Assembly: GCA_903904005.1 (NCBI GenBank)
Contig: CAIVAR010000025.1
Location: 36,834-100,833 of the forward strand
Reading direction: 5' to 3'
Length of the DNA stretch: 64,000 nt
Source: an uncultured Anaeromyxobacter sp.
Lineage (GTDB): Bacteria; Myxococcota; Myxococcia; Myxococcales; Anaeromyxobacteraceae
This document shows positions 1 to 64,000 of this stretch, piece by piece (position 1 is the stretch's first letter; each line of letters begins with the position of its first letter). The notes beneath the pieces are model-generated. The model did not search any database, was not told the DNA's origin, and saw nothing but the letters and a program-made list of their open reading frames with translations. The translations under genes were made by a program, and so were the position numbers.

Positions 1-1
1 G

Positions 2-652
2 CGCAACCGGGTGGCCATCGCCGAGAAGATCAACGAGTCGGCACGCGGGACGGCGCGCGCGGGGCCGGCCCGGGCCGGTGCCGACCAGCTGCTCGCGGCG
101 GTACGCACGGCCCGCGGCAACCCCGGGCTCCGCCACGCCTGGAGCGTCTTCATCGGCCAGCCGCTCACCCTCTCCATCCCGCCCGACGCCGCTGCCGAGG
201 TCCTGAAGGCGGCCCGTGCCGGGGACATGACGGCGGCGATGCGGGCGGTGGCGAAGCCGGTGCGGCGGGCGCTCGAGGCCGCCGCGCGCGCCGAGGACGA
301 GGGCTCCGGGGACGTCTACAACGCCGGCGCCGCCCTCTCCGAGGAGGCGCTGACCGCCTGGCTCGCCGCGGTGGGCGACCACCGCATCGTCCGCCGCGTC
401 GAGATCGACCCGGCCGAGCTGCCCGCGTCGGTCTCCGAGAAGTGGTGGTTCGGCGCTGGCCACGCCAGCCTGGTCGTGACCTTCCACCCCGACGGCCGCC
501 CCGCCGAGATGTTCCGGCACGTGGGGCGGGCCTGGTTCAAGGGGCTGGGCGACGTCCCCGTCTGGGAGATCGCCTCCGACACCGGGGGCCCGGCGGCGCT
601 CTTCCAGGCCATGCGGGCGGCCTGGCTCGACGGCCGGCCCGCCGGCGACTGA
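2..652 (+). CDS. Unrecognised protein, 5' truncated by window edge
   Basis: The reading frame is open from the first bases of the window, so the GTG at 11 may be internal and the true start may lie upstream. The visible 213+ residues are soluble, with an Ala/Arg-rich N-terminal half and a C-terminal half rich in aromatic residues (WWFGAGHASLVVTF around residues 144-157). I do not recognise a family. It ends with TGA just before the convergent stop of the DsbA-like gene at 656. High third-position GC matches the neighbours, so it is probably a real native gene. Confidence 0.6.
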   Translation, partial: RNRVAIAEKINESARGTARAGPARAGADQLLAAVRTARGNPGLRHAWSVFIGQPLTLSIPPDAAAEVLKAARAGDMTAAMRAVAKPVRRALEAAARAEDEGSGDVYNAGAALSEEALTAWLAAVGDHRIVRRVEIDPAELPASVSEKWWFGAGHASLVVTFHPDGRPAEMFRHVGRAWFKGLGDVPVWEIASDTGGPAALFQAMRAAWLDGRPAGD

Positions 653-655
653 TCG

Positions 656-2104
656 CTAGCCCTTCTGCGGATTCTTGACGTTGTCCTCGCAGATGCGCTC
701 GTAGAAGGTGGCGTCCATCTTCACCCCGGCCTTGCGCAGGTCGGCGGCGCGCGAGAGCTGCTCGGCGACCACCTTCTGGAAGGCGTCGAGCGGCTGGGCC
801 CCCACCACGGCGCGGCAGTTCACGTAGAGTGTGGGCGTGCCCTGCGGGGCCACCTTGGCCCCGAGCTGTGCGTCCTCCTCGACGCGCTTGCGGGTGGCCG
901 CCGATCCGCGGGCGGCCTTGAACTTCGCCACGTCGAGCCCGAGCTGCTTCGCCCAGGCGTCGAACTGGTCGGGGGAGAGCGTCCCCTGGTTCTGGAACAT
1001 GAGGTCGTGCATCTCCCAGAACTTGCCCTGCTCGCGCGCCGCCTCGGCGGCCAGCGCCGCCGGCATCGCCTGCGGGTGCATGGCGAGGGGGAGGTTCTTC
1101 CAGACCACCCGGACGTCGTTCGGGTTGGCGGCGAGGAGCTGGGTGATCGTCGGCTCGACGTTCTTGCAGAACGGGCACTGGAAGTCGGAGAAGACCACCA
1201 CCGTGACCGCGGGGTTGCGGGCGCCCTTCTGCGGGTCGTCGGGGCGGAACTCGACCTTCTGCACCTGGGGAGGGGGCGCCGCGGGTGCCGCGGCTGCGCC
1301 CGGAGCCGGCGGCGCGGCCTGGCCCGGGAGCATCACCGGCGCGGAGGAGCCCTTCTCGATGATGCGGGCGTAGACGTCCTTCGCGGGGACGCCCGTCTTC
1401 ACGAGCGCCTCGGCCCGGGCGAGCTCCTCCTCGATGACGACCTTGAAGGTCTCGTAGGGCACCGCCCCCGGGATCTTCCGTCCGTTCACGAAGAAGCTCG
1501 GGGTGCCGTTCGCGCCCACGCCGGTGACGAGCGCCTGGTCGCGCCGGATGCGCGCCTCGTGCCGCTGCTCGTCGAGGGCCTTCCGGAAGGCGGCCATGTC
1601 GAGCCCGGCGGCCTGGGCGGCCGCCTCGAGGGCCGGGCGATCGAGCGCGGGGGCCGAGTCGAAGAGCCGGTCGTGCATCTCCCAGAACTTGGCCGGGCCG
1701 CCCTGGGCCCGTCCCTCCTCGGCGGCGATGGCGGCCGGCAAGGCCCGGGCGTGGAAGGGGAGCGGGTTGTGCTTGAAGACGAAGCGGACCTTGCCGCGGT
1801 AGTTCTCCTCGATCTGCTTCGTCGTCGGCCCCACGCGCTTGCAGTAGGGGCACTCGAAGTCGGAGGATTCGACGATGGTCACGAGGGCGTCGGCGGGGCC
1901 GCGCACCGGGGAGTCGTCGACCGGAACGCGGTAGACGGCCTTGGGGTCCTCCTGGGGCCGGGCCGGCGGCCGCGGCTGGGCCTGCCCGTCGGGGGGGCGG
2001 GCCGCGGAGGGAGCGACGCGGGGGCCGCCTCCGGCCATGCGGTCTCCGACGACGCCCAGGACGAGCCCGACGACGAGTGCCAGGATCCAGCTCGTGTGTT
2101 TCAT
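656..2104 (-). CDS. Tandem-domain DsbA/DsbG-like thioredoxin-fold protein
   Basis: The 482-residue protein has an N-terminal membrane anchor or signal (residues 5-20) followed by a Pro-rich linker. Two DsbA-like thioredoxin domains follow. The first has CPYC at residues 85-88 and a cis-proline context GTPSFFVNG at about 200; the second has CPFC at 310-313 and GTPTLYVNC near the end. An Ala/Pro linker (about 260-280) joins them. Such proteins act as periplasmic disulfide oxidases or isomerases. Two complete active-site modules in one chain is uncommon and implies relay or dimer-like function within one polypeptide. The stop abuts the convergent upstream gene. The start ATG at 2104 is followed immediately by a classic Lys/hydrophobic signal. 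Confidence 0.9.
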   Translation of the reverse strand: MKHTSWILALVVGLVLGVVGDRMAGGGPRVAPSAARPPDGQAQPRPPARPQEDPKAVYRVPVDDSPVRGPADALVTIVESSDFECPYCKRVGPTTKQIEENYRGKVRFVFKHNPLPFHARALPAAIAAEEGRAQGGPAKFWEMHDRLFDSAPALDRPALEAAAQAAGLDMAAFRKALDEQRHEARIRRDQALVTGVGANGTPSFFVNGRKIPGAVPYETFKVVIEEELARAEALVKTGVPAKDVYARIIEKGSSAPVMLPGQAAPPAPGAAAAPAAPPPQVQKVEFRPDDPQKGARNPAVTVVVFSDFQCPFCKNVEPTITQLLAANPNDVRVVWKNLPLAMHPQAMPAALAAEAAREQGKFWEMHDLMFQNQGTLSPDQFDAWAKQLGLDVAKFKAARGSAATRKRVEEDAQLGAKVAPQGTPTLYVNCRAVVGAQPLDAFQKVVAEQLSRAADLRKAGVKMDATFYERICEDNVKNPQKG

Positions 2105-2150
2105 GTGTTTCGCTCCTCGGATGTGCGGGACCGCCCGGGGCGGCCCGGTT

Positions 2151-2666
2151 CTAGAAACGGGCGAAGGCGCCGGCGCGGACGAGCAGCGGAACGCCGGCCC
2201 CGCCCGAGAGCGGGAAGCCGCTGTCGAACTCCGCCATGAAGCCCAGCGTGTCGGTGATCCGCAGCGAGGCGCCGGCCCCGAAGAGCATCCAGCGCCAGGC
2301 CAGGTACCCGACCTGCGTGGAGGCGTCGACGGCCGCGCGCAGGTAGAACGGGGTCTCGGGGATGAACCACTCGATTCCGGGCCGGATCGCGAAGGAGGCG
2401 CCCGGCGCCATGCCGAGCACCATCGTCAGCTGGGGGGCGATCCCGAAGACGATGTCGTAGGCCACCCCGACCTCGAGCTCGAAGATGCCGGGAGGGTCGT
2501 AGGCCGATCCCGTGCCGAGCTGCCCGCCGCCGCCCAGGTCGGCCGAGACGATGAGCCCCATCGGCTTCGAGGAGGGGGGAGGGTCGGCAGGGCGGGCCGG
2601 GGCGGGGAGCGCGAGCAGCGCGGCGGCCAGGGCACCGAGGAGGGGTCGGGAAGAACGCTGTGACAT
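2151..2666 (-). CDS. Predicted outer-membrane beta-barrel-like protein
   Basis: I chose the ATG at 2666 because it is followed directly by a signal peptide (Arg-rich n-region, then Leu/Ala stretch ending APARPADP). An upstream in-frame ATG at 2714 would add a Gly-rich leader before the signal. The mature part is about 145 residues of alternating polar/hydrophobic strands ending in an aromatic residue (FARF), as in outer-membrane barrels. No specific family is recognised. It lies 46 bases upstream of, and co-directional with, the DsbA-like gene, so the two may be co-transcribed. Confidence 0.7.
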   Translation of the reverse strand: MSQRSSRPLLGALAAALLALPAPARPADPPPSSKPMGLIVSADLGGGGQLGTGSAYDPPGIFELEVGVAYDIVFGIAPQLTMVLGMAPGASFAIRPGIEWFIPETPFYLRAAVDASTQVGYLAWRWMLFGAGASLRITDTLGFMAEFDSGFPLSGGAGVPLLVRAGAFARF

Positions 2667-2758
2667 CGGGGTCGGGAAGTTACCGCCGCCTCCTCCTTTG
2701 GGCAAGGAACGCATGGTGCGGTTGCCCCCTTCCCCCCTTGGCGATAAACGGTGCGGCG

Positions 2759-3013
2759 ATGCCCGTGCTCGACCTGCCAGCGCCCGACCTCACCCTCGAC
2801 ACCTCGGGGCGGCTCTGCCCGTATCCGATCGTGGAGATCGCCCGCGCCATGAAGGGGCTGCCGGCGGGGGCGGTCGTGTGCCTCGTCGCCACCGATCCGG
2901 GGATCGTCACCGACATGCCGATGTGGTGCCGGGCCACGCGCCACGAGCACCTGGGTACCTTCCGGGAAGGACCGTCGTTCCGGAGCTGGGTGCGGAAGCG
3001 GCCGGCCCCGTGA
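2759..3013 (+). CDS. tusA: TusA-family sulfurtransferase
   Basis: This 84-residue protein carries the TusA signature LCPYPI, with the sulfur-carrying Cys at residue 20 in a C-P-x-P motif. A second Cys sits in the MWCRATRHEH segment, matching the usual beta-alpha-beta-alpha-beta layout. TusA proteins accept persulfide from a cysteine desulfurase and hand it to thiolation enzymes. The TGA stop overlaps the GTG start of the next gene by 3 bases, so the two are translationally coupled. The partner is a PP-loop tRNA-thiolation-like enzyme, which suggests that this TusA is its dedicated sulfur donor. Confidence 0.88.
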   Translation: MPVLDLPAPDLTLDTSGRLCPYPIVEIARAMKGLPAGAVVCLVATDPGIVTDMPMWCRATRHEHLGTFREGPSFRSWVRKRPAP

Positions 3014-4062
3014 GCGCGCGCAAGGCCATCGCCATGATCTCGGGCGGGCTCGACTCGACGCTCGCGCTCGCCCTCGTGAAGCGGCAGGGCATCGAGGTGA
3101 AGGCCATCAACTTCTACACCGGCCTCTGCATCACCGAGACCCAGCGGCGCAAGGGCGGCCGGCCCGACGGCACGATGCCGCAGAACGAGGCCCTGCGGGC
3201 CGCCGCCGACCTCGAGGTGGACATCGAGTACATCGACGTCTCCGAGCAGGGCTACCTCGATCTCATCGTGAACCCCCGCTACGGGTACGGCGCCAACGCC
3301 AACCCGTGCGTGGACTGCCGCATCTTCATGATGACGAAGGCGCGGGAGATCATGGAGCGGGAGGGGGCCTCCTTCGTCTTCACCGGCGAGGTGCTCGGCC
3401 AGCGCCCCAAGAGCCAGCGGCGCGACACGCTCCGCTCCGTGGAGAAGCAGAGCGGGCTCACCGGCCGGCTGGTGCGGCCGCTCTCGGCCCGGCTCCTCGA
3501 GCCCTCCATCCCCGAGAAGGAGGGGATCCTCGACCGCTCCCTGCTCCTCGACATCAACGGCCGCTCCCGGCAGCGCCAGATCCAGCTGGCCCGCGAGCTG
3601 GGCATCGCCGAGTGGCCGCAGCCGGCGGGCGGCTGCTGCTACCTCACCGACGAGTCCTTCTCGCGGAAGTTCTTCGACGTCCTCGACGCCCGCGAGCAGG
3701 CCGGGGAGGAGCGGCGCATCCGCCGGGAGGATCTCGTCCTGCTCTCCACCGGCCGCCACTTCCGTCTATCACCCAAGGTGAAAATGGTGGTGGGCCGCTC
3801 CGAGATCGAGAACGTCGTCCTCGAGTCGTACGGCGAGGGGCGGGCCCGCCTGCTGGCCCGCGACCTGAACGGCCCGATGGCGCTCGTCGAGGGGACGCCC
3901 ACCTGGGAGGAGCGGCAGCTGGCCGCCCGGATCGTGGCCCGCTACGGGAAGGGGAGGACCCTTCCCGAGGTGGGCGTGGACTGGATCGAGGACGGCGTGA
4001 CCGAGACGCTCACCGTGGCGCCGGAGCAGGACGAGGCGCGCATCGAGTCGATGCGGATCTGA
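3010..4062 (+). CDS. PP-loop ATP-pyrophosphatase, ThiI/MnmA-like tRNA thiolation protein
   Basis: 350 residues from a GTG start overlapping the tusA stop. SGGLDST at residues 11-17 is the PP-loop of the ATP-pyrophosphatase fold used to adenylate tRNA bases before thiolation. Candidate persulfide or metal cysteines are CVDC (about residue 99-102) and GCC followed by YLTD (about 211-216). The C-terminal part (about 235-315, GRHFRLSPKVK...VGRSEIEN) resembles the NFACT-R type RNA-binding module fused to such enzymes in other bacteria. The exact modification (s4U, s2U or other) cannot be read from sequence. Coupling to tusA supports a sulfur-relay role. Confidence 0.82.
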   Translation: MSARKAIAMISGGLDSTLALALVKRQGIEVKAINFYTGLCITETQRRKGGRPDGTMPQNEALRAAADLEVDIEYIDVSEQGYLDLIVNPRYGYGANANPCVDCRIFMMTKAREIMEREGASFVFTGEVLGQRPKSQRRDTLRSVEKQSGLTGRLVRPLSARLLEPSIPEKEGILDRSLLLDINGRSRQRQIQLARELGIAEWPQPAGGCCYLTDESFSRKFFDVLDAREQAGEERRIRREDLVLLSTGRHFRLSPKVKMVVGRSEIENVVLESYGEGRARLLARDLNGPMALVEGTPTWEERQLAARIVARYGKGRTLPEVGVDWIEDGVTETLTVAPEQDEARIESMRI

Positions 4063-4238
4063 CGCGCCCCCGGCGGGCCTGAAGCGGCGCGCCTTTTCCG
4101 CCTTTACAGCCGGAACCCCCCGTCGACACGGCTCATTGACAGCCGAGGGTATCCCTCGCCCAGGCGCGAGGCGTACCATCCGGATGCCGGTTCACGGCGC
4201 GCGCTCCCCGCGAGGGGGGCGGCGCGGGGGAGCACCCG

Positions 4239-7127
4239 ATGGCGAACAAGACGGGCGCGAAGCGGACCTACTCCTTCGGCGGCGGCCGGGCCGAGGGGCA
4301 CAAGGGCATGAAGGACCTGCTCGGCGGCAAGGGCGCGGGCCTGGCCGAGATGAGCAACATCGGCATCCCGGTTCCCCCGGGCTTCACCATCACCACCGAG
4401 GTCTGCACCGAGTTCTACGGGGCGGGGAAGCGGCTGCCCCGCGGGCTCGAGAAGGAGATCCGCGACGCCCTCTCCCGGGTGGAGGCGCTCACCGGGAAGG
4501 GCTTCGGCGACCCGGAAAATCCATTGCTCGTCTCGGTTCGCTCGGGCGCCCGGGTCTCGATGCCGGGGATGATGGACACGGTGCTGAACCTGGGGCTGAA
4601 CGACCGGACGGTCGAGGGGCTGGCGCGCCGCTCCGGGAACGAGCGCTTCGCCTGGGACAGCTACCGCCGCTTCTGCGCGATGTTCGGCGACGTGGTGCTC
4701 GGCATGAAGCCCGAGCGCAAGGAGGACCGCGACCCCTTCGAGGAGCTCCTCGAGGCGAAGAAGAAGGTCCGCAAGGTCGCGCTCGACTCCGAGCTGCCGG
4801 TGGAGGCGCTGCGCGAGCTGGTGGCCGAGTTCAAGGCCGCCATCCGGGCGCGGCGGAAGCTCGAGCTCCCCGACGACCCGGTCGCGCAGCTGTCGATGGC
4901 CATCTCCGCCGTCTTCCGGAGCTGGGAGAACGACCGGGCCGACGCCTACCGCAAGCTGAACGGGATCCCCTCGACCTGGGGCACCGCCGTCTCGGTCCAG
5001 TCGATGGTCTTCGGCAACCTGGGCGAGAGCTCGGGCACCGGCGTCGCCTTCACCCGAAACGCCGCCACCGGCGAGAACGAGTTCTACGGCGAGTTCCTGG
5101 TCAACGCCCAGGGCGAGGACGTGGTGGCCGGCACGCGCACGCCGCAGAAGATCGCCGAGATGGCCAGCCACTGGCCCGAGATGGCGCGCCAGCTCGAGGA
5201 GGTCCGCACCCGGCTGGAGCGCCACTACCGCGACATGCAGGACATCGAGTTCACGGTGGAGCGCGGCCGGCTCTACGTCCTGCAGACGCGAACCGGGAAG
5301 CGCACCGGCCTCGCGGCGGTGCGCATCGCCGTGGAGATGGCCGACGAGGGGATCATCGACCGCGAGGAGGCGGTCCTGCGGGTCGAGCCCGAGTCGCTCA
5401 ACCACGTCCTGCGCCCCATCTTCGACGTCATCGCCAAGGAGACCGCCATCCGATCCGGCCGGCTCCTCGCCAAGGGGCTTCCGGCCGGCCCGGGCGCCGC
5501 CTGCGGCCGGGTGGTGTTCTTCGCCGAGGACGCGGTGTCCTGGAAGGCGCGGGGCGAGACGGTCGTCCTGGCCCGGCACGAGACCAGCCCGGAGGACATC
5601 CGGGGGATGGACGCTTCGGCCGGGTTCCTGACCGCCTTCGGCGGGATGACGAGCCACGCGGCGCTGGTGGCCCGGCAGATGGGCAAGGTGGCGGTGGTGG
5701 GATGCTCCGCGCTCTCCTTCGACTACCAGGCCCGGACCATGACGGTGGCCACCTCCCGGGGGCCGCGCCTGGTCCACGAGGGAGACTGGCTCTCCGTCGA
5801 CGGCCTGCTCGGCGAGATCATCGACGGGCGGATCCCGACCCAGTCGTCCGAGGTGGTGGGGGTCCTCATCGACAAGACGGTGCGGCCGGCCGACGCGCCG
5901 ATGTACCGGCTCTTCACCCGGCTCCTCGGCTGGGCCGACGGCGTGCGCCGGCTCAAGGTCCGGGCCAACGCCGACCAGCCCGACCAGGCCATCACGGCCC
6001 TCGCCTTCGGCGCCCAGGGCATCGGGCTGTGCCGCACCGAGCACATGTTCTTCGGCGAGGGGAAGATCGGCCCGATGCGGGAGATGATCGTCGCCGAGAA
6101 CCTGCAGGAGCGGCGTGCCGCGCTCGCCCGGCTCCTCCCGCTCCAGCGGGAGGACTTCGCCGGCCTGTTCCGGGCCATGGGCTCGCGGCCGGTCACCATC
6201 CGCACCATCGACCCGCCGCTCCACGAGTTCCTCCCGCAGGACCTGGCCGGCCAGCAGGAGCTGGCGCGCACCACCGGGCGAACGCTCGACCACGTGCAGT
6301 CGCGCATCGCCGACCTCGTGGAGTCGAACCCCATGCTGGGGAACCGCGGTTGCCGGCTCGGCATCAGCTACCCCGAGATCACCGAGATGCAGGCGCGCGC
6401 CATCTTCGAGGCGGCCTGCGACGTCGCCGCCGAGGGGTTGAAGCCGCATCCGGAGGTGATGATCCCGCTCGTCGGCCACCGCAAGGAGCTGGAGAACCAG
6501 GCCCGGGTGGTCCACGACGTGGCGGCCCGGGTCTTCGCCGAGCGGAAGCGGAAGGTGGCCTACCTGGTGGGGACGATGATCGAGGTCCCCCGCGGTGCCC
6601 TCACCGCCGGTGAGATCGCGCGGACCGCCGAGTTCTTCTCCTTCGGCACCAACGACCTGACCCAGACCACCTTCGGGATCTCCCGCGACGACGTGGGAAC
6701 GGTGCTGAACAATTACATCGAGAAGGAGATCTACTCGGTCGACCCGTTCGTCACCATCGACCGGGAGGGCGTCGGACGGCTGATGCGGATCGCCATCCAG
6801 GAGGGGAGCGCGGCCCGCCCGGGCATCAAGCTCGGCATCTGCGGCGAGCACGGCGGGGATCCGTCCTCGGTGGAATTCTGCAACGAGATCGGGCTCGACT
6901 ACGTGTCCTGTTCCCCGTACCGTCTGCCCATCGCGCGCCTCGCGGCCGCGCAGGCCGTGCTGAAGCAGCGCAAGGGGGGTTCACCCATGGCGAAGAAGGC
7001 GACTCCGAAGAAGAAGGTCGCGAAGAAGAACGTCGCGAAGAAGAAGGGCCCGTCGGCGAGGAAGCTCGAGACGTCGGGCGTGCCCCGCCGCGGCTCCAAG
7101 CTCGGCACCTCCGGGGTCCCGAGGTAG
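4239..7127 (+). CDS. ppdK: Pyruvate, phosphate dikinase with lysine-rich C-terminal tail
   Basis: Catalyses reversible ATP + Pi + pyruvate to AMP + PPi + PEP. The 962-residue protein shows the ATP-grasp N-terminal domain (GGKGAGLAEM near residue 28), the phosphohistidine loop GGMTSHAALVAR with His473, and the C-terminal PEP/pyruvate barrel. In the barrel, FGTNDLTQ and GICGEHGG supply the catalytic Cys868. The canonical enzyme ends near residue 916 (RLAAAQAVLKQR). About 46 extra residues follow: a basic AKK/KKK-rich stretch and two TSGVPR copies. The tail begins at an in-frame ATG (6987) preceded by AAGGGGGG, so it may also be made as a separate peptide. Confidence 0.95.
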   Translation: MANKTGAKRTYSFGGGRAEGHKGMKDLLGGKGAGLAEMSNIGIPVPPGFTITTEVCTEFYGAGKRLPRGLEKEIRDALSRVEALTGKGFGDPENPLLVSVRSGARVSMPGMMDTVLNLGLNDRTVEGLARRSGNERFAWDSYRRFCAMFGDVVLGMKPERKEDRDPFEELLEAKKKVRKVALDSELPVEALRELVAEFKAAIRARRKLELPDDPVAQLSMAISAVFRSWENDRADAYRKLNGIPSTWGTAVSVQSMVFGNLGESSGTGVAFTRNAATGENEFYGEFLVNAQGEDVVAGTRTPQKIAEMASHWPEMARQLEEVRTRLERHYRDMQDIEFTVERGRLYVLQTRTGKRTGLAAVRIAVEMADEGIIDREEAVLRVEPESLNHVLRPIFDVIAKETAIRSGRLLAKGLPAGPGAACGRVVFFAEDAVSWKARGETVVLARHETSPEDIRGMDASAGFLTAFGGMTSHAALVARQMGKVAVVGCSALSFDYQARTMTVATSRGPRLVHEGDWLSVDGLLGEIIDGRIPTQSSEVVGVLIDKTVRPADAPMYRLFTRLLGWADGVRRLKVRANADQPDQAITALAFGAQGIGLCRTEHMFFGEGKIGPMREMIVAENLQERRAALARLLPLQREDFAGLFRAMGSRPVTIRTIDPPLHEFLPQDLAGQQELARTTGRTLDHVQSRIADLVESNPMLGNRGCRLGISYPEITEMQARAIFEAACDVAAEGLKPHPEVMIPLVGHRKELENQARVVHDVAARVFAERKRKVAYLVGTMIEVPRGALTAGEIARTAEFFSFGTNDLTQTTFGISRDDVGTVLNNYIEKEIYSVDPFVTIDREGVGRLMRIAIQEGSAARPGIKLGICGEHGGDPSSVEFCNEIGLDYVSCSPYRLPIARLAAAQAVLKQRKGGSPMAKKATPKKKVAKKNVAKKKGPSARKLETSGVPRRGSKLGTSGVPR

Positions 7128-7240
7128 GCGGATCGGGGCGCCACGCCCACCCGCGGATGGCAGGCGGAGCGCGATCTTCACCGCGCTCCGCTTCCCTTTT
7201 TGACCGTGTGCCATCCTTCGACGACAATGGCGATATCGAC

Positions 7241-8548
7241 ATGACACGGCCCCGCATCGCTCCCTGGCTGCTCGCCGCCTTCGGGGCCTTCCTGATCCTC
7301 CTCGCCCTCCCGTGGCCCGCCCCGGCCTCGGGCATCGATGCCCCGGCGGGGGCGCTCGTCCTGGCCGGCCCGCCCGGGATGCCCGAGGTGGCCGCTCCCG
7401 TCGAGGCCGTCCGGGTCGAGCCGGTCCCGCCGCCGGTGGCCCCCTCCGAGCTGCGGCTCGCCGAGGCCACCCTCGACCGGGTCGCCAACCACTACGTCGC
7501 CCCGCTGGGAACCGGCCGCGCCGTGCTCACCACCGTTCCCCGGCTGCAGGAGCGCATCGAGAAGCTGCTCACCGACTACCGGGTCCCCTGGGCGGCCGCG
7601 GTGCTCCTCGACCCGGCCACCGGACGGGTGCTCGCCATGGCCGAGCACTCCCAGCGCGAGCCCGGCCGCCGCGGCCTCTCGCTCGAGGCCCGCGCGCCGG
7701 CGGCCAGCGTCTTCAAGATCGTCACCAGCTCCGCGCTGCTCCGCCGGGGCTTCGAGCCCGGGGCCGAGGTCTGCTACCACGGCGGCCAGCACCGGGTGAA
7801 GCAGTCGCTCCTCGTCGACGACCCCCGGCGCGACCTGCGCTGCCTCTCGCTCTCGTCGGCGCTCGGCAAGAGCGCCAACGTGGTCTTCGCGAAGCTCGCC
7901 GACCGGGCGCTCAACGCCACGCTGCTGCGGGCCGAGGCCGACCGCTTCCTCTTCAACCAGACCATCCCGTTCGCGCAGGTGGTCGAGACCTCCCGCGCCG
8001 ACATCCCCGAGGAGTCGTTCGCGCTCGCCACCACCGCCGCGGGCTTCGGCCCGGTCCGCCTGTCGCCGCTGCACGGCGCCGTGATGGCGTCCATCGTGGC
8101 CAACGGGGGGATCTTCGTGCCGCCCGACGTGGTCGCCTCCTCCACCGGGGCCGTGCCCATGCCCGCCGAGGCGCCGCGGCGCGTGCTCGACGCGCGGGTC
8201 GCCGCCGAGCTCGCCGCCATGATGCGGACCACGGTCACCGAGGGCACGGGTCGCCGCGCCTTCAAGGCGCCGCGCTCCCGACTGTCGTCGATGCAGGGGC
8301 TCACGGTGGCCGGCAAGACCGGCTCCCTCTCCGAGCCCGATCCGTTTCGCGACTACTCCTGGTTCATCGGCTTCGCCCCCGCAGAGAACCCGCGCGTGGC
8401 CTTCGCGGTGGTGGTGGTGAACGACCGCAACTGGCGGGTGAAGGCGCCCTTCGTGGCGCGCGCCGCCGTCGAGGCCTGGGCCGACTGGGAAGGGGGCAAG
8501 CCGGAGGTGGTCGCCGCCGCGCCCCGGGCCCGGGCCCGCCGCAAGTAG
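7241..8548 (+). CDS. Penicillin-binding protein, transpeptidase domain
   Basis: 435 residues, starting at the ATG that immediately precedes a membrane anchor (residues 7-27). The transpeptidase motifs are all present: ASVFK with catalytic Ser146 and Lys149, SAN at 201-203, and KTG at 349-351. No glycosyltransferase domain is present, and the N-terminal region is shorter than in class B PBPs such as FtsI. It probably cross-links peptidoglycan or acts as a specialised DD-transpeptidase in the periplasm. Its TAG stop is 14 bases from the convergent DUF4388 gene end. A longer start at 7157 is open but would put 28 polar residues before the anchor. Confidence 0.88.
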   Translation: MTRPRIAPWLLAAFGAFLILLALPWPAPASGIDAPAGALVLAGPPGMPEVAAPVEAVRVEPVPPPVAPSELRLAEATLDRVANHYVAPLGTGRAVLTTVPRLQERIEKLLTDYRVPWAAAVLLDPATGRVLAMAEHSQREPGRRGLSLEARAPAASVFKIVTSSALLRRGFEPGAEVCYHGGQHRVKQSLLVDDPRRDLRCLSLSSALGKSANVVFAKLADRALNATLLRAEADRFLFNQTIPFAQVVETSRADIPEESFALATTAAGFGPVRLSPLHGAVMASIVANGGIFVPPDVVASSTGAVPMPAEAPRRVLDARVAAELAAMMRTTVTEGTGRRAFKAPRSRLSSMQGLTVAGKTGSLSEPDPFRDYSWFIGFAPAENPRVAFAVVVVNDRNWRVKAPFVARAAVEAWADWEGGKPEVVAAAPRARARRK

Positions 8549-8562
8549 GGTCGCGGGCGCGG

Positions 8563-9687
8563 TCAGGCCGCGCGAAGCTCGACGACGCCGCGATCGACGA
8601 AGCCGCGGAACGCCTTCAGCACGTCCAGCTCGTCGAGCGGGGCCACCTGCGCGATCTGTCCCAGCGCGCGCCGTCCGTCGCAGCGCGACAGCAAGTATTT
8701 CTGGGAGGCGTCGAGCCCGAGCGCGGCGATCTCTCCCGACGAGAGCCGGACCACCGGCACCGCGCGCCGGTCGAGCGAGGCGCGGAGCGAGGCCCCCAGC
8801 GCCTCGCGGGCCACCGCCAGGGCCTGGCGGGCCTCGTCGGAGGAAGGGGAGGCGCCCAGGGCGCGCAGGGCCGCCATCTCCGCGTCGCCCGGTCGACCCT
8901 CGGCGAGCAGCCGGGCCGAGTCCCCGAGCGCGGTGTTCACCTGCCCGGCGTCCTCCGTGGCGGGCTCCTCGACGATCTCGATCTCGGCGGCCGTCACCGC
9001 CCCCTGGCGGGCCAGCGCGTAGAGTCGCTGGTAGAGGTGGAACTCGGTGGCGTGGAGGGCGAGGCCGATCTCGTCGATGGTCCGGCCGTGGGCGGCCAGC
9101 ATGAGCAGCTTCCCGTCGATGGTCCCCTCGCCGGCGGAGGCCGGGATCTTCGAGTCGTCGACGAGCAGCGTGGCGCCGCTCGACGGGAACTGGGACAGGA
9201 AGGCGTCCCACGCCGTGGCGCGGAACTCGGCCTCCTTGAGGATGTCGGCGAGCGGAACCGACACGGCGAGCTCGTCGTCGGAGAGGGTCGGGGGATCCTC
9301 CTCGATGCGGAAGACGCCCGACTCCCAGCGGAAGACGTCGAGCAGCGTCTCGCGGATCTTGATGGAGAGCACGTCGCGGAGCACGCGCGGCTGGACGAGC
9401 CCCACCATGGCGAGGACCTTGCCGAGCCGGATCCGCGTCTCCTGCTGGGTGCGGAAGGCCTTGGCGAGCTGCTCCTCGTCGATGTGGCCGAAGTTGATGA
9501 GCAGCTGGCCGAGGAACTCGCGCGGGTCGGTGGACGCGGCGCCCACGGCGTTGCCGTCGCGCAGGTAGACGGTCTTGCGGACGGCGCCCCGCTCGCAGGT
9601 GAGGGAGCCCGTCGCGGCGTGGCGTGCCAGGAACTCGACGAGTTCCGGGAGCGGCATGAACGAGAAGCTTCCAGCGAGGCCGCGCAC
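8563..9687 (-). CDS. DUF4388 domain protein (PatA/GTPase-associated type)
   Basis: The N-terminus (LAGSFSFMPLPELVEFLARHAATGSLTCERG) matches the DUF4388 pattern 'short strand, P-L-P-E-L, helix, ATGxLT', typical of myxobacterial signalling proteins. The rest is helical, with a second homologous-looking segment near LADILKEAEF and a wHTH-like C-terminus (LDASQKYLLSRCDG...ALGQIAQV). I chose a GTG at 9687 with GGGGA upstream. An ATG at 9753 is also in frame, but it would overlap the start codon of the divergent tlpA-like gene. The function is unknown beyond a probable regulatory or scaffold role. Confidence 0.8.
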   Translation of the reverse strand: MRGLAGSFSFMPLPELVEFLARHAATGSLTCERGAVRKTVYLRDGNAVGAASTDPREFLGQLLINFGHIDEEQLAKAFRTQQETRIRLGKVLAMVGLVQPRVLRDVLSIKIRETLLDVFRWESGVFRIEEDPPTLSDDELAVSVPLADILKEAEFRATAWDAFLSQFPSSGATLLVDDSKIPASAGEGTIDGKLLMLAAHGRTIDEIGLALHATEFHLYQRLYALARQGAVTAAEIEIVEEPATEDAGQVNTALGDSARLLAEGRPGDAEMAALRALGASPSSDEARQALAVAREALGASLRASLDRRAVPVVRLSSGEIAALGLDASQKYLLSRCDGRRALGQIAQVAPLDELDVLKAFRGFVDRGVVELRAA

Positions 9688-9751
9688 GGCCGGAGTGTCC
9701 CCGGAAAGACCCGTGGCGGCAAGGAACCGGTCGTTGTATGACCGGCGGCGC

Positions 9752-10423
9752 ATGGAAACGCCCGAGCCAGCCCGCACGCCGTCGAGCGGCGGGAGCGGAA
9801 AGGTCGCGGTCACCGCGGCCGTCATCCTCTTCGTCGTCGCCGCCGCCGGATGGACGGTGTGGCAACTCCGGATCGAGGAGGACCGCCTCGCCGACGGGCG
9901 TGGGATCGCGTCCCGCCAGTCGGCGGTCGCCCGGGAGAAGTCCTTCGACGTGACGCAGGTGGCCCGGCCGATCCCGGCGCCGCCGGTGCTCGGCTGGGAC
10001 CAGGCGGGCAAGCCCTTCGACGTCGCCGCCGCGCGCGGACAGGTCGTCTTCGTGAACTTCTGGGCGACCTGGTGCCCCCCATGCCGGGACGAGATGCCGT
10101 CCATGCTCCAGCTGGGGCAGGAGCTCTCGGCGCGCCACCCGGGAAAGTTCCGGATGGTGGCCGTCTCGGTCGACGACGGGTGGCCCGAGGTCCTCAAGTT
10201 CTTCGACGGAAAGCTCCCGCCCGGGGTGGAGTGGCTCAGGGACCCCGACCAGGCGGTGACGAAGGCCTACTACTGCTCGGCACGGGGCGGGTGTCCGGAA
10301 TCCTTCAAGTTCCCGGAGACCTACGTCATCGACCCGTCCGGGAGGCTGGTCTCCTTCGTGGTGGGGCCCCGCGACTGGAGCGACCCGGCGGCCCGGGCCT
10401 TCCTCGAGCGGCTGATTCCCTAG
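9752..10423 (+). CDS. TlpA/ResA-like membrane-anchored thioredoxin
   Basis: 223 residues. A membrane anchor spans about residues 17-39, followed by a linker and a TlpA-like thioredoxin domain with FWATWCPPC (catalytic Cys108 and Cys111) and the usual VSVDDGW / WLRDPD segments. A Cys pair, YYCSARGGC, lies in the insertion before the cis-Pro strand. Such proteins reduce apo-cytochrome c haem-binding cysteines or act as periplasmic thiol reductants. No Shine-Dalgarno is seen upstream of ATG 9752. This ATG overlaps a possible divergent ATG in a shared CATG, so one of the two starts is likely wrong. Confidence 0.85.
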   Translation: METPEPARTPSSGGSGKVAVTAAVILFVVAAAGWTVWQLRIEEDRLADGRGIASRQSAVAREKSFDVTQVARPIPAPPVLGWDQAGKPFDVAAARGQVVFVNFWATWCPPCRDEMPSMLQLGQELSARHPGKFRMVAVSVDDGWPEVLKFFDGKLPPGVEWLRDPDQAVTKAYYCSARGGCPESFKFPETYVIDPSGRLVSFVVGPRDWSDPAARAFLERLIP

Positions 10424-10530
10424 GGACATCGCCGCAAATGGGCGTTCGACCGTCCGGCGACCCAGAAGGGTCTGTAGGGCGGGCAACCCATTCATAAACT
10501 CCCGTAATTAGAAACAAAAGAAGACTGCTC

Positions 10531-10546
10531 GCCCTGCCTGCAGGGC
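10531..10546. repeat. Perfect 7-bp inverted repeat
   Basis: GCCCTGC and GCAGGGC are separated by two bases, giving a 6-bp stem with a 4-base loop. On the minus strand it is followed within about 8 bases by a T-rich stretch (TCTTCTTTTGTTTC), so it could end a leftward transcript. No T-run follows on the plus strand. It lies in an unusually AT-rich island. Confidence 0.5.
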
Positions 10547-10563
10547 TCGCGGTGGGGATCCTG

Positions 10564-10593
10564 TTGAAGGCTTTTGGAGGGATGCCATATAAC
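10564..10593 (+). promoter_or_regulatory. Probable sigma70-type promoter
   Basis: TTGAAG (10564-10569) and TATAAC (10588-10593) are separated by 18 bases, a good match to the housekeeping consensus in otherwise very GC-rich DNA. Transcription would start near 10600, inside the inverted repeat at 10596-10618, about 50 bases upstream of the dehydrogenase-like gene. Confidence 0.6.
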
Positions 10594-10595
10594 TA

Positions 10596-10618
10596 CCGAG
10601 ATTTCCGTGAAATCTCGG
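10596..10618. promoter_or_regulatory. Perfect 10-bp inverted repeat at predicted transcription start
   Basis: CCGAGATTTC and GAAATCTCGG flank a 3-base centre. The repeat sits at -4 to +19 relative to the start predicted from the promoter just upstream. As DNA it is well placed to be a repressor operator; as RNA it would form a very stable 5'-terminal hairpin. Confidence 0.6.
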
Positions 10619-10648
10619 CACTCCGCCCCGGCGGACCGCGGAGGGTAC

Positions 10649-11635
10649 TTGGCAAGCGAGGCGACGGGCATCCCGGTCGTGGTGGCAGGTCTCGGCGACG
10701 TCGGCCGAGCCATCGTGCGCGCCGTGCTCTCCTCCGCCGACCTCCGACTGGCCGGCGCGATCGACCCGGCGTTCGCGAAGCAGTCGCTCGACGCCCTTGC
10801 CGGGATCCCCACCGGCATCGAGGTCGAAGCCGACCCGGCGCGCGCACTTCGCGCGGCGCGCGGCGGCGTGCTCCTCGTCGCGACGTCCTCCCGGTTCCTC
10901 GAGATCCTTCCCCTCGTCGAGCAGGCGGTGCGGGCGGGGCTCTCGGTCGTCTCCACCTGCGAGGAGCTCGCCTACCCGTGGCTCGCCCACGAGGAGGAGG
11001 CGGACGCCCTCGACGCCCTCTGCGAGAAGAACGACGTGGCCGTCGTGGCCGCCGGGGTGAACCCCGGCCTGGCGCTCGACCGGCTCCCCGCCCTGCTCTC
11101 GCAGGGCACGGGCGAGGTGCGGCGGCTCGAGGCGCGGCGCGTGGTCGACCTCGCGTCGCGGCGCGAGTCGCTCTGGCGCAAGGCCGGCGTCGGGCTCCTG
11201 CCCGACGAGTTCCAGCGCGCCGTGGAGGTGGAGGCCATCGGACACGTCGGGCTGGCCGAGTCGGCGACGCTCGCGGCGCTCGGCTGCGGCCTCGACCTCG
11301 ACGAGCTCGAGGAGGAGGCCGAGCCGGTGCTGGCGGGGCGGGACCTGGCCGGGCCGGTGCTGGTCCAGAAGGGCGGGATCGCAGGCATCCGCCAGGTGGC
11401 CCGCGGCTTCCAGGGTGGCCGGGAGGTGGTCCGGCTCGAGGTGGTGCTGGCGGTGGGGGCCGAGGAGCCGCGCGACGAGGTGCTCCTCGAGGCCGACCCA
11501 CCGCTCCGGCTGGTCGTTCCCGGCGGGTTCCCCGGCGAGGCCTCGACCGCGTGGTCGGTGGTGCACGCCGCGGCCGCCATCCCCATGCTGCAAGGGCTCG
11601 TCACGGTGCTCGACCTCCCCCCCGGGCGGTCCTGA
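10649..11635 (+). CDS. DapB-fold NAD(P)-dependent dehydrogenase, diaminopentanoate dehydrogenase-like
   Basis: 328 residues from the TTG at 10649, which has GGAGGG just upstream (short spacing). A more upstream TTG at 10574 would precede the predicted promoter, so I rejected it. The N-terminus GIPVVVAGLGDVGRAIV is a Rossmann GxGxxG motif. The overall layout (Rossmann domain, then an alpha/beta catalytic domain with AGVNPGLALDRLP) matches the dihydrodipicolinate reductase-like family, which includes 2,4-diaminopentanoate dehydrogenase of ornithine catabolism. The substrate is uncertain. It heads a co-directional run into two MaoC-like genes. Confidence 0.7.
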   Translation: MASEATGIPVVVAGLGDVGRAIVRAVLSSADLRLAGAIDPAFAKQSLDALAGIPTGIEVEADPARALRAARGGVLLVATSSRFLEILPLVEQAVRAGLSVVSTCEELAYPWLAHEEEADALDALCEKNDVAVVAAGVNPGLALDRLPALLSQGTGEVRRLEARRVVDLASRRESLWRKAGVGLLPDEFQRAVEVEAIGHVGLAESATLAALGCGLDLDELEEEAEPVLAGRDLAGPVLVQKGGIAGIRQVARGFQGGREVVRLEVVLAVGAEEPRDEVLLEADPPLRLVVPGGFPGEASTAWSVVHAAAAIPMLQGLVTVLDLPPGRS

Positions 11636-11646
11636 GCGAGGCACGA

Positions 11647-12084
11647 ATGCTCGACAAGACCCTCATCGGACGGGAGAGCGAGACCACCGTGGTGGAGGTG
11701 GAGAAGGGGGCCATCCGGCGGCTCGCCGACGCCATCGGCGACGGCAACCCCGCCCACTCCGACGAGGCGTCGGCCCGGTCGGCCGGGTACGCCTCGCTGG
11801 TGGCGCCGCTCACCTTCCCCGCCGTGCTCTCGCTGAACGAGCGGTTCCGACACTCCCTCGACCTGGGCACCCGGTCGCTCCTCCTCGGCGAGGAGTCGAT
11901 CGAGTACGGGCGTCCCATCGTCGCCGGCGATCAACTGACGGTGAAGAGCAAGGTGGCCGACGTCCAGGAGCGCGCCGGGACCAGCGGCGCCACCGACGTC
12001 CTCATCCTCGAGACCGAGGGGCGCGGGGCCGAAGGCGAGTTCGTCTTCCGCACGCGCGAGACCTACATCCTCCGGCGCGGCTAG
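11647..12084 (+). CDS. MaoC-type dehydratase, N-terminal (FAS1-like) hot-dog subunit
   Basis: 145 residues with the FAS1_DH/MaoC_dehydrat_N pattern: an N-terminal TTVVEVEKGAIRRLADAIGDGNPAHSD segment and LVAPLTFPAVLS. It ends in hot-dog strands (EYGRPIVAGDQLTVKSKV, FVFRTRETYILRRG). Such subunits pair with a second MaoC-like subunit to form (R)-specific hydratases, as in mycobacterial HadA/HadB. The next gene, 13 bases downstream, encodes that kind of partner. Confidence 0.8.
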   Translation: MLDKTLIGRESETTVVEVEKGAIRRLADAIGDGNPAHSDEASARSAGYASLVAPLTFPAVLSLNERFRHSLDLGTRSLLLGEESIEYGRPIVAGDQLTVKSKVADVQERAGTSGATDVLILETEGRGAEGEFVFRTRETYILRRG

Positions 12085-12097
12085 GGAGGGAGACCCG

Positions 12098-12922
12098 GTG
12101 CTCCTGGCACGGCAGCTCTACTTCGAGGCGGTGAAGGTCGGCGACGAGCTCCCCCCGCTCGTCAAGCCCCCGGTGGACCGGTCCCAGGTCGCGCGCTTCG
12201 CGGGCGCGGCCGGCGACTACGGCCCGCTCCACGTCGACGAGCCCTTCGCCCGGAACGCCGGGTTCCCGAGCGTGCTCGTGCCCGGCATGCTCGCCATGGG
12301 TTTCCTCGGCGAGCTGGTGACCGACTGGCTGCGCGGCGCCCGGGTCCGCCGCTTCGGCGCGCGCTTCGTGAAGATCGTCTGGCCCGGCGACGTGGTGACG
12401 GTCCGCGGGCGGGTGGCCGATCGGCGCTTCGAGGCGGCCGGCCGCTACGCCGCCGACATCGAGGTCTGGGGCGAGAACCAGCGCGGCGAGCTGGTGGTGC
12501 GGGGCGCGGTGACGGCCCAGCTCTACTACAGCGCCGAGGACGAGACGCGCCAGCGCGGCGGACAGCCTCCACTGGTGGTGACGCCGGCCGAGGAGGAGGA
12601 GCGGCTCGCCAAGCTCTCCCGCAGCACCGCGCCGGCCCGGCCGGCGGTGGGAACGCGTCCGGCGGTGGCTTCGGTGAAGCCTGCCGCCTCGCCGACCAAG
12701 GGCGCTCCGGCCCCCGCGCCCCGGCCCCCGGCGGGCAAGGCGCCCGTTCCGCCGCCCGCGACGAAGGCGGCCCCGCCGAAGCCCGGTGCCGCGAAACCCG
12801 CTGCCGCGAAACCCGCGGCGAAACCTGCGCCGAAGCCCGCTTCGAAGAAGGGCGCGCCGGCCAGGCCCGCTCCGGCGAAGCCGTCCCGGCCCGCGCCGAA
12901 GAAGGCCGGCAAGCGGCGCTGA
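12098..12922 (+). CDS. MaoC-like (R)-hydratase subunit with Pro/Ala/Lys-rich tail
   Basis: 274 residues from a GTG start. Residues 1-150 are a MaoC hot-dog domain containing the hydratase signature DYGPLHVDEPFARNAGF (catalytic Asp/His) and MLAMGFLGELVTDWL. From about residue 175 to the end the protein is almost entirely Pro, Ala and Lys (PAAK/PAPK repeats), ending KKAGKRR. This tail is absent from ordinary MaoC proteins and looks disordered and basic, perhaps a tether or nucleic-acid- or polyester-granule-binding tail. The gene overlaps the next start by 1 base. Confidence 0.82.
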   Translation: MLLARQLYFEAVKVGDELPPLVKPPVDRSQVARFAGAAGDYGPLHVDEPFARNAGFPSVLVPGMLAMGFLGELVTDWLRGARVRRFGARFVKIVWPGDVVTVRGRVADRRFEAAGRYAADIEVWGENQRGELVVRGAVTAQLYYSAEDETRQRGGQPPLVVTPAEEEERLAKLSRSTAPARPAVGTRPAVASVKPAASPTKGAPAPAPRPPAGKAPVPPPATKAAPPKPGAAKPAAAKPAAKPAPKPASKKGAPARPAPAKPSRPAPKKAGKRR

Positions 12923-13740
12923 TGCTGCTCCTCGCCCTCGCCCTGCTCGGCGCGACGGCGGCGCCCGCACCCCAGCGGCCCCAGGCACCCGGCGCCCGCG
13001 CCGCCCAGGTCGCCCGCGGCGACCGGGCCTTCGCGGAGCGCGGCGACCCCGACCGTCTCGCCGAGGCGATCGAGGCCTGGAGCGCGGCCGCGGCCCACCC
13101 ACCCGAGGACCCGGCGGTCGAGCTCCGCCTGGCCCGGGCGGAGGCCTTCCGCGCCCTCTCGGACCCCGCCGCGGCGCGCACCGCGTGGCTGGCCTCGTCC
13201 CGCGCCGCCGAGGGGGCCCTGCGCCGTCTCTCGCCGGCCTGGGCGACGGCGGTGGAGGCGGGGGACCTGAAGGGCGCGGCCGCCCGCGTGGGGCCGGAGG
13301 GGGCCGAGGCGCTCTACTGGCTGGCGCTCGCCACCTGGTCCTCGGCGCGCGAGAAGGGGCTCGCCGCCCTCCTCGCCGTGAAGGATCCCGCACTCTCCGC
13401 GATGGAGCGGGCCGCCTTCCTCGACGGGGCGCTCGACTGCGGGGGTCCGCACCGGGCTCTCGGCGCGTGGGCCGCGGCGCTGCCCGCAGCGGTGGGCGGG
13501 GGCGTGGCCCGCTCCCGCCGCCATTTCGAGCAGGCCCGCGCGCTCGGCCCGGGATGCCTGCTCACTCCGGCGGCCGAGGCCGGGTCGCTCCTCGTGCTGC
13601 TCCAGGACCGGGGCGCGTTCGAGCGGTCGCTCGCCGCGGTGGAGGGGGCGGGGGACGCCGACCCGCACTTCGCGCCCGAGAACGAGGTGGCGCGGCGGAT
13701 GGCAAGGGACCTCCGGGCGCGCGCCGCCCGGCTATTCTGA
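12922..13740 (+). CDS. TRAP-T TatT component-like periplasmic protein
   Basis: 272 residues. A short hydrophobic signal (MLLLALALLGATAAP) is followed by helical repeats rich in Ala/Glu/Arg. They include ALYWLALATWSSAREKG and SRRHFEQARALGPG...LLVLLQDR, typical of the TRAP-T-associated TatT family of TPR-like lipoproteins. No lipobox Cys is visible at the signal end here. No TRAP transporter genes lie nearby. Start ATG overlaps the previous TGA by one base. Confidence 0.7.
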   Translation: MLLLALALLGATAAPAPQRPQAPGARAAQVARGDRAFAERGDPDRLAEAIEAWSAAAAHPPEDPAVELRLARAEAFRALSDPAAARTAWLASSRAAEGALRRLSPAWATAVEAGDLKGAAARVGPEGAEALYWLALATWSSAREKGLAALLAVKDPALSAMERAAFLDGALDCGGPHRALGAWAAALPAAVGGGVARSRRHFEQARALGPGCLLTPAAEAGSLLVLLQDRGAFERSLAAVEGAGDADPHFAPENEVARRMARDLRARAARLF

Positions 13741-13760
13741 TTCCACGAAGGGGAGGACAC

Positions 13761-14138
13761 ATGGCCGACCAGGGAAAACAGGGCAACGCGGGTCCGGCCT
13801 CCGTGCCGGCGACGCCGGCGGGGGCGGAGAAGGGGCGCCTGGGAAGCGCGATGGCGTGGATGTTCGTCCTCTCCCTCCTGCTCTTCTGGCTGCCGGTGCT
13901 GGGGATGTTCATCGCCGGGCTGGTCGGCGGCCGGAAGGCCGGCACGGTGGGCACGGCCATCGGCGCGGTCCTCCTGCCCGGCGCCGTCGTGGCCGTGATG
14001 ATGTTCTTCCTCGCCTCGGTCCTCACCGGGATGCCGATCCTGGGTGCCCTCGCCGGGCTCGGCGCCGGGGTGTTCGTGATCGCGAACGTGGTGCCGCTGC
14101 TCGCCGGGGCGGTCGTCGGCGGCATTCTGGCGCCATGA
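13761..14138 (+). CDS. Small multi-pass membrane protein, unknown function
   Basis: 125 residues. The ATG at 13761 has a strong GGGGAGGA ribosome site 7 bases upstream. After a polar 28-residue N-terminus come roughly four hydrophobic segments (about 30-50, 63-83, 88-103 and 105-122) connected by short Gly-rich turns. I recognise no family. The last bases overlap the next gene (ATGA), so it is co-translated with the PLP enzyme. Confidence 0.7.
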   Translation: MADQGKQGNAGPASVPATPAGAEKGRLGSAMAWMFVLSLLLFWLPVLGMFIAGLVGGRKAGTVGTAIGAVLLPGAVVAVMMFFLASVLTGMPILGALAGLGAGVFVIANVVPLLAGAVVGGILAP

Positions 14139-15310
14139 ACGAGCCGAAGCTGGGGACGCTCGCGGTGCACGCCGGCGAGGGCGAGACCCTCTCCGTTCCG
14201 TCCACAACGACCCCCGTCTACCAGGCCACCACGTACCGGTTCGAGAGCGCCGCCGAGGCCGCGGCCTACCTCGACGCGCCCGAGGGGCGCTGGCTCTACG
14301 CGCGGCTCGAGAACCCCACCGTCGTCGCCGCCGAGAAGAAGATCGCCGCGCTCGAGGGGGCGGAGGCGGCTGCCTGCTTCGCGTCGGGGATGGCGGCGAT
14401 GACCGCGGCGCTGCTCGCCTCGCTGCGGGCCGGCGACGCGCTGCTGCTCTGCGACACCCTCTACGGACAGACCACCCGGCTGGCGCGGGACGTCCTCGAG
14501 CGCTTCGGCGTCGAGGTCCGGGTGGTCCCCTTCGACGGCCTGGCCGGCGCAGTGGCCGCGGCGCCCGCCAACGCCCGCGCGCTGGTCTTCGAGAGCCCCA
14601 CCAACCCCACGCTGCGCGTCGCCGACGTCCCGGCCGTCGCGGCGGCCTGCCGGGCCCGGTCCATCCGGAGCGTCTTCGACGCCACCTTCGCCTCGCCGGT
14701 GAACCTCCGCGCCCTGCCCATGGGCGTGGACCTGGTCGTCCACAGCGCCACCAAGTTCCTGAACGGCCACTCCGACCACCTGGGCGGCGCGGTGGCCGGG
14801 TCGCGGGCCCTGGTCGACGCCGTCCTCGCCGTGCGCAGGTCCACGGGCGGGACCATGGACGCCGCCGTGGCCTACGACCTGCTCCGCGGGATGAAGACGC
14901 TGGAGGTCCGGGTGCTGCGGCAGAACGACACCGCGCTCCGCCTGGCCCGCGCGCTGGAGGGGCACCCGAAGGTCGAGCAGGTCCGCCACCCCTTCCTCCC
15001 GAGCCACCCCGACCACGCCATCGCCCGCCGGCTGCTCCACGGAGGGGGTGGCGTCCTCTCCTTCACCGTCCGTGGAGGGTACGCGGCGGTGGCCCGGGTG
15101 CACGACGCGCTCCGCCTGGTGTCGCGGGCCAGCTCGCTCGGCGGGGTGGAGAGCCTGGCCTCCATCCCGGTCATCTCCTCCCACCGCAACGCCACCGACG
15201 CCGAGCTGGCCGTGCAGGGGATCGGCCGGGGCACGCTCCGGGTCTCGGTGGGGCTCGAGGATCCCGCCGACCTGGAGGCCGATCTCCTCCAGGCGCTGGA
15301 GAGGGCCTGA
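14135..15310 (+). CDS. Cys/Met-metabolism PLP-dependent lyase or synthase
   Basis: 391 residues of the trans-sulfuration enzyme family (cystathionine gamma-synthase, cystathionine gamma-lyase, methionine gamma-lyase). Visible signatures are YARLENPT near residue 55, the ESPTNPTLRVADV segment, and the PLP-lysine loop HSATKFLNGHSDHLGG. The C-terminal SLGGVESL and GTLRVSVGLED motifs are also present. Sequence alone does not separate synthase from lyase. It overlaps both neighbours by 1-4 bases. Confidence 0.88.
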   Translation: MNEPKLGTLAVHAGEGETLSVPSTTTPVYQATTYRFESAAEAAAYLDAPEGRWLYARLENPTVVAAEKKIAALEGAEAAACFASGMAAMTAALLASLRAGDALLLCDTLYGQTTRLARDVLERFGVEVRVVPFDGLAGAVAAAPANARALVFESPTNPTLRVADVPAVAAACRARSIRSVFDATFASPVNLRALPMGVDLVVHSATKFLNGHSDHLGGAVAGSRALVDAVLAVRRSTGGTMDAAVAYDLLRGMKTLEVRVLRQNDTALRLARALEGHPKVEQVRHPFLPSHPDHAIARRLLHGGGGVLSFTVRGGYAAVARVHDALRLVSRASSLGGVESLASIPVISSHRNATDAELAVQGIGRGTLRVSVGLEDPADLEADLLQALERA

Positions 15311-16125
15311 TGGCGAGACGCCTCGCCGCGCTCCTCCTCGCGGCGGCGGCCGGATGCGTCCGGGCCCCGCCGCCGGACCTGTCCCGCAACCCGGCGGCGC
15401 TGCTCGCCCAGGTCCGCGAGGCCCAGGCGATCGTCGGCTCCTGCCGGGGGTCGGCGCGGCTCGGGCTCTCGACGCCCGACCTCGGGGGCTCGCTCGACGC
15501 CTGGGTGGCCGCCGAGCGCTCCGGGCGGCTCCGCGTGGAGGTCTTCGACTTCTTCGGCAACCCGGCGGCGGTGCTCGTGGCCGGCGGCGGGCGCTTCGCG
15601 CTGCTCGACGCGCGGGCCGGGACGCTCTACCGCGGCGAGGACCGCCCGGAGAACCTCTCGCGGCTGCTCCCGGTGCCGCTCGGCGCCCGCGAGCTCGCCC
15701 AGGTGGTCTGCGGAAGCGCGCCGCTCCTCGAGGGGAAGGCCGTGGCGGCGGAGCCGGGCGACGGCGTGGTGCTGCTCGAGATCGCCGGGAAAGGTGGGCG
15801 GCAGGTCGTCGCGGTGGGGGAGGGTGGCTCGGTCCGGTCGGCGAGCTTCCTTCCCGTGGCCGGGGGCGGGACCGGCTGGAAGGCCGACTTCTCCGTCTTC
15901 CGCCATCCCGGCGGCCGCCTCTTCCCCACCGAGGTGGACCTGCGCGGGGGAGGGTCCGAGCTCTCGCTCCGCTGGAAGGACGACCTCGAGCTGAACGTTG
16001 CACCGGAGGATGCCCTCTTCGAGCTCGCCGCGCCCAAGGGCGTCCGGGTGGTCGACCTGGAGCCCGGGTCGGCTCCACCGGCCCTGGACCTGCCGATCCG
16101 TCCCGCAACCCCGACCCGCCCGTGA
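15310..16125 (+). CDS. DUF4292/LolB-like outer-membrane lipoprotein
   Basis: 271 residues with a lipoprotein signal: a hydrophobic stretch then AAGC, giving lipidated Cys16. The mature region (SCRGSARLGLSTPDLGGSLDAWVAAERSGRLRVEVFDFFGNPAAVL) fits the LolB-like DUF4292 fold, a half-barrel that can bind acyl chains. It may help lipoprotein or lipid trafficking, but this is inferred. It overlaps the PLP gene stop (ATGA) and is followed by a promoter-like site before the ExbB-like gene. Confidence 0.75.
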   Translation: MARRLAALLLAAAAGCVRAPPPDLSRNPAALLAQVREAQAIVGSCRGSARLGLSTPDLGGSLDAWVAAERSGRLRVEVFDFFGNPAAVLVAGGGRFALLDARAGTLYRGEDRPENLSRLLPVPLGARELAQVVCGSAPLLEGKAVAAEPGDGVVLLEIAGKGGRQVVAVGEGGSVRSASFLPVAGGGTGWKADFSVFRHPGGRLFPTEVDLRGGGSELSLRWKDDLELNVAPEDALFELAAPKGVRVVDLEPGSAPPALDLPIRPATPTRP

Positions 16126-16165
16126 CCCGGCTCGTCGTCGGTCCCGTTCGGGGGGTCGGTTCGGC

Positions 16166-16193
16166 TTGAATCCCCCTGGAAATCGGCTAGCTT
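16166..16193 (+). promoter_or_regulatory. Possible promoter upstream of exbB-like gene
   Basis: TTGAAT (16166-16171) and TAGCTT (16188-16193) lie 16 bases apart in a non-coding gap, 35 bases upstream of the GTG start. The -10 match is only moderate. Confidence 0.4.
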
Positions 16194-16227
16194 CTCCCCT
16201 CCCCGGATCCCCGAAAGGCGCGAAGAC

Positions 16228-16887
16228 GTGAACATGGAACTCCTCACGGTCCTGAAGACCGGTGGTGTCGCGATGTGGATCATCGCGCTCTTCTCGGTCC
16301 TCGCCGTCGCCGTGGCGGTCGAACGGGTCCTCGTGCTCTGGAGGTTCACCGACCGCGCCCGCAGCCTCGCCGACGCCGTGACCCGTTCGTTGCTCCGCGG
16401 CGACGTCGAGGACGCCCGCGCCCAGGCCGAGCGGTCCACCTCCCCGGCGGCCGAGGTCTTCCTGGCGGCGCTCGTCCCCACCCCGCCCGGGAAGCGTGCG
16501 CCCACCGACGCCCGGATCGAGGCCGCGGTCGAGCGGCAGCGGGCCGAGGCGAACCAGAAGATCCGGGCCCGTCTCTGGATCCTCGGCACCATCGGGGCCA
16601 CCGCCCCCTTCATCGGCCTCTTCGGCACCGTGGTCGGCATCATGCGCGCCTTCCACCAGATGGGTGTCACCGGCCAGGGCGGCTTCAGCGTCGTGGCCGC
16701 CGGCATCTCGGAGGCCCTCATCACCACGGCGGGCGGCATCGCGGTGGCCATCGAGGCGGTCATCCTCTACAACATGCTGAACGTCCTCGCCGGCCGGCTC
16801 CAGCTCCAGCTCAAGCTCCTCACCGAGGAGTTCCTGGAGATCGTGAAGGAAGTCCGTGCCTCGCCCGGTGGCACCCAGGAGCCCTGA
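16228..16887 (+). CDS. MotA/TolQ/ExbB proton-channel protein
   Basis: 219 residues from GTG 16228 (ATG at 16234 is an alternative). The layout is ExbB/TolQ-like: transmembrane helix 1 at about residues 14-36, a cytoplasmic domain, then two helices, the first beginning at GTIGATAPFIGLFGTVVGIMRAF. Works with the ExbD-like partner encoded next to use proton-motive force for outer-membrane processes. No TonB gene is adjacent, so a Tol or Ton assignment is open. Confidence 0.9.
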   Translation: MNMELLTVLKTGGVAMWIIALFSVLAVAVAVERVLVLWRFTDRARSLADAVTRSLLRGDVEDARAQAERSTSPAAEVFLAALVPTPPGKRAPTDARIEAAVERQRAEANQKIRARLWILGTIGATAPFIGLFGTVVGIMRAFHQMGVTGQGGFSVVAAGISEALITTAGGIAVAIEAVILYNMLNVLAGRLQLQLKLLTEEFLEIVKEVRASPGGTQEP

Positions 16888-16888
16888 C

Positions 16889-17338
16889 ATGTCGATGAGC
16901 ACACCCGACGACGAGGGCGGAACGGGCACCGGCGGCGGCATCTTCGCCGACATCAACATCACGCCGCTCACCGACATCTTCCTCGTCCTCCTCATCATCT
17001 TCATGGTGACCACCACGGCCATCGCCGAGGCGGGCGGCCAGAACGGCGGCATCAAGGTCAGCTTGCCCAAGGGCGGGCAGGCCAACGCCGTGAAGGAGGT
17101 CCACGACCTCGCCATCGCCGTGCTCTCCGACGGGCGGGTGGTGGTGCAGGGCAAGGTGGTCGACCAGGACGGCCTGAAGAAGGTGCTCGAGAAGGCCCGC
17201 GCCGAGAATCCGGAGACGCTCGTCCTCGTGCAGGCCGACGAGGGCGTTGCGCACGGCAAGGTCGTGGCGGTGATGGACATGGCACGCCGGGAAGGTCTTC
17301 CGCGCCTCGCCATCGCCACCCGGGCGGACTCCCCGTAG
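16889..17338 (+). CDS. ExbD/TolR biopolymer transport protein
   Basis: 149 residues. After a short cytoplasmic N-terminus comes INITPLTDIFLVLLIIFMVTT, a transmembrane helix containing the conserved Asp that carries protons in ExbD/TolR. A periplasmic domain follows (LVLVQADEGVAHGKVVAVMDMARREG), typical of the family. The ATG lies 1 base after the exbB-like TGA, so the two are co-translated. Confidence 0.92.
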   Translation: MSMSTPDDEGGTGTGGGIFADINITPLTDIFLVLLIIFMVTTTAIAEAGGQNGGIKVSLPKGGQANAVKEVHDLAIAVLSDGRVVVQGKVVDQDGLKKVLEKARAENPETLVLVQADEGVAHGKVVAVMDMARREGLPRLAIATRADSP

Positions 17339-17385
17339 GGGGAGGCCTCCTCGACCCGGACCGTGGGTCCAGATACAGTCCGGAC

Positions 17386-18378
17386 GTGGCCAGCCCCCCC
17401 AGGAAGCGCCTCGGCGAGATCCTCCTCGAGGCCGGCATCATCGACGGAACCCAGCTGCAGGCGGCTCTCGGCCACCAGCGGCGCTGGGGCGGGCGCATCG
17501 GCCAGGCCCTCATCGACCTCAAGATGGCCAGCGAGGAGCAGATCGTCTCCACCCTGGCGACGAAGCTCGGCTTCGAGCGCGTGCCGGTCGAGACGGTGGA
17601 GTACGGGCCCGGGCTCGAGCTCGCCCTTCGCCTCGTTCCCCACGAGTTCGCCGAGCGCAACCAGCTCCTCCCCTACGCCGCCGACACCGCCCACCTCTGG
17701 GTGGCCATGGCCGACCCCACCAACATGGGGGTCATCGACGAGCTGGCCTTCCGGACCGGACGGAACGTGAAGCTGTCCATCGCCGGAGACCGGGAGATCG
17801 CCCGCGCCATCCGGCGTCTCTACCTCGGCGACAAGAAGGGCGTGGAGGCCATCGCGCTCGACGAGCAGGACGACGGGCCCGTCGAGATGGTCGGGCCGCT
17901 CGACCCCGGATACACGCAGGGGCTCGACGAATACTTCACGCGCCAGCCCGGGAGCGCTGCCGCGGCGCCACCGCCCGCCGCCGCGCCTCCCCCCCCCGCG
18001 GCACAGGCCCCGGCTGGCCCGCCGCCGCCGCTGCCCACCCGCCCCACCTCCGGCCCGGAGGCGCGTCTCGCGGCCGCCGTCCGCACCCTGCGAAAGGCGG
18101 ACGATCCCCCGCCGCCGGCATTCCCGTCCGCCGCCGCCCCGGCCGAGCTCGTCGTCGAGGTCGATCCCGAGGGGACCTTCTCCTTCGGTCCGCGCGTCGA
18201 GGCCATCCTCGACGGGCTCCAGCGGATCGGCGGGTCGGAGGGCTGCCCACCCGAGCTGGGGCGCCTGGCCCGCTTCTCGTCGGCCATGGTGAAGCTGCTC
18301 GTGCAGAAGGGGTTCGTCTCCGAGGACGAGCTCGCGGCGGCCTACGTCCAGGCCGAGCGCGGCGCCTCCAGGCGGTAG
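17386..18378 (+). CDS. GspE/MshE N-terminal-domain protein without an ATPase domain
   Basis: 330 residues from GTG 17386. Residues 5-150 match the N-terminal domain of type II secretion and type IV pilus ATPases: RLGEILLEAGIIDGTQLQAALGHQRRWGGRIGQALIDL, then HEFAERNQLLPYA...MADPTNMGVIDEL. The Walker motifs of GspE are absent. A Pro/Ala-rich linker (about 185-225) leads to a helical C-terminus. Stand-alone versions may bind c-di-GMP or act as regulators of pili or secretion. This one follows the ExbBD pair by 47 bases. Confidence 0.8.
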   Translation: MASPPRKRLGEILLEAGIIDGTQLQAALGHQRRWGGRIGQALIDLKMASEEQIVSTLATKLGFERVPVETVEYGPGLELALRLVPHEFAERNQLLPYAADTAHLWVAMADPTNMGVIDELAFRTGRNVKLSIAGDREIARAIRRLYLGDKKGVEAIALDEQDDGPVEMVGPLDPGYTQGLDEYFTRQPGSAAAAPPPAAAPPPPAAQAPAGPPPPLPTRPTSGPEARLAAAVRTLRKADDPPPPAFPSAAAPAELVVEVDPEGTFSFGPRVEAILDGLQRIGGSEGCPPELGRLARFSSAMVKLLVQKGFVSEDELAAAYVQAERGASRR

Positions 18379-18384
18379 GACCGT

Positions 18385-18768
18385 TCAGTTCAGCGCGGCC
18401 GGCACGGCCAGCGCGAACGGGGCGATCTCCGCCTGGAAGGTCTTCCCGTCGTCCCGCAACATCGTGTAGGTGCCCCGCATCTGCCCGAGCGGGGTGCGCA
18501 GCACGCAGAAGCTCGTGTACTGGAACGACTGGCCCGGTGCGAGGTGGGGCTGCTGGCCGACCACGCCATCGCCGACCACCTCCTCCCGCTCGCCGCGGGC
18601 GTCGGTGATGATCCAGTGACGGGAGAGGAGCCGGGCGCTGGCGGTTCCGCCGTTCTGGATGCGGACCGTGTAAGTGAACAGGTAGCGCGCCTGCGCCGGG
18701 GCGGAGCGGTCCGGGCGGTACTCGCCCTGGACGGCGACCTCGATGCCATCTGTGATCGCGGTGGACAC
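18385..18768 (-). CDS. apaG: ApaG family protein
   Basis: 127 residues with the ApaG Ig-like fold: TDGIEVAVQGEYRPDRS, YLFTYTVRIQN, SRHWIITDARG, GVVGQQPHLAPGQSFQYTSF and GQMRGTYTML. The length is normal. ApaG is linked to cobalt/magnesium resistance and Ap4A metabolism in enterics; its biochemical role is not settled. It is convergent with the GspE-N gene and divergent from the sirtuin gene (45 bases apart). Confidence 0.93.
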   Translation of the reverse strand: MSTAITDGIEVAVQGEYRPDRSAPAQARYLFTYTVRIQNGGTASARLLSRHWIITDARGEREEVVGDGVVGQQPHLAPGQSFQYTSFCVLRTPLGQMRGTYTMLRDDGKTFQAEIAPFALAVPAALN

Positions 18769-18813
18769 GGTACGGGGTTAACCGCGAGGGGGGCCCCGTG
18801 CCACAATGGTCGG

Positions 18814-19641
18814 ATGGAACTCGAGCCCCGCCTCCGCGAGATCCTGGAGGAGGTCCGTGCTGCCCGTGGACGCGTGGTGGCCCTCACCGGCGCCGGCATC
18901 TCGGCCGAGAGTGGCATCCCCACCTTCCGCGGCAAGGAGGGGTACTGGGTCGTGGGCTCCCGGAACCACATGCCCCAGGAGATGGCCACCCACGCCATGT
19001 TCCTGATGGAGCCGGCGGAGGTGTGGCGCTGGTACCTGTACCGGTTCGGCGTCGTCCGCCACGCCCAGCCCAACGAGGGGCACGCGGCGCTGGTGCGGCT
19101 CGAGCGTGCGCTCGGCGACCGCTTCACCCTCGTGACCCAGAACATCGACGGCCTCCACCGCCGGGCCGGGGCCTCTGCCGAGCGGACCTGGTGCATCCAC
19201 GGCGACGCCGCCTGGATCCGCTGCGCCCACGACTGCGGCGTGGGGCTCCTGCCGCTCCCCGACCTGGGCCCCCGCGACGCCCGGACGCCGCTCTCCGGCG
19301 AGGACCGCGCCCGGCTCACCTGCCCGCGGTGCCGCGGCTGGCTGCGCCCCCATGTCCTCTGGTTCGACGAGTGCTACGACGAGGAGAACTACCGGTTCGA
19401 CTCCACGCGGCGGGCGGCCAGCGAGGCCGACCTGCTCCTCGTGGTGGGGACGAGCGGGGCGACCAACCTTCCCATGCAGGTGGGGCAGCTCTGCTTCACG
19501 AACGGTTCGGCGCTCGTGGACGTGAACCCGGAGGAGAACCCCTTCTCCGAGCTCGCCGAGCGCAGCCGGAGGGGCTTCTTCGCCCGCGGCTCGGCGACCG
19601 CGAGGCTGCCCGCGATCGTGGCGGCGCTCGCCGCCCCGTAG
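18814..19641 (+). CDS. NAD-dependent protein deacylase, sirtuin (Sir2)
   Basis: 275 residues. GAGISAESGIPTFRG (26-40), TQNIDGLHRRAG (108-119) and catalytic His129 in CIHG identify a class III sirtuin. Zinc ligands are C137/C141 and the CPRC pair. The acidic insertion between the Cys pairs is longer than usual. The LVVGTSGATNLP and VDVNPEENP segments complete the NAD site. It probably removes acyl groups from metabolic enzymes. Confidence 0.93.
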   Translation: MELEPRLREILEEVRAARGRVVALTGAGISAESGIPTFRGKEGYWVVGSRNHMPQEMATHAMFLMEPAEVWRWYLYRFGVVRHAQPNEGHAALVRLERALGDRFTLVTQNIDGLHRRAGASAERTWCIHGDAAWIRCAHDCGVGLLPLPDLGPRDARTPLSGEDRARLTCPRCRGWLRPHVLWFDECYDEENYRFDSTRRAASEADLLLVVGTSGATNLPMQVGQLCFTNGSALVDVNPEENPFSELAERSRRGFFARGSATARLPAIVAALAAP

Positions 19642-19645
19642 CCGC

Positions 19646-20170
19646 TCAGGGGCGAAGCGCCTCGAGGCGGGCGATCCAGCCCGGCGAGAGCCCGGAGGCG
19701 CGCGCGCCGCGCAGGAGCACGTCGAGGTAGGCCGGCGCGGGCGGCCCGTCGGCGGGGAGACGCCGCGCCGCCGCCACCCGGAAGGCGAGCGCAGGCAACG
19801 GACCTTCGGCGGTCTCGAGCGTCACCTCCAGCGGCTCGTAGAGGCCCGAGACCGCGCCCTCCTTGTGGTCCACGAGCCCCCTTGCCCCCGCGGGCATGGG
19901 GAGGGCCAGCCCCTCCACCGCGTCGTCCGGGGCCGCGGAGAGGCTCGCCACCGGGCCTCCCCACATCCGGCTCGGCGCGTCGAACGAGAGGCGCCAGCCG
20001 GGAAGGCGCGCCGGGCGGGCCGACGAGAAGTCGGGCACGCGGTACCCGTGGTCGCGCGCCCATGCGCCGAAGGCCTCCCGGTCGAGCGAGGAGCCGTAGA
20101 CGAACCAGGTGAAGGCGGGGCCGGGGCCGGCCTCGTGGGCGCGGCCGACGACGTTCAGGGGATTGGCCAT
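19646..20170 (-). CDS. Gamma-glutamylcyclotransferase-like (AIG2-type) protein
   Basis: 174 residues. FVYGSSLDREAF near the N-terminus matches the YGS substrate loop of the GGCT/AIG2 fold. The region around VEGLALPMPAGARGLVDHKEGAVSGLYEP includes the acidic catalytic position (Glu in DHKEG). Likely acts on gamma-glutamyl amines or peptides; the substrate is unknown. Ends 4 bases from the convergent sirtuin stop. Confidence 0.78.
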   Translation of the reverse strand: MANPLNVVGRAHEAGPGPAFTWFVYGSSLDREAFGAWARDHGYRVPDFSSARPARLPGWRLSFDAPSRMWGGPVASLSAAPDDAVEGLALPMPAGARGLVDHKEGAVSGLYEPLEVTLETAEGPLPALAFRVAAARRLPADGPPAPAYLDVLLRGARASGLSPGWIARLEALRP

Positions 20171-20195
20171 GGGAGCTCCCGGCGCGAGGCGCCGA

Positions 20196-21395
20196 TCAGG
20201 TGAGCACGACGCGGGCGATCTCGGGAGGGCTCCCGAGCCGCATGGGAGGACCCCAGTACCCGGTGCCGCGGGAGACGAAGATCTGCGAGCCGTTGCCGTC
20301 CCGCACCCCGTAGAGGCCGTGGAGGTACGGGTAGACGAGGGCGGTGGCGAGCGTGAACGGGAAGATCTGGCCGCCGTGGGTGTGGCCGGAGATCTGGAGC
20401 TCCACGCCGGCGTGCGCGCCCTCCTCGACGCCGCGCGGCTGGTGGGCGAGGAGCACGAGCGAGCGATCGGGGTCTCGCCCGGCGACCGCCGCGCCCAGGT
20501 CGGGTCCGTGCCCGGGGAGCATGCCGGCCGAGCGCCAGTCGTCGATCCCGGCCAGGTCGATGGACGCGCCCGGGTCGCCGATCGTCACCCGCTCGTTCCG
20601 GAGCACGCGGATGCCCAGCTTGCGCAGGTGCTCCACCCAGGCGGCCGCGCCCGAGTAGTACTCGTGGTTGCCGGTCACGAAGTAGACGCCGTAGCGGGCC
20701 TGGAGCGCCGCGAGCGGCGCGACCGCTCGCTCCAGCATGCGGACGCTGCCGTCGACGAGGTCGCCGGTGATGGCCACCACGTCGGGGCGGAGCCGGTTGG
20801 TGGCCGCCACCACGCGCCGCACCTCCTCCTCGCCGATGGTGCGGCCCACGTGCAGGTCGGTGATCTGGGCGATGGAGAGTCCGGAGAGCTGCCGCGGCAG
20901 GCGCGCCAGCTTCACCGGGACCTCGTGGATCTCGGGCTCGCCGAGCGCGCTCGTCACCGAGAAGGCGGCGGCCCCACCCGCCGCGAGCACCGCACCCCCG
21001 GCCACGGCGCGGGCCACGAGCCGGCGCCGCTCCGGGTCGGCCGGGGCCTCGGGTGCGTGGCGGAGCCAGTCGGTGAGCGAAGCGATGCCGGAGGCGGCGA
21101 GCCGCGCCAGGTCGACCACCACGAGAGAGGTGAGCAGGAGGAAGGCGACGCCCATCCAGAGCATGGCCCCGAAGACGAAGCCGTCGGCGAGCGCCCCGGC
21201 GCGGGCGCGCATCGCCAGGAAGGCGACCGGCACCGCCACCGCCGCCGCGACGATCCCGATGGTGAGCAGCCTTCGCCAGGGCTCGGCGACGTCGGTGTCG
21301 CGGACCAGGCGTGTCCAGATGTAGTAGTGCATGCCGCCCACGATGGAGAGGGCGACGCCGAAGAAGACGACGAAGGAGAGCAGGGGGCGCGACAC
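20196..21395 (-). CDS. Membrane-anchored metallophosphoesterase
   Basis: 399 residues with N-terminal transmembrane segments (about 6-27, 44-62 and 70-100) and a further segment near 135-155. The calcineurin-like domain then shows the metal motifs QITDLHVG, GDLVD, TGNHEYY and SGHTHGGQIFPF. This is the YkuE/YaeI-like family that hydrolyses UDP-diacylglucosamine or other phosphoesters at the membrane. The active site probably faces the periplasm. Confidence 0.9.
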   Translation of the reverse strand: MSRPLLSFVVFFGVALSIVGGMHYYIWTRLVRDTDVAEPWRRLLTIGIVAAAVAVPVAFLAMRARAGALADGFVFGAMLWMGVAFLLLTSLVVVDLARLAASGIASLTDWLRHAPEAPADPERRRLVARAVAGGAVLAAGGAAAFSVTSALGEPEIHEVPVKLARLPRQLSGLSIAQITDLHVGRTIGEEEVRRVVAATNRLRPDVVAITGDLVDGSVRMLERAVAPLAALQARYGVYFVTGNHEYYSGAAAWVEHLRKLGIRVLRNERVTIGDPGASIDLAGIDDWRSAGMLPGHGPDLGAAVAGRDPDRSLVLLAHQPRGVEEGAHAGVELQISGHTHGGQIFPFTLATALVYPYLHGLYGVRDGNGSQIFVSRGTGYWGPPMRLGSPPEIARVVLT

Positions 21396-21448
21396 GATGG
21401 AGAGCTAACCGGAAAGGAAGCCCGCCGCCACGGACCGGCGGAGGGTCC

Positions 21449-21790
21449 TCAGCCCGGCAACGCTCCCGGAAGGAGGTCGATCTTCGCCGCCAGGATGAAG
21501 TCGTTCTCGGTGAGGCCGCCGGCGGCGTGGGTCCAGATCTCCACGTCCACGTTCGCGTAGTGGACCGAGAAGTCGGGGTGGTGCCCCTCGGTCTCGGCGA
21601 GCTCCGCCATGGCGTTCACGAAGGCCATCGCGGCGCGGAAGTCGACGAAGCGGAGGTGACGGCGGATGCGGACGGCGTCGCCGGTGAGCTGCCAGCCCGG
21701 CACCGACGCGAGCAGCGCCGCGCGCTCCGCCCCCTCGACGCGGGGAACGCCCCCCTCGCAGGGGACGCACTTCTTCCGGGTGAGGTCCAT
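21449..21790 (-). CDS. phhB: Pterin-4a-carbinolamine dehydratase
   Basis: 113 residues with the PCD motif EGHHPDFSVHYANVDVEIWTH and the preceding FRAAMAFVNAMAELAE helix. Recycles 4a-hydroxytetrahydrobiopterin from aromatic-amino-acid hydroxylases and can act in molybdopterin or DNA-binding contexts. A Cys pair near the N-terminus (KKCVPCEGG) is common in bacterial versions. No phenylalanine hydroxylase is nearby. Confidence 0.92.
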   Translation of the reverse strand: MDLTRKKCVPCEGGVPRVEGAERAALLASVPGWQLTGDAVRIRRHLRFVDFRAAMAFVNAMAELAETEGHHPDFSVHYANVDVEIWTHAAGGLTENDFILAAKIDLLPGALPG

Positions 21791-21850
21791 GGCCCCTCCC
21801 TAACCGAACCGGCGGCGCGTCGCCGCCGTCGCCGCTATGCTCCGCGGACC

Positions 21851-22219
21851 ATGGAAAGGACTTTTTTCGCGCTGGGAGCGATCTCGGCCTGCATCGCGGT
21901 GGGAACCGGCGCCTTCGGTGCCCACGGCCTGAAGGCGCGGGTCACGCCCGAGATGGTGGCCGTCTTCGACACCGGCGCGCGCTACCAGATGTACCACGCG
22001 CTCGCGCTCCTCGCGGCCGGGTGGGCGGCGGCGCGATGGCCCGGACCGGCGGTGAACTGGGCGGGCTGGCTCTTCGTCGCCGGGACGATCGTCTTCTCGG
22101 GCAGCCTCTACGCGCTCGTGCTGACAGGCGTGAAGGGGCTCGGCGCGGTGACGCCGGTGGGCGGACTGCTCTTCCTGGCCGGCTGGCTGGCGCTGGCCTG
22201 GGGTGCGCTGCGCGGCTGA
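21851..22219 (+). CDS. DUF423 family small membrane protein
   Basis: 122 residues with four hydrophobic segments and the family pattern GAISACIAVGTGAFGAHGLK near the N-terminus, then FDTGARYQMYHALALL and GLGAVTPVGGLLFLAGW. The function of DUF423 proteins is unknown. Start ATG 21851 begins the first membrane helix. Confidence 0.88.
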   Translation: MERTFFALGAISACIAVGTGAFGAHGLKARVTPEMVAVFDTGARYQMYHALALLAAGWAAARWPGPAVNWAGWLFVAGTIVFSGSLYALVLTGVKGLGAVTPVGGLLFLAGWLALAWGALRG

Positions 22220-22244
22220 TCGGTGCCGCGGCCGACCGGCGCGA

Positions 22245-22568
22245 CTACCCCTGCTCGATGGGGAGCCCGGCGTCGGTCCAGGCGACCACCCCGCCGTCGA
22301 GGCTGTAGGCCCGCTCGCAGCCGCGCTGCGAGGCCGCCGCGGCCGCGGTCAGGCTGCGGATCCCGTGGGCGCAGACGAAGATGGCCCGCTCGCGCCCGCG
22401 GCGCAGGCCGCCCTGCGGATCGCGCAGCAGCGACCCGAGCGGCAGGTGGCGCGCGCCCGGGATGTGCCCCTCGGCCCACTCGTGGGGCTCGCGGACGTCG
22501 ACGAGGTCGACGTCGTCGTGGGCCAGGAGGTGGACGGCTTCCTCGGGGGTGATGCGGTGGATCGGCAT
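22245..22568 (-). CDS. Single-domain rhodanese
   Basis: 107 residues from the ATG at 22568. VDVREPHEWAEGHIPGARHLPL and the active-site loop CAHGIRS (Cys66) define a rhodanese that transfers sulfane sulfur or acts on other thiophilic acceptors. It has no signal peptide and is therefore cytoplasmic. The 85-base gap to the divergent POT transporter must hold promoters for both genes. Confidence 0.92.
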   Translation of the reverse strand: MPIHRITPEEAVHLLAHDDVDLVDVREPHEWAEGHIPGARHLPLGSLLRDPQGGLRRGRERAIFVCAHGIRSLTAAAAASQRGCERAYSLDGGVVAWTDAGLPIEQG

Positions 22569-22653
22569 GAGGCGGTTCCTTAACGGGGGACCCGCGCGCC
22601 CTCCCGCGAATCTGCGGCGCGGACGCCCATCCGGGCTAGACTGTGCCCCTCCC

Positions 22654-24039
22654 ATGGCCCGACCGTCCCAGAGCCGCTTCCCCCCCCAGATCAAGTACCT
22701 GGCCTGGAACGAGGGGTGCGAGCGCTTCTCGTTCTACGGGATGACCTCCATCCTCACCATCTACATGGTGAAGTTCCTGGGGGTCCGGGAACCGGACGCC
22801 GAGGCGAACTACCACTTCTTCGTCTTCGCCGTGTACCTGACCCCGCTCGTGGGGGCCTGGATCGCCGACCGCTTCCTGGGGCGCTACCGGGTCATCCTCT
22901 GGCTCTCCCTCGGCTACGTCTTCGGCCACGCCGCCATCGCCATCTGGGACTCGCCGGCCGGGCTCGTGCTCGGCCTCGCGCTCATCGCCATCGGCGCGGG
23001 CGGGATCAAGCCCACCGCCGCGGCCTACGTGGGCGACCAGTTCGACGGGAAGAGCCAGCACCTGCTCGAGAAGGTCTACGACCTCTACTACTGGATGATC
23101 AACCTGGGCTCGTTCACGTCCATGCTCGTCATCCCCGAGCTGCTGGCCCGCTTCGGCCCGTGGGTGGCCTTCTCGGTCCCCGGCGTGCTCATGGCCTTCG
23201 CGCTCGTCATCTTCTGGCGGGGGCGCAAGCTCTACGTGAACGTGCCGCCCACCGGCCCCAACCCGAACGGCTTCTTCCGGGTGGTCCGGATCGCCCTCCA
23301 GAAGCTCGGGACGAGCCGCCCCGGCGAGCACTGGCTCGACACGGCCCGGACCCGCTTCCCGGCCGAGGCGGTCGACGGGGCCAAGGCGGTCTTCCGCATC
23401 CTCGGGGTCTTCGCGCCCATCGCCGCCTTCTGGGCCCTCTTCTTCCAGTACGGGTCCTCCTGGGTTCTGCAGGCCGAGCGCATGAACCGCGAGGTGCTCG
23501 GCTACACGGTGAAGGCCTCGCAGATGGGCTCGCTGAACGCCATCTTCGTCCTCACCACCATCCCGGTCTTCTCCGGGCTCGTCTACCCGGCCCTCCAGAG
23601 ACGGGGGGTGAAGACGCTGGCCCTCCAGAAGATGCAGATCGGGATGTTCGTCACGGTGCTCTCCTTCCTCTGGGTGATGGGCGTGCAGATCGCCCTCGAC
23701 GCCGGGCTCACGCCGCACGTGGCCTGGCAGGTCCCCGCCTACCTCTTCCTCTCCATCGGCGAGGTGCTGGTGTCGGTGACTGCGCTCGAGTTCGCCTACA
23801 CCCAGGCGCCGCCCTCGATGAAGAGCGTCATCATGAGCCTCTGGTACGTGACCATCGCGGCGGGCAGCCTGCTCACCGCCGGCGTGGCCAAGCTGAACCG
23901 CTTCCACGGCGTCTGGTACTTCGCCTTCTTCGCCGCGCTCATGGTGATCGGCGCGATGGCCTTCGCCTGGGTGGCGCGCCGTTACCAGCCCACCTCGTTC
24001 GCGGTCGCGCCCGGACCGGCGCCAGAGGGAACCCCGTGA
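22654..24039 (+). CDS. POT-family proton-coupled oligopeptide transporter (copy 1)
   Basis: 461 residues with the POT/PTR2 signatures: ERFSFYGMTSIL with the ExxER-type proton motif context (NEGCERFSFYG), DRFLGRYRVILW, and GAGGIKPTAAAYVGDQF. About 12 transmembrane helices are expected, and the family imports di/tripeptides with protons. It is followed by a second, clearly related gene whose GTG overlaps its stop. Confidence 0.92.
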   Translation: MARPSQSRFPPQIKYLAWNEGCERFSFYGMTSILTIYMVKFLGVREPDAEANYHFFVFAVYLTPLVGAWIADRFLGRYRVILWLSLGYVFGHAAIAIWDSPAGLVLGLALIAIGAGGIKPTAAAYVGDQFDGKSQHLLEKVYDLYYWMINLGSFTSMLVIPELLARFGPWVAFSVPGVLMAFALVIFWRGRKLYVNVPPTGPNPNGFFRVVRIALQKLGTSRPGEHWLDTARTRFPAEAVDGAKAVFRILGVFAPIAAFWALFFQYGSSWVLQAERMNREVLGYTVKASQMGSLNAIFVLTTIPVFSGLVYPALQRRGVKTLALQKMQIGMFVTVLSFLWVMGVQIALDAGLTPHVAWQVPAYLFLSIGEVLVSVTALEFAYTQAPPSMKSVIMSLWYVTIAAGSLLTAGVAKLNRFHGVWYFAFFAALMVIGAMAFAWVARRYQPTSFAVAPGPAPEGTP

Positions 24040-25442
24040 GCGGTGCGGTGGTCGCCGCGACGGCTCGCCAGAAGTTCCCGCCGCAGATCTCCTACATCAT
24101 GGCCTCCGAGGGGGCGGAGCGCTTCTCGTTCTACGGGATGCGCAACATCCTCGTCATCTACATGGTGCAGTACCTGCTGGTGTCGGCGGCGGACTCCAAG
24201 GCCAGCTACCACTACTTCGTGATGGCGAACTACCTCATGCCGCTCGTGGGCGGGTGGCTCGCCGACCGGTTCCTGGGGCGCTACAAGGTCATCCTCTTCC
24301 TCTCCTTCGGATACGTGATCGGTCACGTGGTGGTGGCCGCCGTGGAGACGCGGATGGGGCTGCTCGCCGGGTGCGCGCTCATCGCCATCGGGGCCGGCGG
24401 CATCAAGCCCTGCGTCTCCGCCTTCGTGGGAGACCAGTTCGCCCCCGACCAGAAGCACCTGCTCGCCAAGGTCTACGGCCTCTTCTACTGGATGGTGAAC
24501 CTGGGGAGCGCCACCGCCTCGCTGCTCATCCCCTGGCTCCTCAAGGCATACGGCCCCGCCATCGCCTTCGGCGTGCCCGGCCTGCTCATGGCGCTGGCGC
24601 TGGTCTTCTTCGTGGCCGGCCGTGGCAAGTACGTCTACGTCCCGCCCACGGGCCCGAACCCGGATTCGTTCGTCAAGGTTGTGGCCAGCGCGATCCGGCG
24701 CCGCAAGGAGCGCCCGGCCGGCTCCGACTGGCTCGAGCCCGCCTGCGCTGTCCACCCCGTCGCGGCCGTCGACGGCGTCCGGGCCGTGCTGCGGATCTCG
24801 GCGGTCTTCGCGATGGTGGCTGGCTTCTGGGCCCTCTTCGACCAGAAGGGGGCGGCCTTCATCCTCCAGGCCAAGCAGATGAACCTGGACGTGGGGGCGG
24901 TGGAGTTCCTGGGCGTGAAGCTGGGCGGCTTCCGGCTCGCCGAGTCCCAGATGAACGCCGTGAACCCCTTCTTCGTGCTGATGATCGTGCCGCTCTTCCA
25001 GGGGGTGGTCTACCCGGGGCTCGTGCGGATGGGGGTGAAGGTGACCGCGCTCGGCCGGATGAGCGTGGGCATGTTCCTCACCATGTTCTCCTTCGTGGTC
25101 ATGGCGGCCATCCAGGCCGTCATCGACGGCGGGGCGCGGCCGCACGTCTTCTGGCAGGTCATCCCGATCCTCATCCTCACCGTCGGCGAGGTGATGATCT
25201 CGGTGACCGGCCTGGAGTTCGCCTTCACCCAGGCGCCGAAGACCATGAAGAGCACCGTGATGAGCTTCTGGCTGCTCACCTCGGCGATCGGCAACTTCGT
25301 GGCCGCGGTGGTGAGCCAGTGGAACCGCTTCCAGGGCGCGGCCTACTTCCTCTTCTTCGCCGGGCTGATGCTGGTCTGCGCGGTGGCCTTCGTGATCCTC
25401 GCGAAGCGGTACCGGCCGGTGGCGTCGGTCGTCGGGGGCTGA
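24036..25442 (+). CDS. POT-family proton-coupled oligopeptide transporter (copy 2)
   Basis: 468 residues from GTG 24036, overlapping the previous TGA. It shares blocks with copy 1 (EGAERFSFYGMRNIL, DRFLGRYKVILF, GAGGIKPCVSAFVGDQF, YVPPTGPNP), showing tandem duplication. Differences include an insertion around VGAVEFLGVKLGGFRLAESQ, which may alter specificity. The pair may transport different peptides or work as a heteromer. Confidence 0.92.
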   Translation: MSGAVVAATARQKFPPQISYIMASEGAERFSFYGMRNILVIYMVQYLLVSAADSKASYHYFVMANYLMPLVGGWLADRFLGRYKVILFLSFGYVIGHVVVAAVETRMGLLAGCALIAIGAGGIKPCVSAFVGDQFAPDQKHLLAKVYGLFYWMVNLGSATASLLIPWLLKAYGPAIAFGVPGLLMALALVFFVAGRGKYVYVPPTGPNPDSFVKVVASAIRRRKERPAGSDWLEPACAVHPVAAVDGVRAVLRISAVFAMVAGFWALFDQKGAAFILQAKQMNLDVGAVEFLGVKLGGFRLAESQMNAVNPFFVLMIVPLFQGVVYPGLVRMGVKVTALGRMSVGMFLTMFSFVVMAAIQAVIDGGARPHVFWQVIPILILTVGEVMISVTGLEFAFTQAPKTMKSTVMSFWLLTSAIGNFVAAVVSQWNRFQGAAYFLFFAGLMLVCAVAFVILAKRYRPVASVVGG

Positions 25443-25459
25443 GGCAGCGGAGGGGCGCC

Positions 25460-26581
25460 ATGAAGCCGCAGACGGCGAAGAAGCTGCTCGCGGGCGTCGT
25501 GACGGGGCTCGTCGGCGCCGTCGTGGGGGTGGCCCTGGCCAGGCTGGGCGGAGGGGAGGCACCCCGGGGCGCGAACCTCTCCGCGGGCGAGAAGATCGCC
25601 CGGGTCCTCCTGGGCGGATTCGGGATCTGGCTCGCGCTCGCCGTCCATGAGGCCGGGCACCTCGCCGGCGGCCTCTCGCAGGGGTTCCGCTTCGTCTTCC
25701 TCGCGGCCGGGGCCCTGTGGGTGGAGCGCGGGGAGCGCGGGATCGCGCTCCGGTTCAACCGGACCCTGCAGACCTGGGGCGGGATGGCCGCCGCGATGCC
25801 GCCGGACGATCGGGACCTCCGGCGCCGCTTCTCGGTCATGGTGGCGGGCGGTCCGCTGGCGAGCCTGCTCCTCGCGCTCGCCGGCTGGGCGGCATGGGCC
25901 ATGCTGCCCCTCGGGCTCCCTCGCTTCCTCGCCGGGGTGACCGCGATCGCCTCGACCGGGTTCTTCCTGGCCACCGCGCAGCCGTTCGGTGCGGGCGGCG
26001 GCTTCGCCTCGGACGGCGGGCGGCTCCTGCGGCTGTGGCGGAAGGGTCCCGTCGGCGAACGGGAGGTGGCCATGCTGGCCCTGACCGCGGCCAGCGCTGG
26101 CGGCGCACGTCCCCGGGACTGGGCGCCGGCCATCGTCGACGCGGCGCTGCTCCCCGCCGACGGTTCGGTCATGGAACTGGTCGCCCACGTCTACGCGTCG
26201 TCGCGGGCGTCGGACACCGGCGACGCGGCGACGGCCGAGGTCCACCTCGCGAGGGCCATCGAGCTGGGGCGTGACCTGAGCCCGATGCTCCGTTCGCTCG
26301 TCGCCGCCGAGGCCGCCTGGCTCCGCGCCTCGAGAGGGGACGTGGAGGGTGCGCGGGCGCTGCTCGCCGAGGCCGACGGGCCGTTCGTGGAGCGCCATGC
26401 CCTGCACCGGGCCCGGGCGGCGGTGCTGCGGGCCGAGGGGGATCTCGCCGGCGCGCGTGCGGAGGCGGAGGCGGGGCTGGCGGCCCTCGGGAAGACCCGC
26501 TTCGGCAAGGCGTCGGCGCGGGACCGGGAGCTGCTCGAGGAACTGCGCGGGGACGTGGCGGCGGGCATTCACGTTCCGTGA
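25460..26581 (+). CDS. M50-type membrane zinc metallopeptidase with helical C-terminal region
   Basis: 373 residues. A transmembrane segment at about 9-27 is followed by a hydrophobic helix carrying VHEAGH at 62-67, the zinc-binding HExxH of intramembrane site-2 proteases. The second motif FASDGGRLLRL supplies the third ligand Asp. No PDZ domain is seen. The C-terminal third is a TPR-like helical array (ATAEVHLARAIELGRDL, GDLAGARAEAEAGLAAL). It lies 17 bases after the second POT gene. Confidence 0.82.
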   Translation: MKPQTAKKLLAGVVTGLVGAVVGVALARLGGGEAPRGANLSAGEKIARVLLGGFGIWLALAVHEAGHLAGGLSQGFRFVFLAAGALWVERGERGIALRFNRTLQTWGGMAAAMPPDDRDLRRRFSVMVAGGPLASLLLALAGWAAWAMLPLGLPRFLAGVTAIASTGFFLATAQPFGAGGGFASDGGRLLRLWRKGPVGEREVAMLALTAASAGGARPRDWAPAIVDAALLPADGSVMELVAHVYASSRASDTGDAATAEVHLARAIELGRDLSPMLRSLVAAEAAWLRASRGDVEGARALLAEADGPFVERHALHRARAAVLRAEGDLAGARAEAEAGLAALGKTRFGKASARDRELLEELRGDVAAGIHVP

Positions 26582-26833
26582 CGAAAGGTGCCGGCCGTTC
26601 CGCGGACCCAGCGGCCAGATGGGGCGTAAGCAAACGCTGTATTGACGCCAATTCCGTGTCGATCGCCTGCGGCGGCGAAGGCGTCGCGAGAAGGGTGTCG
26701 CCGCATCGCAGCGGCCCCGCTGGCGCGCTCCCGTGACGTCCGGCGAGGTTCGCGATCCCCGCGCGGGAAATCGTGCTGGAGGCCGATCTCGTGCGTTCCA
26801 CGAGGCCGGAAATTCGCGTGAGACACTCTCCCC
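26582..26833. other. 252-base gap upstream of HNH gene
   Basis: Non-coding on both strands as far as I can tell, with lower GC than the flanks near 26635-26660. I see no convincing promoter, terminator or RNA gene. It separates the housekeeping block from the HNH gene. Confidence 0.5.
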
Positions 26834-28063
26834 ATGCGCGACGACACCCTCCTCGAGGCCCGAACCTTCCACGCCCGGCTCGTCGTCCTCCTCCGGGCCG
26901 AGTTCACCTGCCTCGCCGATTTCCTCGTGGCCCTGGCCGAGTTCGACCGGCGAAGGCTCTTTCGACACCTGGGGCACGCCGACCTCTTCTCCTACCTCCA
27001 CCAGGGCTTGAAGCTCTCCCGCGCGGCGGCCCATCACCGTCGCGCCGCAGCCTGGCTCGTGGAGCGATTCCCCGAGGTGCTGGTTCCGATCCGGGAGGGG
27101 AAGCTGTGCTTCACCACGGCGGCGGTGCTGGCTTCCGTGGCGACGGAGGAGAACCTGGTCACGGTGCTCCCGCGGTTCTTCGGCCTGTCCAAGCAGGAGG
27201 CCCTGGAACTCGCAGCGGAACTGAAGCCCCGGCCGGTGGTGCCGACGCGGACGGTGGTGACCCGGGTCGAGACGGTTCGGCCTGGCGAGACGGTCGGGCA
27301 GGTGAAGGGGAGTGTTCCGGAAATTCGCCCAGGCGAACTTTGCCTGCCTCGAAGGGAGGAGGTCCGGACCCGGGTCGAACCGATGACCGCCGTCGCGAGC
27401 CGCATCCACCTCACGGTCTCCCGGAACTTCCTGCCGCTGCTCCGGAGGGCGAAGGCCGGCGAATCGCACCGCAACCCCGGAGCGACCGACGAGCAGGTGC
27501 TCACCGCCGCGCTCGAGGCGCTCCTCGAGAAGCAGGCGAGGCGGAAGGCTTGCGTCCCGGCCCGGGTGAAGCGAGCGGTTGTCGAGCGGGACCAGGGAAA
27601 GTGCCAGTGGAAGCTCGCCGACGGCGGGATCTGCGGTGCCACGGTGCGGCTGGAGGTGGACCACGTTCAGCCGCGCGGGAAGGGCGGTCCGTCGACGTTC
27701 GACAATTGCCGGCTCCTCTGCAGGTCGCACAACATCGAGGCTGCGCGGGAGGCCTACGGGGACGCGCACATGGATCTGTTCGTGGCGAGGGAGGAGGTCG
27801 CGCCGTACGGGCCCCTCGACAATCCGGTCGTGCACCCGCCCGCCTCCGCGGTAGGTTGCCGCCCATGCTCTGGAAGGAAACCGCCGCGGTCCGGCTCCTC
27901 AGCCTGCGCATCCCGCTCCTGCTCTTCGTGGGCCCCCGGGTCCTCGCGCTCGACGACGAGGGCGCGGCCGTGGGCGTGCCGCTCGGCTGGCGGACCAGGA
28001 ACCACGTCGGGTCGATGTACGTCGGCACCATGGCCGCCGCGGCCGACCTGGCGAGCGGGATGA
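26834..28063 (+). CDS. HNH endonuclease-domain protein, C-terminus runs into next gene
   Basis: 409 residues as read. The N-terminal half is helical (LFRHLGHADLFSYLHQGLKLSRAAAHHRRAAAW), like the DUF222-type domain that precedes many multi-copy HNH proteins. An HNH domain follows at about 250-300: CQWKLADGGICGA, VDHVQPRGKGG and NCRLLCRSHN. After about residue 337 the frame lies over the following DUF4442 gene and reads Ser/Arg/Pro-rich shadow sequence for about 70 residues. The natural stop has therefore probably been lost by a small frameshift near 27840. The cellular role of this family is unclear. Confidence 0.75.
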   Translation: MRDDTLLEARTFHARLVVLLRAEFTCLADFLVALAEFDRRRLFRHLGHADLFSYLHQGLKLSRAAAHHRRAAAWLVERFPEVLVPIREGKLCFTTAAVLASVATEENLVTVLPRFFGLSKQEALELAAELKPRPVVPTRTVVTRVETVRPGETVGQVKGSVPEIRPGELCLPRREEVRTRVEPMTAVASRIHLTVSRNFLPLLRRAKAGESHRNPGATDEQVLTAALEALLEKQARRKACVPARVKRAVVERDQGKCQWKLADGGICGATVRLEVDHVQPRGKGGPSTFDNCRLLCRSHNIEAAREAYGDAHMDLFVAREEVAPYGPLDNPVVHPPASAVGCRPCSGRKPPRSGSSACASRSCSSWAPGSSRSTTRARPWACRSAGGPGTTSGRCTSAPWPPRPTWRAG

Positions 28064-28332
28064 ACGCCTTCTCCCTCATCCGCTCCCGGTTCCGCCGGGT
28101 GGTCCCGGTCTTCAAGTTCGCGAACATGGAGTTCCTGAAGCGCGCCGACGGGTACACGGTCTTCCGTACCCGGGACGGCCGGAGGATCGCCGCCGCCATG
28201 GAGGAGACCGTGCGCACCGGGGAGCGGGTCACCCTCCCGGTGGAGGTGGTGGCGACGGTGCCGAGCCGCTACGGCGACGAGCCGGTGGCGCGCTTCACGA
28301 TGGGGCTGTCGATCAAGGAGCGGAAGGCGTAG
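27865..28332 (+). CDS. DUF4442 hot-dog-fold protein (thioesterase-like)
   Basis: 155 residues. LGWRTRNHVGSMYVGTMAAAADLASG is the hot-dog helix region of DUF4442, related to acyl-CoA thioesterases. KFANMEFLKRADGYTVFR and VARFTMGLSIKERK form the other strands. It overlaps the read-through tail of the HNH gene by 199 bases in another frame. No strong ribosome site is seen before ATG 27865. Ends 12 bases from the convergent acyl-CoA dehydrogenase. Confidence 0.85.
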   Translation: MLWKETAAVRLLSLRIPLLLFVGPRVLALDDEGAAVGVPLGWRTRNHVGSMYVGTMAAAADLASGMNAFSLIRSRFRRVVPVFKFANMEFLKRADGYTVFRTRDGRRIAAAMEETVRTGERVTLPVEVVATVPSRYGDEPVARFTMGLSIKERKA

Positions 28333-28343
28333 CGCCGTCGCCG

Positions 28344-29519
28344 TCAGCGGAACGCCTGGATCCCCGTCACCGCCTCGCCGATGACGAGGGTGTGCATCTC
28401 GTGGGTCCCCTCGTAGGTGTAGACGCTCTCGAGGTTCGCCATGTGGCGCATGATCGGGTACTCGCCGAGGATGCCGTTGGCGCCCAGGATGGTCCGGGCG
28501 CGGGAGCAGATCTCTCGGGCCACCGAGACGTTGTTCATCTTGGCCATGGAGATCTGGGCCGGCGTGACCGTGCCCGCGTCCTTGCGGCGCGCCACATGGA
28601 GCGCGAGGAGCTGCCCCTTCGAGAGCTCGGTCACCATCCAGGCGAGCTTCTCCTGGGTGAGCTGGAAGCCGGCGATGGGGCGGTCGAACTGGGTGCGCCC
28701 CACGGCGTAGTCGAGCGCGCAGGCGTAGCAGGCCTCGGCCGCACCGAGCACGCCCCAGGCGATGCCGAAGCGGGCCTGGTTGAGGCAGCCGAGCGGACCC
28801 TTCAAGCCCTTCACCCCGGGCAACAGGCTCCGCTCCTCGTCCACCAGCACGTCGTCGAGGACCAGCTCGGAGGTGACCGAGGCGCGCAGCGACCACTTCC
28901 CCTTCATCTCCGGCGCCGAGAACCCCGGCGTGCCCTTCTCGACGAGGAAGCCGCGGATGCCGTCGTCGGCGCGGGCCCACACCACCGCCACGTCGGCCAC
29001 CGAGCCGTTCGTGATCCACATCTTCGAGCCGTTCAGGCGCCAGCGGCTCCCCTCGCGCACCGCGCGGGTGCGCATGCCGGCCGGGTTGGAGCCGAAGTCG
29101 GGCTCGGTGAGGCCGAAGCAGCCGATGGCCTCCCCGCGGGCGAGGCGCGGCAGCCAGTGGTCCTTCTGCGCCTCCGAGCCGTAGGCGAAGATCGGGTACA
29201 TGACGAGCGAGCCCTGCACCGACGCGAAGCTGCGCAGCGCCGAGTCACCCCGCTCGAGCTCGTACATGAGCAGGCCGTAGGCGGCGCTCGAGAGCCCGGC
29301 GCAGCCGTAGCGGGCGGGGAGGGTGGGGCCGAGGAAGCCGAGCTCCCCCATGGGGCCGACGAGCGCCGACGGGAAGGTCTGCTCCTGGGCGTGCCGCTCG
29401 ATCACCGGCAGCACGGCCTCGTTCACGAACTGCCGGGCCTGGACCTGCACCATCCGCTCCTCCTCGGTGAGGAGCTCCCGCAGCCCGAGGAAGTCGGTCA
29501 TCGAGGTCGACGTGGTCAT
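28344..29519 (-). CDS. gcdH: Glutaryl-CoA dehydrogenase-like acyl-CoA dehydrogenase
   Basis: 391 residues. The C-terminus TYEGTHEMHTLVIGEAVTGIQAF, with catalytic Glu in YEGT, and GCFGLTEPDFGSNPAGM are characteristic of glutaryl-CoA dehydrogenase. That enzyme oxidises and decarboxylates glutaryl-CoA to crotonyl-CoA in lysine, tryptophan or aromatic degradation. RGFLVEKGTPGFSAPEMKGKWSLRAS also fits. It stands alone on its strand, with the quinone-oxidoreductase gene divergent 114 bases away. Confidence 0.88.
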   Translation of the reverse strand: MTTSTSMTDFLGLRELLTEEERMVQVQARQFVNEAVLPVIERHAQEQTFPSALVGPMGELGFLGPTLPARYGCAGLSSAAYGLLMYELERGDSALRSFASVQGSLVMYPIFAYGSEAQKDHWLPRLARGEAIGCFGLTEPDFGSNPAGMRTRAVREGSRWRLNGSKMWITNGSVADVAVVWARADDGIRGFLVEKGTPGFSAPEMKGKWSLRASVTSELVLDDVLVDEERSLLPGVKGLKGPLGCLNQARFGIAWGVLGAAEACYACALDYAVGRTQFDRPIAGFQLTQEKLAWMVTELSKGQLLALHVARRKDAGTVTPAQISMAKMNNVSVAREICSRARTILGANGILGEYPIMRHMANLESVYTYEGTHEMHTLVIGEAVTGIQAFR

Positions 29520-29633
29520 GGTCCCTCCGCCCGGCGGTCCGGCGCGAGCCTAGCAGATCGGGAAACCGCGTTGTGACGGGCGCACCGCGCGTGATACCGT
29601 CCGCCCACTCGCCTCGCCCCGCGAGACCCGCAC

Positions 29634-30617
29634 GTGCGCGCACTCCTCTGCACCGAACCCGGCCCGGTCTCGAACCTCCGGGTCGTGGAACTCCCCGATC
29701 CGGTCGCCCGGGAAGGCGAGGTGCTCGTCCGGGTCCTCGCGGCGGGCCTCAACTACCCGGACGGCCTCATGGTCCAGGGGAAGTACCAGGTCCGGCCGCC
29801 GCTCCCATTCGTCCCCGGCATGGAGCTCGCCGGCGTGGTGGAGGCGGTCGGCGCGGGGGTGGACGGCTTCGCTCCCGGCGACACCGTCATGGCGAGCACC
29901 ACCACGGGGGCCTTCGCCGAGCGCTGCGCCGTGCCGGCCGCGCAGGTCCTCCACCGCCCGGCCTCGCTCCCGGCCGACCTGGCCGCCGCGTCGCTCCTCA
30001 GCTACGGGACCACGCTCCACGCCCTCGAGGACCGGGCCCGGCTTCGCCCCGGAGAGACCCTGCTCGTGCTCGGCGCCGGAGGCGGCGTGGGCACGGCGGC
30101 GGTGGGCATCGGCAAGCTCCTCGGCGCGAAGGTCGTCGCCGCGGCCTCCTCGCCGGAGCGGCTCGACCTCTGCCGGCGGCTCGGCGCCGACTTCACCATC
30201 GACTACGCCGCCGAGGACCTCAAGGAGCGCGTGAAGGCCCTCACCCAGGGTCGAGGGGTCGACGTGGTCTACGACCCGGTGGGCGGTGCCCTCTCCGAGG
30301 CCGCGCTCCGCGCCACCGCCTGGAGCGGGCGCTTCCTCGTCATCGGGTTCGCCTCCGGCGAGATCCCGCGCATCCCACTCAACCTGGTGCTGCTCGGCGC
30401 CCGCTCCATCCTGGGCGTCTTCTGGGGCGACTGGTCCCGGCGCGAACCCCGCAAGAGCGCCGACGAGCTCTCCCGCGTCGCCGCCTGGATCTGCGAGAAG
30501 CGGCTCTCGCCGGTGGTGACGGCACGGCTCGACCTCGCCGCCGTGCCCGCGGCCCTCGAGGACCTGCTCGCGCGCCGGGTCCACGGAAAGCTCGTCGTCC
30601 TCCCCGGCGGCCCGTGA
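29634..30617 (+). CDS. NADPH:quinone oxidoreductase-like medium-chain reductase
   Basis: 327 residues of the zinc-independent MDR family: LNYPDGLMVQGKYQ, PFVPGMELAGVVEAVG, the nucleotide motif LVLGAGGGVGTAAVGIGKLLGA, and AAEDLKERVKALTQGRGVDVVYDPVGG. Zinc ligands are absent, as expected for quinone or acryloyl-CoA reductases. Overlaps the thioesterase start by 4 bases. Confidence 0.88.
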   Translation: MRALLCTEPGPVSNLRVVELPDPVAREGEVLVRVLAAGLNYPDGLMVQGKYQVRPPLPFVPGMELAGVVEAVGAGVDGFAPGDTVMASTTTGAFAERCAVPAAQVLHRPASLPADLAAASLLSYGTTLHALEDRARLRPGETLLVLGAGGGVGTAAVGIGKLLGAKVVAAASSPERLDLCRRLGADFTIDYAAEDLKERVKALTQGRGVDVVYDPVGGALSEAALRATAWSGRFLVIGFASGEIPRIPLNLVLLGARSILGVFWGDWSRREPRKSADELSRVAAWICEKRLSPVVTARLDLAAVPAALEDLLARRVHGKLVVLPGGP

Positions 30618-31003
30618 CCCTCTCCGAGCTCATCGGGCGGCCGGTGCCCTTCGCCGAGTTCCTCGGCATCCGCATCGCGTCGCTCGAGCCGGGCGCGGCG
30701 CGCCTGCAGCTGACGCTCCGCCCGGAGCTCCTGAACAGCCACCACGGTGCCCACGGGGGCGTGGTCATGGCGCTCGCCGACGTGGCGCTGGCCGTCGCCG
30801 CCATCGCCCGCGACGGGACGGCCAAGGGGGCCTACACGGTGGATCTGTCGGTGAGCTTCCTCGGTCCGGGGAAGGGAACGCTCGTGGCCGAGGGGCGCTG
30901 CCTGCGGCTCGGGAAGTCGCTCGCCTTCTCGGAGGGCGAGGTCCGCGACGAGCAGGGCGAGCTCGTCGCGAAGGCCATCGGGACCTTCAAGCTGAAGCGG
31001 TGA
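30614..31003 (+). CDS. PaaI-family hot-dog thioesterase
   Basis: 129 residues from GTG 30614. LNSHHGAHGGVVMALADVALAVAA is the PaaI/hydroxyphenylacetyl-CoA thioesterase catalytic helix region (H-G-G), and VDLSVSFLGPGKGTLVAEG follows. Likely releases CoA from aryl- or short acyl-CoA. Coupled to the preceding reductase gene by overlap. Confidence 0.9.
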   Translation: MTLSELIGRPVPFAEFLGIRIASLEPGAARLQLTLRPELLNSHHGAHGGVVMALADVALAVAAIARDGTAKGAYTVDLSVSFLGPGKGTLVAEGRCLRLGKSLAFSEGEVRDEQGELVAKAIGTFKLKR

Positions 31004-31020
31004 ACGGCCGTCCGGGCCGG

Positions 31021-31737
31021 TCAGCCGGCGACGAGCCGCCCGCCCCGCAGCTCCGGGACCACGGCCAGGTGGTCCTTCCGCGCCGCCCACGCCACCTCCC
31101 GCTCGAGGCCGCGCTCCCGCATCATCCGCCCCACCCGGCTCTCCGACAGGCAGGCCATGGCGTCGGCGCCGTCGTGGAGCATCCGGGCCGCCCGCGCGGC
31201 GTCGGAGAGCTCCCAGCCCGGGCGCAGCCGGGAGAGGAGCGAGACCAGGTGCCCCGCTCCGTAGAAGTCCTCCAGGTTGAAGGCGTCGACCGAGCCCGAG
31301 CAGACGACGAGGACCGTCTCCCCCTCGGCCCGCTCCACGACCCGCTCCGCCACCGCCGCGCCGTTCGCCAGCGCGGCCGCGTAGACCCGGGCCGCGCCGG
31401 CCGCCTTGTGGATCGCCACCGTGCCGTTCGTCGTCGAGTAGACGAGGGTCTTCCCGGCGAGCGGCAGGTCGAGCAGCGCCAGCGGGGTGGGGTTCGCGAA
31501 CCCGGGCAGGGTCTCGGCGCCGTACTCCCCGGCGAGGACGAAGGCGTCGGGCGGCAGCTTCGCCGCCACGGCCCGGGCCGCGTCGCCGTCCGGCGTGGGG
31601 ACCACCCCGGTGGCGCCGTGGGCGAGGGCCGCGGCGATGCTGGTGGTCGCGAAGAGCACGTCGAGGACCACGACCACCTTGCCCGGCAGCCGCTGCCCGT
31701 CGAGCTCCTCCTTCTTCGCGAGGACGTGGATCTTCAT
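31021..31737 (-). CDS. comB: 2-phosphosulfolactate phosphatase family (ComB)
   Basis: 238 residues from the ATG at 31737. VVVLDVLFATTSIAAALAHGA and TLVYSTTNGTVAI are the ComB signatures, with AGEYGAE and DFYGAGHLVSLL further on. ComB dephosphorylates 2-phosphosulfolactate in coenzyme M biosynthesis in archaea, but many bacteria carry it without that pathway. Here it overlaps the upstream kinase gene by 4 bases and closes an SDR-ACAD-kinase operon. A phosphatase of a phospho-acid linked to that kinase is therefore conceivable. Confidence 0.85.
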   Translation of the reverse strand: MKIHVLAKKEELDGQRLPGKVVVVLDVLFATTSIAAALAHGATGVVPTPDGDAARAVAAKLPPDAFVLAGEYGAETLPGFANPTPLALLDLPLAGKTLVYSTTNGTVAIHKAAGAARVYAAALANGAAVAERVVERAEGETVLVVCSGSVDAFNLEDFYGAGHLVSLLSRLRPGWELSDAARAARMLHDGADAMACLSESRVGRMMRERGLEREVAWAARKDHLAVVPELRGGRLVAG

Positions 31738-32828
31738 CCCAGGTCGTGGATGCGCTGCCTGTCGAGCGCGCGGGAGGCCTGGGTGCCGAGGACGCGCACC
31801 ATCGCGCCGAGGCGCGCGAAGCGGGGGTCGGTCGTGTGTCCGTCGTGGTAGCGGCGGTAGATCTGCTGGACGATCACCGCGAGCTTGAAGAGGGCGAAGA
31901 CGTAGTGGAAGAGGACGTCCCCCACCGCGCGCCCCGAGCGCGCCGCGTAGCGCTCCACCACCTCGCGCCGGCACAGGCTGCCGGGCAGGTGGGTGGGGCC
32001 GAAGGCGGAGGCCAGGAGCTCGGGCGGATCGCCCGGGTCGGTCCAGTAGCCGAGCGCCGTGCCCAGGTCCATGAGCGGATCGCCGATGGTGGCCATCTCC
32101 CAGTCGAGCACCGCCACCACCCGGGACGGGTCGACCGGGTCGAGGACCACGTTGTCGTACTTGTAGTCGTTGTGGACGAGGGTCACGCCACTCTCCGGCG
32201 GCATGTGGGCCGCGGCCCAGGCGGCGGCGGCCTCGATCTCCGGGACCTCGTCGGTCTTCGCGGCGAAGTAGCGCTCCGTCCAGCCCTTCACCTGCCGTGA
32301 CACGTAGCCGGCGGGCTTGCCCAGGGCGGCGAGCGGCGTGCCGGCCACCGGCACGGCGTGGAGGTCGACCAGGTTGTCGACGAGCGCCCCGGAGGTGGCG
32401 CGGAGCAGCTCCGGCCCGAGCGAGAGCCCCGAGCTCGACCCGTCGCCGCGCAGGATGACCCCCTGCACCCGCTCCATCAGATAGAAGCGGGCCCCCAGCA
32501 CCGACTCGTCGTCGCAGAAGGCCAGCGGGCGCGGCGCGCGCGGATAGACGCCCTGCAAGGCCGAGAGCAGGTTCCACTCCCGGGCCATGTCGTGCGCGCT
32601 CTTCACCTTGGCGCCGAAGGGGGCACGGCGCAGCACCGCCTCGTGGTCGCCGATGGCCACGAGGTAGGTGAGGTTCGAGTGCCCCTTGCGGAACTGGCGC
32701 GCGGTGATGGGCCCGCTCTCGCCGGGGAAGGCCTGGAGCAGCGCCGGGCGGATCCGCTCCGGGTCGAAGCGCTCCTCCTCGCGGACCTCGTCCGCCTCGT
32801 CGAGCCGCGGGCGGGGAGCCTCGCTCAC
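31734..32828 (-). CDS. ACAD10/11-type acyl phosphotransferase (APH-fold kinase)
   Basis: 364 residues from GTG 32828. The aminoglycoside-phosphotransferase fold shows FRKGHSNLTYLVAIGDHEAVLRRAP, the catalytic loop LVHNDYKYDNVVLDP and VAVLDWEMATIGDPLMDLG. This matches the N-terminal kinase domain of mammalian ACAD10/ACAD11 and bacterial LvaA-like kinases, which phosphorylate 4-hydroxyacyl-CoA. It overlaps the acyl-CoA dehydrogenase gene by 4 bases, so the fused eukaryotic arrangement is found here as two adjacent genes. Confidence 0.88.
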   Translation of the reverse strand: MSEAPRPRLDEADEVREEERFDPERIRPALLQAFPGESGPITARQFRKGHSNLTYLVAIGDHEAVLRRAPFGAKVKSAHDMAREWNLLSALQGVYPRAPRPLAFCDDESVLGARFYLMERVQGVILRGDGSSSGLSLGPELLRATSGALVDNLVDLHAVPVAGTPLAALGKPAGYVSRQVKGWTERYFAAKTDEVPEIEAAAAWAAAHMPPESGVTLVHNDYKYDNVVLDPVDPSRVVAVLDWEMATIGDPLMDLGTALGYWTDPGDPPELLASAFGPTHLPGSLCRREVVERYAARSGRAVGDVLFHYVFALFKLAVIVQQIYRRYHDGHTTDPRFARLGAMVRVLGTQASRALDRQRIHDLG

Positions 32829-34036
32829 GCCCGGGCCTTCCCCTTGGCGTAGCCTGCCAGGATGCGCTTCGCGACGCTCGAGATGTGCACCTCGTCGGCG
32901 CCGTCGTAGATCCGACCGGCCCGCTCGTGGGCGTACCAGAAGGCGAGCGGGGTGTCGTCGGTCATGCCCAGCGCGCCGAGCGCCTGGATGGCCCGGTCGA
33001 GGACCCGCTGCAGCGTGCGGGCCACCGTGAACTTGATGATGGAGATCTCCTGGCGTGCCGCCGGGGCCCCCTCCCGCTCGATCTTCCAGGCCGCGTGGAG
33101 CACGAGCAGGCGGGCCTGGTCGATCTCGGCCCGGCTCTCGGCGATCCACTGCTGCACCATCTGCCGGTTGCCGAGCACGTCGCCGGGCGCGAGCTGCCGG
33201 GTGGCGGCGTGCTCGCAGAGGATGTCGAAGGCCCGCTCGCAGATGCCGATCCAGCGCATGCAGTGGTGGATGCGCCCGGGGCCGAGCCGGTGCTGGGCCA
33301 GCACGAAGCCGCCGCCCTCCGGGCCGAGCAGGTTGGCGAGGGGCACGCGCGCGCCGTGGTACATGACCTCGCCGTGGCTCTGCCAGTCCGAGCCGCGGTG
33401 CCCCATCACCGAGATGTTGCCGACCAGCTCGAAGCCCGGTGTCCCGCAGGGCACGAGGATCATGCTGGCCCGCTTGTAGGGGTCCTTCTCGGCGGGGTTG
33501 GTGACCGCCATGCAGACCGCGAAGGCGGCGCCGTCGGCCGACGAGGCGAACCACTTGTGGCCGCGGATCACGTACTCGTTCCCCTCCTTCAGCGCGGACG
33601 TGCCCATCCAGACCGGGTTCGAGCCGGCGAACTCGGGCTCGGTCATGGTGAAGCAGCTGCGGATGTCGCCGCGGGAGAGGGGGCGCAGCCAGCGCTCCTT
33701 CTGCTCCTCGGTGCCGTGCTCGAGGATGAGCTCCATGTTCCCGATGTCCGGGGCCTGGACGTTGAAGCAGTAGTGGCCGAGCGGGCTCTTCCCGAGCTCC
33801 TCGGAGAGGTGGGCGAACTCGGTGAGCGGGAGGTGCGCACCGCCGTACTCGGGGGGCATGTGGGCGGCGAAGAGCCCCGTCTCCCGGGCCCGCTCCCGCG
33901 CCAGCCGCAGCTCCGGGAGGATGGCCGCGAACCCGCCGTGCCGGAAGCGAGGCTCCAGCGGGAAGACCTCCTTCCGCATGAATTCCCGCACCAGCCCCTG
34001 GAAGCTCCGCACCCGATCCGACGTCGAGAAGTCCAT
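32825..34036 (-). CDS. Acyl-CoA dehydrogenase, ACAD10/11 partner type
   Basis: 403 residues. CFTMTEPEFAGSNPVWMGTSA (FAD/substrate site), VMGHRGSDWQSHGEV, LGPGRIHHCMRWIGI and the C-terminal YDGADEVHISSVAKRIL fit the ACAD10/11-like branch. There the active-site Glu position of classical ACADs is replaced by a GADE context. With the adjacent kinase it would turn phosphorylated 4-hydroxyacyl-CoA into an enoyl or 3-hydroxy product. The SDR gene ends 11 bases upstream. Confidence 0.9.
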   Translation of the reverse strand: MDFSTSDRVRSFQGLVREFMRKEVFPLEPRFRHGGFAAILPELRLARERARETGLFAAHMPPEYGGAHLPLTEFAHLSEELGKSPLGHYCFNVQAPDIGNMELILEHGTEEQKERWLRPLSRGDIRSCFTMTEPEFAGSNPVWMGTSALKEGNEYVIRGHKWFASSADGAAFAVCMAVTNPAEKDPYKRASMILVPCGTPGFELVGNISVMGHRGSDWQSHGEVMYHGARVPLANLLGPEGGGFVLAQHRLGPGRIHHCMRWIGICERAFDILCEHAATRQLAPGDVLGNRQMVQQWIAESRAEIDQARLLVLHAAWKIEREGAPAARQEISIIKFTVARTLQRVLDRAIQALGALGMTDDTPLAFWYAHERAGRIYDGADEVHISSVAKRILAGYAKGKARA

Positions 34037-34047
34037 CGATTCTCCGT

Positions 34048-34821
34048 TCACCAGAGGGAGGCGCCGCCGTCCACCACCAGGATCTGCCCGGTGACGTGAC
34101 GGGAGGCCTCGGAACACAGGAAGACCACCGCCCCCTTCAGGTCCTCGTCGCCGCCCAGCCGGGCCAGCGGCGTGCCGGCCACCACCATGTCGCCGATGGC
34201 GCCGAGGAGGCCGTGGGTCATCTTCGAGGGGAAGAAGCCGGGGCAGATGCAGTTCACGTTGAGGTCGTGCCGGCCCCACTCGGCGGCGAGCGCCCGGGTG
34301 AGGTTCACCACCGCCCCCTTGCTGGCGTTGTAGGCGATGGTGGCCATGCCGGGCGGGTTGCCGGAGAGGCCGGCCACCGAGGCCACGTTCACGATCTTCC
34401 CCGAGCGGCGCGGGATCATGAAGCGGCGCCCCACCTCCTGGGAGAGGAAGAAGGTGGCGTCGATGTTGAGCCGCATCACCTTGTCCCAGGCCTCGGCGGG
34501 ATGATCCTCGGCGGGGGCGCCCCAGGTCGTGCCGGCGTTGTTCACGAGGATGTCGACGGTCCCGAAGCGGGCCGCCACCGCATCGACCACGCCGGGGACG
34601 TTCTCCCGCTTTCCCAGATCCACCGGGACGGTCATCGCCTCCACCCCCTGCGACGCGAGGCGCGCCGCGGCGGTGTCGAGCTCGGCGGCCTTGCGGGCGG
34701 TGATGGCCACCCGGGCCCCCATCTCGCCCAGGGCCTCCGCCATCTGGAATCCCAGGCCGCGGGAACCCCCGGTCACGAGGGCCACCTTCCCGGAGAGATC
34801 GAGCAGTTTCCTGAGGCTCAT
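34048..34821 (-). CDS. SDR-family oxidoreductase
   Basis: 257 residues of a classical short-chain dehydrogenase: TGGSRGLGFQMAEAL (cofactor), NNAG, catalytic Ser in NVASVAG, YNASK (Tyr/Lys) and PGFFPSKMT. It ends GQILVVDGGASLW. It heads the SDR-ACAD-kinase-ComB operon and probably oxidises a 3- or 4-hydroxyacyl intermediate. Confidence 0.92.
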   Translation of the reverse strand: MSLRKLLDLSGKVALVTGGSRGLGFQMAEALGEMGARVAITARKAAELDTAAARLASQGVEAMTVPVDLGKRENVPGVVDAVAARFGTVDILVNNAGTTWGAPAEDHPAEAWDKVMRLNIDATFFLSQEVGRRFMIPRRSGKIVNVASVAGLSGNPPGMATIAYNASKGAVVNLTRALAAEWGRHDLNVNCICPGFFPSKMTHGLLGAIGDMVVAGTPLARLGGDEDLKGAVVFLCSEASRHVTGQILVVDGGASLW

Positions 34822-34937
34822 CGGGGGCGTCTCCTGCGTGCAGTCGGACGGTGCAAACGCTTCGGGAACGGCTATTCTCTCCGGCGCGGAGCCCAGGATC
34901 CTGGCACCGCGGCCTCGTTCCCGTCAACGGAGCAACC

Positions 34938-36134
<1,197 letters not shown>

Positions 36135-36143
36135 GGGGCGCAC

Positions 36144-37276
36144 GTGCACTTCCAGTTGAACGAGGAGCAGCGCGCGCTGGGGGACATGGTCCAGCGCTTC
36201 CTGTCGAAGGAGTACGCCTTCGAGGCCCGTCGCAAGATCCTGCGCTCGCCCGACGGGTGGAGCCGGGAGATCTGGGCGAAGCTCGGGGAGATGGGGCTGC
36301 TCGCCCTGCAAGTCCCCGAGGAGCACGGCGGCATGGCGCCGGCCACGGTGGAGACGCTCGTCACCCTGGGTGCGATGGGGCGCGCGCTCGTGGTGGAGCC
36401 GTACCTCTCCTCGGCCATCCTGGGCACGGCCATCGTCCGCGGGCTCGGGAGCCCCGCCCAGCGCGAGGCCATCCTGCCGGCCATGGCCACCGGCGAGCGC
36501 ATCGCCGTGCCCGCCCACGGCGAGGCCGGCGCCCGGTTCGACCTCTCCCGCGTCGCCACCACCGCCCGGAAGGGCGGGGCGGGCTTCGTCCTCGACGGGC
36601 ACAAGGCGGTGGTGCTCCACGCCCCGGCCGCCGACCTGCTCCTCGTCACCGCCCGCACCTCGGGGGCGCCGGACGCCGAGGCGGGGCTGTCGGTCTTCGC
36701 GGTGCCGGCCGGAACCCCCGGCGTGACCCTCGTTCCCTACCCGACCATCGACGGGATGCGCGGCGCCGACGTGCTGCTCGCCGGAGTCCAGGTCCCGGCC
36801 GACGCGCTCCTCGGCCCGGAGGGGGGAGCCTTCCCGGCCCTCTCGGCGGCCCAGGACCTGGGGGTGGCCGCCCTCTGCGCCGAGGCGGTGGGGGTGCTGC
36901 AGGCCACCCTCGACGCCACCACCGAGTACACCCGCACCCGCAAGCAGTTCGGGGTGCCCATCGCCCGGTTCCAGGCCCTGCAGCACCGCATGGCCGACAT
37001 GCTGATGAACGTGGAGCAGGCGCGGTCGATGAGCTACCTTGCTGCCATGCACGCCGCCTCCGAGGACGTCCGGGAGCGGAGGCGGACCGTGTCGGCCGCC
37101 AAGGTCACCGTCGGCCAGGCCTGCCGGTACGTGGGGCAGCAGGCGGTGCAGCTGCACGGCGGCATGGGAGTGACGGACGAGCTTTCGGTGAGCCACTGCT
37201 TCAAGCGGCTCATGGCGATCGAGTTGACGCTCGGGGACACCGAGCACCACCTGGAGCGATTCATCAGGGAGAGCAA

Positions 37277-37280
<4 letters not shown>
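36144..37280 (+). CDS. Acyl-CoA dehydrogenase, smaller partner
   Basis: 378 residues from GTG 36144. The ACAD fold is present (LGEMGLLALQVPEEHGGM, EYTRTRKQFGVPIARFQALQHRMADM, AVQLHGGMGVTDELSVSHCFKRL), but the usual FAD-binding xTEPxxGSD block is degenerate (VPAHGEAGARFDLSRVAT). Such subunits typically complement a catalytic partner in alpha2beta2 ACADs of steroid or long acyl side-chain degradation. Its last 4 bases overlap the next start. Confidence 0.9.
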
Positions 37281-39367
<2,087 letters not shown>

Positions 39368-39379
39368 ACGGAGAACGCC

Positions 39380-40558
39380 ATGTCCGACGCCGTCATCGTC
39401 TCCACCGCTCGAACCGGCCTCGCCAAGTCCTGGCGCGGCGCGCTCAACATGACCCACGGCGCGACCCTGGGTGGCCACGTGGTGAAGGCCGCCGTCGAGC
39501 GCGCCCGCATCGACCCCGCCGAGGTCGAGGACGTGATCATCGGTTGCGGCCTGCCCGAGGGAACCACCGGCGGCAACGTGGCGCGGCAGATCGCGCTGCG
39601 GGCCGGGCTCCCGGTCACCACCTCCGGCCACACCGTGAACCGCTTCTGCTCGTCGGGCCTCCAGTCCATCGCCATGGCCGCCCACCGGGTCATCGTCGAC
39701 AAGGTGCCGGTGCTGGTGGCCGGCGGCATCGAGCAGATCTCCTGCGTGCAGCAGGAGCTGAACCAGCACATGTTCGCCGACCCCTGGCTCGTCGAGAACA
39801 AGCCGGCCGTCTACATGAACATGCTGGAGACGGCCGAGGTGCTGGCCAAGCGCTACAAGATCGCCCGCGAGAAGCAGGACGAGTACGGCGTGCGCAGCCA
39901 GCAGCTGGCCGCCGCAGCGCTCGCCGCCGGCAAGTTCAAGGACGAGATCGTCCCCTTCGAGACGGTGATGGGGGTCGGCGACAAGGCCACCGGCCGCCTC
40001 TCCATGAAGAAGGTCACGCTCGACGCCGACGAGGGCATCCGCACCGACACCACCTACGAGGGGCTCGCCAAGATCCGGTCGGTGGTCCCGGGCGGCACCA
40101 TCGCCGCCGGCAACGCCAGCCAGTTCTCCGACGGGGCCTCCGCCTGCGTGGTCATGGACGCGAAGCTGGCCGAGAAGCGGGGGCTCTCGCCGCTCGGCAT
40201 CTTCCGCGGCTTCGCAGTGGCCGGCTGTGAGCCCGACGAGATGGGGATCGGCCCGGTCTTCGCGGTGCCGCGGCTGCTCGAGCGGGCCGGCGTGAAGATG
40301 CAGGACGTGGGGCTCTGGGAGCTCAACGAGGCCTTCGCCGTGCAGGTCATCTACTGCCGCGACCGGCTCGGCATCCCCGACGACCAGCTCAACGTGAACG
40401 GCGGCGCCATCGCCATCGGCCATCCCTACGGGATGTCCGGGGCCCGGCTCGTCGGCCACGCCCTCATCGAGGGGAAGCGGCGCGGGGCGAAGCTCGTCGT
40501 CGTGACCATGTGCATCGGCGGCGGCATGGGCGCGGCCGGGCTCTTCGAGGTGGCCTAG
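39380..40558 (+). CDS. Thiolase (acetyl-CoA acyltransferase), copy 1
   Basis: 392 residues with the thiolase triad: [12 protein letters not shown] (nucleophilic Cys near residue 91), [19 protein letters not shown] (His) and [13 protein letters not shown] (Cys). The [10 protein letters not shown] segment is also conserved. Releases acetyl-CoA from 3-ketoacyl-CoA. Lies 12 bases after the FadB-like gene. Confidence 0.95.
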
Positions 40559-40576
40559 CGAGGTCGCAGCCGCTCC

Positions 40577-41776
40577 GTGCTCGACGCCTGGATCTACGAC
40601 GGTCTGCGCACGCCCTTCGGGCGTCACGCCGGGGCGCTCGCCCCGGTGAGGGCGGACGACCTCGTCGCCGGGGTGATGCGCGCGCTCCTGGCCCGCTCGC
40701 CCTGGAGGCCGGAGGTGCTCGACGACGTCCTCGTCGGCTGCACCAACCAGGCCGGGGAGGACTCCCGCAACGTGGCCCGCCACGCCGTGCTGCTGGCCGG
40801 CTTCCCGCCGTCGGTGCCCGCCCAGACCGTGAACCGGCTCTGCGCCTCCGGCCTCGCCGCCGTGGTCGACGCGGCCCGGGCAATAACCGCGGGTGAAGGG
40901 GAGCTCTACCTCGCCGGAGGGGTGGAGAGCATGAGCCGGGCGCCCTTCGCGATGGCCAAGGCCGAGGCCCCCTACGCGCGCGAGGTCCGCGTCTTCGACA
41001 CCACGCTCGGCGCCCGCTTCCCGAACCCCAGGCTCGTCGCGGCGTTCGGGTCGGACACGATGCCCGAGACCGGCGACAACGTGGCGCGGGAGCAGGGGAT
41101 CTCCCGCGAGGAGGCCGACCGGTTCGCGGTGCGCTCGCAGGAGCGGGCCGAGCGGGCCCGGACCACCGGCTTCCTCGAGGCGGAGATCGCGCCGGTCGAG
41201 GTCCCCGGCCCCGGGAAGGGGACGACCGTGGTGCGCGTGGACGAGCACCCGCGACCCGCCACCACCCTCGAGGCGCTGGCACGCCTGAAGCCGCTCTTCC
41301 CGGGCGGCGTGGTCACCGCGGGGAACGCGTCGGGCCTGAACGACGGCGCCGCGGCGCTGCTCGTGGGCTCCCGCGCGGCCGGCGAGCGCGCCGGCGTCCG
41401 TCCGCTGGCGCGGATCCTCTCCTCGGCCGCGGTGGGGGTGGAGCCGCGGGTGATGGGGATCGGCCCGGCGCTCGCCATCCCGAAGGCGCTCGCCCGTGCC
41501 GGCCTCGGGCTCGATCGCATGGACGTGATCGAGGTGAACGAGGCCTTCGCGAGCCAGGTGCTGGCCTGCCTGAAGCTCCTCGGCCTCCCCCTCGACGACG
41601 CGCGGGTGAACCCGAACGGCGGGGCCATCGCGCTCGGGCATCCGCTCGGCGCGTCGGGGGCGCGGCTCGCGCTCACCGCGGCGAGGGAGCTCCGGCGGCG
41701 CGGCGGCGGGCGGGCGGTGGTGAGCCTGTGCATCGGTGTGGGGCAGGGACTGGCGATGGTCATGGAGGCAGCCTGA
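40577..41776 (+). CDS. Thiolase, copy 2 (3-oxoadipyl-CoA-type)
   Basis: 399 residues from a GTG start. VNRLCASGLAAVVDAARAI, VNEAFASQVLACL, PNGGAIALGHPLGASGARL and VSLCIGVGQGLAMVME are thiolase signatures, most like beta-ketoadipyl-CoA (PcaF/PaaJ) or acetoacetyl-CoA thiolases. Two thiolases in one operon suggest different chain lengths or a dicarboxylic/aromatic product. Its TGA overlaps the next ATG. Confidence 0.93.
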   Translation: MLDAWIYDGLRTPFGRHAGALAPVRADDLVAGVMRALLARSPWRPEVLDDVLVGCTNQAGEDSRNVARHAVLLAGFPPSVPAQTVNRLCASGLAAVVDAARAITAGEGELYLAGGVESMSRAPFAMAKAEAPYAREVRVFDTTLGARFPNPRLVAAFGSDTMPETGDNVAREQGISREEADRFAVRSQERAERARTTGFLEAEIAPVEVPGPGKGTTVVRVDEHPRPATTLEALARLKPLFPGGVVTAGNASGLNDGAAALLVGSRAAGERAGVRPLARILSSAAVGVEPRVMGIGPALAIPKALARAGLGLDRMDVIEVNEAFASQVLACLKLLGLPLDDARVNPNGGAIALGHPLGASGARLALTAARELRRRGGGRAVVSLCIGVGQGLAMVMEAA

Positions 41777-42537
41777 TGTCGAACCACGTGCGGACGTCCA
41801 CGGCGGACCGGGTCGCGAGCATCGAGATCCACCGGCCGGAGAAGAAGAACGCGCTCACCGGCGAGATGTACGACGCCATGTCGGAGGCCATCCTCCGCGC
41901 CGACGGGGACATCGGTGTGCACGTGGTGCTCCTCCACGGGCAGGCCGACTGCTTCACGTCGGGCAATGACCTCACCGACTTCGTGGCCGCGAGCCAGGCG
42001 CAGGGGGAAGGGGTTCCCTCGCCGGCCTCCCGGTTCCTGGGCGTCATCCGGACGGCGCGGAAGCCCGTCGTCGCCGCCGTGGGCGGGGTGGCGGTGGGGA
42101 TCGGCACGACGATGCTGCTCCACTGCGAGCTCGTCTACGCGGCCGAGAACGCCCGCTTCCAGATGCCCTTCGTGCCGCTCGGGCTCGCGCCGGAGGGGGG
42201 CTCCAGCCTGCTGCTCCCCATGGTCGCCGGTTACCAGCGGGCAGCGGAGATGCTGCTCCTCGGCCGCCCGTTCGGCGCCGAGGTGGCAAGGTCGGCGGGG
42301 CTCGTGAACGAGGTCGTTTCCGCGGATCGGCTCCTGGCCCGTGCACGTGAGGCGGCGCTCGCCGTGGCGGCGCTGCCGGTGGAGTCGGTGCGCATCACCA
42401 AGGAGTGGCTCAAGCGGCCGTACGCGGCCGCGCTCGAGGAGCGCATGGCCGAGGAGATCCGGGTCTTCGGCGAGCGGCTCCATTCGCCCGAGGCGAAGGC
42501 GGCCATGGGGGCCTTCTTCCAGAGGAAGAGGGGGTAG
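41776..42537 (+). CDS. Enoyl-CoA hydratase/isomerase
   Basis: 253 residues of crotonase fold: EIHRPEKKNALTGEMY, GQADCFTSGNDLTDF (CoA pocket), VAAVGGVAVGIGTTMLLHCELVYA (oxyanion hole) and FVPLGLAPEGGSSLLLP. The GxxS change near the second Glu position suggests an isomerase-type member (PaaG-like). Overlaps the thiolase stop by 1 base. Confidence 0.92.
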   Translation: MSNHVRTSTADRVASIEIHRPEKKNALTGEMYDAMSEAILRADGDIGVHVVLLHGQADCFTSGNDLTDFVAASQAQGEGVPSPASRFLGVIRTARKPVVAAVGGVAVGIGTTMLLHCELVYAAENARFQMPFVPLGLAPEGGSSLLLPMVAGYQRAAEMLLLGRPFGAEVARSAGLVNEVVSADRLLARAREAALAVAALPVESVRITKEWLKRPYAAALEERMAEEIRVFGERLHSPEAKAAMGAFFQRKRG

Positions 42538-42544
42538 CCGGCGG

Positions 42545-43678
42545 ATGAACGACCCGCTCGCCCCGCTCCTCGCCGACGGTGTCATCGACGAGATCGTCGC
42601 CCGGCTGAAGGGCGGCAAGGAGGCCGACGTCTGGCTGGTGAGGGCCGGCGGCCAGACCGTCGCCGCCAAGGTCTACAAGGCCCGGCAGGCCCGGAGCTTC
42701 AAGAACGACGCGGCCTACAAGGAAGGGCGGAAGGTCCGCAACACCCGCACCCAGCGTGCCATGGACCGCGGCAGCCGGTTCGGCCAGGCGGCCGCCGAGG
42801 AGGCCTGGAAGGAGAAGGAGTCCGACGCCCTGTTCCGGCTGCACGCCGCGGGCGTCCGGGTTCCCCGGCCGGTGCTCTTCCACGAGGGGGTGCTCCTCAT
42901 GGAGGTGGTGGTGGACGCGCACGGCCACCCGGCGCCTCGCCTCGTGGATGCGACGATCGCCCGGGAGCAGGCGGCGGGGATCTACGTCGACCTCCGGAAG
43001 CAGGCGGTGGGAATGCTCGTCTGCGGCCTCATCCACGGTGACCTCTCGCCCTACAACGTCCTCCTCGGCGTCCAGGGACCGGTGGTGATCGACCTGCCCC
43101 AGGTGGTCGACGCCGCGCACAACAGCCAGGCCGAGAAGTTCTTCCTCCGCGACCTCGACGCCATCCACCGGTTCTGCGCGTCGCTCGACCCCGCGCTGGG
43201 CGGGGAGGGGGACGGGCGCGAGATCTGGCAGGCCTTCGTCCGGCGCGAGCTCTCCGCCGATTTCGTCCCCACGGGGCGCGCACCGGCGCCGAGGCGGGAG
43301 GAGCGTCCGGCCGCGGGACACGGCGGGCGTGGAGGACACGGCGGGCACGCCGCGCAAGGCGGACAGGGGGGCCATCCGGGGCGCGGTGGCCGCGGCGGTC
43401 AGGCGGCGCAACCAGGTCACGCGGCGCCCACCGGGCACGGCGGCCGCGGGGATCGGCGCCAGCACGGGCGGGGGAAGCCGGCGGCCGCGCCGCCCGGGCC
43501 CCGGCGTCCGGAGTCGCGAGGCCAGCGGAACGTGAAGGTACCCGAGGTGATCCGCGTCGAGCGGCTGCCGCACGGGAAGCCGGTGGCGGCCCACCCGGCG
43601 CAGCCCCCCGGAGCGCCCCGGCCCGAGGGCACGCCGGGCCGCCGGAGGAGGCGGCGCAGGCGGCGGGGCGGGGTATAG
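42545..43678 (+). CDS. RIO-type serine kinase with Gly/His/Arg-rich tail
   Basis: 377 residues. The kinase core (1-240) is RIO1-like: GKEADVWLVRAGGQTVAAKVYK (Lys42), the long RIO insertion RSFKNDAAYKEGRKVRNTRTQRAMDRGS, catalytic loop LIHGDLSPYNVLL (Asp156, Asn161) and metal-binding VIDLPQ (Asp173). Residues 255-377 are a low-complexity GGHGG/RGG-like tail ending in a poly-Arg block (about R367-374). RIO kinases act in ribosome maturation in archaea and eukaryotes, while bacterial roles are unknown. It lies only 7 bases after the enoyl-CoA hydratase gene. Confidence 0.9.
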   Translation: MNDPLAPLLADGVIDEIVARLKGGKEADVWLVRAGGQTVAAKVYKARQARSFKNDAAYKEGRKVRNTRTQRAMDRGSRFGQAAAEEAWKEKESDALFRLHAAGVRVPRPVLFHEGVLLMEVVVDAHGHPAPRLVDATIAREQAAGIYVDLRKQAVGMLVCGLIHGDLSPYNVLLGVQGPVVIDLPQVVDAAHNSQAEKFFLRDLDAIHRFCASLDPALGGEGDGREIWQAFVRRELSADFVPTGRAPAPRREERPAAGHGGRGGHGGHAAQGGQGGHPGRGGRGGQAAQPGHAAPTGHGGRGDRRQHGRGKPAAAPPGPRRPESRGQRNVKVPEVIRVERLPHGKPVAAHPAQPPGAPRPEGTPGRRRRRRRRRGGV

Positions 43679-43700
43679 TCGTCGCCCAGGGAGATCCGCA

Positions 43701-44138
43701 ATGAACCAGACCGCAGCCTTGGCCGTCGCCCTCGCAGTCACCATCCTCCCGGCTGCCCCGGCCCGCGCCGAGGCCCCGCCGCCCCCTGTCGACGAATCGG
43801 TGGCGAAGCGCGACGCCACGGCGGCCGCCAAGGCGTGGCTGGCCCTCATCGACGCCGGCAAGTACGGCGAGAGCTGGGAGCAGGCCTCCTCGGTCTTCCG
43901 CGGGAAGGTCAAGAAGGAAGAGTGGGTGAGCATGATCGGCGCCCGGAGCTCGTTCGGGAAGCTTCGCGAGCGCAAGCTCGACACCGCAACCTACCGGATG
44001 ATCGACGGCCGGCCGACCGTGGTGATCCTCTGGAACGCCTCGTACGAGGCCATGCCCGGCCTCACCGAGCAGGTGGCGATGACGCTCGACGACGGGAAGT
44101 GGCGGGCCAGCGGCTACTTCGTGAAGCCGCCCGGGTAG
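43701..44138 (+). CDS. DUF4019 secreted protein
   Basis: 145 residues. A signal peptide (1-23) is followed by AAAKAWLALIDAGKYGESWEQASSVFRGKVKKEEW, the DUF4019 pattern, and RPTVVILWNASYEAMPGLTEQVAMTLDDGKWRASGYFVK. NTF2-like fold expected; function unknown. Follows the RIO kinase by 22 bases. Confidence 0.85.
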   Translation: MNQTAALAVALAVTILPAAPARAEAPPPPVDESVAKRDATAAAKAWLALIDAGKYGESWEQASSVFRGKVKKEEWVSMIGARSSFGKLRERKLDTATYRMIDGRPTVVILWNASYEAMPGLTEQVAMTLDDGKWRASGYFVKPPG

Positions 44139-44142
44139 CCCG

Positions 44143-44463
44143 TCAGGGTCCTCGCCACACCCCGTCCGCCCCCATCCGGACGGTCACGTCCTCCACCCGC
44201 TCGACCTCGTCCTTCACCCAGAGGAAACGGACCAGCACCGCCGGGTCCGGCCCGGCCCAGTAGACGACGTGGAGCGGACCGAGGGCCCCGTCCTTCTCGG
44301 GCGCCCGGGAGAGCCCGAGGAGCGGCACGACCTCGCCGCCCTGCAGCGCCAGCACGACGGGAGCGGGCGCGGACGGCCGCGGCGGGGGTGCGGACCGGGC
44401 GGCGAGCGCCAGGGCGAGCAGCGGGAGGAGGGTCACGGACGCCCCGATCGGTCCATCCATCAT
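44143..44463 (-). CDS. Small secreted hypothetical protein
   Basis: 106 residues with a plausible signal (LLPLLALALAARSAP). The mature part is short and beta-rich (VVLALQGGEVVPLLGL...VVYWAGPDPAVLVRFLWVKDEVERVEDVTVRM). ATG at 44460 or 44463. I recognise no family. Convergent with the DUF4019 gene (4 bases apart), while its 5' end shares a control region with the hipA-like gene. Confidence 0.6.
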   Translation of the reverse strand: MMDGPIGASVTLLPLLALALAARSAPPPRPSAPAPVVLALQGGEVVPLLGLSRAPEKDGALGPLHVVYWAGPDPAVLVRFLWVKDEVERVEDVTVRMGADGVWRGP

Positions 44464-44525
44464 TCCAGCCAGATCTGGTCAAGAGGCCGAGAATCGCTTC
44501 AATACAGGCCTGAATGCGATCCGTA

Positions 44526-44554
44526 ATCATTCCGTGTATCATTCCATGAATGGC
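44526..44554 (+). promoter_or_regulatory. Operator-like repeats at the yjjJ-like start codon
   Basis: ATCATTCC occurs at 44526-44533 and 44538-44545 (12-base period), with a third copy at 44459-44466. The last of the two close copies extends to CATTCCATGAATG, an inverted repeat that overlaps the ATG. A CCAGATCTGG palindrome lies upstream (44469-44478). The layout suggests autoregulation by the HTH of the encoded protein. Confidence 0.5.
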
Positions 44555-45854
44555 CACCGTTCCCGACCTCCTCGCCATCCTGGGCCGCGGAAGCCCGGCG
44601 CGCCCCGCGGCACTGCGCGCTGAGTTCGGGGTCTCCCCGCAGACCCTCGGCCGGCTCGTCGCCGAGGCCGGCGACGAGGTCCTCCGGATCGGGAAGGCCC
44701 GGTCGACCCGCTACGCCCGCACGCGGGCCATCGAGGGGCTCGGGCGGAGCGTGCCCGTCTCCCGCGTCGACGAGGCGGGGGCCGTGGCGTCGGCCGGGAC
44801 CCTTCGCCTGCTCCGGGGAAGCCGCACGTTCTGGGACCGGAAGGGCGGCGGCACCCTCTTCGAGGGGCTTCCCCCGGCCCTCGTGGACATGGCGCCCCAG
44901 GGCTTCCTCGGGCGCGCCTTCCCGGCACGGTTCCCGGAACTCCGGTTGCCGCCCAGCATCTCCGACTGGTCCGACGACCACCGCCTCGTCGCGCTCGCCG
45001 CACGCGGCGAGGACTGCGTGGGGGACCTGATCGTCGGCGACGAGTCGCTGCGTCGCTTCGTCGGGGAAGGCCCCGGGGAGGTCGACCCGCGCAGCTATCC
45101 GGGCCTGGCGCGCCGTTCGGCGGCCGACCTCGTCGGCTCCTCCGCCGGCGGTGAGCGCCCGAAGTTCGGGGCGTTCTCGGAGGGGCGGCACGTGCTGGTC
45201 AAGTACGCGGCCCGTGGCGACGAGGGAGCATCCCGCCGCTGGCGAGACCTCCTCTGGTGCGAGTGGAAGGCGCTCGCCACCGTGGCCGAGGCGGGCCGGG
45301 GCGCCGCGCAGGCCCGGTGGATGGACGAGGAGGGATGGCGATTCCTCGAGGTGGAGCGGTTCGATCGCGTGGGCGCCCGCGGCCGGCGCGCCGTGCTCTC
45401 CCTCGCCTCCCTGAACAACGAGTACCTGGGATCCCCCGACTCCTGGACGGCGGGGGCCGAACTCCTCCGGCGCCGTCCCTTCCTGCTCCCGCCCGAGGAT
45501 GTCGCCCGCGTCCGGTGGCTCGACCTGTTCGGCCAGCTGGTGGGCAACACCGACCGCCACTTCGGAAACCTGGGCTTCCTGGTCGAGCGCGACGGAACGC
45601 TTCGCCTGGCGCCGGCCTACGACATGCTCCCGATGATCCTGGCGCCCGCCGGCGAGGTCGTCGTGACCCGCGCCTTCGAGCCGGTCGCCCCCCGCGGGGA
45701 CGCCATCGAGGCCTGGAGAGATGCCGCGACGTGGGCCGAACGGTACTGGCACCAGGTGGCCGGCAACGACGACCTGCAGGACGAGATCCGGAGGTTCGCG
45801 AGCCGGGCCGTCGACGCGATCATCGCCATGGGACGCCGTCTGGGCCCGGGATGA
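44550..45854 (+). CDS. HipA-family kinase of YjjJ type, with N-terminal HTH
   Basis: 434 residues. Residues 1-60 look like a winged-helix/HTH (LLAILGRGSPARPAALRAEFGVSPQTLGRLV). The HipA kinase core has the nucleotide loop SSAGGERPKF (197-206), the catalytic loop GNTDRHFGNLGF (Asp335, Asn340) and the metal site APAYDMLPM. This single-gene HTH-kinase arrangement without a separate hipB matches E. coli YjjJ (HipH), a HipA-like toxin. The target is unknown; HipA phosphorylates GltX. Confidence 0.88.
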   Translation: MATVPDLLAILGRGSPARPAALRAEFGVSPQTLGRLVAEAGDEVLRIGKARSTRYARTRAIEGLGRSVPVSRVDEAGAVASAGTLRLLRGSRTFWDRKGGGTLFEGLPPALVDMAPQGFLGRAFPARFPELRLPPSISDWSDDHRLVALAARGEDCVGDLIVGDESLRRFVGEGPGEVDPRSYPGLARRSAADLVGSSAGGERPKFGAFSEGRHVLVKYAARGDEGASRRWRDLLWCEWKALATVAEAGRGAAQARWMDEEGWRFLEVERFDRVGARGRRAVLSLASLNNEYLGSPDSWTAGAELLRRRPFLLPPEDVARVRWLDLFGQLVGNTDRHFGNLGFLVERDGTLRLAPAYDMLPMILAPAGEVVVTRAFEPVAPRGDAIEAWRDAATWAERYWHQVAGNDDLQDEIRRFASRAVDAIIAMGRRLGPG

Positions 45855-45863
45855 CGGCGCGTC

Positions 45864-46751
45864 CTACACCCGTTCCTGGAATTCCTTCCCCAGGAGCCCC
45901 TCGGGGCGCACCAGAAGCACCGCCACGATGAGGATGAAGGCCAGCGAGGTCTTGAACTCGAGCGACACGTAGGCGCCGCCGAGGCTCTCGGCCACCCCGA
46001 GGAGCAGTCCGCCGAGCACCGCGCCAGGAAGGCTGTTCAGCCCGCCCAGCACCGCGGCGGCGAGCCCCTTGAAGAGGGCGTCGAGCATGAAGAAGGGGTC
46101 GAGGAAGGACGAGGGGGCGAGGAACACACCGGCCACGACCGCCAGCGACGCGGCCACGCCCCAGGCGAAGGCCAGCACCCCGCGGGTCGGGATGCCGAGC
46201 GTCTGGGCCGCCTGGAGGTTCTCGGAGGTGGCCCGCATGGCGAGCCCGAGCCGCGTCCGCTGGATGAGCAGGTAGAGCACGAGGCTCGCCACGGCGGCGG
46301 CCGCGAGCGTCCCCAGCGCCAGCTCGGAGACGAAGATCGGACCCACCTGCCAGACCTTGGTGTCGGAGAGCGGGAAGGGGAAACGCTCGGGCTCGGCGCC
46401 CCACTGGTAGAGGGTGAGCCCCTGCAGGATGAACGCGAGCCCGATGGTCAGGATCACCTGCCCGAGGTGGTTCGCCCCCTTGCGCTGGGCCGGGACGAGC
46501 GCCGCGAAGTAGAAGACCACCGCCACCACGGCGCCGGCCACGATGGCCATCCCGAAGGCCAGCCAGAAGGGCATCCCGCTCGAGATCATCGAGAAGGCGA
46601 CGAAGGTGCCCACCGTGGCCATGTCGGCGTGGGCGAAGTTGAGCACCCGGGTGGAGCGGTAGATGAGCACGAGTCCCAGCGCCACCAGCGCGTAGAGGCT
46701 CCCCGCGGAGAGGCCGGACAGCGCGTACTGGAGGAATCGGGCCATGTTCAC
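45864..46751 (-). CDS. livH: Branched-chain amino-acid-type ABC permease LivH
   Basis: 295 residues, multi-pass, with LSGLSAGSLYALVALGLVLIYRSTRVLNFAHADMATVG and the permease coupling motif GLAMRATSENLQAAQTLGIP. Partner of livM. GTG 46751 directly follows the livM stop; an ATG at 46745 is an alternative. Last gene of the operon. Confidence 0.92.
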   Translation of the reverse strand: MNMARFLQYALSGLSAGSLYALVALGLVLIYRSTRVLNFAHADMATVGTFVAFSMISSGMPFWLAFGMAIVAGAVVAVVFYFAALVPAQRKGANHLGQVILTIGLAFILQGLTLYQWGAEPERFPFPLSDTKVWQVGPIFVSELALGTLAAAAVASLVLYLLIQRTRLGLAMRATSENLQAAQTLGIPTRGVLAFAWGVAASLAVVAGVFLAPSSFLDPFFMLDALFKGLAAAVLGGLNSLPGAVLGGLLLGVAESLGGAYVSLEFKTSLAFILIVAVLLVRPEGLLGKEFQERV

Positions 46752-47732
46752 CTAGCGGAACGGCCAGAGGCGGAAGTAGAGGCGGGTCTTCAGCCACATG
46801 CCGGCGAGCCCGAACGGCTCGAAGATCAGGACCGAGAGGATGGCCGTCCCGAAGAGCACCGGGACCGCCCAGCGGAAGGAGCCGAGCAGGGCCGGCACCA
46901 GCACCACGAAGGCGGCCCCGAAGACCGAGCCCTCGATCGAGGCGAGCCCGCCCACGATCACCGCCACGAAGAAGGTCATCGACTCGGAGATGTTGAACGC
47001 CTGCGGCTCGAGGTGGCCCAGGTACTGCGCCATGAGTGCACCGCTCACCCCCGTGTAGAAGGAGGAGATGGCGAAGGCCAGCAGCTTGTAGCGCGACAGG
47101 TTCACGCCCATGGCCTCGGCGGCGATGTCGCTGTCGCGCACGGCGACGAAGGCGCGCCCCACGTAGGACGAGATCAGGTTGTAGGCGGTCCCGGTGAAGA
47201 ACAGGAAGATCCCGAAGTAGACCAGGTAGACCCAGGTGTCCCGCGCCATGCCGAACGGGGGCTGCAGCGGCGGGATGGGCAGGCCGGTGCGGCCGCCGGA
47301 GAGCCACTCCACGTTGGCGAAGATCTGGTAGACGGCCGTGCCGAAGCCGAGCGTGGCGATGGCCAGGTAGGGTCCCTTGAGCCGGAGCGACGGGAAGCCC
47401 ACCAGCCAGCCGACCAGGCCGGCGGCGCCCCCGGCCGCGAGGAGCGAGAGCGAGAAGGGGACGCCGGCGATGCGCAGGTGACCGAAGGTGTAGGCCCCGA
47501 TGGCGAGGAAGCCGGCCTGCCCGAAGGAGATGAGCCCGGCGTAACCCATGAGCAGGTTCTGGCCGATGACCCCCACGGCCAGCAGCCACACCTTGCTGGC
47601 GTGGGTGAGCCAGGCCCGCGGCCCCCACCAGGGGAGCAGCGCCAGCGCGACGAGGAGCAGGATGAGCAGCGTCCGCCCCAGCGGCTTGCGGGCGAAGCGA
47701 AGCTCCTCGCGGTAGTTCTCGACCAGATCCAT
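46752..47732 (-). CDS. livM: Branched-chain amino-acid-type ABC permease LivM
   Basis: 326 residues, multi-pass. NLLMGYAGLISFGQAGFLAIGAYTFGHL and the coupling motif FVAVRDSDIAAEAMGVNLSRYKLLAFAISSFYTGVSGAL are typical of LivM. The N-terminal tail is cytoplasmic and charged. It sits between the acyl-CoA ligase and livH genes. Confidence 0.92.
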   Translation of the reverse strand: MDLVENYREELRFARKPLGRTLLILLLVALALLPWWGPRAWLTHASKVWLLAVGVIGQNLLMGYAGLISFGQAGFLAIGAYTFGHLRIAGVPFSLSLLAAGGAAGLVGWLVGFPSLRLKGPYLAIATLGFGTAVYQIFANVEWLSGGRTGLPIPPLQPPFGMARDTWVYLVYFGIFLFFTGTAYNLISSYVGRAFVAVRDSDIAAEAMGVNLSRYKLLAFAISSFYTGVSGALMAQYLGHLEPQAFNISESMTFFVAVIVGGLASIEGSVFGAAFVVLVPALLGSFRWAVPVLFGTAILSVLIFEPFGLAGMWLKTRLYFRLWPFR

Positions 47733-47735
47733 GCG

Positions 47736-49535
47736 TCAGCCCCGGTACAGCGACTCGATGAGCTCGGCGTAGCGAACTTCCAGGTTGCGCCGCTTCACCT
47801 TCTTGGTGGGCGTCACGTCCCCCTCCTCCTCGTAGAAGCGGCGGGGAAGCAGCGCGAACTTCTTGATCGACTCGACCTGGGAGAGGGTCCGGTTCACCAG
47901 GTCCACCTCCTGGGCGATGAGCTTCTGGATCTCGGCCGCCTGGGTGAGCTCGGCGAAGGTGGCGAAGGGGAGCCGGTTGTCCTGCGCGAACTTGGTGACG
48001 TTGTCCTCGTCGATGAGGATGAGCGCCACCACGAACTTGCGCCGGTCGCCGATGACGATGGCGTCCTGGATGTACGAGCTGAACTTGAGCTTGTTCTCCA
48101 GGTAGGCCGGGGCGATGTTCTTCCCGCCGGCGGTGATGATGAGGTCCTTCTTCCGGTCGATGATCTGGAGCCGGCCGTCCACCCACTTGCCCACGTCGCC
48201 GGTGTGGAGCCAGCCCTCCGGGTCGATGGCCTTCGCGGTCTGCTCCTCGTCCTTGAAGTAGCCCTTGAAGACGTGGGGGCCTCGGGTCAGGATCTCGCCG
48301 TCCTCGGCCAGCGTCACCTCGATGCCGGGGAGTGGCTCGCCCACCGTGCCCACCAGCGGCCGGTCCGGGCGGTTCACGGCGATGACGCCCGTGGACTCGG
48401 TCATCCCGTAGCCCTCGACGAGCGGGATGCCCAGCGCCTGGAAGTAGCCGAAGAGCTCGGGGGAGGCCGGGGCGGCGCCGCTGAAGGCCAGCCGTGCCCG
48501 GTCGAAGCCGATGCGCCGCTTGAGCGGCTCGAAGACCGTCCAGTAGGTGACGAAGCGGGCCAGCCGCAGCCCGGCCGGGACCGGCCCCTTGCCGCGCGCC
48601 TCCTCGTAGCGCCGTCCCACCTTCACCGCCAGGTTGTAGAGGGTGCGCTTGAGCAGGGTGGCGTCGGCCATCCGCAGCTCGATGGTCGAGGCCAGCTTCT
48701 CCCAGATGCGCGGCACGCTGGCGAAGTAGGTGGGTGAGACCTCGCGCAGGTTCTGGAAGAGCGTGTCCAGGCTCTCCACGAAGTTCACGATGTAGCCGAC
48801 CCGGAGGTGCTGCAGCACCGAGCCCAGGTTCTCGTAGATGTGGGCGAGCGGCAGGTAGGAGATCAGGTCGTCGTCGATCCGCGCGCCGTTGGCGTCGATG
48901 AGCGCCTCCGACATGAAGAGTGCGCTCCCGTGGGAGAGCATCGCCCCCTTGGGGTTCCCGGTGGTGCCGGAGGTGTAGATGATCATCGCCGTGTCCTCCG
49001 GCGAGACCTGCAGGAGCTTCTGGTCGAGCCGTCCGGGCTCGGCCGTTCGCAGCGCGTCCCCCTCTCGCTCGAAGTCCTCGTGGAAGACCACGCGGGGATC
49101 CCTGAAGCCCCAGAGCCCCTTCGTGTCCCAGACCACCATCCGCTCCACCTTGGTCTGGGGGAGGATGGGCAGCACCTTCTCGAGCTGCTCCTCGTTCTCG
49201 ACGAAGATGACCCGGGCCTCGGAGTGGTCGAGGAGGTAGAGGATCTGCTCCGGCGAGCTGGTCGGGTAGATGCCGCAGGTGGAGCCGCCGGCGGCCATGA
49301 TGCCGAGCGAGGTGTACAGCCACTCCGGCCGGTTCTCGCCCAGGACGGCCACGTTCTCCTGGTGGCGCAGCCCGAAGGCCAGCAGGCTCGCCGCCACCTT
49401 GCGGACGTTCTCGGCGTACTCGCTCCAGGTGACCCGGTGCCAGATTCCCAGCGCCTTGTGGCGCAGCGCGATGGCGTCGCCGCGGCGGCCGGCCTGGTCG
49501 TAGAGCAGCCCCGGGAGGCTGCGGACGGTGGTCAC
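47736..49535 (-). CDS. Long-chain-type acyl-CoA ligase embedded in liv operon
   Basis: 599 residues from GTG 49535, whose first bases overlap the livF stop. AMP-forming signatures are YTSGTTGNPKGAMLSH (P-loop), GYGMTESTGVIAVN, LHTGDVGKWVDGRLQIIDRKKD and GGKNIAPAYLENKLKFSS. Activates a carboxylic acid to its CoA thioester. Its position inside a Liv-type transporter operon suggests that the transporter imports an acid which this enzyme then activates. Confidence 0.93.
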   Translation of the reverse strand: MTTVRSLPGLLYDQAGRRGDAIALRHKALGIWHRVTWSEYAENVRKVAASLLAFGLRHQENVAVLGENRPEWLYTSLGIMAAGGSTCGIYPTSSPEQILYLLDHSEARVIFVENEEQLEKVLPILPQTKVERMVVWDTKGLWGFRDPRVVFHEDFEREGDALRTAEPGRLDQKLLQVSPEDTAMIIYTSGTTGNPKGAMLSHGSALFMSEALIDANGARIDDDLISYLPLAHIYENLGSVLQHLRVGYIVNFVESLDTLFQNLREVSPTYFASVPRIWEKLASTIELRMADATLLKRTLYNLAVKVGRRYEEARGKGPVPAGLRLARFVTYWTVFEPLKRRIGFDRARLAFSGAAPASPELFGYFQALGIPLVEGYGMTESTGVIAVNRPDRPLVGTVGEPLPGIEVTLAEDGEILTRGPHVFKGYFKDEEQTAKAIDPEGWLHTGDVGKWVDGRLQIIDRKKDLIITAGGKNIAPAYLENKLKFSSYIQDAIVIGDRRKFVVALILIDEDNVTKFAQDNRLPFATFAELTQAAEIQKLIAQEVDLVNRTLSQVESIKKFALLPRRFYEEEGDVTPTKKVKRRNLEVRYAELIESLYRG

Positions 49536-50326
49536 CAGCGCCTCCTCTTCCGGTAGAGACGGAAGCTCTTGCCCTCGGTGGCGTCGCCGCCCCCGATGCC
49601 CAGGTAGACGTCGCGGACGTCGGGGTGCTCGGAGAGCTCCTTCGGCGTCCCGGTCAGGACGATGCGCCCGGTCTCGAGGATGGCGGCGCGGTGGGCGACG
49701 CGGAGCGCCAGCCGGGCGTTCTGCTCGACGAGCAGGATGGTGGTTCCCGCCTGGCTGATCTGCACCAGTGCGTCGAAGACGATCTTGGACATCTCCGGGG
49801 TGAGCCCGAGCGAGGGCTCGTCGAGCAGGAGCAGCCGGGGGCGCCGGAGCAGCGAGCGTCCGATGGCGAGCATCTGTTGCTCCCCGCCGGACAGGGTATC
49901 GGCCTGCTGCTGCATGCGCTCGCGGAGCCGGGGGAAGAGGGTGTGGACCGTCTCCAGATCCTCGCGCGACTGGCGCCGGGGCTTGCCCCACATGCCGAGC
50001 TCGAGGTTCTCCGCCACGGTCAGCTCGCGGAAGAGGCCGCGGTCCTCGGCGACGAAGACCACCCCGGCGTCGGCCACCTCCTCGGGCTGCTGCCGCTCGA
50101 TGCGCTGGCCGTCGAGCCGGATGGTGCCCTTCTTGGGCTGGTCCTTGAGCAGGCCGGCGATGGTCTTGAGGAGCGTGGTCTTGCCGGCCCCGTTGGGGCC
50201 GAGCACCGCGAAGATCTCCCGCTCGCGCAGCTCGAGCGAGACGCCGGTGAGCGCGTAGATCCGGTCGTGGTAGAGGGTCTCGATCGAGGAGACCGCCAGG
50301 ATGGGAGGGGCCGGGGACTCCGTCAC
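49532..50326 (-). CDS. livF: ABC transporter ATPase LivF
   Basis: 264 residues from GTG 50326. Walker A GPNGAGKTTLLK, signature LSGGEQQMLAIGRSL, Walker B LLLLDEPSLGL and switch His/Glu region LLVEQNARLAL identify LivF. Overlaps livG by 4 bases. Confidence 0.94.
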   Translation of the reverse strand: MTESPAPPILAVSSIETLYHDRIYALTGVSLELREREIFAVLGPNGAGKTTLLKTIAGLLKDQPKKGTIRLDGQRIERQQPEEVADAGVVFVAEDRGLFRELTVAENLELGMWGKPRRQSREDLETVHTLFPRLRERMQQQADTLSGGEQQMLAIGRSLLRRPRLLLLDEPSLGLTPEMSKIVFDALVQISQAGTTILLVEQNARLALRVAHRAAILETGRIVLTGTPKELSEHPDVRDVYLGIGGGDATEGKSFRLYRKRRRW

Positions 50327-51081
50327 TGGTCCCCCAGGTAGGCGCGGATCACGCCGGGGTGACGCTGCACCTCGTCCGGCGAGCCCTCGGTGAGCTTGAG
50401 TCCCCGGTCGAGCACCAGCATCCGCTCGGAGAGGCGGGAGGCCACGCGCAGGTCGTGCTCCACGAGGAGCACGGTCACGTGGAAGCGGCCGCGGATCTCG
50501 TGGATCCAGTAGGCCACCTCCTCCTTCTCCTCGGCGGTGAGCCCGGAGACCGGCTCGTCGAGGAGCAGAAGGCGCGGCTCGGTGCAGAGCGCGCGCCCCA
50601 TCTCGACCCGCTTCTGCACACCGTAGGCGCAGCCGCCCACGCGGGAGTCGCGCCAGGCCTCCAGGTCGAGGAACTCGATGACCTCCTCGACCTTGGCCCG
50701 GTGCCGGACCTCCTCCCCGCGCAGGCGTGCCGCGGCGGCGAGCAGGTTCTTCTTGAAGTGGAGGTGGCGCCCGAGCATCAGGTTGTCGAGCACCGTCATG
50801 TGCTGGAAGAGGCGCAGGTTCTGGAAGGTGCGGGCCACGCCGCGCGCGGTGACGCGGTCGGGGGAGAGCCCGAGCAGGCTCTCCCCCCCGAGGGCGATGC
50901 TGCCCGAGGTGGGCTTGTAGAGGCCGGTGACGCAGTTGAAGAGCGAGGTCTTCCCCGAGCCATTCGGCCCGATGACCGCGAGCGTCTCCCCCTCGGCGAT
51001 GGACAGGTCGACCCCGCCCAGCGCCGTGATGCCCCCGAATTTCAGCGTGAGGTCCCGGACCTCGAGCAGCGATGCCCCCAC
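50323..51081 (-). CDS. livG: ABC transporter ATPase LivG
   Basis: 252 residues. Walker A GPNGSGKTSLFNCVTGLYKP, RTFQNLRLFQHMTVLDNLMLG (LivG-type) and LLLLDEPVSGLTAEEKEEV. The signature region is unusual (CAYGVQKRVEMGRAL in place of the more common LSYGxQRxLEIAR). Follows livK by 10 bases. Confidence 0.93.
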   Translation of the reverse strand: MGASLLEVRDLTLKFGGITALGGVDLSIAEGETLAVIGPNGSGKTSLFNCVTGLYKPTSGSIALGGESLLGLSPDRVTARGVARTFQNLRLFQHMTVLDNLMLGRHLHFKKNLLAAAARLRGEEVRHRAKVEEVIEFLDLEAWRDSRVGGCAYGVQKRVEMGRALCTEPRLLLLDEPVSGLTAEEKEEVAYWIHEIRGRFHVTVLLVEHDLRVASRLSERMLVLDRGLKLTEGSPDEVQRHPGVIRAYLGDQ

Positions 51082-51091
51082 CGGCCGTCGC

Positions 51092-52282
51092 CTAGAAGAG
51101 CGGCGCGAAGGTCTGCCACGGGGAGACCTGATTCGGCGCCGCGTCTGTCGCCTTGCCGGCCCGCATGAGGCGGACGGAGTTCAGACCGTGGTGGCGGTTC
51201 GGCCCGAAGGTGACGCCGGGCACGAGCCCGTCCTCGGTGTAGTCCTTGATGGTCTCCATGGCGGCGAAGAACTTCTCGCGGGTGAGATCCTTCCCGGCCC
51301 GCTTCAGCCCCTCGACGAGGATGATCACGTCGGCGCCGCCCTGCACGCAGAAGCCCTCGCGCCCCTTCAGCTTGGGGTCGTTCTTCACGACGATCTCGAT
51401 GATCTTGTCGGCGGCCGGCTCGCCGCGGAGCGCCAGCGCCGAGTCGTAGTAGGCCCCTTCCCAGAGGTCGCCGAGGAGCCGGAACATCGTGTCCCGGTCG
51501 TAGAGGGTGAAGGAGGCGAAGATCTTGGGGCGGTAGCCGACCTTGGCCATCTCCTTCACGATCCCGGCCGCGTGGGTGGGGGTGGCGTAGAGCAGGACGG
51601 CCTCGGCCCCCGACTCCTTCAGCTTGAGCGCCTGGGTGCCCAGTTCACGATCGGTGACCTCGTAGAAGACCTCGCCCACGATCGACACGCCCGGGTTCTT
51701 GGCGATGCCGCGCTTGGCGCCCTCGAGCCCCTGCTTGCCGTAGTCGTCGTTCTGCCCGAAGAAGCCGATCTTCTTCGCCTTCTCCAGCTTGGCGGCCTGC
51801 CCGACCAGGAACTCGGCCTCGTCGGCGTAGTCCGGGTAGACCTGGAACACGGTGCGCACCTTCTCCTTCGGCTGCTTGGCGAAGACCTGCACGTTGCCGA
51901 GCGGGTAGACGAGCGGGAGGCCCGACTCGGCGACCAGATCCTTGTTGGCGTTCAGGACCGCCGTGCCGACGGTTCCGATGACCGCGAAGACCGAGTCCTT
52001 CATCTCGTTGAAGTTGGCGACCGCGCGGCCGGGGTTGTAGCCGTCGTCCTTGAGGACGATCTTGAGCTTGCGCCCGTTCACGCCGCCCTGGGCGTTCACG
52101 TGGGCCGCGTAGGCTTCCGAGGCCATCGCGATGGTCCCCCAGGCGGCAGCGGGGCCGGAGAGGGGGCCGGTGATGCCGATCGTGATCTCGGTGTCGGTGA
52201 CACCGGGCACGGGGGCGGCGTGGGCCTGGCTGCCGAGGAGGAAGAGGGAGATCAGGGTGGCGGAGAGAATCCGGAGCGCCAT
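51092..52282 (-). CDS. livK: Periplasmic substrate-binding protein LivK-like
   Basis: 396 residues. I chose ATG 52282 because GGAGGT lies just upstream and a signal peptide follows (ILSATLISLFLLGSQAHAAP). The type-I periplasmic fold shows ITIGITGPLSGPAAAWGTIA and FFGQNDDYGKQGLEGAKRG. Ligand uncertain; the neighbouring acyl-CoA ligase favours an organic acid or aromatic over an amino acid. Confidence 0.92.
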   Translation of the reverse strand: MALRILSATLISLFLLGSQAHAAPVPGVTDTEITIGITGPLSGPAAAWGTIAMASEAYAAHVNAQGGVNGRKLKIVLKDDGYNPGRAVANFNEMKDSVFAVIGTVGTAVLNANKDLVAESGLPLVYPLGNVQVFAKQPKEKVRTVFQVYPDYADEAEFLVGQAAKLEKAKKIGFFGQNDDYGKQGLEGAKRGIAKNPGVSIVGEVFYEVTDRELGTQALKLKESGAEAVLLYATPTHAAGIVKEMAKVGYRPKIFASFTLYDRDTMFRLLGDLWEGAYYDSALALRGEPAADKIIEIVVKNDPKLKGREGFCVQGGADVIILVEGLKRAGKDLTREKFFAAMETIKDYTEDGLVPGVTFGPNRHHGLNSVRLMRAGKATDAAPNQVSPWQTFAPLF

Positions 52283-52384
52283 GGGCACCTCCACTGCGGT
52301 GGGGTTGGGGAAGAGGAGGCAGGAAGTTAACTTGTGCCGGGCCTCAGGAGCATTGCGCACTGCGTCCAGAACGGACGCTTCCGC

Positions 52385-53068
52385 TCAGCGGCGGGGTTCC
52401 AGGCCGAGCCGGATCTGCTCCGAGACCAGCCGGGCCAGCCCCTGCGCCCCGCCCCGTTCGCGGGCCCGCTCCTCCAGCATCCGCCCGTCCACGTGGAGCG
52501 AGGCGACCCCGTGGACGATGGCCCAGTGGCCGAGCGCCAGCTCCTCCGGGCTTCCGTCGCGGATGAGGCCGGAGCGCTGCCCCTCCGCGATGGTGTCGAG
52601 GAGGACCTGGTAGGCACGCAGGCCGGCCTCGCGGACGGCCGGATACCGGTCCTTGTCGGCGACCTCCTGCCCGAACATCAGCCGGAAGAGGAAGGGGCGC
52701 TCCGAGGCCATCGACACGTAGGTCTCGGCGATGGCCACGAGCGCCTGCCGGGCGTCGCCGTGCCCCCGCGCCGCCTTCGCCATGCGGTCCCCCAGCTCGC
52801 CGAGCCCCCTGGCCGCCAGGGCGGCCAGGATCGACTCCCGGTTCTTGAAGTGGCGGTACGGGGCGTTGTGGGAGACGCCGGCCAGGCGGGCCGCGGCCCG
52901 GAGCCCCACGCCGATCGGCCCCTCCTTCTCGAGGAGATGGCTGGCGGCCTCGAGGAGCGCCCATTCCAGGTCGCCGTGGTGGAAGCTCCCCTCCTTCTTG
53001 GCCAGCGGCCGTCGCGGCGTGCGGGGAGTGCGGGGGGCGGGCCGGGGAGGGGATCTCACCCCGCGCAT
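52385..53068 (-). CDS. TetR-family transcriptional regulator
   Basis: 227 residues from ATG 53068; an upstream start at 53152 would cross the operators and add unlikely residues. The HTH is VGLRAAARLAGVSHNAPYRHFKNRESILAALA. The C-terminal ligand domain includes FLFRLMFGQEVAD, typical of acyl-CoA- or fatty-acid-responsive TetR-like proteins. It heads the livKGF-ligase-MH genes (102 bases before livK) and faces a small secreted gene across the operator region. Confidence 0.9.
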   Translation of the reverse strand: MRGVRSPPRPAPRTPRTPRRPLAKKEGSFHHGDLEWALLEAASHLLEKEGPIGVGLRAAARLAGVSHNAPYRHFKNRESILAALAARGLGELGDRMAKAARGHGDARQALVAIAETYVSMASERPFLFRLMFGQEVADKDRYPAVREAGLRAYQVLLDTIAEGQRSGLIRDGSPEELALGHWAIVHGVASLHVDGRMLEERARERGGAQGLARLVSEQIRLGLEPRR

Positions 53069-53087
53069 CCTACCCGACAAAATGAAG

Positions 53088-53126
53088 TTGACAGCGTCCA
53101 CATGCCTCCCTATGTTGACAGTGTCA
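53088..53126 (+). promoter_or_regulatory. Promoter with two TetR-like operator sites
   Basis: TTGACA (53088-53093) and TATGTT (53111-53116) are 17 bases apart, with a perfect -35. TGACAGTGTCA (53116-53126) is an exact palindrome over the predicted start. A near copy, TGACAGCGTCCA (53089-53100), covers the -35. The site centres are 27 bases apart. It reads toward the small secreted gene at 53155, and tetR reads the other way. Confidence 0.65.
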
Positions 53127-53154
53127 CCATCACCCGACACGAAAGGAAGCACCC

Positions 53155-53544
53155 GTGAACCACCTGAACCGCCGCCTCGCCGTCGTCGCCGCCCTCGTGA
53201 GCCTCTCCGCCCCCGCCCTCGCCCTCGCCGCCGACCCGGCGCAGGACTGCACCGTCTGCAGGGATCCGATGTGGCCGACCCTCGTGCAGCCCATGCCCGG
53301 GATCGCGCTCAACATGCCCGCCGAGTCGAGCGACCCCGGCGCCATCCGGATGAACGAGACCCGCCAGACGGCGCCGGCCCGGTCGAACGGCATCGGCGTC
53401 TCGGCGAGCGCCGTCGCTTCCGGCAGCATCTACCGCGACCCGATGTGGCCGCAGGTGCAGAGCGCCTCGGGCGGGATGGGCGCCTCGAGCCCTGCCGCGC
53501 CCGCGCCGGCTCCCCGCGCAGCCCCCGCCGTCGCCTCGCGCTAG
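53155..53544 (+). CDS. Small secreted protein with two RDPMWP repeats, unknown family
   Basis: 129 residues from GTG 53155. A signal peptide (1-26) is followed by CTVC at 32-35. RDPMWP occurs at 36-41 and again at 94-99, each followed by a Val/Leu-Gln pair. The C-terminus is Pro/Ala-rich. I recognise no family. The repeated Asp-Pro-Met-Trp-Pro motif and adjacent Cys pair suggest ligand or metal binding, but nothing proves it. Its promoter carries the TetR-like operators described at 53088-53126. Confidence 0.7.
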   Translation: MNHLNRRLAVVAALVSLSAPALALAADPAQDCTVCRDPMWPTLVQPMPGIALNMPAESSDPGAIRMNETRQTAPARSNGIGVSASAVASGSIYRDPMWPQVQSASGGMGASSPAAPAPAPRAAPAVASR

Positions 53545-53562
53545 CCGACGGCCCGGACCCGA

Positions 53563-55626
<2,064 letters not shown>

Positions 55627-55628
55627 TC

Positions 55629-56948
55629 ATGCAACCTCTCCGCTCCCTGCTCCTCGCCGCCCTGCTCGCGGCGCCCGCGCTGGCCGGCGCCGCCGGCCCG
55701 GGCTGGATCTCCGACGACTGGCCGAAGGCGCTCGCCGAGGCGAAGGCCCGCAAGGTCCCCGTCTTCGTGGACGCCTGGGCCCCCTGGTGAAAGACGTGCA
55801 ACTTCATGCGCGCCACGGTCCTGCGTGACCCGGCGCTCGTGAAGATGGCCGGGCGGTTCGTCTGGCTCGAGATCGACACCGAGAAGGAAGGCAACGCCGG
55901 GTTCCTCGAGAAGTTCCCCATCGAGGTGTGGCCCACGTTCCTCGTCATCGACCCGGCCACCGAGAAACCGGTGCTGAAGTGGCTGGGCACCGCCACGGCG
56001 GCCGACCTCTCCGGGCTCCTCGCCGACGGTGAACGGGCCGTGAAGGGCGGGGCCGGGGAGAGCGCCGACGCGCTGCTGGCCCGCGCCGACCGGGAGAACG
56101 CCGCCGGCCGGGGCGCCGAGGCCATCGCGCTCTGGGAGAAGGCGCTCGTCGCCGGGGGGCCGTCATGGCCGCGCCGGGCCCGGACGCTCGAGTCGGTGGT
56201 GGCCGGGCTGCAGTCGGCCGGGCAGCCCCGCCGCTGCGCCGAGGTGGCGCTCGCCGAGGCGCCGGGGATGGCGCGCGGACAGTCGTTCGCCAACGTGGTC
56301 TCGATGGGGCTCTCCTGCGCCACCGGAACCGACGAGCCCTGGGGCAAGGAGGCGGCCGCGAAGCTCGAGCCGCTCGCCGTAGAGGCGGTGAAGCTGCCGG
56401 ACGTGCTCGCCGACGACCGGGCTGGCCTCTTCGACGGGCTCGTCACCGCCCGCGAGAAGGCCGGCGACGAGAAGGGGGCCCGGGCCCGGGCCGAGGAGGA
56501 ATGGTCCTTCCTCGTCGCCGAGCGGGCGGCGGGGAAGACCCCCGAGGCCCGCACCATGCTCGACTCCTGGATCGTGGGGGCGGCCATGGACCTCCACGAC
56601 CCGGCACGGGCGATCCCGCTGCTCCTCGAATCGGAGAAGGTGGCGCCGACCGACTACAACCCGCCCTACCGGCTCGCCATGCTGTACCTCGAGGTGAAGC
56701 GGACCGACGAGGCGCTCGCGGCGAGCGACCGGGCGCTCCCGCTCGCCTACGGGCCACGGAAGATCCGCGTGCTGGCCCAGCGTGCCACCATCCTGGAGGC
56801 GAAGGGGGACCTCCCGGGCGCCCGCAAGGCGCTCGAGGCGGCCATCGCCCACGCCGGGACGCTGCCCAAGGCGCAGCAGAACGCCCGCCTGGCGAAGCGG
56901 CTCGAGGAGCGGCTGAAGAAGATGCCGGCGGGCGGAGGCGCGCCCTAG
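55629..56948 (+). CDS. Candidate selenoprotein: secreted thioredoxin-TPR protein, UxxC active site
   Basis: One frame of 440 codons is interrupted only by TGA at 55788-55790 (codon 54). Residues 1-21 are a clean signal peptide. A thioredoxin-like domain follows: VPVFVDAWAPW, then the TGA, then KTCNFM, i.e. U54-x-x-C57 exactly where CxxC belongs, with the cis-Pro in VWPTFLV (Pro102). From about 145 the protein is TPR-like helices (YRLAMLYLEVKRTDEALAASDRAL). Starting at the Met60 codon (55806) would lose the signal and active site. A SECIS-like hairpin follows the TGA. The alternative is a nonsense mutation, but 385 intact codons downstream argue against decay. Confidence 0.82.
55808..55836 (+). 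promoter_or_regulatory. SECIS-like hairpin downstream of in-frame TGA (thioredoxin gene)
   Basis: CACG (55814-55817) pairs with CGTG (55824-55827), leaving the loop GUCCUG. An outer GCGC/GCGC stem (55808-55811 with 55833-55836) encloses it. The loop begins 27 bases after the TGA, and GGUCC lies at the apex. Bacterial SECIS elements have a short stem and a G/U-containing loop about 16-37 bases after the UGA. Confidence 0.6.
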
Positions 56949-57718
56949 AAGGCCCAGCCCACCTGGCCGACCGCCGAGTGCGCGCCGAACGGTGCCCACT
57001 CGACGAGGAGGTCGATGCCGAGCGGCAGGCTGGCCGCGAGGCCGAAGGCCACCTGCCAGTGGGCCACGTCGGTTCCGGTGGTCGAGGCGCCGGCGAGCGT
57101 CCAGAAGACCGGGCCCCCGAACACCTTGGCGCCCACGTAGGGGGCGACGATCCCGGCGATGGACTTCCCGGCGCTCACCGAGAGGCCGGCGTCGAGCGAG
57201 GTGAGCGGTGCCCGGGTGCCGTCCGGCGCGGTGGTGTTCACCCCGGAGGCGGCGAGGCTCGCCGAAAGCGCCACGAAGGGCCAGGGGCCGCTGCCGTCGA
57301 GCGGCAGCCAGGTGGCGCCGAAGCGGGCCAGCCAGCCCGGATCCATGGTGTACGTGACGCCGTTCGCCACGAGGCTTCCCGAAATCACCGCGCCCGCGCC
57401 GGCGGTGACCGACCAGTCCCGGCCGAGGCGTCGGGTGACGGAGACGGCCACGCTGCGCTGGTCGAACGGGGCCGTCACTTCGCCGAACCGGAGCTCGGAG
57501 GACAGCCAGCCGTAGGCGGCGGCCACCCGCCACACCGGCGCGGCGCCGGAGGACGGTGCGCTCCCGTCCACGCCGTCGTCGGCGTCGCACAGGCTTCTCG
57601 CCATTGCCGTGGGACCCACGGGTGCGGAGACGCCTCAACCGAAGGCGTTGGGCGGGAAGGCGAGCGCCGCCGCCGCCGCTGCGACGAGCGCGGCACTCCT
57701 CCACGCGATGGTGGGCAT
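56945..57718 (-). CDS. Beta-barrel-like envelope protein with in-frame TGA: candidate selenoprotein or broken gene
   Basis: From ATG 57718, 2 bases after the lipoprotein gene stop, one frame encodes a signal peptide (MPTIAWRSAALVAAAAAAL...NAFG). TGA follows at 57637-57635 (codon 28), then 229 further open codons. The rest alternates hydrophobic/polar strands (VWRVAAAYGWLSSELRFG, SVAVSVTRRLGRDWSVTAGAGAV) and ends VGWAF, like an outer-membrane barrel. A GTG at 57619 could start the downstream part but would leave it without a signal peptide. If the TGA were Cys, NAFG-C would resemble a weak lipobox. A near-perfect SECIS-like hairpin follows the TGA. Selenocysteine insertion is likely but not certain. 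Confidence 0.6.
57607..57621 (-). promoter_or_regulatory. SECIS-like hairpin downstream of in-frame TGA (barrel gene)
   Basis: On the minus strand, CCGTGGG and CCCACGG are perfect inverted 7-mers around a single T. They form a 5- to 6-bp stem with GGUCC or GUC as the loop. The loop starts 18 bases after the TGA. This is the spacing and loop type I recall for the E. coli fdhF SECIS (loop GGUCU). Confidence 0.65.
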
Positions 57719-57720
57719 GG

Positions 57721-58344
57721 CTACTTGACCAGGATCTGGGCCCGGATGAGGTCGGCGACGAGCTGGGCCGACAGCGACTGGGCGGCGCTCGCGGCATCCT
57801 GGACGTTGAAGGTGTTGGAGTTGCCGCTCCAGACCAGCGCCTCGGGGTCGCTGCTCGTGGAGTAGACGTTGGTCTCGGCGAGCACGTTGGTCTGCTCGGT
57901 CATGTAGCCCGGGGAGTAGACGGCGCCGTACCCGTATCCGTAGGCGCCGTAGTAGCCGCCGTAGTACGGGGCGGCCGGCACGTAGCCGACGCTCGGGGGC
58001 ACGTACTCCTCGACGGTCTTCTTGGTGAGCCGCTGGACGATGACCAGGTCGACCTTGTTGTCGGCGACGTACTGCTTCACCTTTTCCTTGTCGAGCTGGC
58101 CGGGGGGGAACGCGCCGGCCGACGTGGCCGACTGGAAGCCCTTGGCGGTCAGCGCCTGGGCGAGCCCGTTCTCGAACTGGACCCGGTACATGTCGTTCGG
58201 CATCACGCCGATGATGAAGATCCGGCTCACCGGCTTGGCCCGGTAGTTGGGGTCGCGCCAGACCTGGACGAGGTTGGTCGTCGTGCAGGACGAGAGCACC
58301 AGCACGGCGAGGGCGGGAGCGCAGGCGCGGAGCAGCTTCTTCAT
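57721..58344 (-). CDS. DUF4136-like lipoprotein with Tyr/Gly-rich segment
   Basis: 207 residues. Lipobox LSSC gives lipidated Cys20. TTTNLVQVWRDPNYRAKPVSRIFIIGVMPNDMYRVQFENGLAQAL resembles DUF4136-type envelope lipoproteins, and the segment AAPYYGGYYGAYGYGYGAVY (about 124-143) is strikingly Tyr/Gly-rich. It is translationally close to the downstream TGA-containing barrel gene (2-base gap), so the two are likely made together. Confidence 0.78.
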   Translation of the reverse strand: MKKLLRACAPALAVLVLSSCTTTNLVQVWRDPNYRAKPVSRIFIIGVMPNDMYRVQFENGLAQALTAKGFQSATSAGAFPPGQLDKEKVKQYVADNKVDLVIVQRLTKKTVEEYVPPSVGYVPAAPYYGGYYGAYGYGYGAVYSPGYMTEQTNVLAETNVYSTSSDPEALVWSGNSNTFNVQDAASAAQSLSAQLVADLIRAQILVK

Positions 58345-58456
58345 GGAGAACCCTTTCTCGATCCCGTCGGGGCGACCCGACGGGGTGGTGAAGGCAATGA
58401 CGGAATCCTAACCGACGAGCCCCCGCCCATGCCCCGGAAAGTTGGAGCGGACGGCT

Positions 58457-59584
58457 TCAGGGAACCCGGCACCGGACCAGGTTCACCTCGAGCGGCCCGT
58501 TCCAGAGCCGGTGGGTCCACTCGGGCCGGAGCCCCAGGTTGCGCTCCAGCAGGAGATTCCCGGAGAGTACGAGGAGCGACCAGCCATGGAAGCGCCGGGC
58601 GGCCTCCCCGAGGCCACGGTAGAAGCCGGCCAGCTGGAGGGGCTGCCCGCCGATCCGCTCCCCGTACGGGGGGTTGGTGCAGAAGGTGCCCCCCTCCCCG
58701 AAGGGCTCCACCGAGCGTGCGTCGGCGAGCGAGATGGCGACGTCCTCCTCCACCCCGGCCGCCCGTGCGTTGCGCCGGGCCGCGTCGAGCGCATCCTCGG
58801 AGAAGTCGCTGGCCCGGATGGGCGCGGGCGCCCGGGGCAGCGCCCCGACCCGCGCCTCCTCCTTCATCCGATCCCAGGTCGACTGCCACTCCCCGCGGTA
58901 GCGGGGCCAGCGCTGGAAGCCGAACGGGCGCCGGATCCCCGGGGCGATCCGGCGCGCGGAGAGGGCGTGCTCCACGGCGAGCGTGCCCGACCCGCAGAGC
59001 GGGTCCAGGAAGGGGCGGTCGAGCGCCGCCTCGCCGAGCGCCAGGATCGACGCGGCCAGCGTCTCCTTGAGGGGGGCGTCCTGGATCGCCGTCCGGTAGC
59101 CCCGCCGGTAGAGCGGGGCCCCGGAGAGGTCGAGCGAGAGCTCGGCCTGGCCCCGCGCCAGGTGGACCACGATCCGGACGTCCGGGTCCCGGGTGTCCAC
59201 GTCCGGGCGGGCGCCCAGGGCGTCGCGCAGCGAGTCGACCACGCCGTCCTTCACCTTGAGTGCGACGAAGCCGGCGTGGTGCAGCCCCGGGGCGGTCCCG
59301 GTCGCGTCCACCGCGAGCGTCGTCTTCACCGTCAGCCACTCGGTCCAGTCGACGGTGCGCACGCCGTCGTAGAGCGCGGCGGCGTCGGGGCAGGGGAAGG
59401 CCGACAGGGGGGCGAGGATCCGCATCGCGGTCCGGGACCAGAGGCAGGCCCGCATCCCGTCCTCCATGCGCCCCTCGAACGTGACCGCCCCGCGCGCGCC
59501 GCGCAGGTGGCGCATCCCCAGGGAGGCGAGCTCCCCGCGGACCGCGCCCTCGGTTCCCCGGGCGCATGTGGCGACGAGCCTCAA
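58457..59584 (-). CDS. rlmL: RlmL-type 23S rRNA (guanine-N2) methyltransferase
   Basis: 375 residues: an N-terminal ferredoxin-like/THUMP region (to about residue 160), then the SAM-dependent methyltransferase with FLDPLCGSGTLAVEHAL and catalytic NPPYGER. The length fits stand-alone RlmL (G2445) without the RlmK domain fused in E. coli. Overlaps the upstream diguanylate cyclase stop by 4 bases. Confidence 0.9.
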   Translation of the reverse strand: MRLVATCARGTEGAVRGELASLGMRHLRGARGAVTFEGRMEDGMRACLWSRTAMRILAPLSAFPCPDAAALYDGVRTVDWTEWLTVKTTLAVDATGTAPGLHHAGFVALKVKDGVVDSLRDALGARPDVDTRDPDVRIVVHLARGQAELSLDLSGAPLYRRGYRTAIQDAPLKETLAASILALGEAALDRPFLDPLCGSGTLAVEHALSARRIAPGIRRPFGFQRWPRYRGEWQSTWDRMKEEARVGALPRAPAPIRASDFSEDALDAARRNARAAGVEEDVAISLADARSVEPFGEGGTFCTNPPYGERIGGQPLQLAGFYRGLGEAARRFHGWSLLVLSGNLLLERNLGLRPEWTHRLWNGPLEVNLVRCRVP

Positions 59585-60582
59585 GCGAGCGGCTCCGGCG
59601 TGTTCCAGGTGCCGGCGCGCCAGCGATCCTTGCCAGACCGCTTGGCCGCGTACATGAGCTCGTCGGCCCGGAGGATCATCTCGTCGACCGAGGCCGGAGG
59701 GTGGAGGAAGGTGGCCACCCCGATGCTGAAGGTCACCGCGTCGCCCCGCCCGGCCAGCGTCTCCCGCAGCTGGAGCCGGAGGCGCTCGGCGAGCGCCACG
59801 GCGCCGGCGCTGTCCACCTCGGGAAGGAGCACGCCGAACTCGTCGCCGCCCAGGCGGGCCACCGTGTCGAGGCCGCGCACCGCCTGCCGCAGCGTCCCGC
59901 CCACGGCCGAAAGCACGCCGTCGCCCGCCACGTGGCCGAACCGGTCGTTCACGAGCTTGAAGTCGTCGCAGTCGATGTAGAGCAGCGAGAGGGGCCGGCC
60001 GTGCCGGCGTCCGCGCTCGAGCTCGAGCCAGGCGGCCTCGACGAAGGCCCGCCGGTTCGAGAGCGAGGTGAGCGGGTCGGTCCGGGCCGCATGCTGCTCG
60101 TGCAGGAGCCGCTTCTTGAAGGCATCAAGCACGACGGCGAGGAGCAGGAAGACCCCGAGCTGCTGCGCCGCGTTCCAGGTGAGCACCGGCGGGGCGAGCA
60201 GCTCCCCGGACATGCGGGAGGCCTCGACGCCGCAGGCCGTGGCGAGGATCGCGAGCCCGATGCCGGGCCCCAGGCCGGCGAAGAAGGTCCCGAAGCCGAT
60301 GGGGCCGAGGTAGAGCAGGGTCACGTCCACGCCCGGGCCGGTGTAGACGTCCGCCGCGGCGACCGTGGCCACCACACCCGCCGAGATGGCGGCGATGCCG
60401 GCGGGCGTGAAGCCGTCGAGCCACACCTTCACCTCGCGACCGATCTCGCGGGTGGGGTTGGCCCCCTTCCCCGGCGCATCCCCGCGCGTGGCGCTGGTGT
60501 CCCGTTCCGTGATGACCGCTCCAAGCCCGTCCGCGGGCGACCGGTGTCGAACTCCCGGAATACCTTCCACCTTTTCCGACAC
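59581..60582 (-). CDS. Membrane diguanylate cyclase (GGDEF)
   Basis: 333 residues from GTG 60582. Transmembrane segments at about 60-80, 87-120 and 136-155 form a MASE-like sensor. The GGDEF domain follows (DPLTSLSNRRAF; GGDEF at 245-249), with an RGLD inhibitory site (236-239) five residues before GGDEF, so product inhibition by c-di-GMP is likely. Makes c-di-GMP at the inner membrane. Confidence 0.93.
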   Translation of the reverse strand: MSEKVEGIPGVRHRSPADGLGAVITERDTSATRGDAPGKGANPTREIGREVKVWLDGFTPAGIAAISAGVVATVAAADVYTGPGVDVTLLYLGPIGFGTFFAGLGPGIGLAILATACGVEASRMSGELLAPPVLTWNAAQQLGVFLLLAVVLDAFKKRLLHEQHAARTDPLTSLSNRRAFVEAAWLELERGRRHGRPLSLLYIDCDDFKLVNDRFGHVAGDGVLSAVGGTLRQAVRGLDTVARLGGDEFGVLLPEVDSAGAVALAERLRLQLRETLAGRGDAVTFSIGVATFLHPPASVDEMILRADELMYAAKRSGKDRWRAGTWNTPEPLA

Positions 60583-60688
60583 CCCGGACGGGTGTCAAGT
60601 TGTCGGCCGTCCGTCCCCCCTCCGCCGTCACCCCAAGTTCCCACGTCCGACGCGGGATCGTCACCGGACAGTGGGTTAAGACGTTCCC

Positions 60689-61381
60689 GTGCCCAACGTC
60701 CTCGTGGTCGACGACGAGCGAGACCTCGTCTCCCTGCTCGACTTCAATCTCCGCCAGTCCGGGTTCGAGACCACGCTGGCCTACGCCGGGGAGGAGGCCC
60801 TCTCCGCGGCGCGCCGCCGCCCGCCCGACCTGGTGCTCCTCGACCTGATGCTCCCGGACATGTCCGGGACCGAGGTCTGCCGCCAGCTCAAGTCCGACCC
60901 CCGCACCCGCGCCGTCCCGGTCATCGTGCTCACCGCCCGGGGCGAGGAGCTCGACCGGGTGGTCGGGTTCGAGCTCGGCGCCGACGACTACGTGGTGAAG
61001 CCCTTCAGCGTTCGCGAGCTCGTCCTGCGGGTGAAGGCGGTGCTGCGCCGAGCCGGGCAGCAGCGGAGCGACAAGCCGGTGACCGAGGTCGGTGCGATCC
61101 GCATCGACGCCGACGCACACCGGGCCTGGGTCCGCGGCGAGCCGCTCGACCTCACCCCGCTCGAGTTCAAGCTGCTCGCGACACTCGTCACCCGGGCCGG
61201 GCGCGTGCAGTCGCGCGAGCGGCTCCTCTCCGACGTCTGGGAGATGTCGAGCGAGCTCGAGACCCGGACGGTCGACACGCACGTGAAGCGGCTGCGCGAG
61301 AAGCTCGGCCCGGCCCGCGACATGCTCGAGACGGTCCGTGGTGTCGGCTACCGGCTCCTCGACCCCGCAGACGAGGGCTGA
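60689..61381 (+). CDS. phoB: PhoB-like OmpR-family response regulator
   Basis: 230 residues from GTG. The receiver domain has Asp8/Asp9, phospho-acceptor Asp52 (VLLDLMLPD), LTAR and VVKPFSVREL. The winged-helix effector (LDLTPLEFKLLATLVTRAG, TVDTHVKRLREKLG, TVRGVGYRL) is OmpR/PhoB type. Assignment to phosphate control is by similarity and by the adjacent kinase; other OmpR-family roles are possible. Coupled to the kinase gene. Confidence 0.88.
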   Translation: MPNVLVVDDERDLVSLLDFNLRQSGFETTLAYAGEEALSAARRRPPDLVLLDLMLPDMSGTEVCRQLKSDPRTRAVPVIVLTARGEELDRVVGFELGADDYVVKPFSVRELVLRVKAVLRRAGQQRSDKPVTEVGAIRIDADAHRAWVRGEPLDLTPLEFKLLATLVTRAGRVQSRERLLSDVWEMSSELETRTVDTHVKRLREKLGPARDMLETVRGVGYRLLDPADEG

Positions 61382-61383
61382 CG

Positions 61384-62550
61384 GTGGCGGTCTTCCGCGA
61401 CCCGATCCAGGCCGCCGTCCGAGCCCTGGAGGCCGAGATCGCGGGGGGGGCGCGCGCCGACCTGCCTCCCGGGGTGGACCGGCTGGCCTCCCTGCTGCTC
61501 CAGCGCGAGGGGCGGCTCCGGGCCATCGAGAAGGCCCAGCCCGAGCGGGAGCTGCTCGCCGCCATGCCCGACGCGGCCGGTCTCATCGCCACCGACGGGC
61601 GCGTCCGGGCCTCCAACGCCGGGCTCGACGGGCTCTCGCCGGGGGGACGGGCCATCGGCCACACGGTCCTCGAGATCACCCGCCAGGCCGATCTCGCCGA
61701 GGCGGCCCGGCGCGCGCTCGAGGGCTCGCCCAAGCGGCTCGAGATCCAGCTCGGGCACCGGACCTTCATCGCCAACGTGGTCCCCATGCTCCGCGGCGAG
61801 GTCCTGGCGCTCCTCCGCGACGTGACCGACGCCCGCATGGCCGAGGCCACCCGGCGTGACTTCGTCGCCAACGCGAGCCACGAGCTGCGCACGCCGGTCT
61901 CGGCCATCGCCGGGGCCGCCGAGACGCTCCTCTCCGGCGCCATGGACGACCCGGCGCAGGCCCGACACTTCGTGGAGATGATCGCCCGGAACGCCGAGCG
62001 GCTGGCCCGGCTCACCAACGACCTGCTCGACCTCTCCCGCATCGAGTCGCGCCAGTGGCCGGTGAAGCTCGAGCCGGTGTCGGTGGAGGGGACGGCCCGG
62101 CGGGCCGTGGAGGTCTGCTCGGAGACGGCGCGGCGCAAGCGCATCGAGCTTCGCGTGGAGGTGCCGGAGGGGATCTCGGTCGTCGCCGACGCGCGCGCCC
62201 TCGAGCAGGTGCTCGTGAACCTGCTCGACAACGCGGTGAAGTACACGCCGGACGGGGGGCAGGCCACGGTCACGGCGGCGCCCGTTGCCGGGGATCGCAT
62301 CGAGGTGGTGGTGGCCGACACCGGGCCGGGCATCGAGCGCCACCACCTGCCGCGCCTCTTCGAGCGCTTCTACCGGGTCGATCCGGGCCGGGCGCGCGGG
62401 TCGGGCGGCACCGGGCTGGGGCTCGCCATCGTGAAACACCTGGTTCAGATGCAGGCGGGCGACATCGGCGTCGACACCGGGACGGGCGGAACGTCGTTCC
62501 GCGTGCGGCTGCCCCGGGCGACGCTGCCCGTCGCCGCCGTGCAGCCCTGA
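61384..62550 (+). CDS. phoR: PhoR-like histidine kinase without transmembrane segment
   Basis: 388 residues from GTG. A PAS-like region (about 55-155) is followed by the H-box FVANASHELRTPVSAI (His166) and the ATPase domain: N-box VLVNLLDNAVKYTPDGG, G1 DTGPGIE and G2 GGTGLGLAIVKHL. The kinase core is PhoR-like, but no membrane helix is visible, so it must sense a cytoplasmic signal or partner. The start is 2 bases after the regulator stop. Confidence 0.88.
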   Translation: MAVFRDPIQAAVRALEAEIAGGARADLPPGVDRLASLLLQREGRLRAIEKAQPERELLAAMPDAAGLIATDGRVRASNAGLDGLSPGGRAIGHTVLEITRQADLAEAARRALEGSPKRLEIQLGHRTFIANVVPMLRGEVLALLRDVTDARMAEATRRDFVANASHELRTPVSAIAGAAETLLSGAMDDPAQARHFVEMIARNAERLARLTNDLLDLSRIESRQWPVKLEPVSVEGTARRAVEVCSETARRKRIELRVEVPEGISVVADARALEQVLVNLLDNAVKYTPDGGQATVTAAPVAGDRIEVVVADTGPGIERHHLPRLFERFYRVDPGRARGSGGTGLGLAIVKHLVQMQAGDIGVDTGTGGTSFRVRLPRATLPVAAVQP

Positions 62551-62586
62551 GCGGCGGGCGGCGTCCGCCGCGCGCTTGCTCCCGTT

Positions 62587-62604
62587 CCGTCACCGATCCT
62601 TCAC
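62587..62604 (+). promoter_or_regulatory. Possible Pho box upstream of porin gene
   Basis: CCGTCAC (62587-62593) and CCTTCAC (62598-62604) form an 11-base-periodic direct repeat, the spacing of PhoB half-sites (consensus CTGTCAY). It lies between phoR and the porin-like gene. Matches are imperfect. Confidence 0.35.
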
Positions 62605-62691
62605 GATCCCCGCGGGCTCGCCGTCGTACACGATTGCGGCCTCCTAACGAGGCACCCCGGGCACCCCCGCCCGCCAGAGGGAGCACGATCG

Positions 62692-64000
62692 ATGAGAAGG
62701 ATTTCCGTCCTCGGAGCCGCGGCGCTGCTCGCCGCGCTGCCCGTCGCAGCGAACGCGCAGTCCACGGCCACCAACCAGGAAGTGGTCATCAAGGAGAGCA
62801 CCACCGTGGTGGTGAAGGAGGCGCCGAAGCCGTCGCCCGTCACCTTCACGCCGTACGGGTTCTTCCTCTTGAACGCTTTCTTCAACGACTCCGCCGGCAG
62901 CCGGAACTACCCGTTGCCCACCCAGTGCAACGGCGGCGCCGCCTGCGAGGGCAACATCCTCTTCGACGTCCGCCAGAGCCGGCTCGGCGCGCGCCTCTCC
63001 TTCAACGACACCGCCGGCTGGACCAAGGCCACCCTCTCGGCGCTCGTCGAGGTCGACTTCGGGGGCGGCTACGCTGGCGCGGTCCCCACCGGATCGGTCG
63101 CCTTCTACAGCCCGGTCGTCCGCCTGCGGAAGGCCTACGCCGACGCCGCCTGGAACCTGGGCCCGGACACGAAGCTGATCCTGCGCCTCGGCCAGGACGA
63201 CCACATCGTCTCGCTCCTGCGCCCGGTCTCGGTCGCCTACATCGCCAACCCGCTCTTCCAGTTCGCCGGCACGCTCAACGGCCGGGCCCCGATGGCCGAG
63301 ATCCGCTTCGACCTGAACCCCAAGAACGGCATCACCGTCGGGGCGCAGGCCGCCGTGCTGAACCCGCAGGACAACACCGCCATCGGCGACGGCACCCTCT
63401 CGCCCAGCTCCGCCGTCGACCTCGGCGCCGGCAACCGCTCGCGCGTGCCCGCCTTCGAGGGGCGCGTGGCGGTCGGCTTCAAGTCCAGCGGCAAGAAGAT
63501 GGCCGAGATCTCCGGCTGGGCCGGCTGGCAGAAGAACCGCTTCGTGAGCCCCGCCACCGACACCAACGTCGACACGAACTCGTACATCGTCGGCGGCGAC
63601 ATGACGCTCAACATCTGGATGGTGAACGTCCTCGGCTCCATCTACAGCGCCAAGGGCTGGGACCAGCCCGGTTCGCTGGGCGCCAGCCAGGGCGTCGCGC
63701 TCTCCGTGGCCGCGCCCGTCGCTCCCTCCACCAAGTTCACCATCACCAACGCGGCCTCCATCGCGGCGCTGGGCGGCTGGTTCCAGGTCCTCGTCGGCCC
63801 CGACGACCTCTTCAAGGTCTACGGCGGCTGGGGCGGGACGCAGAGCCCTGCCACCGCCTACGTCGGCACGCTGCTCGCCGCCAACGGCACCCGCCTCCAG
63901 AACTTCACCTGGGCCACCGGCCTCATCGGCTACGCCGGCAAGAACTGGCGCTTCTCCGCGGAGTACGCCCGGTCGACCAGCTTCTTCTACAACGCGACCA
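62692..64000 (+). CDS. Porin-like outer-membrane protein, 3' truncated by window edge
   Basis: 436 codons are visible with no stop. AGAGGGAG precedes ATG 62692. A signal peptide (MRRISVLGAAALLAALPVAANAQ) is followed by a charged Thr/Val/Lys stretch, then FTPYGFFLLNAFFNDSAG. A beta-barrel pattern follows, with alternating aromatic strands (VRLRKAYADAAW, KLILRLGQDDHIVSLLRP, ISGWAGWQKNRF). It resembles large bacterial porins; phosphate selectivity is only suggested by the phoBR neighbours. Confidence 0.8.
   Translation, partial: MRRISVLGAAALLAALPVAANAQSTATNQEVVIKESTTVVVKEAPKPSPVTFTPYGFFLLNAFFNDSAGSRNYPLPTQCNGGAACEGNILFDVRQSRLGARLSFNDTAGWTKATLSALVEVDFGGGYAGAVPTGSVAFYSPVVRLRKAYADAAWNLGPDTKLILRLGQDDHIVSLLRPVSVAYIANPLFQFAGTLNGRAPMAEIRFDLNPKNGITVGAQAAVLNPQDNTAIGDGTLSPSSAVDLGAGNRSRVPAFEGRVAVGFKSSGKKMAEISGWAGWQKNRFVSPATDTNVDTNSYIVGGDMTLNIWMVNVLGSIYSAKGWDQPGSLGASQGVALSVAAPVAPSTKFTITNAASIAALGGWFQVLVGPDDLFKVYGGWGGTQSPATAYVGTLLAANGTRLQNFTWATGLIGYAGKNWRFSAEYARSTSFFYNAT

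Follow-up and report, generated by a model that had tools for sequence, protein, structure and literature searches.

When analysing a 64,000-nucleotide stretch of DNA from an uncultured Anaeromyxobacter (hereafter the window), we found a gene whose in-frame TGA codon, at the first position of a thioredoxin active site, is very probably read as selenocysteine (Sec); its product would be a thiol-disulfide reductase, predicted to be exported and to carry a helical TPR arm. The preliminary description of this DNA had proposed a selenoprotein, and that reading is supported by the presence of Sec or Cys at the active-site column of relatives, by the Sec machinery of the genome, and by a SECIS-like element. 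The genome to which the window belongs comprises 4.56 Mb in 186 contigs and is 98% complete.

The frame at 55629-56948 carries a single in-frame TGA, located at codon 54 in the context FVDAWAPW-U-KTCNFM, which confirms the earlier claim of a TGA inside a thioredoxin active site (WAPW-U-KTC, codon 54 of 439). Equally correct was the expectation that the usual gene call would begin at Met60 and lose the active site, as the standard call covers 55806-56948 and yields a protein of 380 aa. The features of the gene are as follows.

55629..56948, plus strand: predicted selenoprotein gene of 439 codons, ending in TAG, with the in-frame TGA as codon 54
55629..55694, plus strand: predicted N-terminal signal peptide, codons 1-22 (end approximate), with the hydrophobic stretch SLLLAALLAA
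55707..56051, plus strand: thioredoxin domain, residues about 27-141
55788..55790, plus strand: TGA codon, predicted selenocysteine U54 (TGA in 24 and Cys in 48 of 72 loci read)
55797..55799, plus strand: second active-site residue C57 (Cys in 72 of 72 loci read)
55802..55844, plus strand: putative SECIS-like hairpin, apical stem 55817-55820 with 55827-55830, loop 55821-55826, drawn from fold, covariation and synonymous conservation
55806..55808, plus strand: Met60, start of the standard gene call; column 60 is also the start of 93 of the 120 listed database homologues
55932..55934, plus strand: cis-Pro 102 (Pro codon in 72 of 72 loci read)
56052..56921, plus strand: helical TPR arm, residues about 142-431, from Pfam TPR families and the predicted model
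56235..56237, plus strand: C203, conserved Cys of the TPR arm (67 of 67 copies reaching the site among 70 loci)
56316..56318, plus strand: C230, conserved Cys of the TPR arm (67 of 67 copies reaching the site)

Pfam searches of the read-through protein assigned residues 27-109 to Thioredoxin_7 (E 3.8e-11, 43.4 bits, cut-off 27) and residues 347-407 to TPR_12. In the predicted structural model, the thioredoxin and TPR parts are joined in one confident fold (mean pLDDT 93.8), with the UxxC motif at the N-terminal end of a helix and with the cis-proline, the arrangement expected of a UxxC oxidoreductase. The best structural matches of the arm are TPR superhelices. The cis-Pro and the TPR-like helices noticed in the preliminary description are thus borne out, the former by Pro102 in every locus read and the latter by TPR_12 and the helical arm of the model. 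A signal peptide upstream of the TGA had been claimed as well, and a signal-peptide-like hydrophobic N-terminal stretch was present in 22 of 22 TGA loci, as scored with our own script rather than a signal-peptide predictor; in the model this region forms a helix at residues 6-14. From this N-terminus the protein is predicted to act in the periplasm. A lipobox-like motif, which may indicate a membrane-anchored lipoprotein, occurs in 21 of 48 Cys loci vs 0 of 22 Sec forms.

Within the arm, C203 and C230 lie on neighbouring helices of the model (H200-213 and H218-232), and both are present in 119 of 120 database homologues (among the matches listed, 120 of 581). Their conservation suggests a possible second redox or structural disulfide.

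We chose reduction over oxidation as the likely direction of the reaction on the basis of similarity to the C-terminal domain of DsbD. A selenoprotein working instead as a dithiol oxidase or isomerase, similar to PDI or DsbC, is an unlikely but serious alternative, in favour of which stand the best PDB sequence match, 2kuc, which is named a putative disulphide-isomerase, and the motif WxxWUxTC, which is unlike the classic WCGPC. Against it, the structural matches include the DsbD C-terminal domain and DsbH, and the closest curated models after TsoB are DsbD, TrxC and thioredoxin, all below cut-off (none of the 11 NCBIfam matches of the protein reached its curated cut-off). Neighbouring genes were rejected as a clue to function: no conserved redox partner was seen beside the thioredoxin gene in 13 regions, and the recurrent neighbours are an RlmL-like methyltransferase gene (58457-60582, minus strand) and a GGDEF gene, which accompany it in 8 and 6 of the 13 regions, respectively.

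To return to the predicted seleno-reductase, the codon aligned with its TGA was read in relatives. The protein was matched in 84 of the 99 genomes searched, the own genome included, and 72 loci were read; L009 and L010 repeat L012 and L013, leaving 70 distinct loci in 68 genomes, a set that leaves aside most matches of the remaining 16 genomes and most weaker second matches. Of the 72 loci, 24 (22 genomes) have TGA at column 54 and 48 have TGC or TGT (46 genomes, including L069, a short thioredoxin that is perhaps no orthologue), and no other residue occurs there. The homologue comparison suggested in the preliminary description thus yielded Cys or TGA and nothing else, and the in-frame UGA is aligned with a conserved redox Cys of homologues, as in known selenoproteins; columns 57 and 102 are invariant. 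Within the taxonomic family of the window, the best match has TGA in 19 of 19 genomes whose match reaches column 54 (24 genomes were searched, of which four gave no match and one the C-terminal part only). Outside the family, the TGA form occurs in three order-level relatives (G024, G031 and G069). Some genomes of the family also hold weaker thioredoxin matches of about 30% identity, which fall outside the column-54 count.

A sequencing error behind the TGA was rejected, since the codon recurs at column 54 in 22 genomes and in independent assemblies, some of the copies lying on single large contigs (G005, G006, G011, G019 and G022). A single gain of Sec was also rejected: a tree of 64 of the 70 loci, from which six partial or duplicate rows were excluded and in which several long branches were flagged, needs at least two changes of state between Sec and Cys, in whichever direction. 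One TGA-bearing copy (L066, G010:C271) has its frame broken at codon 166 by a second TGA, through either assembly error or decay.

If the TGA were a true stop, the cell would make only a TPR protein restarted at Met60. The standard gene call, which starts at 55806, fits this reading, and so do database homologues: among the matches listed (120 of 581), 94 begin past column 57 and therefore past the active site, 93 of them at the Met60 column and one at column 149, and CxxC is present in the other 26. However, in 22 genomes a signal-peptide-like N-terminus and the active-site context are kept before the TGA, all 48 loci read that lack TGA as the aligned codon have Cys instead, and the predicted model unites both parts in one fold. 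The codons upstream of the TGA are also constrained in most pairs, with dN/dS of 0.13-0.46 over mature codons 24-53 among three congeners (the window's own genus includes G002 and G003); in two of eight pairs the values were 1.1 and 0.83 over codons 2-53, and 0.54 and 0.67 in the mature part. We therefore regard termination at the TGA as highly improbable. A pseudogene was rejected by the constraint on both sides of the TGA in most pairs together with the confident single model. That the short database copies were cut by the TGA was seen for the genomes read, and we infer the same for the rest of the 94. Most database copies of the closest relatives, among the matches listed (120 of 581), are without the active site; a group of predicted exported redox enzymes thus stands in the databases lacking the very residues of its chemistry.

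The preliminary description had asked for selA, selB, selD and selC, and the search of the own genome returned all of the machinery: selA (469.6 bits, in two pieces), selB (286.7 bits, or 307.2 when neighbouring matches in frame are added), selD (387 bits) and tRNA-Sec (80 bits), as expected of a genome encoding selenoproteins. The SelD is of the Sec type and bears a TGA codon itself, at U11 of the matched stretch (L052:1501-2427, minus strand, equal to G000:C7:13565-14491), and its gene carries a textbook hairpin, GGCGCAG-GUC-CUGCGCC. An AhpC-TSA (peroxiredoxin-type) match with one in-frame TGA, at G000:C94:20458-20829, is probably another selenoprotein. All 22 TGA genomes have selA, and 21 of them a tRNA-Sec match of more than 70 bits; the remaining one, G010, is 80% complete and gave no strong tRNA-Sec match. 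The TGA form occurs in none of the 13 genomes that gave no selA match, five of which match the protein (G029 and G076 were read as Cys; G043, G059 and G079 are seen only in match rows, none of which contains a stop). The machinery fails to predict which form is used: selA was found in 86 of 99 genomes overall and in 44 of the 46 Cys genomes read, and as a general requirement it does not discriminate between the forms.

Unusually strong conservation of silent sites marks the stretch just behind the TGA. Over codons 55-80, the synonymous excess is 0.210 in TGA genes vs 0.070 for the whole gene, while the same codons of Cys genes give no signal (0.121 vs 0.130; 19 TGA genes, three partial ones excluded, and 28 selected Cys genes). 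Several codons are fixed in TGA genes (Val64 GTC in 22 of 22, Ala74 GCC in 22 of 22, and Arg76 CGG in 20 of 20 where the residue is Arg), and three congeners show 0-1 silent changes in the 26 codons after the TGA vs 85-106 in the 350 codons downstream. Positions +3 to +56 after the TGA were then folded against synonymous resampling. The 20 TGA loci, a set that leaves out two near-copies, gave a mean z of -1.60 (p<=0.05 in 9 of 20, leaving 11 individually non-significant) at fold energies of -17.4 to -32.0 kcal/mol, vs a mean z of -0.06 for 47 Cys loci (p<=0.05 in 1 of 47); six other stretches of 18 TGA genes, used as controls, gave mean z between -0.75 and 0.27, and in each of them p<=0.05 was reached by 0-4 of the 18 genes.

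The hairpin itself pairs 77.1% of cells on the 20 TGA rows vs 72.1% in shuffled ones, with a covariation score of 0.123 vs 0.060 and two-sided changes in 13 vs 5.5 cells (each of these last two values was reached in 0 of 500 shuffles). On Cys rows (24 of 48), 60.0% of cells are paired and the hairpin stands out less (29 and 44 of 500 shuffles). Of 19 distinct rows, 11 have C-G at the apical pair 30-43, 5 have G-C and 3 do not pair there; several of the lower pairs are lost in roughly half of the rows. RNAalifold, on the same TGA rows, proposed an additional small hairpin at columns 8-25. The published bSECIS model has a stem-loop 16-37 nt past the UGA, a stem of 4-16 bp, a loop of 3-9 nt and an MFE <= -7.5 (PMC13188914). 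The consensus falls within its spacing and size, with the loop after 30 nt, an apical stem of 4 bp and a loop of 6 nt; where a G is called for in the first two loop positions, the consensus loop opens with CU or UU. The loop G appears only in an alternative fold, drawn for the gene in the window, which is less stable by 4.8 kcal/mol. Putative elements in a subset of genes described with that model also depart from it (PMC13188914). Rfam, at the gathering threshold, gave no match within the window, and a 9-mer shared with the selD hairpin was set aside as weak (3 in the window vs 2.04 expected). Comparison thus supports a SECIS-like hairpin in the conserved stretch, one without the textbook loop G.

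Readthrough of the UGA as Cys, Trp or another residue, though Cys at a Cys column would be chemically workable too, is exceedingly improbable, considering that TGA is also the terminator of 8 of the 18 TGA-bearing copies that run to full length (a count without the broken G010 copy and three others truncated at a contig end or at the edge of the stretch read), that the genome holds a complete Sec system, and that the RNA fold stands out in TGA copies only.

With the UGA taken as Sec, we infer the following course of incorporation, chemistry and function. The products of selA, selB and selD and the tRNA-Sec, whose genes are present, would supply the machinery, and the hairpin just past the UGA, a structure drawn by comparison, would likely recruit SelB as its putative ligand. 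The predicted signal peptide would direct its export through the inner membrane. By analogy with thioredoxin chemistry, the U54 selenolate would attack the disulfides of client proteins in the envelope, leaving a mixed selenenyl-sulfide for C57 to resolve. A DsbD-type membrane protein may then re-reduce the seleno-thioredoxin (the own genome has a DsbD gene, 186 bits), while the TPR arm may hold the client, with C203/C230 serving as a structural disulfide or a second redox station.

Tail to tail with the thioredoxin gene, and overlapping it such that the stop codons share bases, lies a gene that looks like a second, apparently undescribed selenoprotein, likely of the outer membrane.

56945..57718, minus strand: predicted outer-membrane beta-barrel selenoprotein, TGA at codon 28 (57635-57637)
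57605..57623, minus strand: bSECIS-type hairpin of this gene, loop GUC, 19 nt past the UGA

The in-frame TGA is present in both congeners, and the gene was matched in 23 of 146 genomes searched. Among the 20 of 23 loci that cover the column, 19 have TGA, one has Gly (GGA) and none has Cys; among the 19 is L142, which carries an early TAG and is excluded from the protein alignment. The Gly locus, a beta-barrel homologue at G004:C2:43709-44437 (L124), means that Sec was lost or never present in G004. The residue before the TGA is Ala in 16 and Gly in 3 of 19, and position -3 is Ala in 19 of 19, which we take to be a signal-peptidase I pattern; Sec would then be residue +1 of the mature protein. 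A Cys follows 12-16 residues past the TGA in 19 of 19, and it is the only Cys of the matched part in 18 of 19. Among 134 database matches listed, 130 start past the TGA column, and the other four have Cys (P0190, ...ARA↓CGVSA), Gly (P0203) or, in two short cases, a gap.

The predicted model, in which pLDDT averages 84.8 and is low over residues 21-29, forms a beta-barrel and structurally matches outer-membrane barrels. Pfam gave only a sub-threshold OMP_b-brl, the window's protein matched no NCBIfam model, and no relatives were found among viral contigs. The consensus hairpin, CCCGU(C/G)G-GUC-C(C/G)ACGGG, has its loop 19 nt after the UGA and agrees with the published bSECIS model (PMC13188914). 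When the 19 copies were folded singly, the loop had 3 bases in 14 and 5 bases in 3, and the remaining 2 took another shape. The hairpin pairs 94.1% of cells with a covariation of 0.274 vs 0.102 (0 of 500), and 3 pairs vs 2.0 are changed on both sides (28 of 500). Fold energy was no better than in synonymous controls (mean z -0.26 and 0.20; 0 of 19 better) because the peptide itself nearly forces the hairpin. The case for a SECIS here is one of codon covariation, Val/Ile GTC/ATC going with CCG in 13 of 13 and GTG with CCC or CTC in 6 of 6.

We saw the two genes tail to tail only within the genus of the window, and five other genomes (G004, G060, G062, G083 and G096) have both genes on different contigs, so that a joint function is a guess. 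A rather doubtful extension would make the two an envelope selenoprotein pair, in which the neighbour founds a new family with Sec at the mature N-terminus (AxA↓U-G-I/V) and, with the Cys 12-16 residues on, forms a selenosulfide switch or metal site, and in which electrons might pass from U54/C57 through C203/C230 to such clients as a selenium redox relay across the envelope.

In comparison with known systems, the DsbD C-terminal domain and DsbH have Cys instead of Sec and no TPR arm. Trx7/PDZ (seleno)protein NF041199 and selenoprotein TsoB NF045694 share the thioredoxin-like domain, and the window protein scores 13.0 bits against the former (cut-off 300; its own motif is CxxU) and 33.7 bits against the latter (cut-off 805). 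Genome G019, which we take to be Anaeromyxobacter dehalogenans strain 2CP-C, has one TGA-bearing thioredoxin in PF00085 and PF13899 searches, of the same thioredoxin-TPR family, and three TGA-bearing AhpC-TSA matches. For A. dehalogenans, a 2006 survey counted peroxiredoxin (3) and thioredoxin (2) (PMC1794560); with the peroxiredoxin number equal to ours, the orthologue is probably already within its "Thioredoxin (2)", an entry that leaves unmentioned the TPR domain and export, both predicted for the window protein.

A 2026 inventory lists 119 selenoprotein families or subfamilies (PMC13188914, Table 1), among them UxxC thioredoxin (PF00085) and UxxC thiol:disulfide interchange (PF13098) selenoproteins, which have in common with the window protein the thioredoxin fold, Sec at the first and Cys at the fourth position. 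Its table names no thioredoxin-TPR protein, and the beta-barrel family of the neighbour is absent from it and from NCBIfam; open-licence PMC literature likewise yielded neither a thioredoxin-TPR selenoprotein nor a beta-barrel selenoprotein of the neighbour's kind. The inventory has only a couple of outer-membrane families, the GSU2204-type MtrB/PioB beta-barrel and the FCYXU TonB-dependent receptor (PMC13188914), which share the location predicted for the neighbour but are other families with other motifs, and Sec right past a signal peptide is not in their table description. The neighbour is the more novel object of the two and, if confirmed, would be an outer-membrane selenoprotein family with Sec at the mature N-terminus. 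The thioredoxin-TPR protein belongs to a well-known kind, the UxxC thioredoxin-fold selenoproteins, in which it is unusual for its mis-annotation and its TPR arm; new here is that arm with a second invariant Cys pair. Since its Sec and Cys forms are found within related genomes of one order, the benefit of selenium to an envelope thioredoxin is directly testable.
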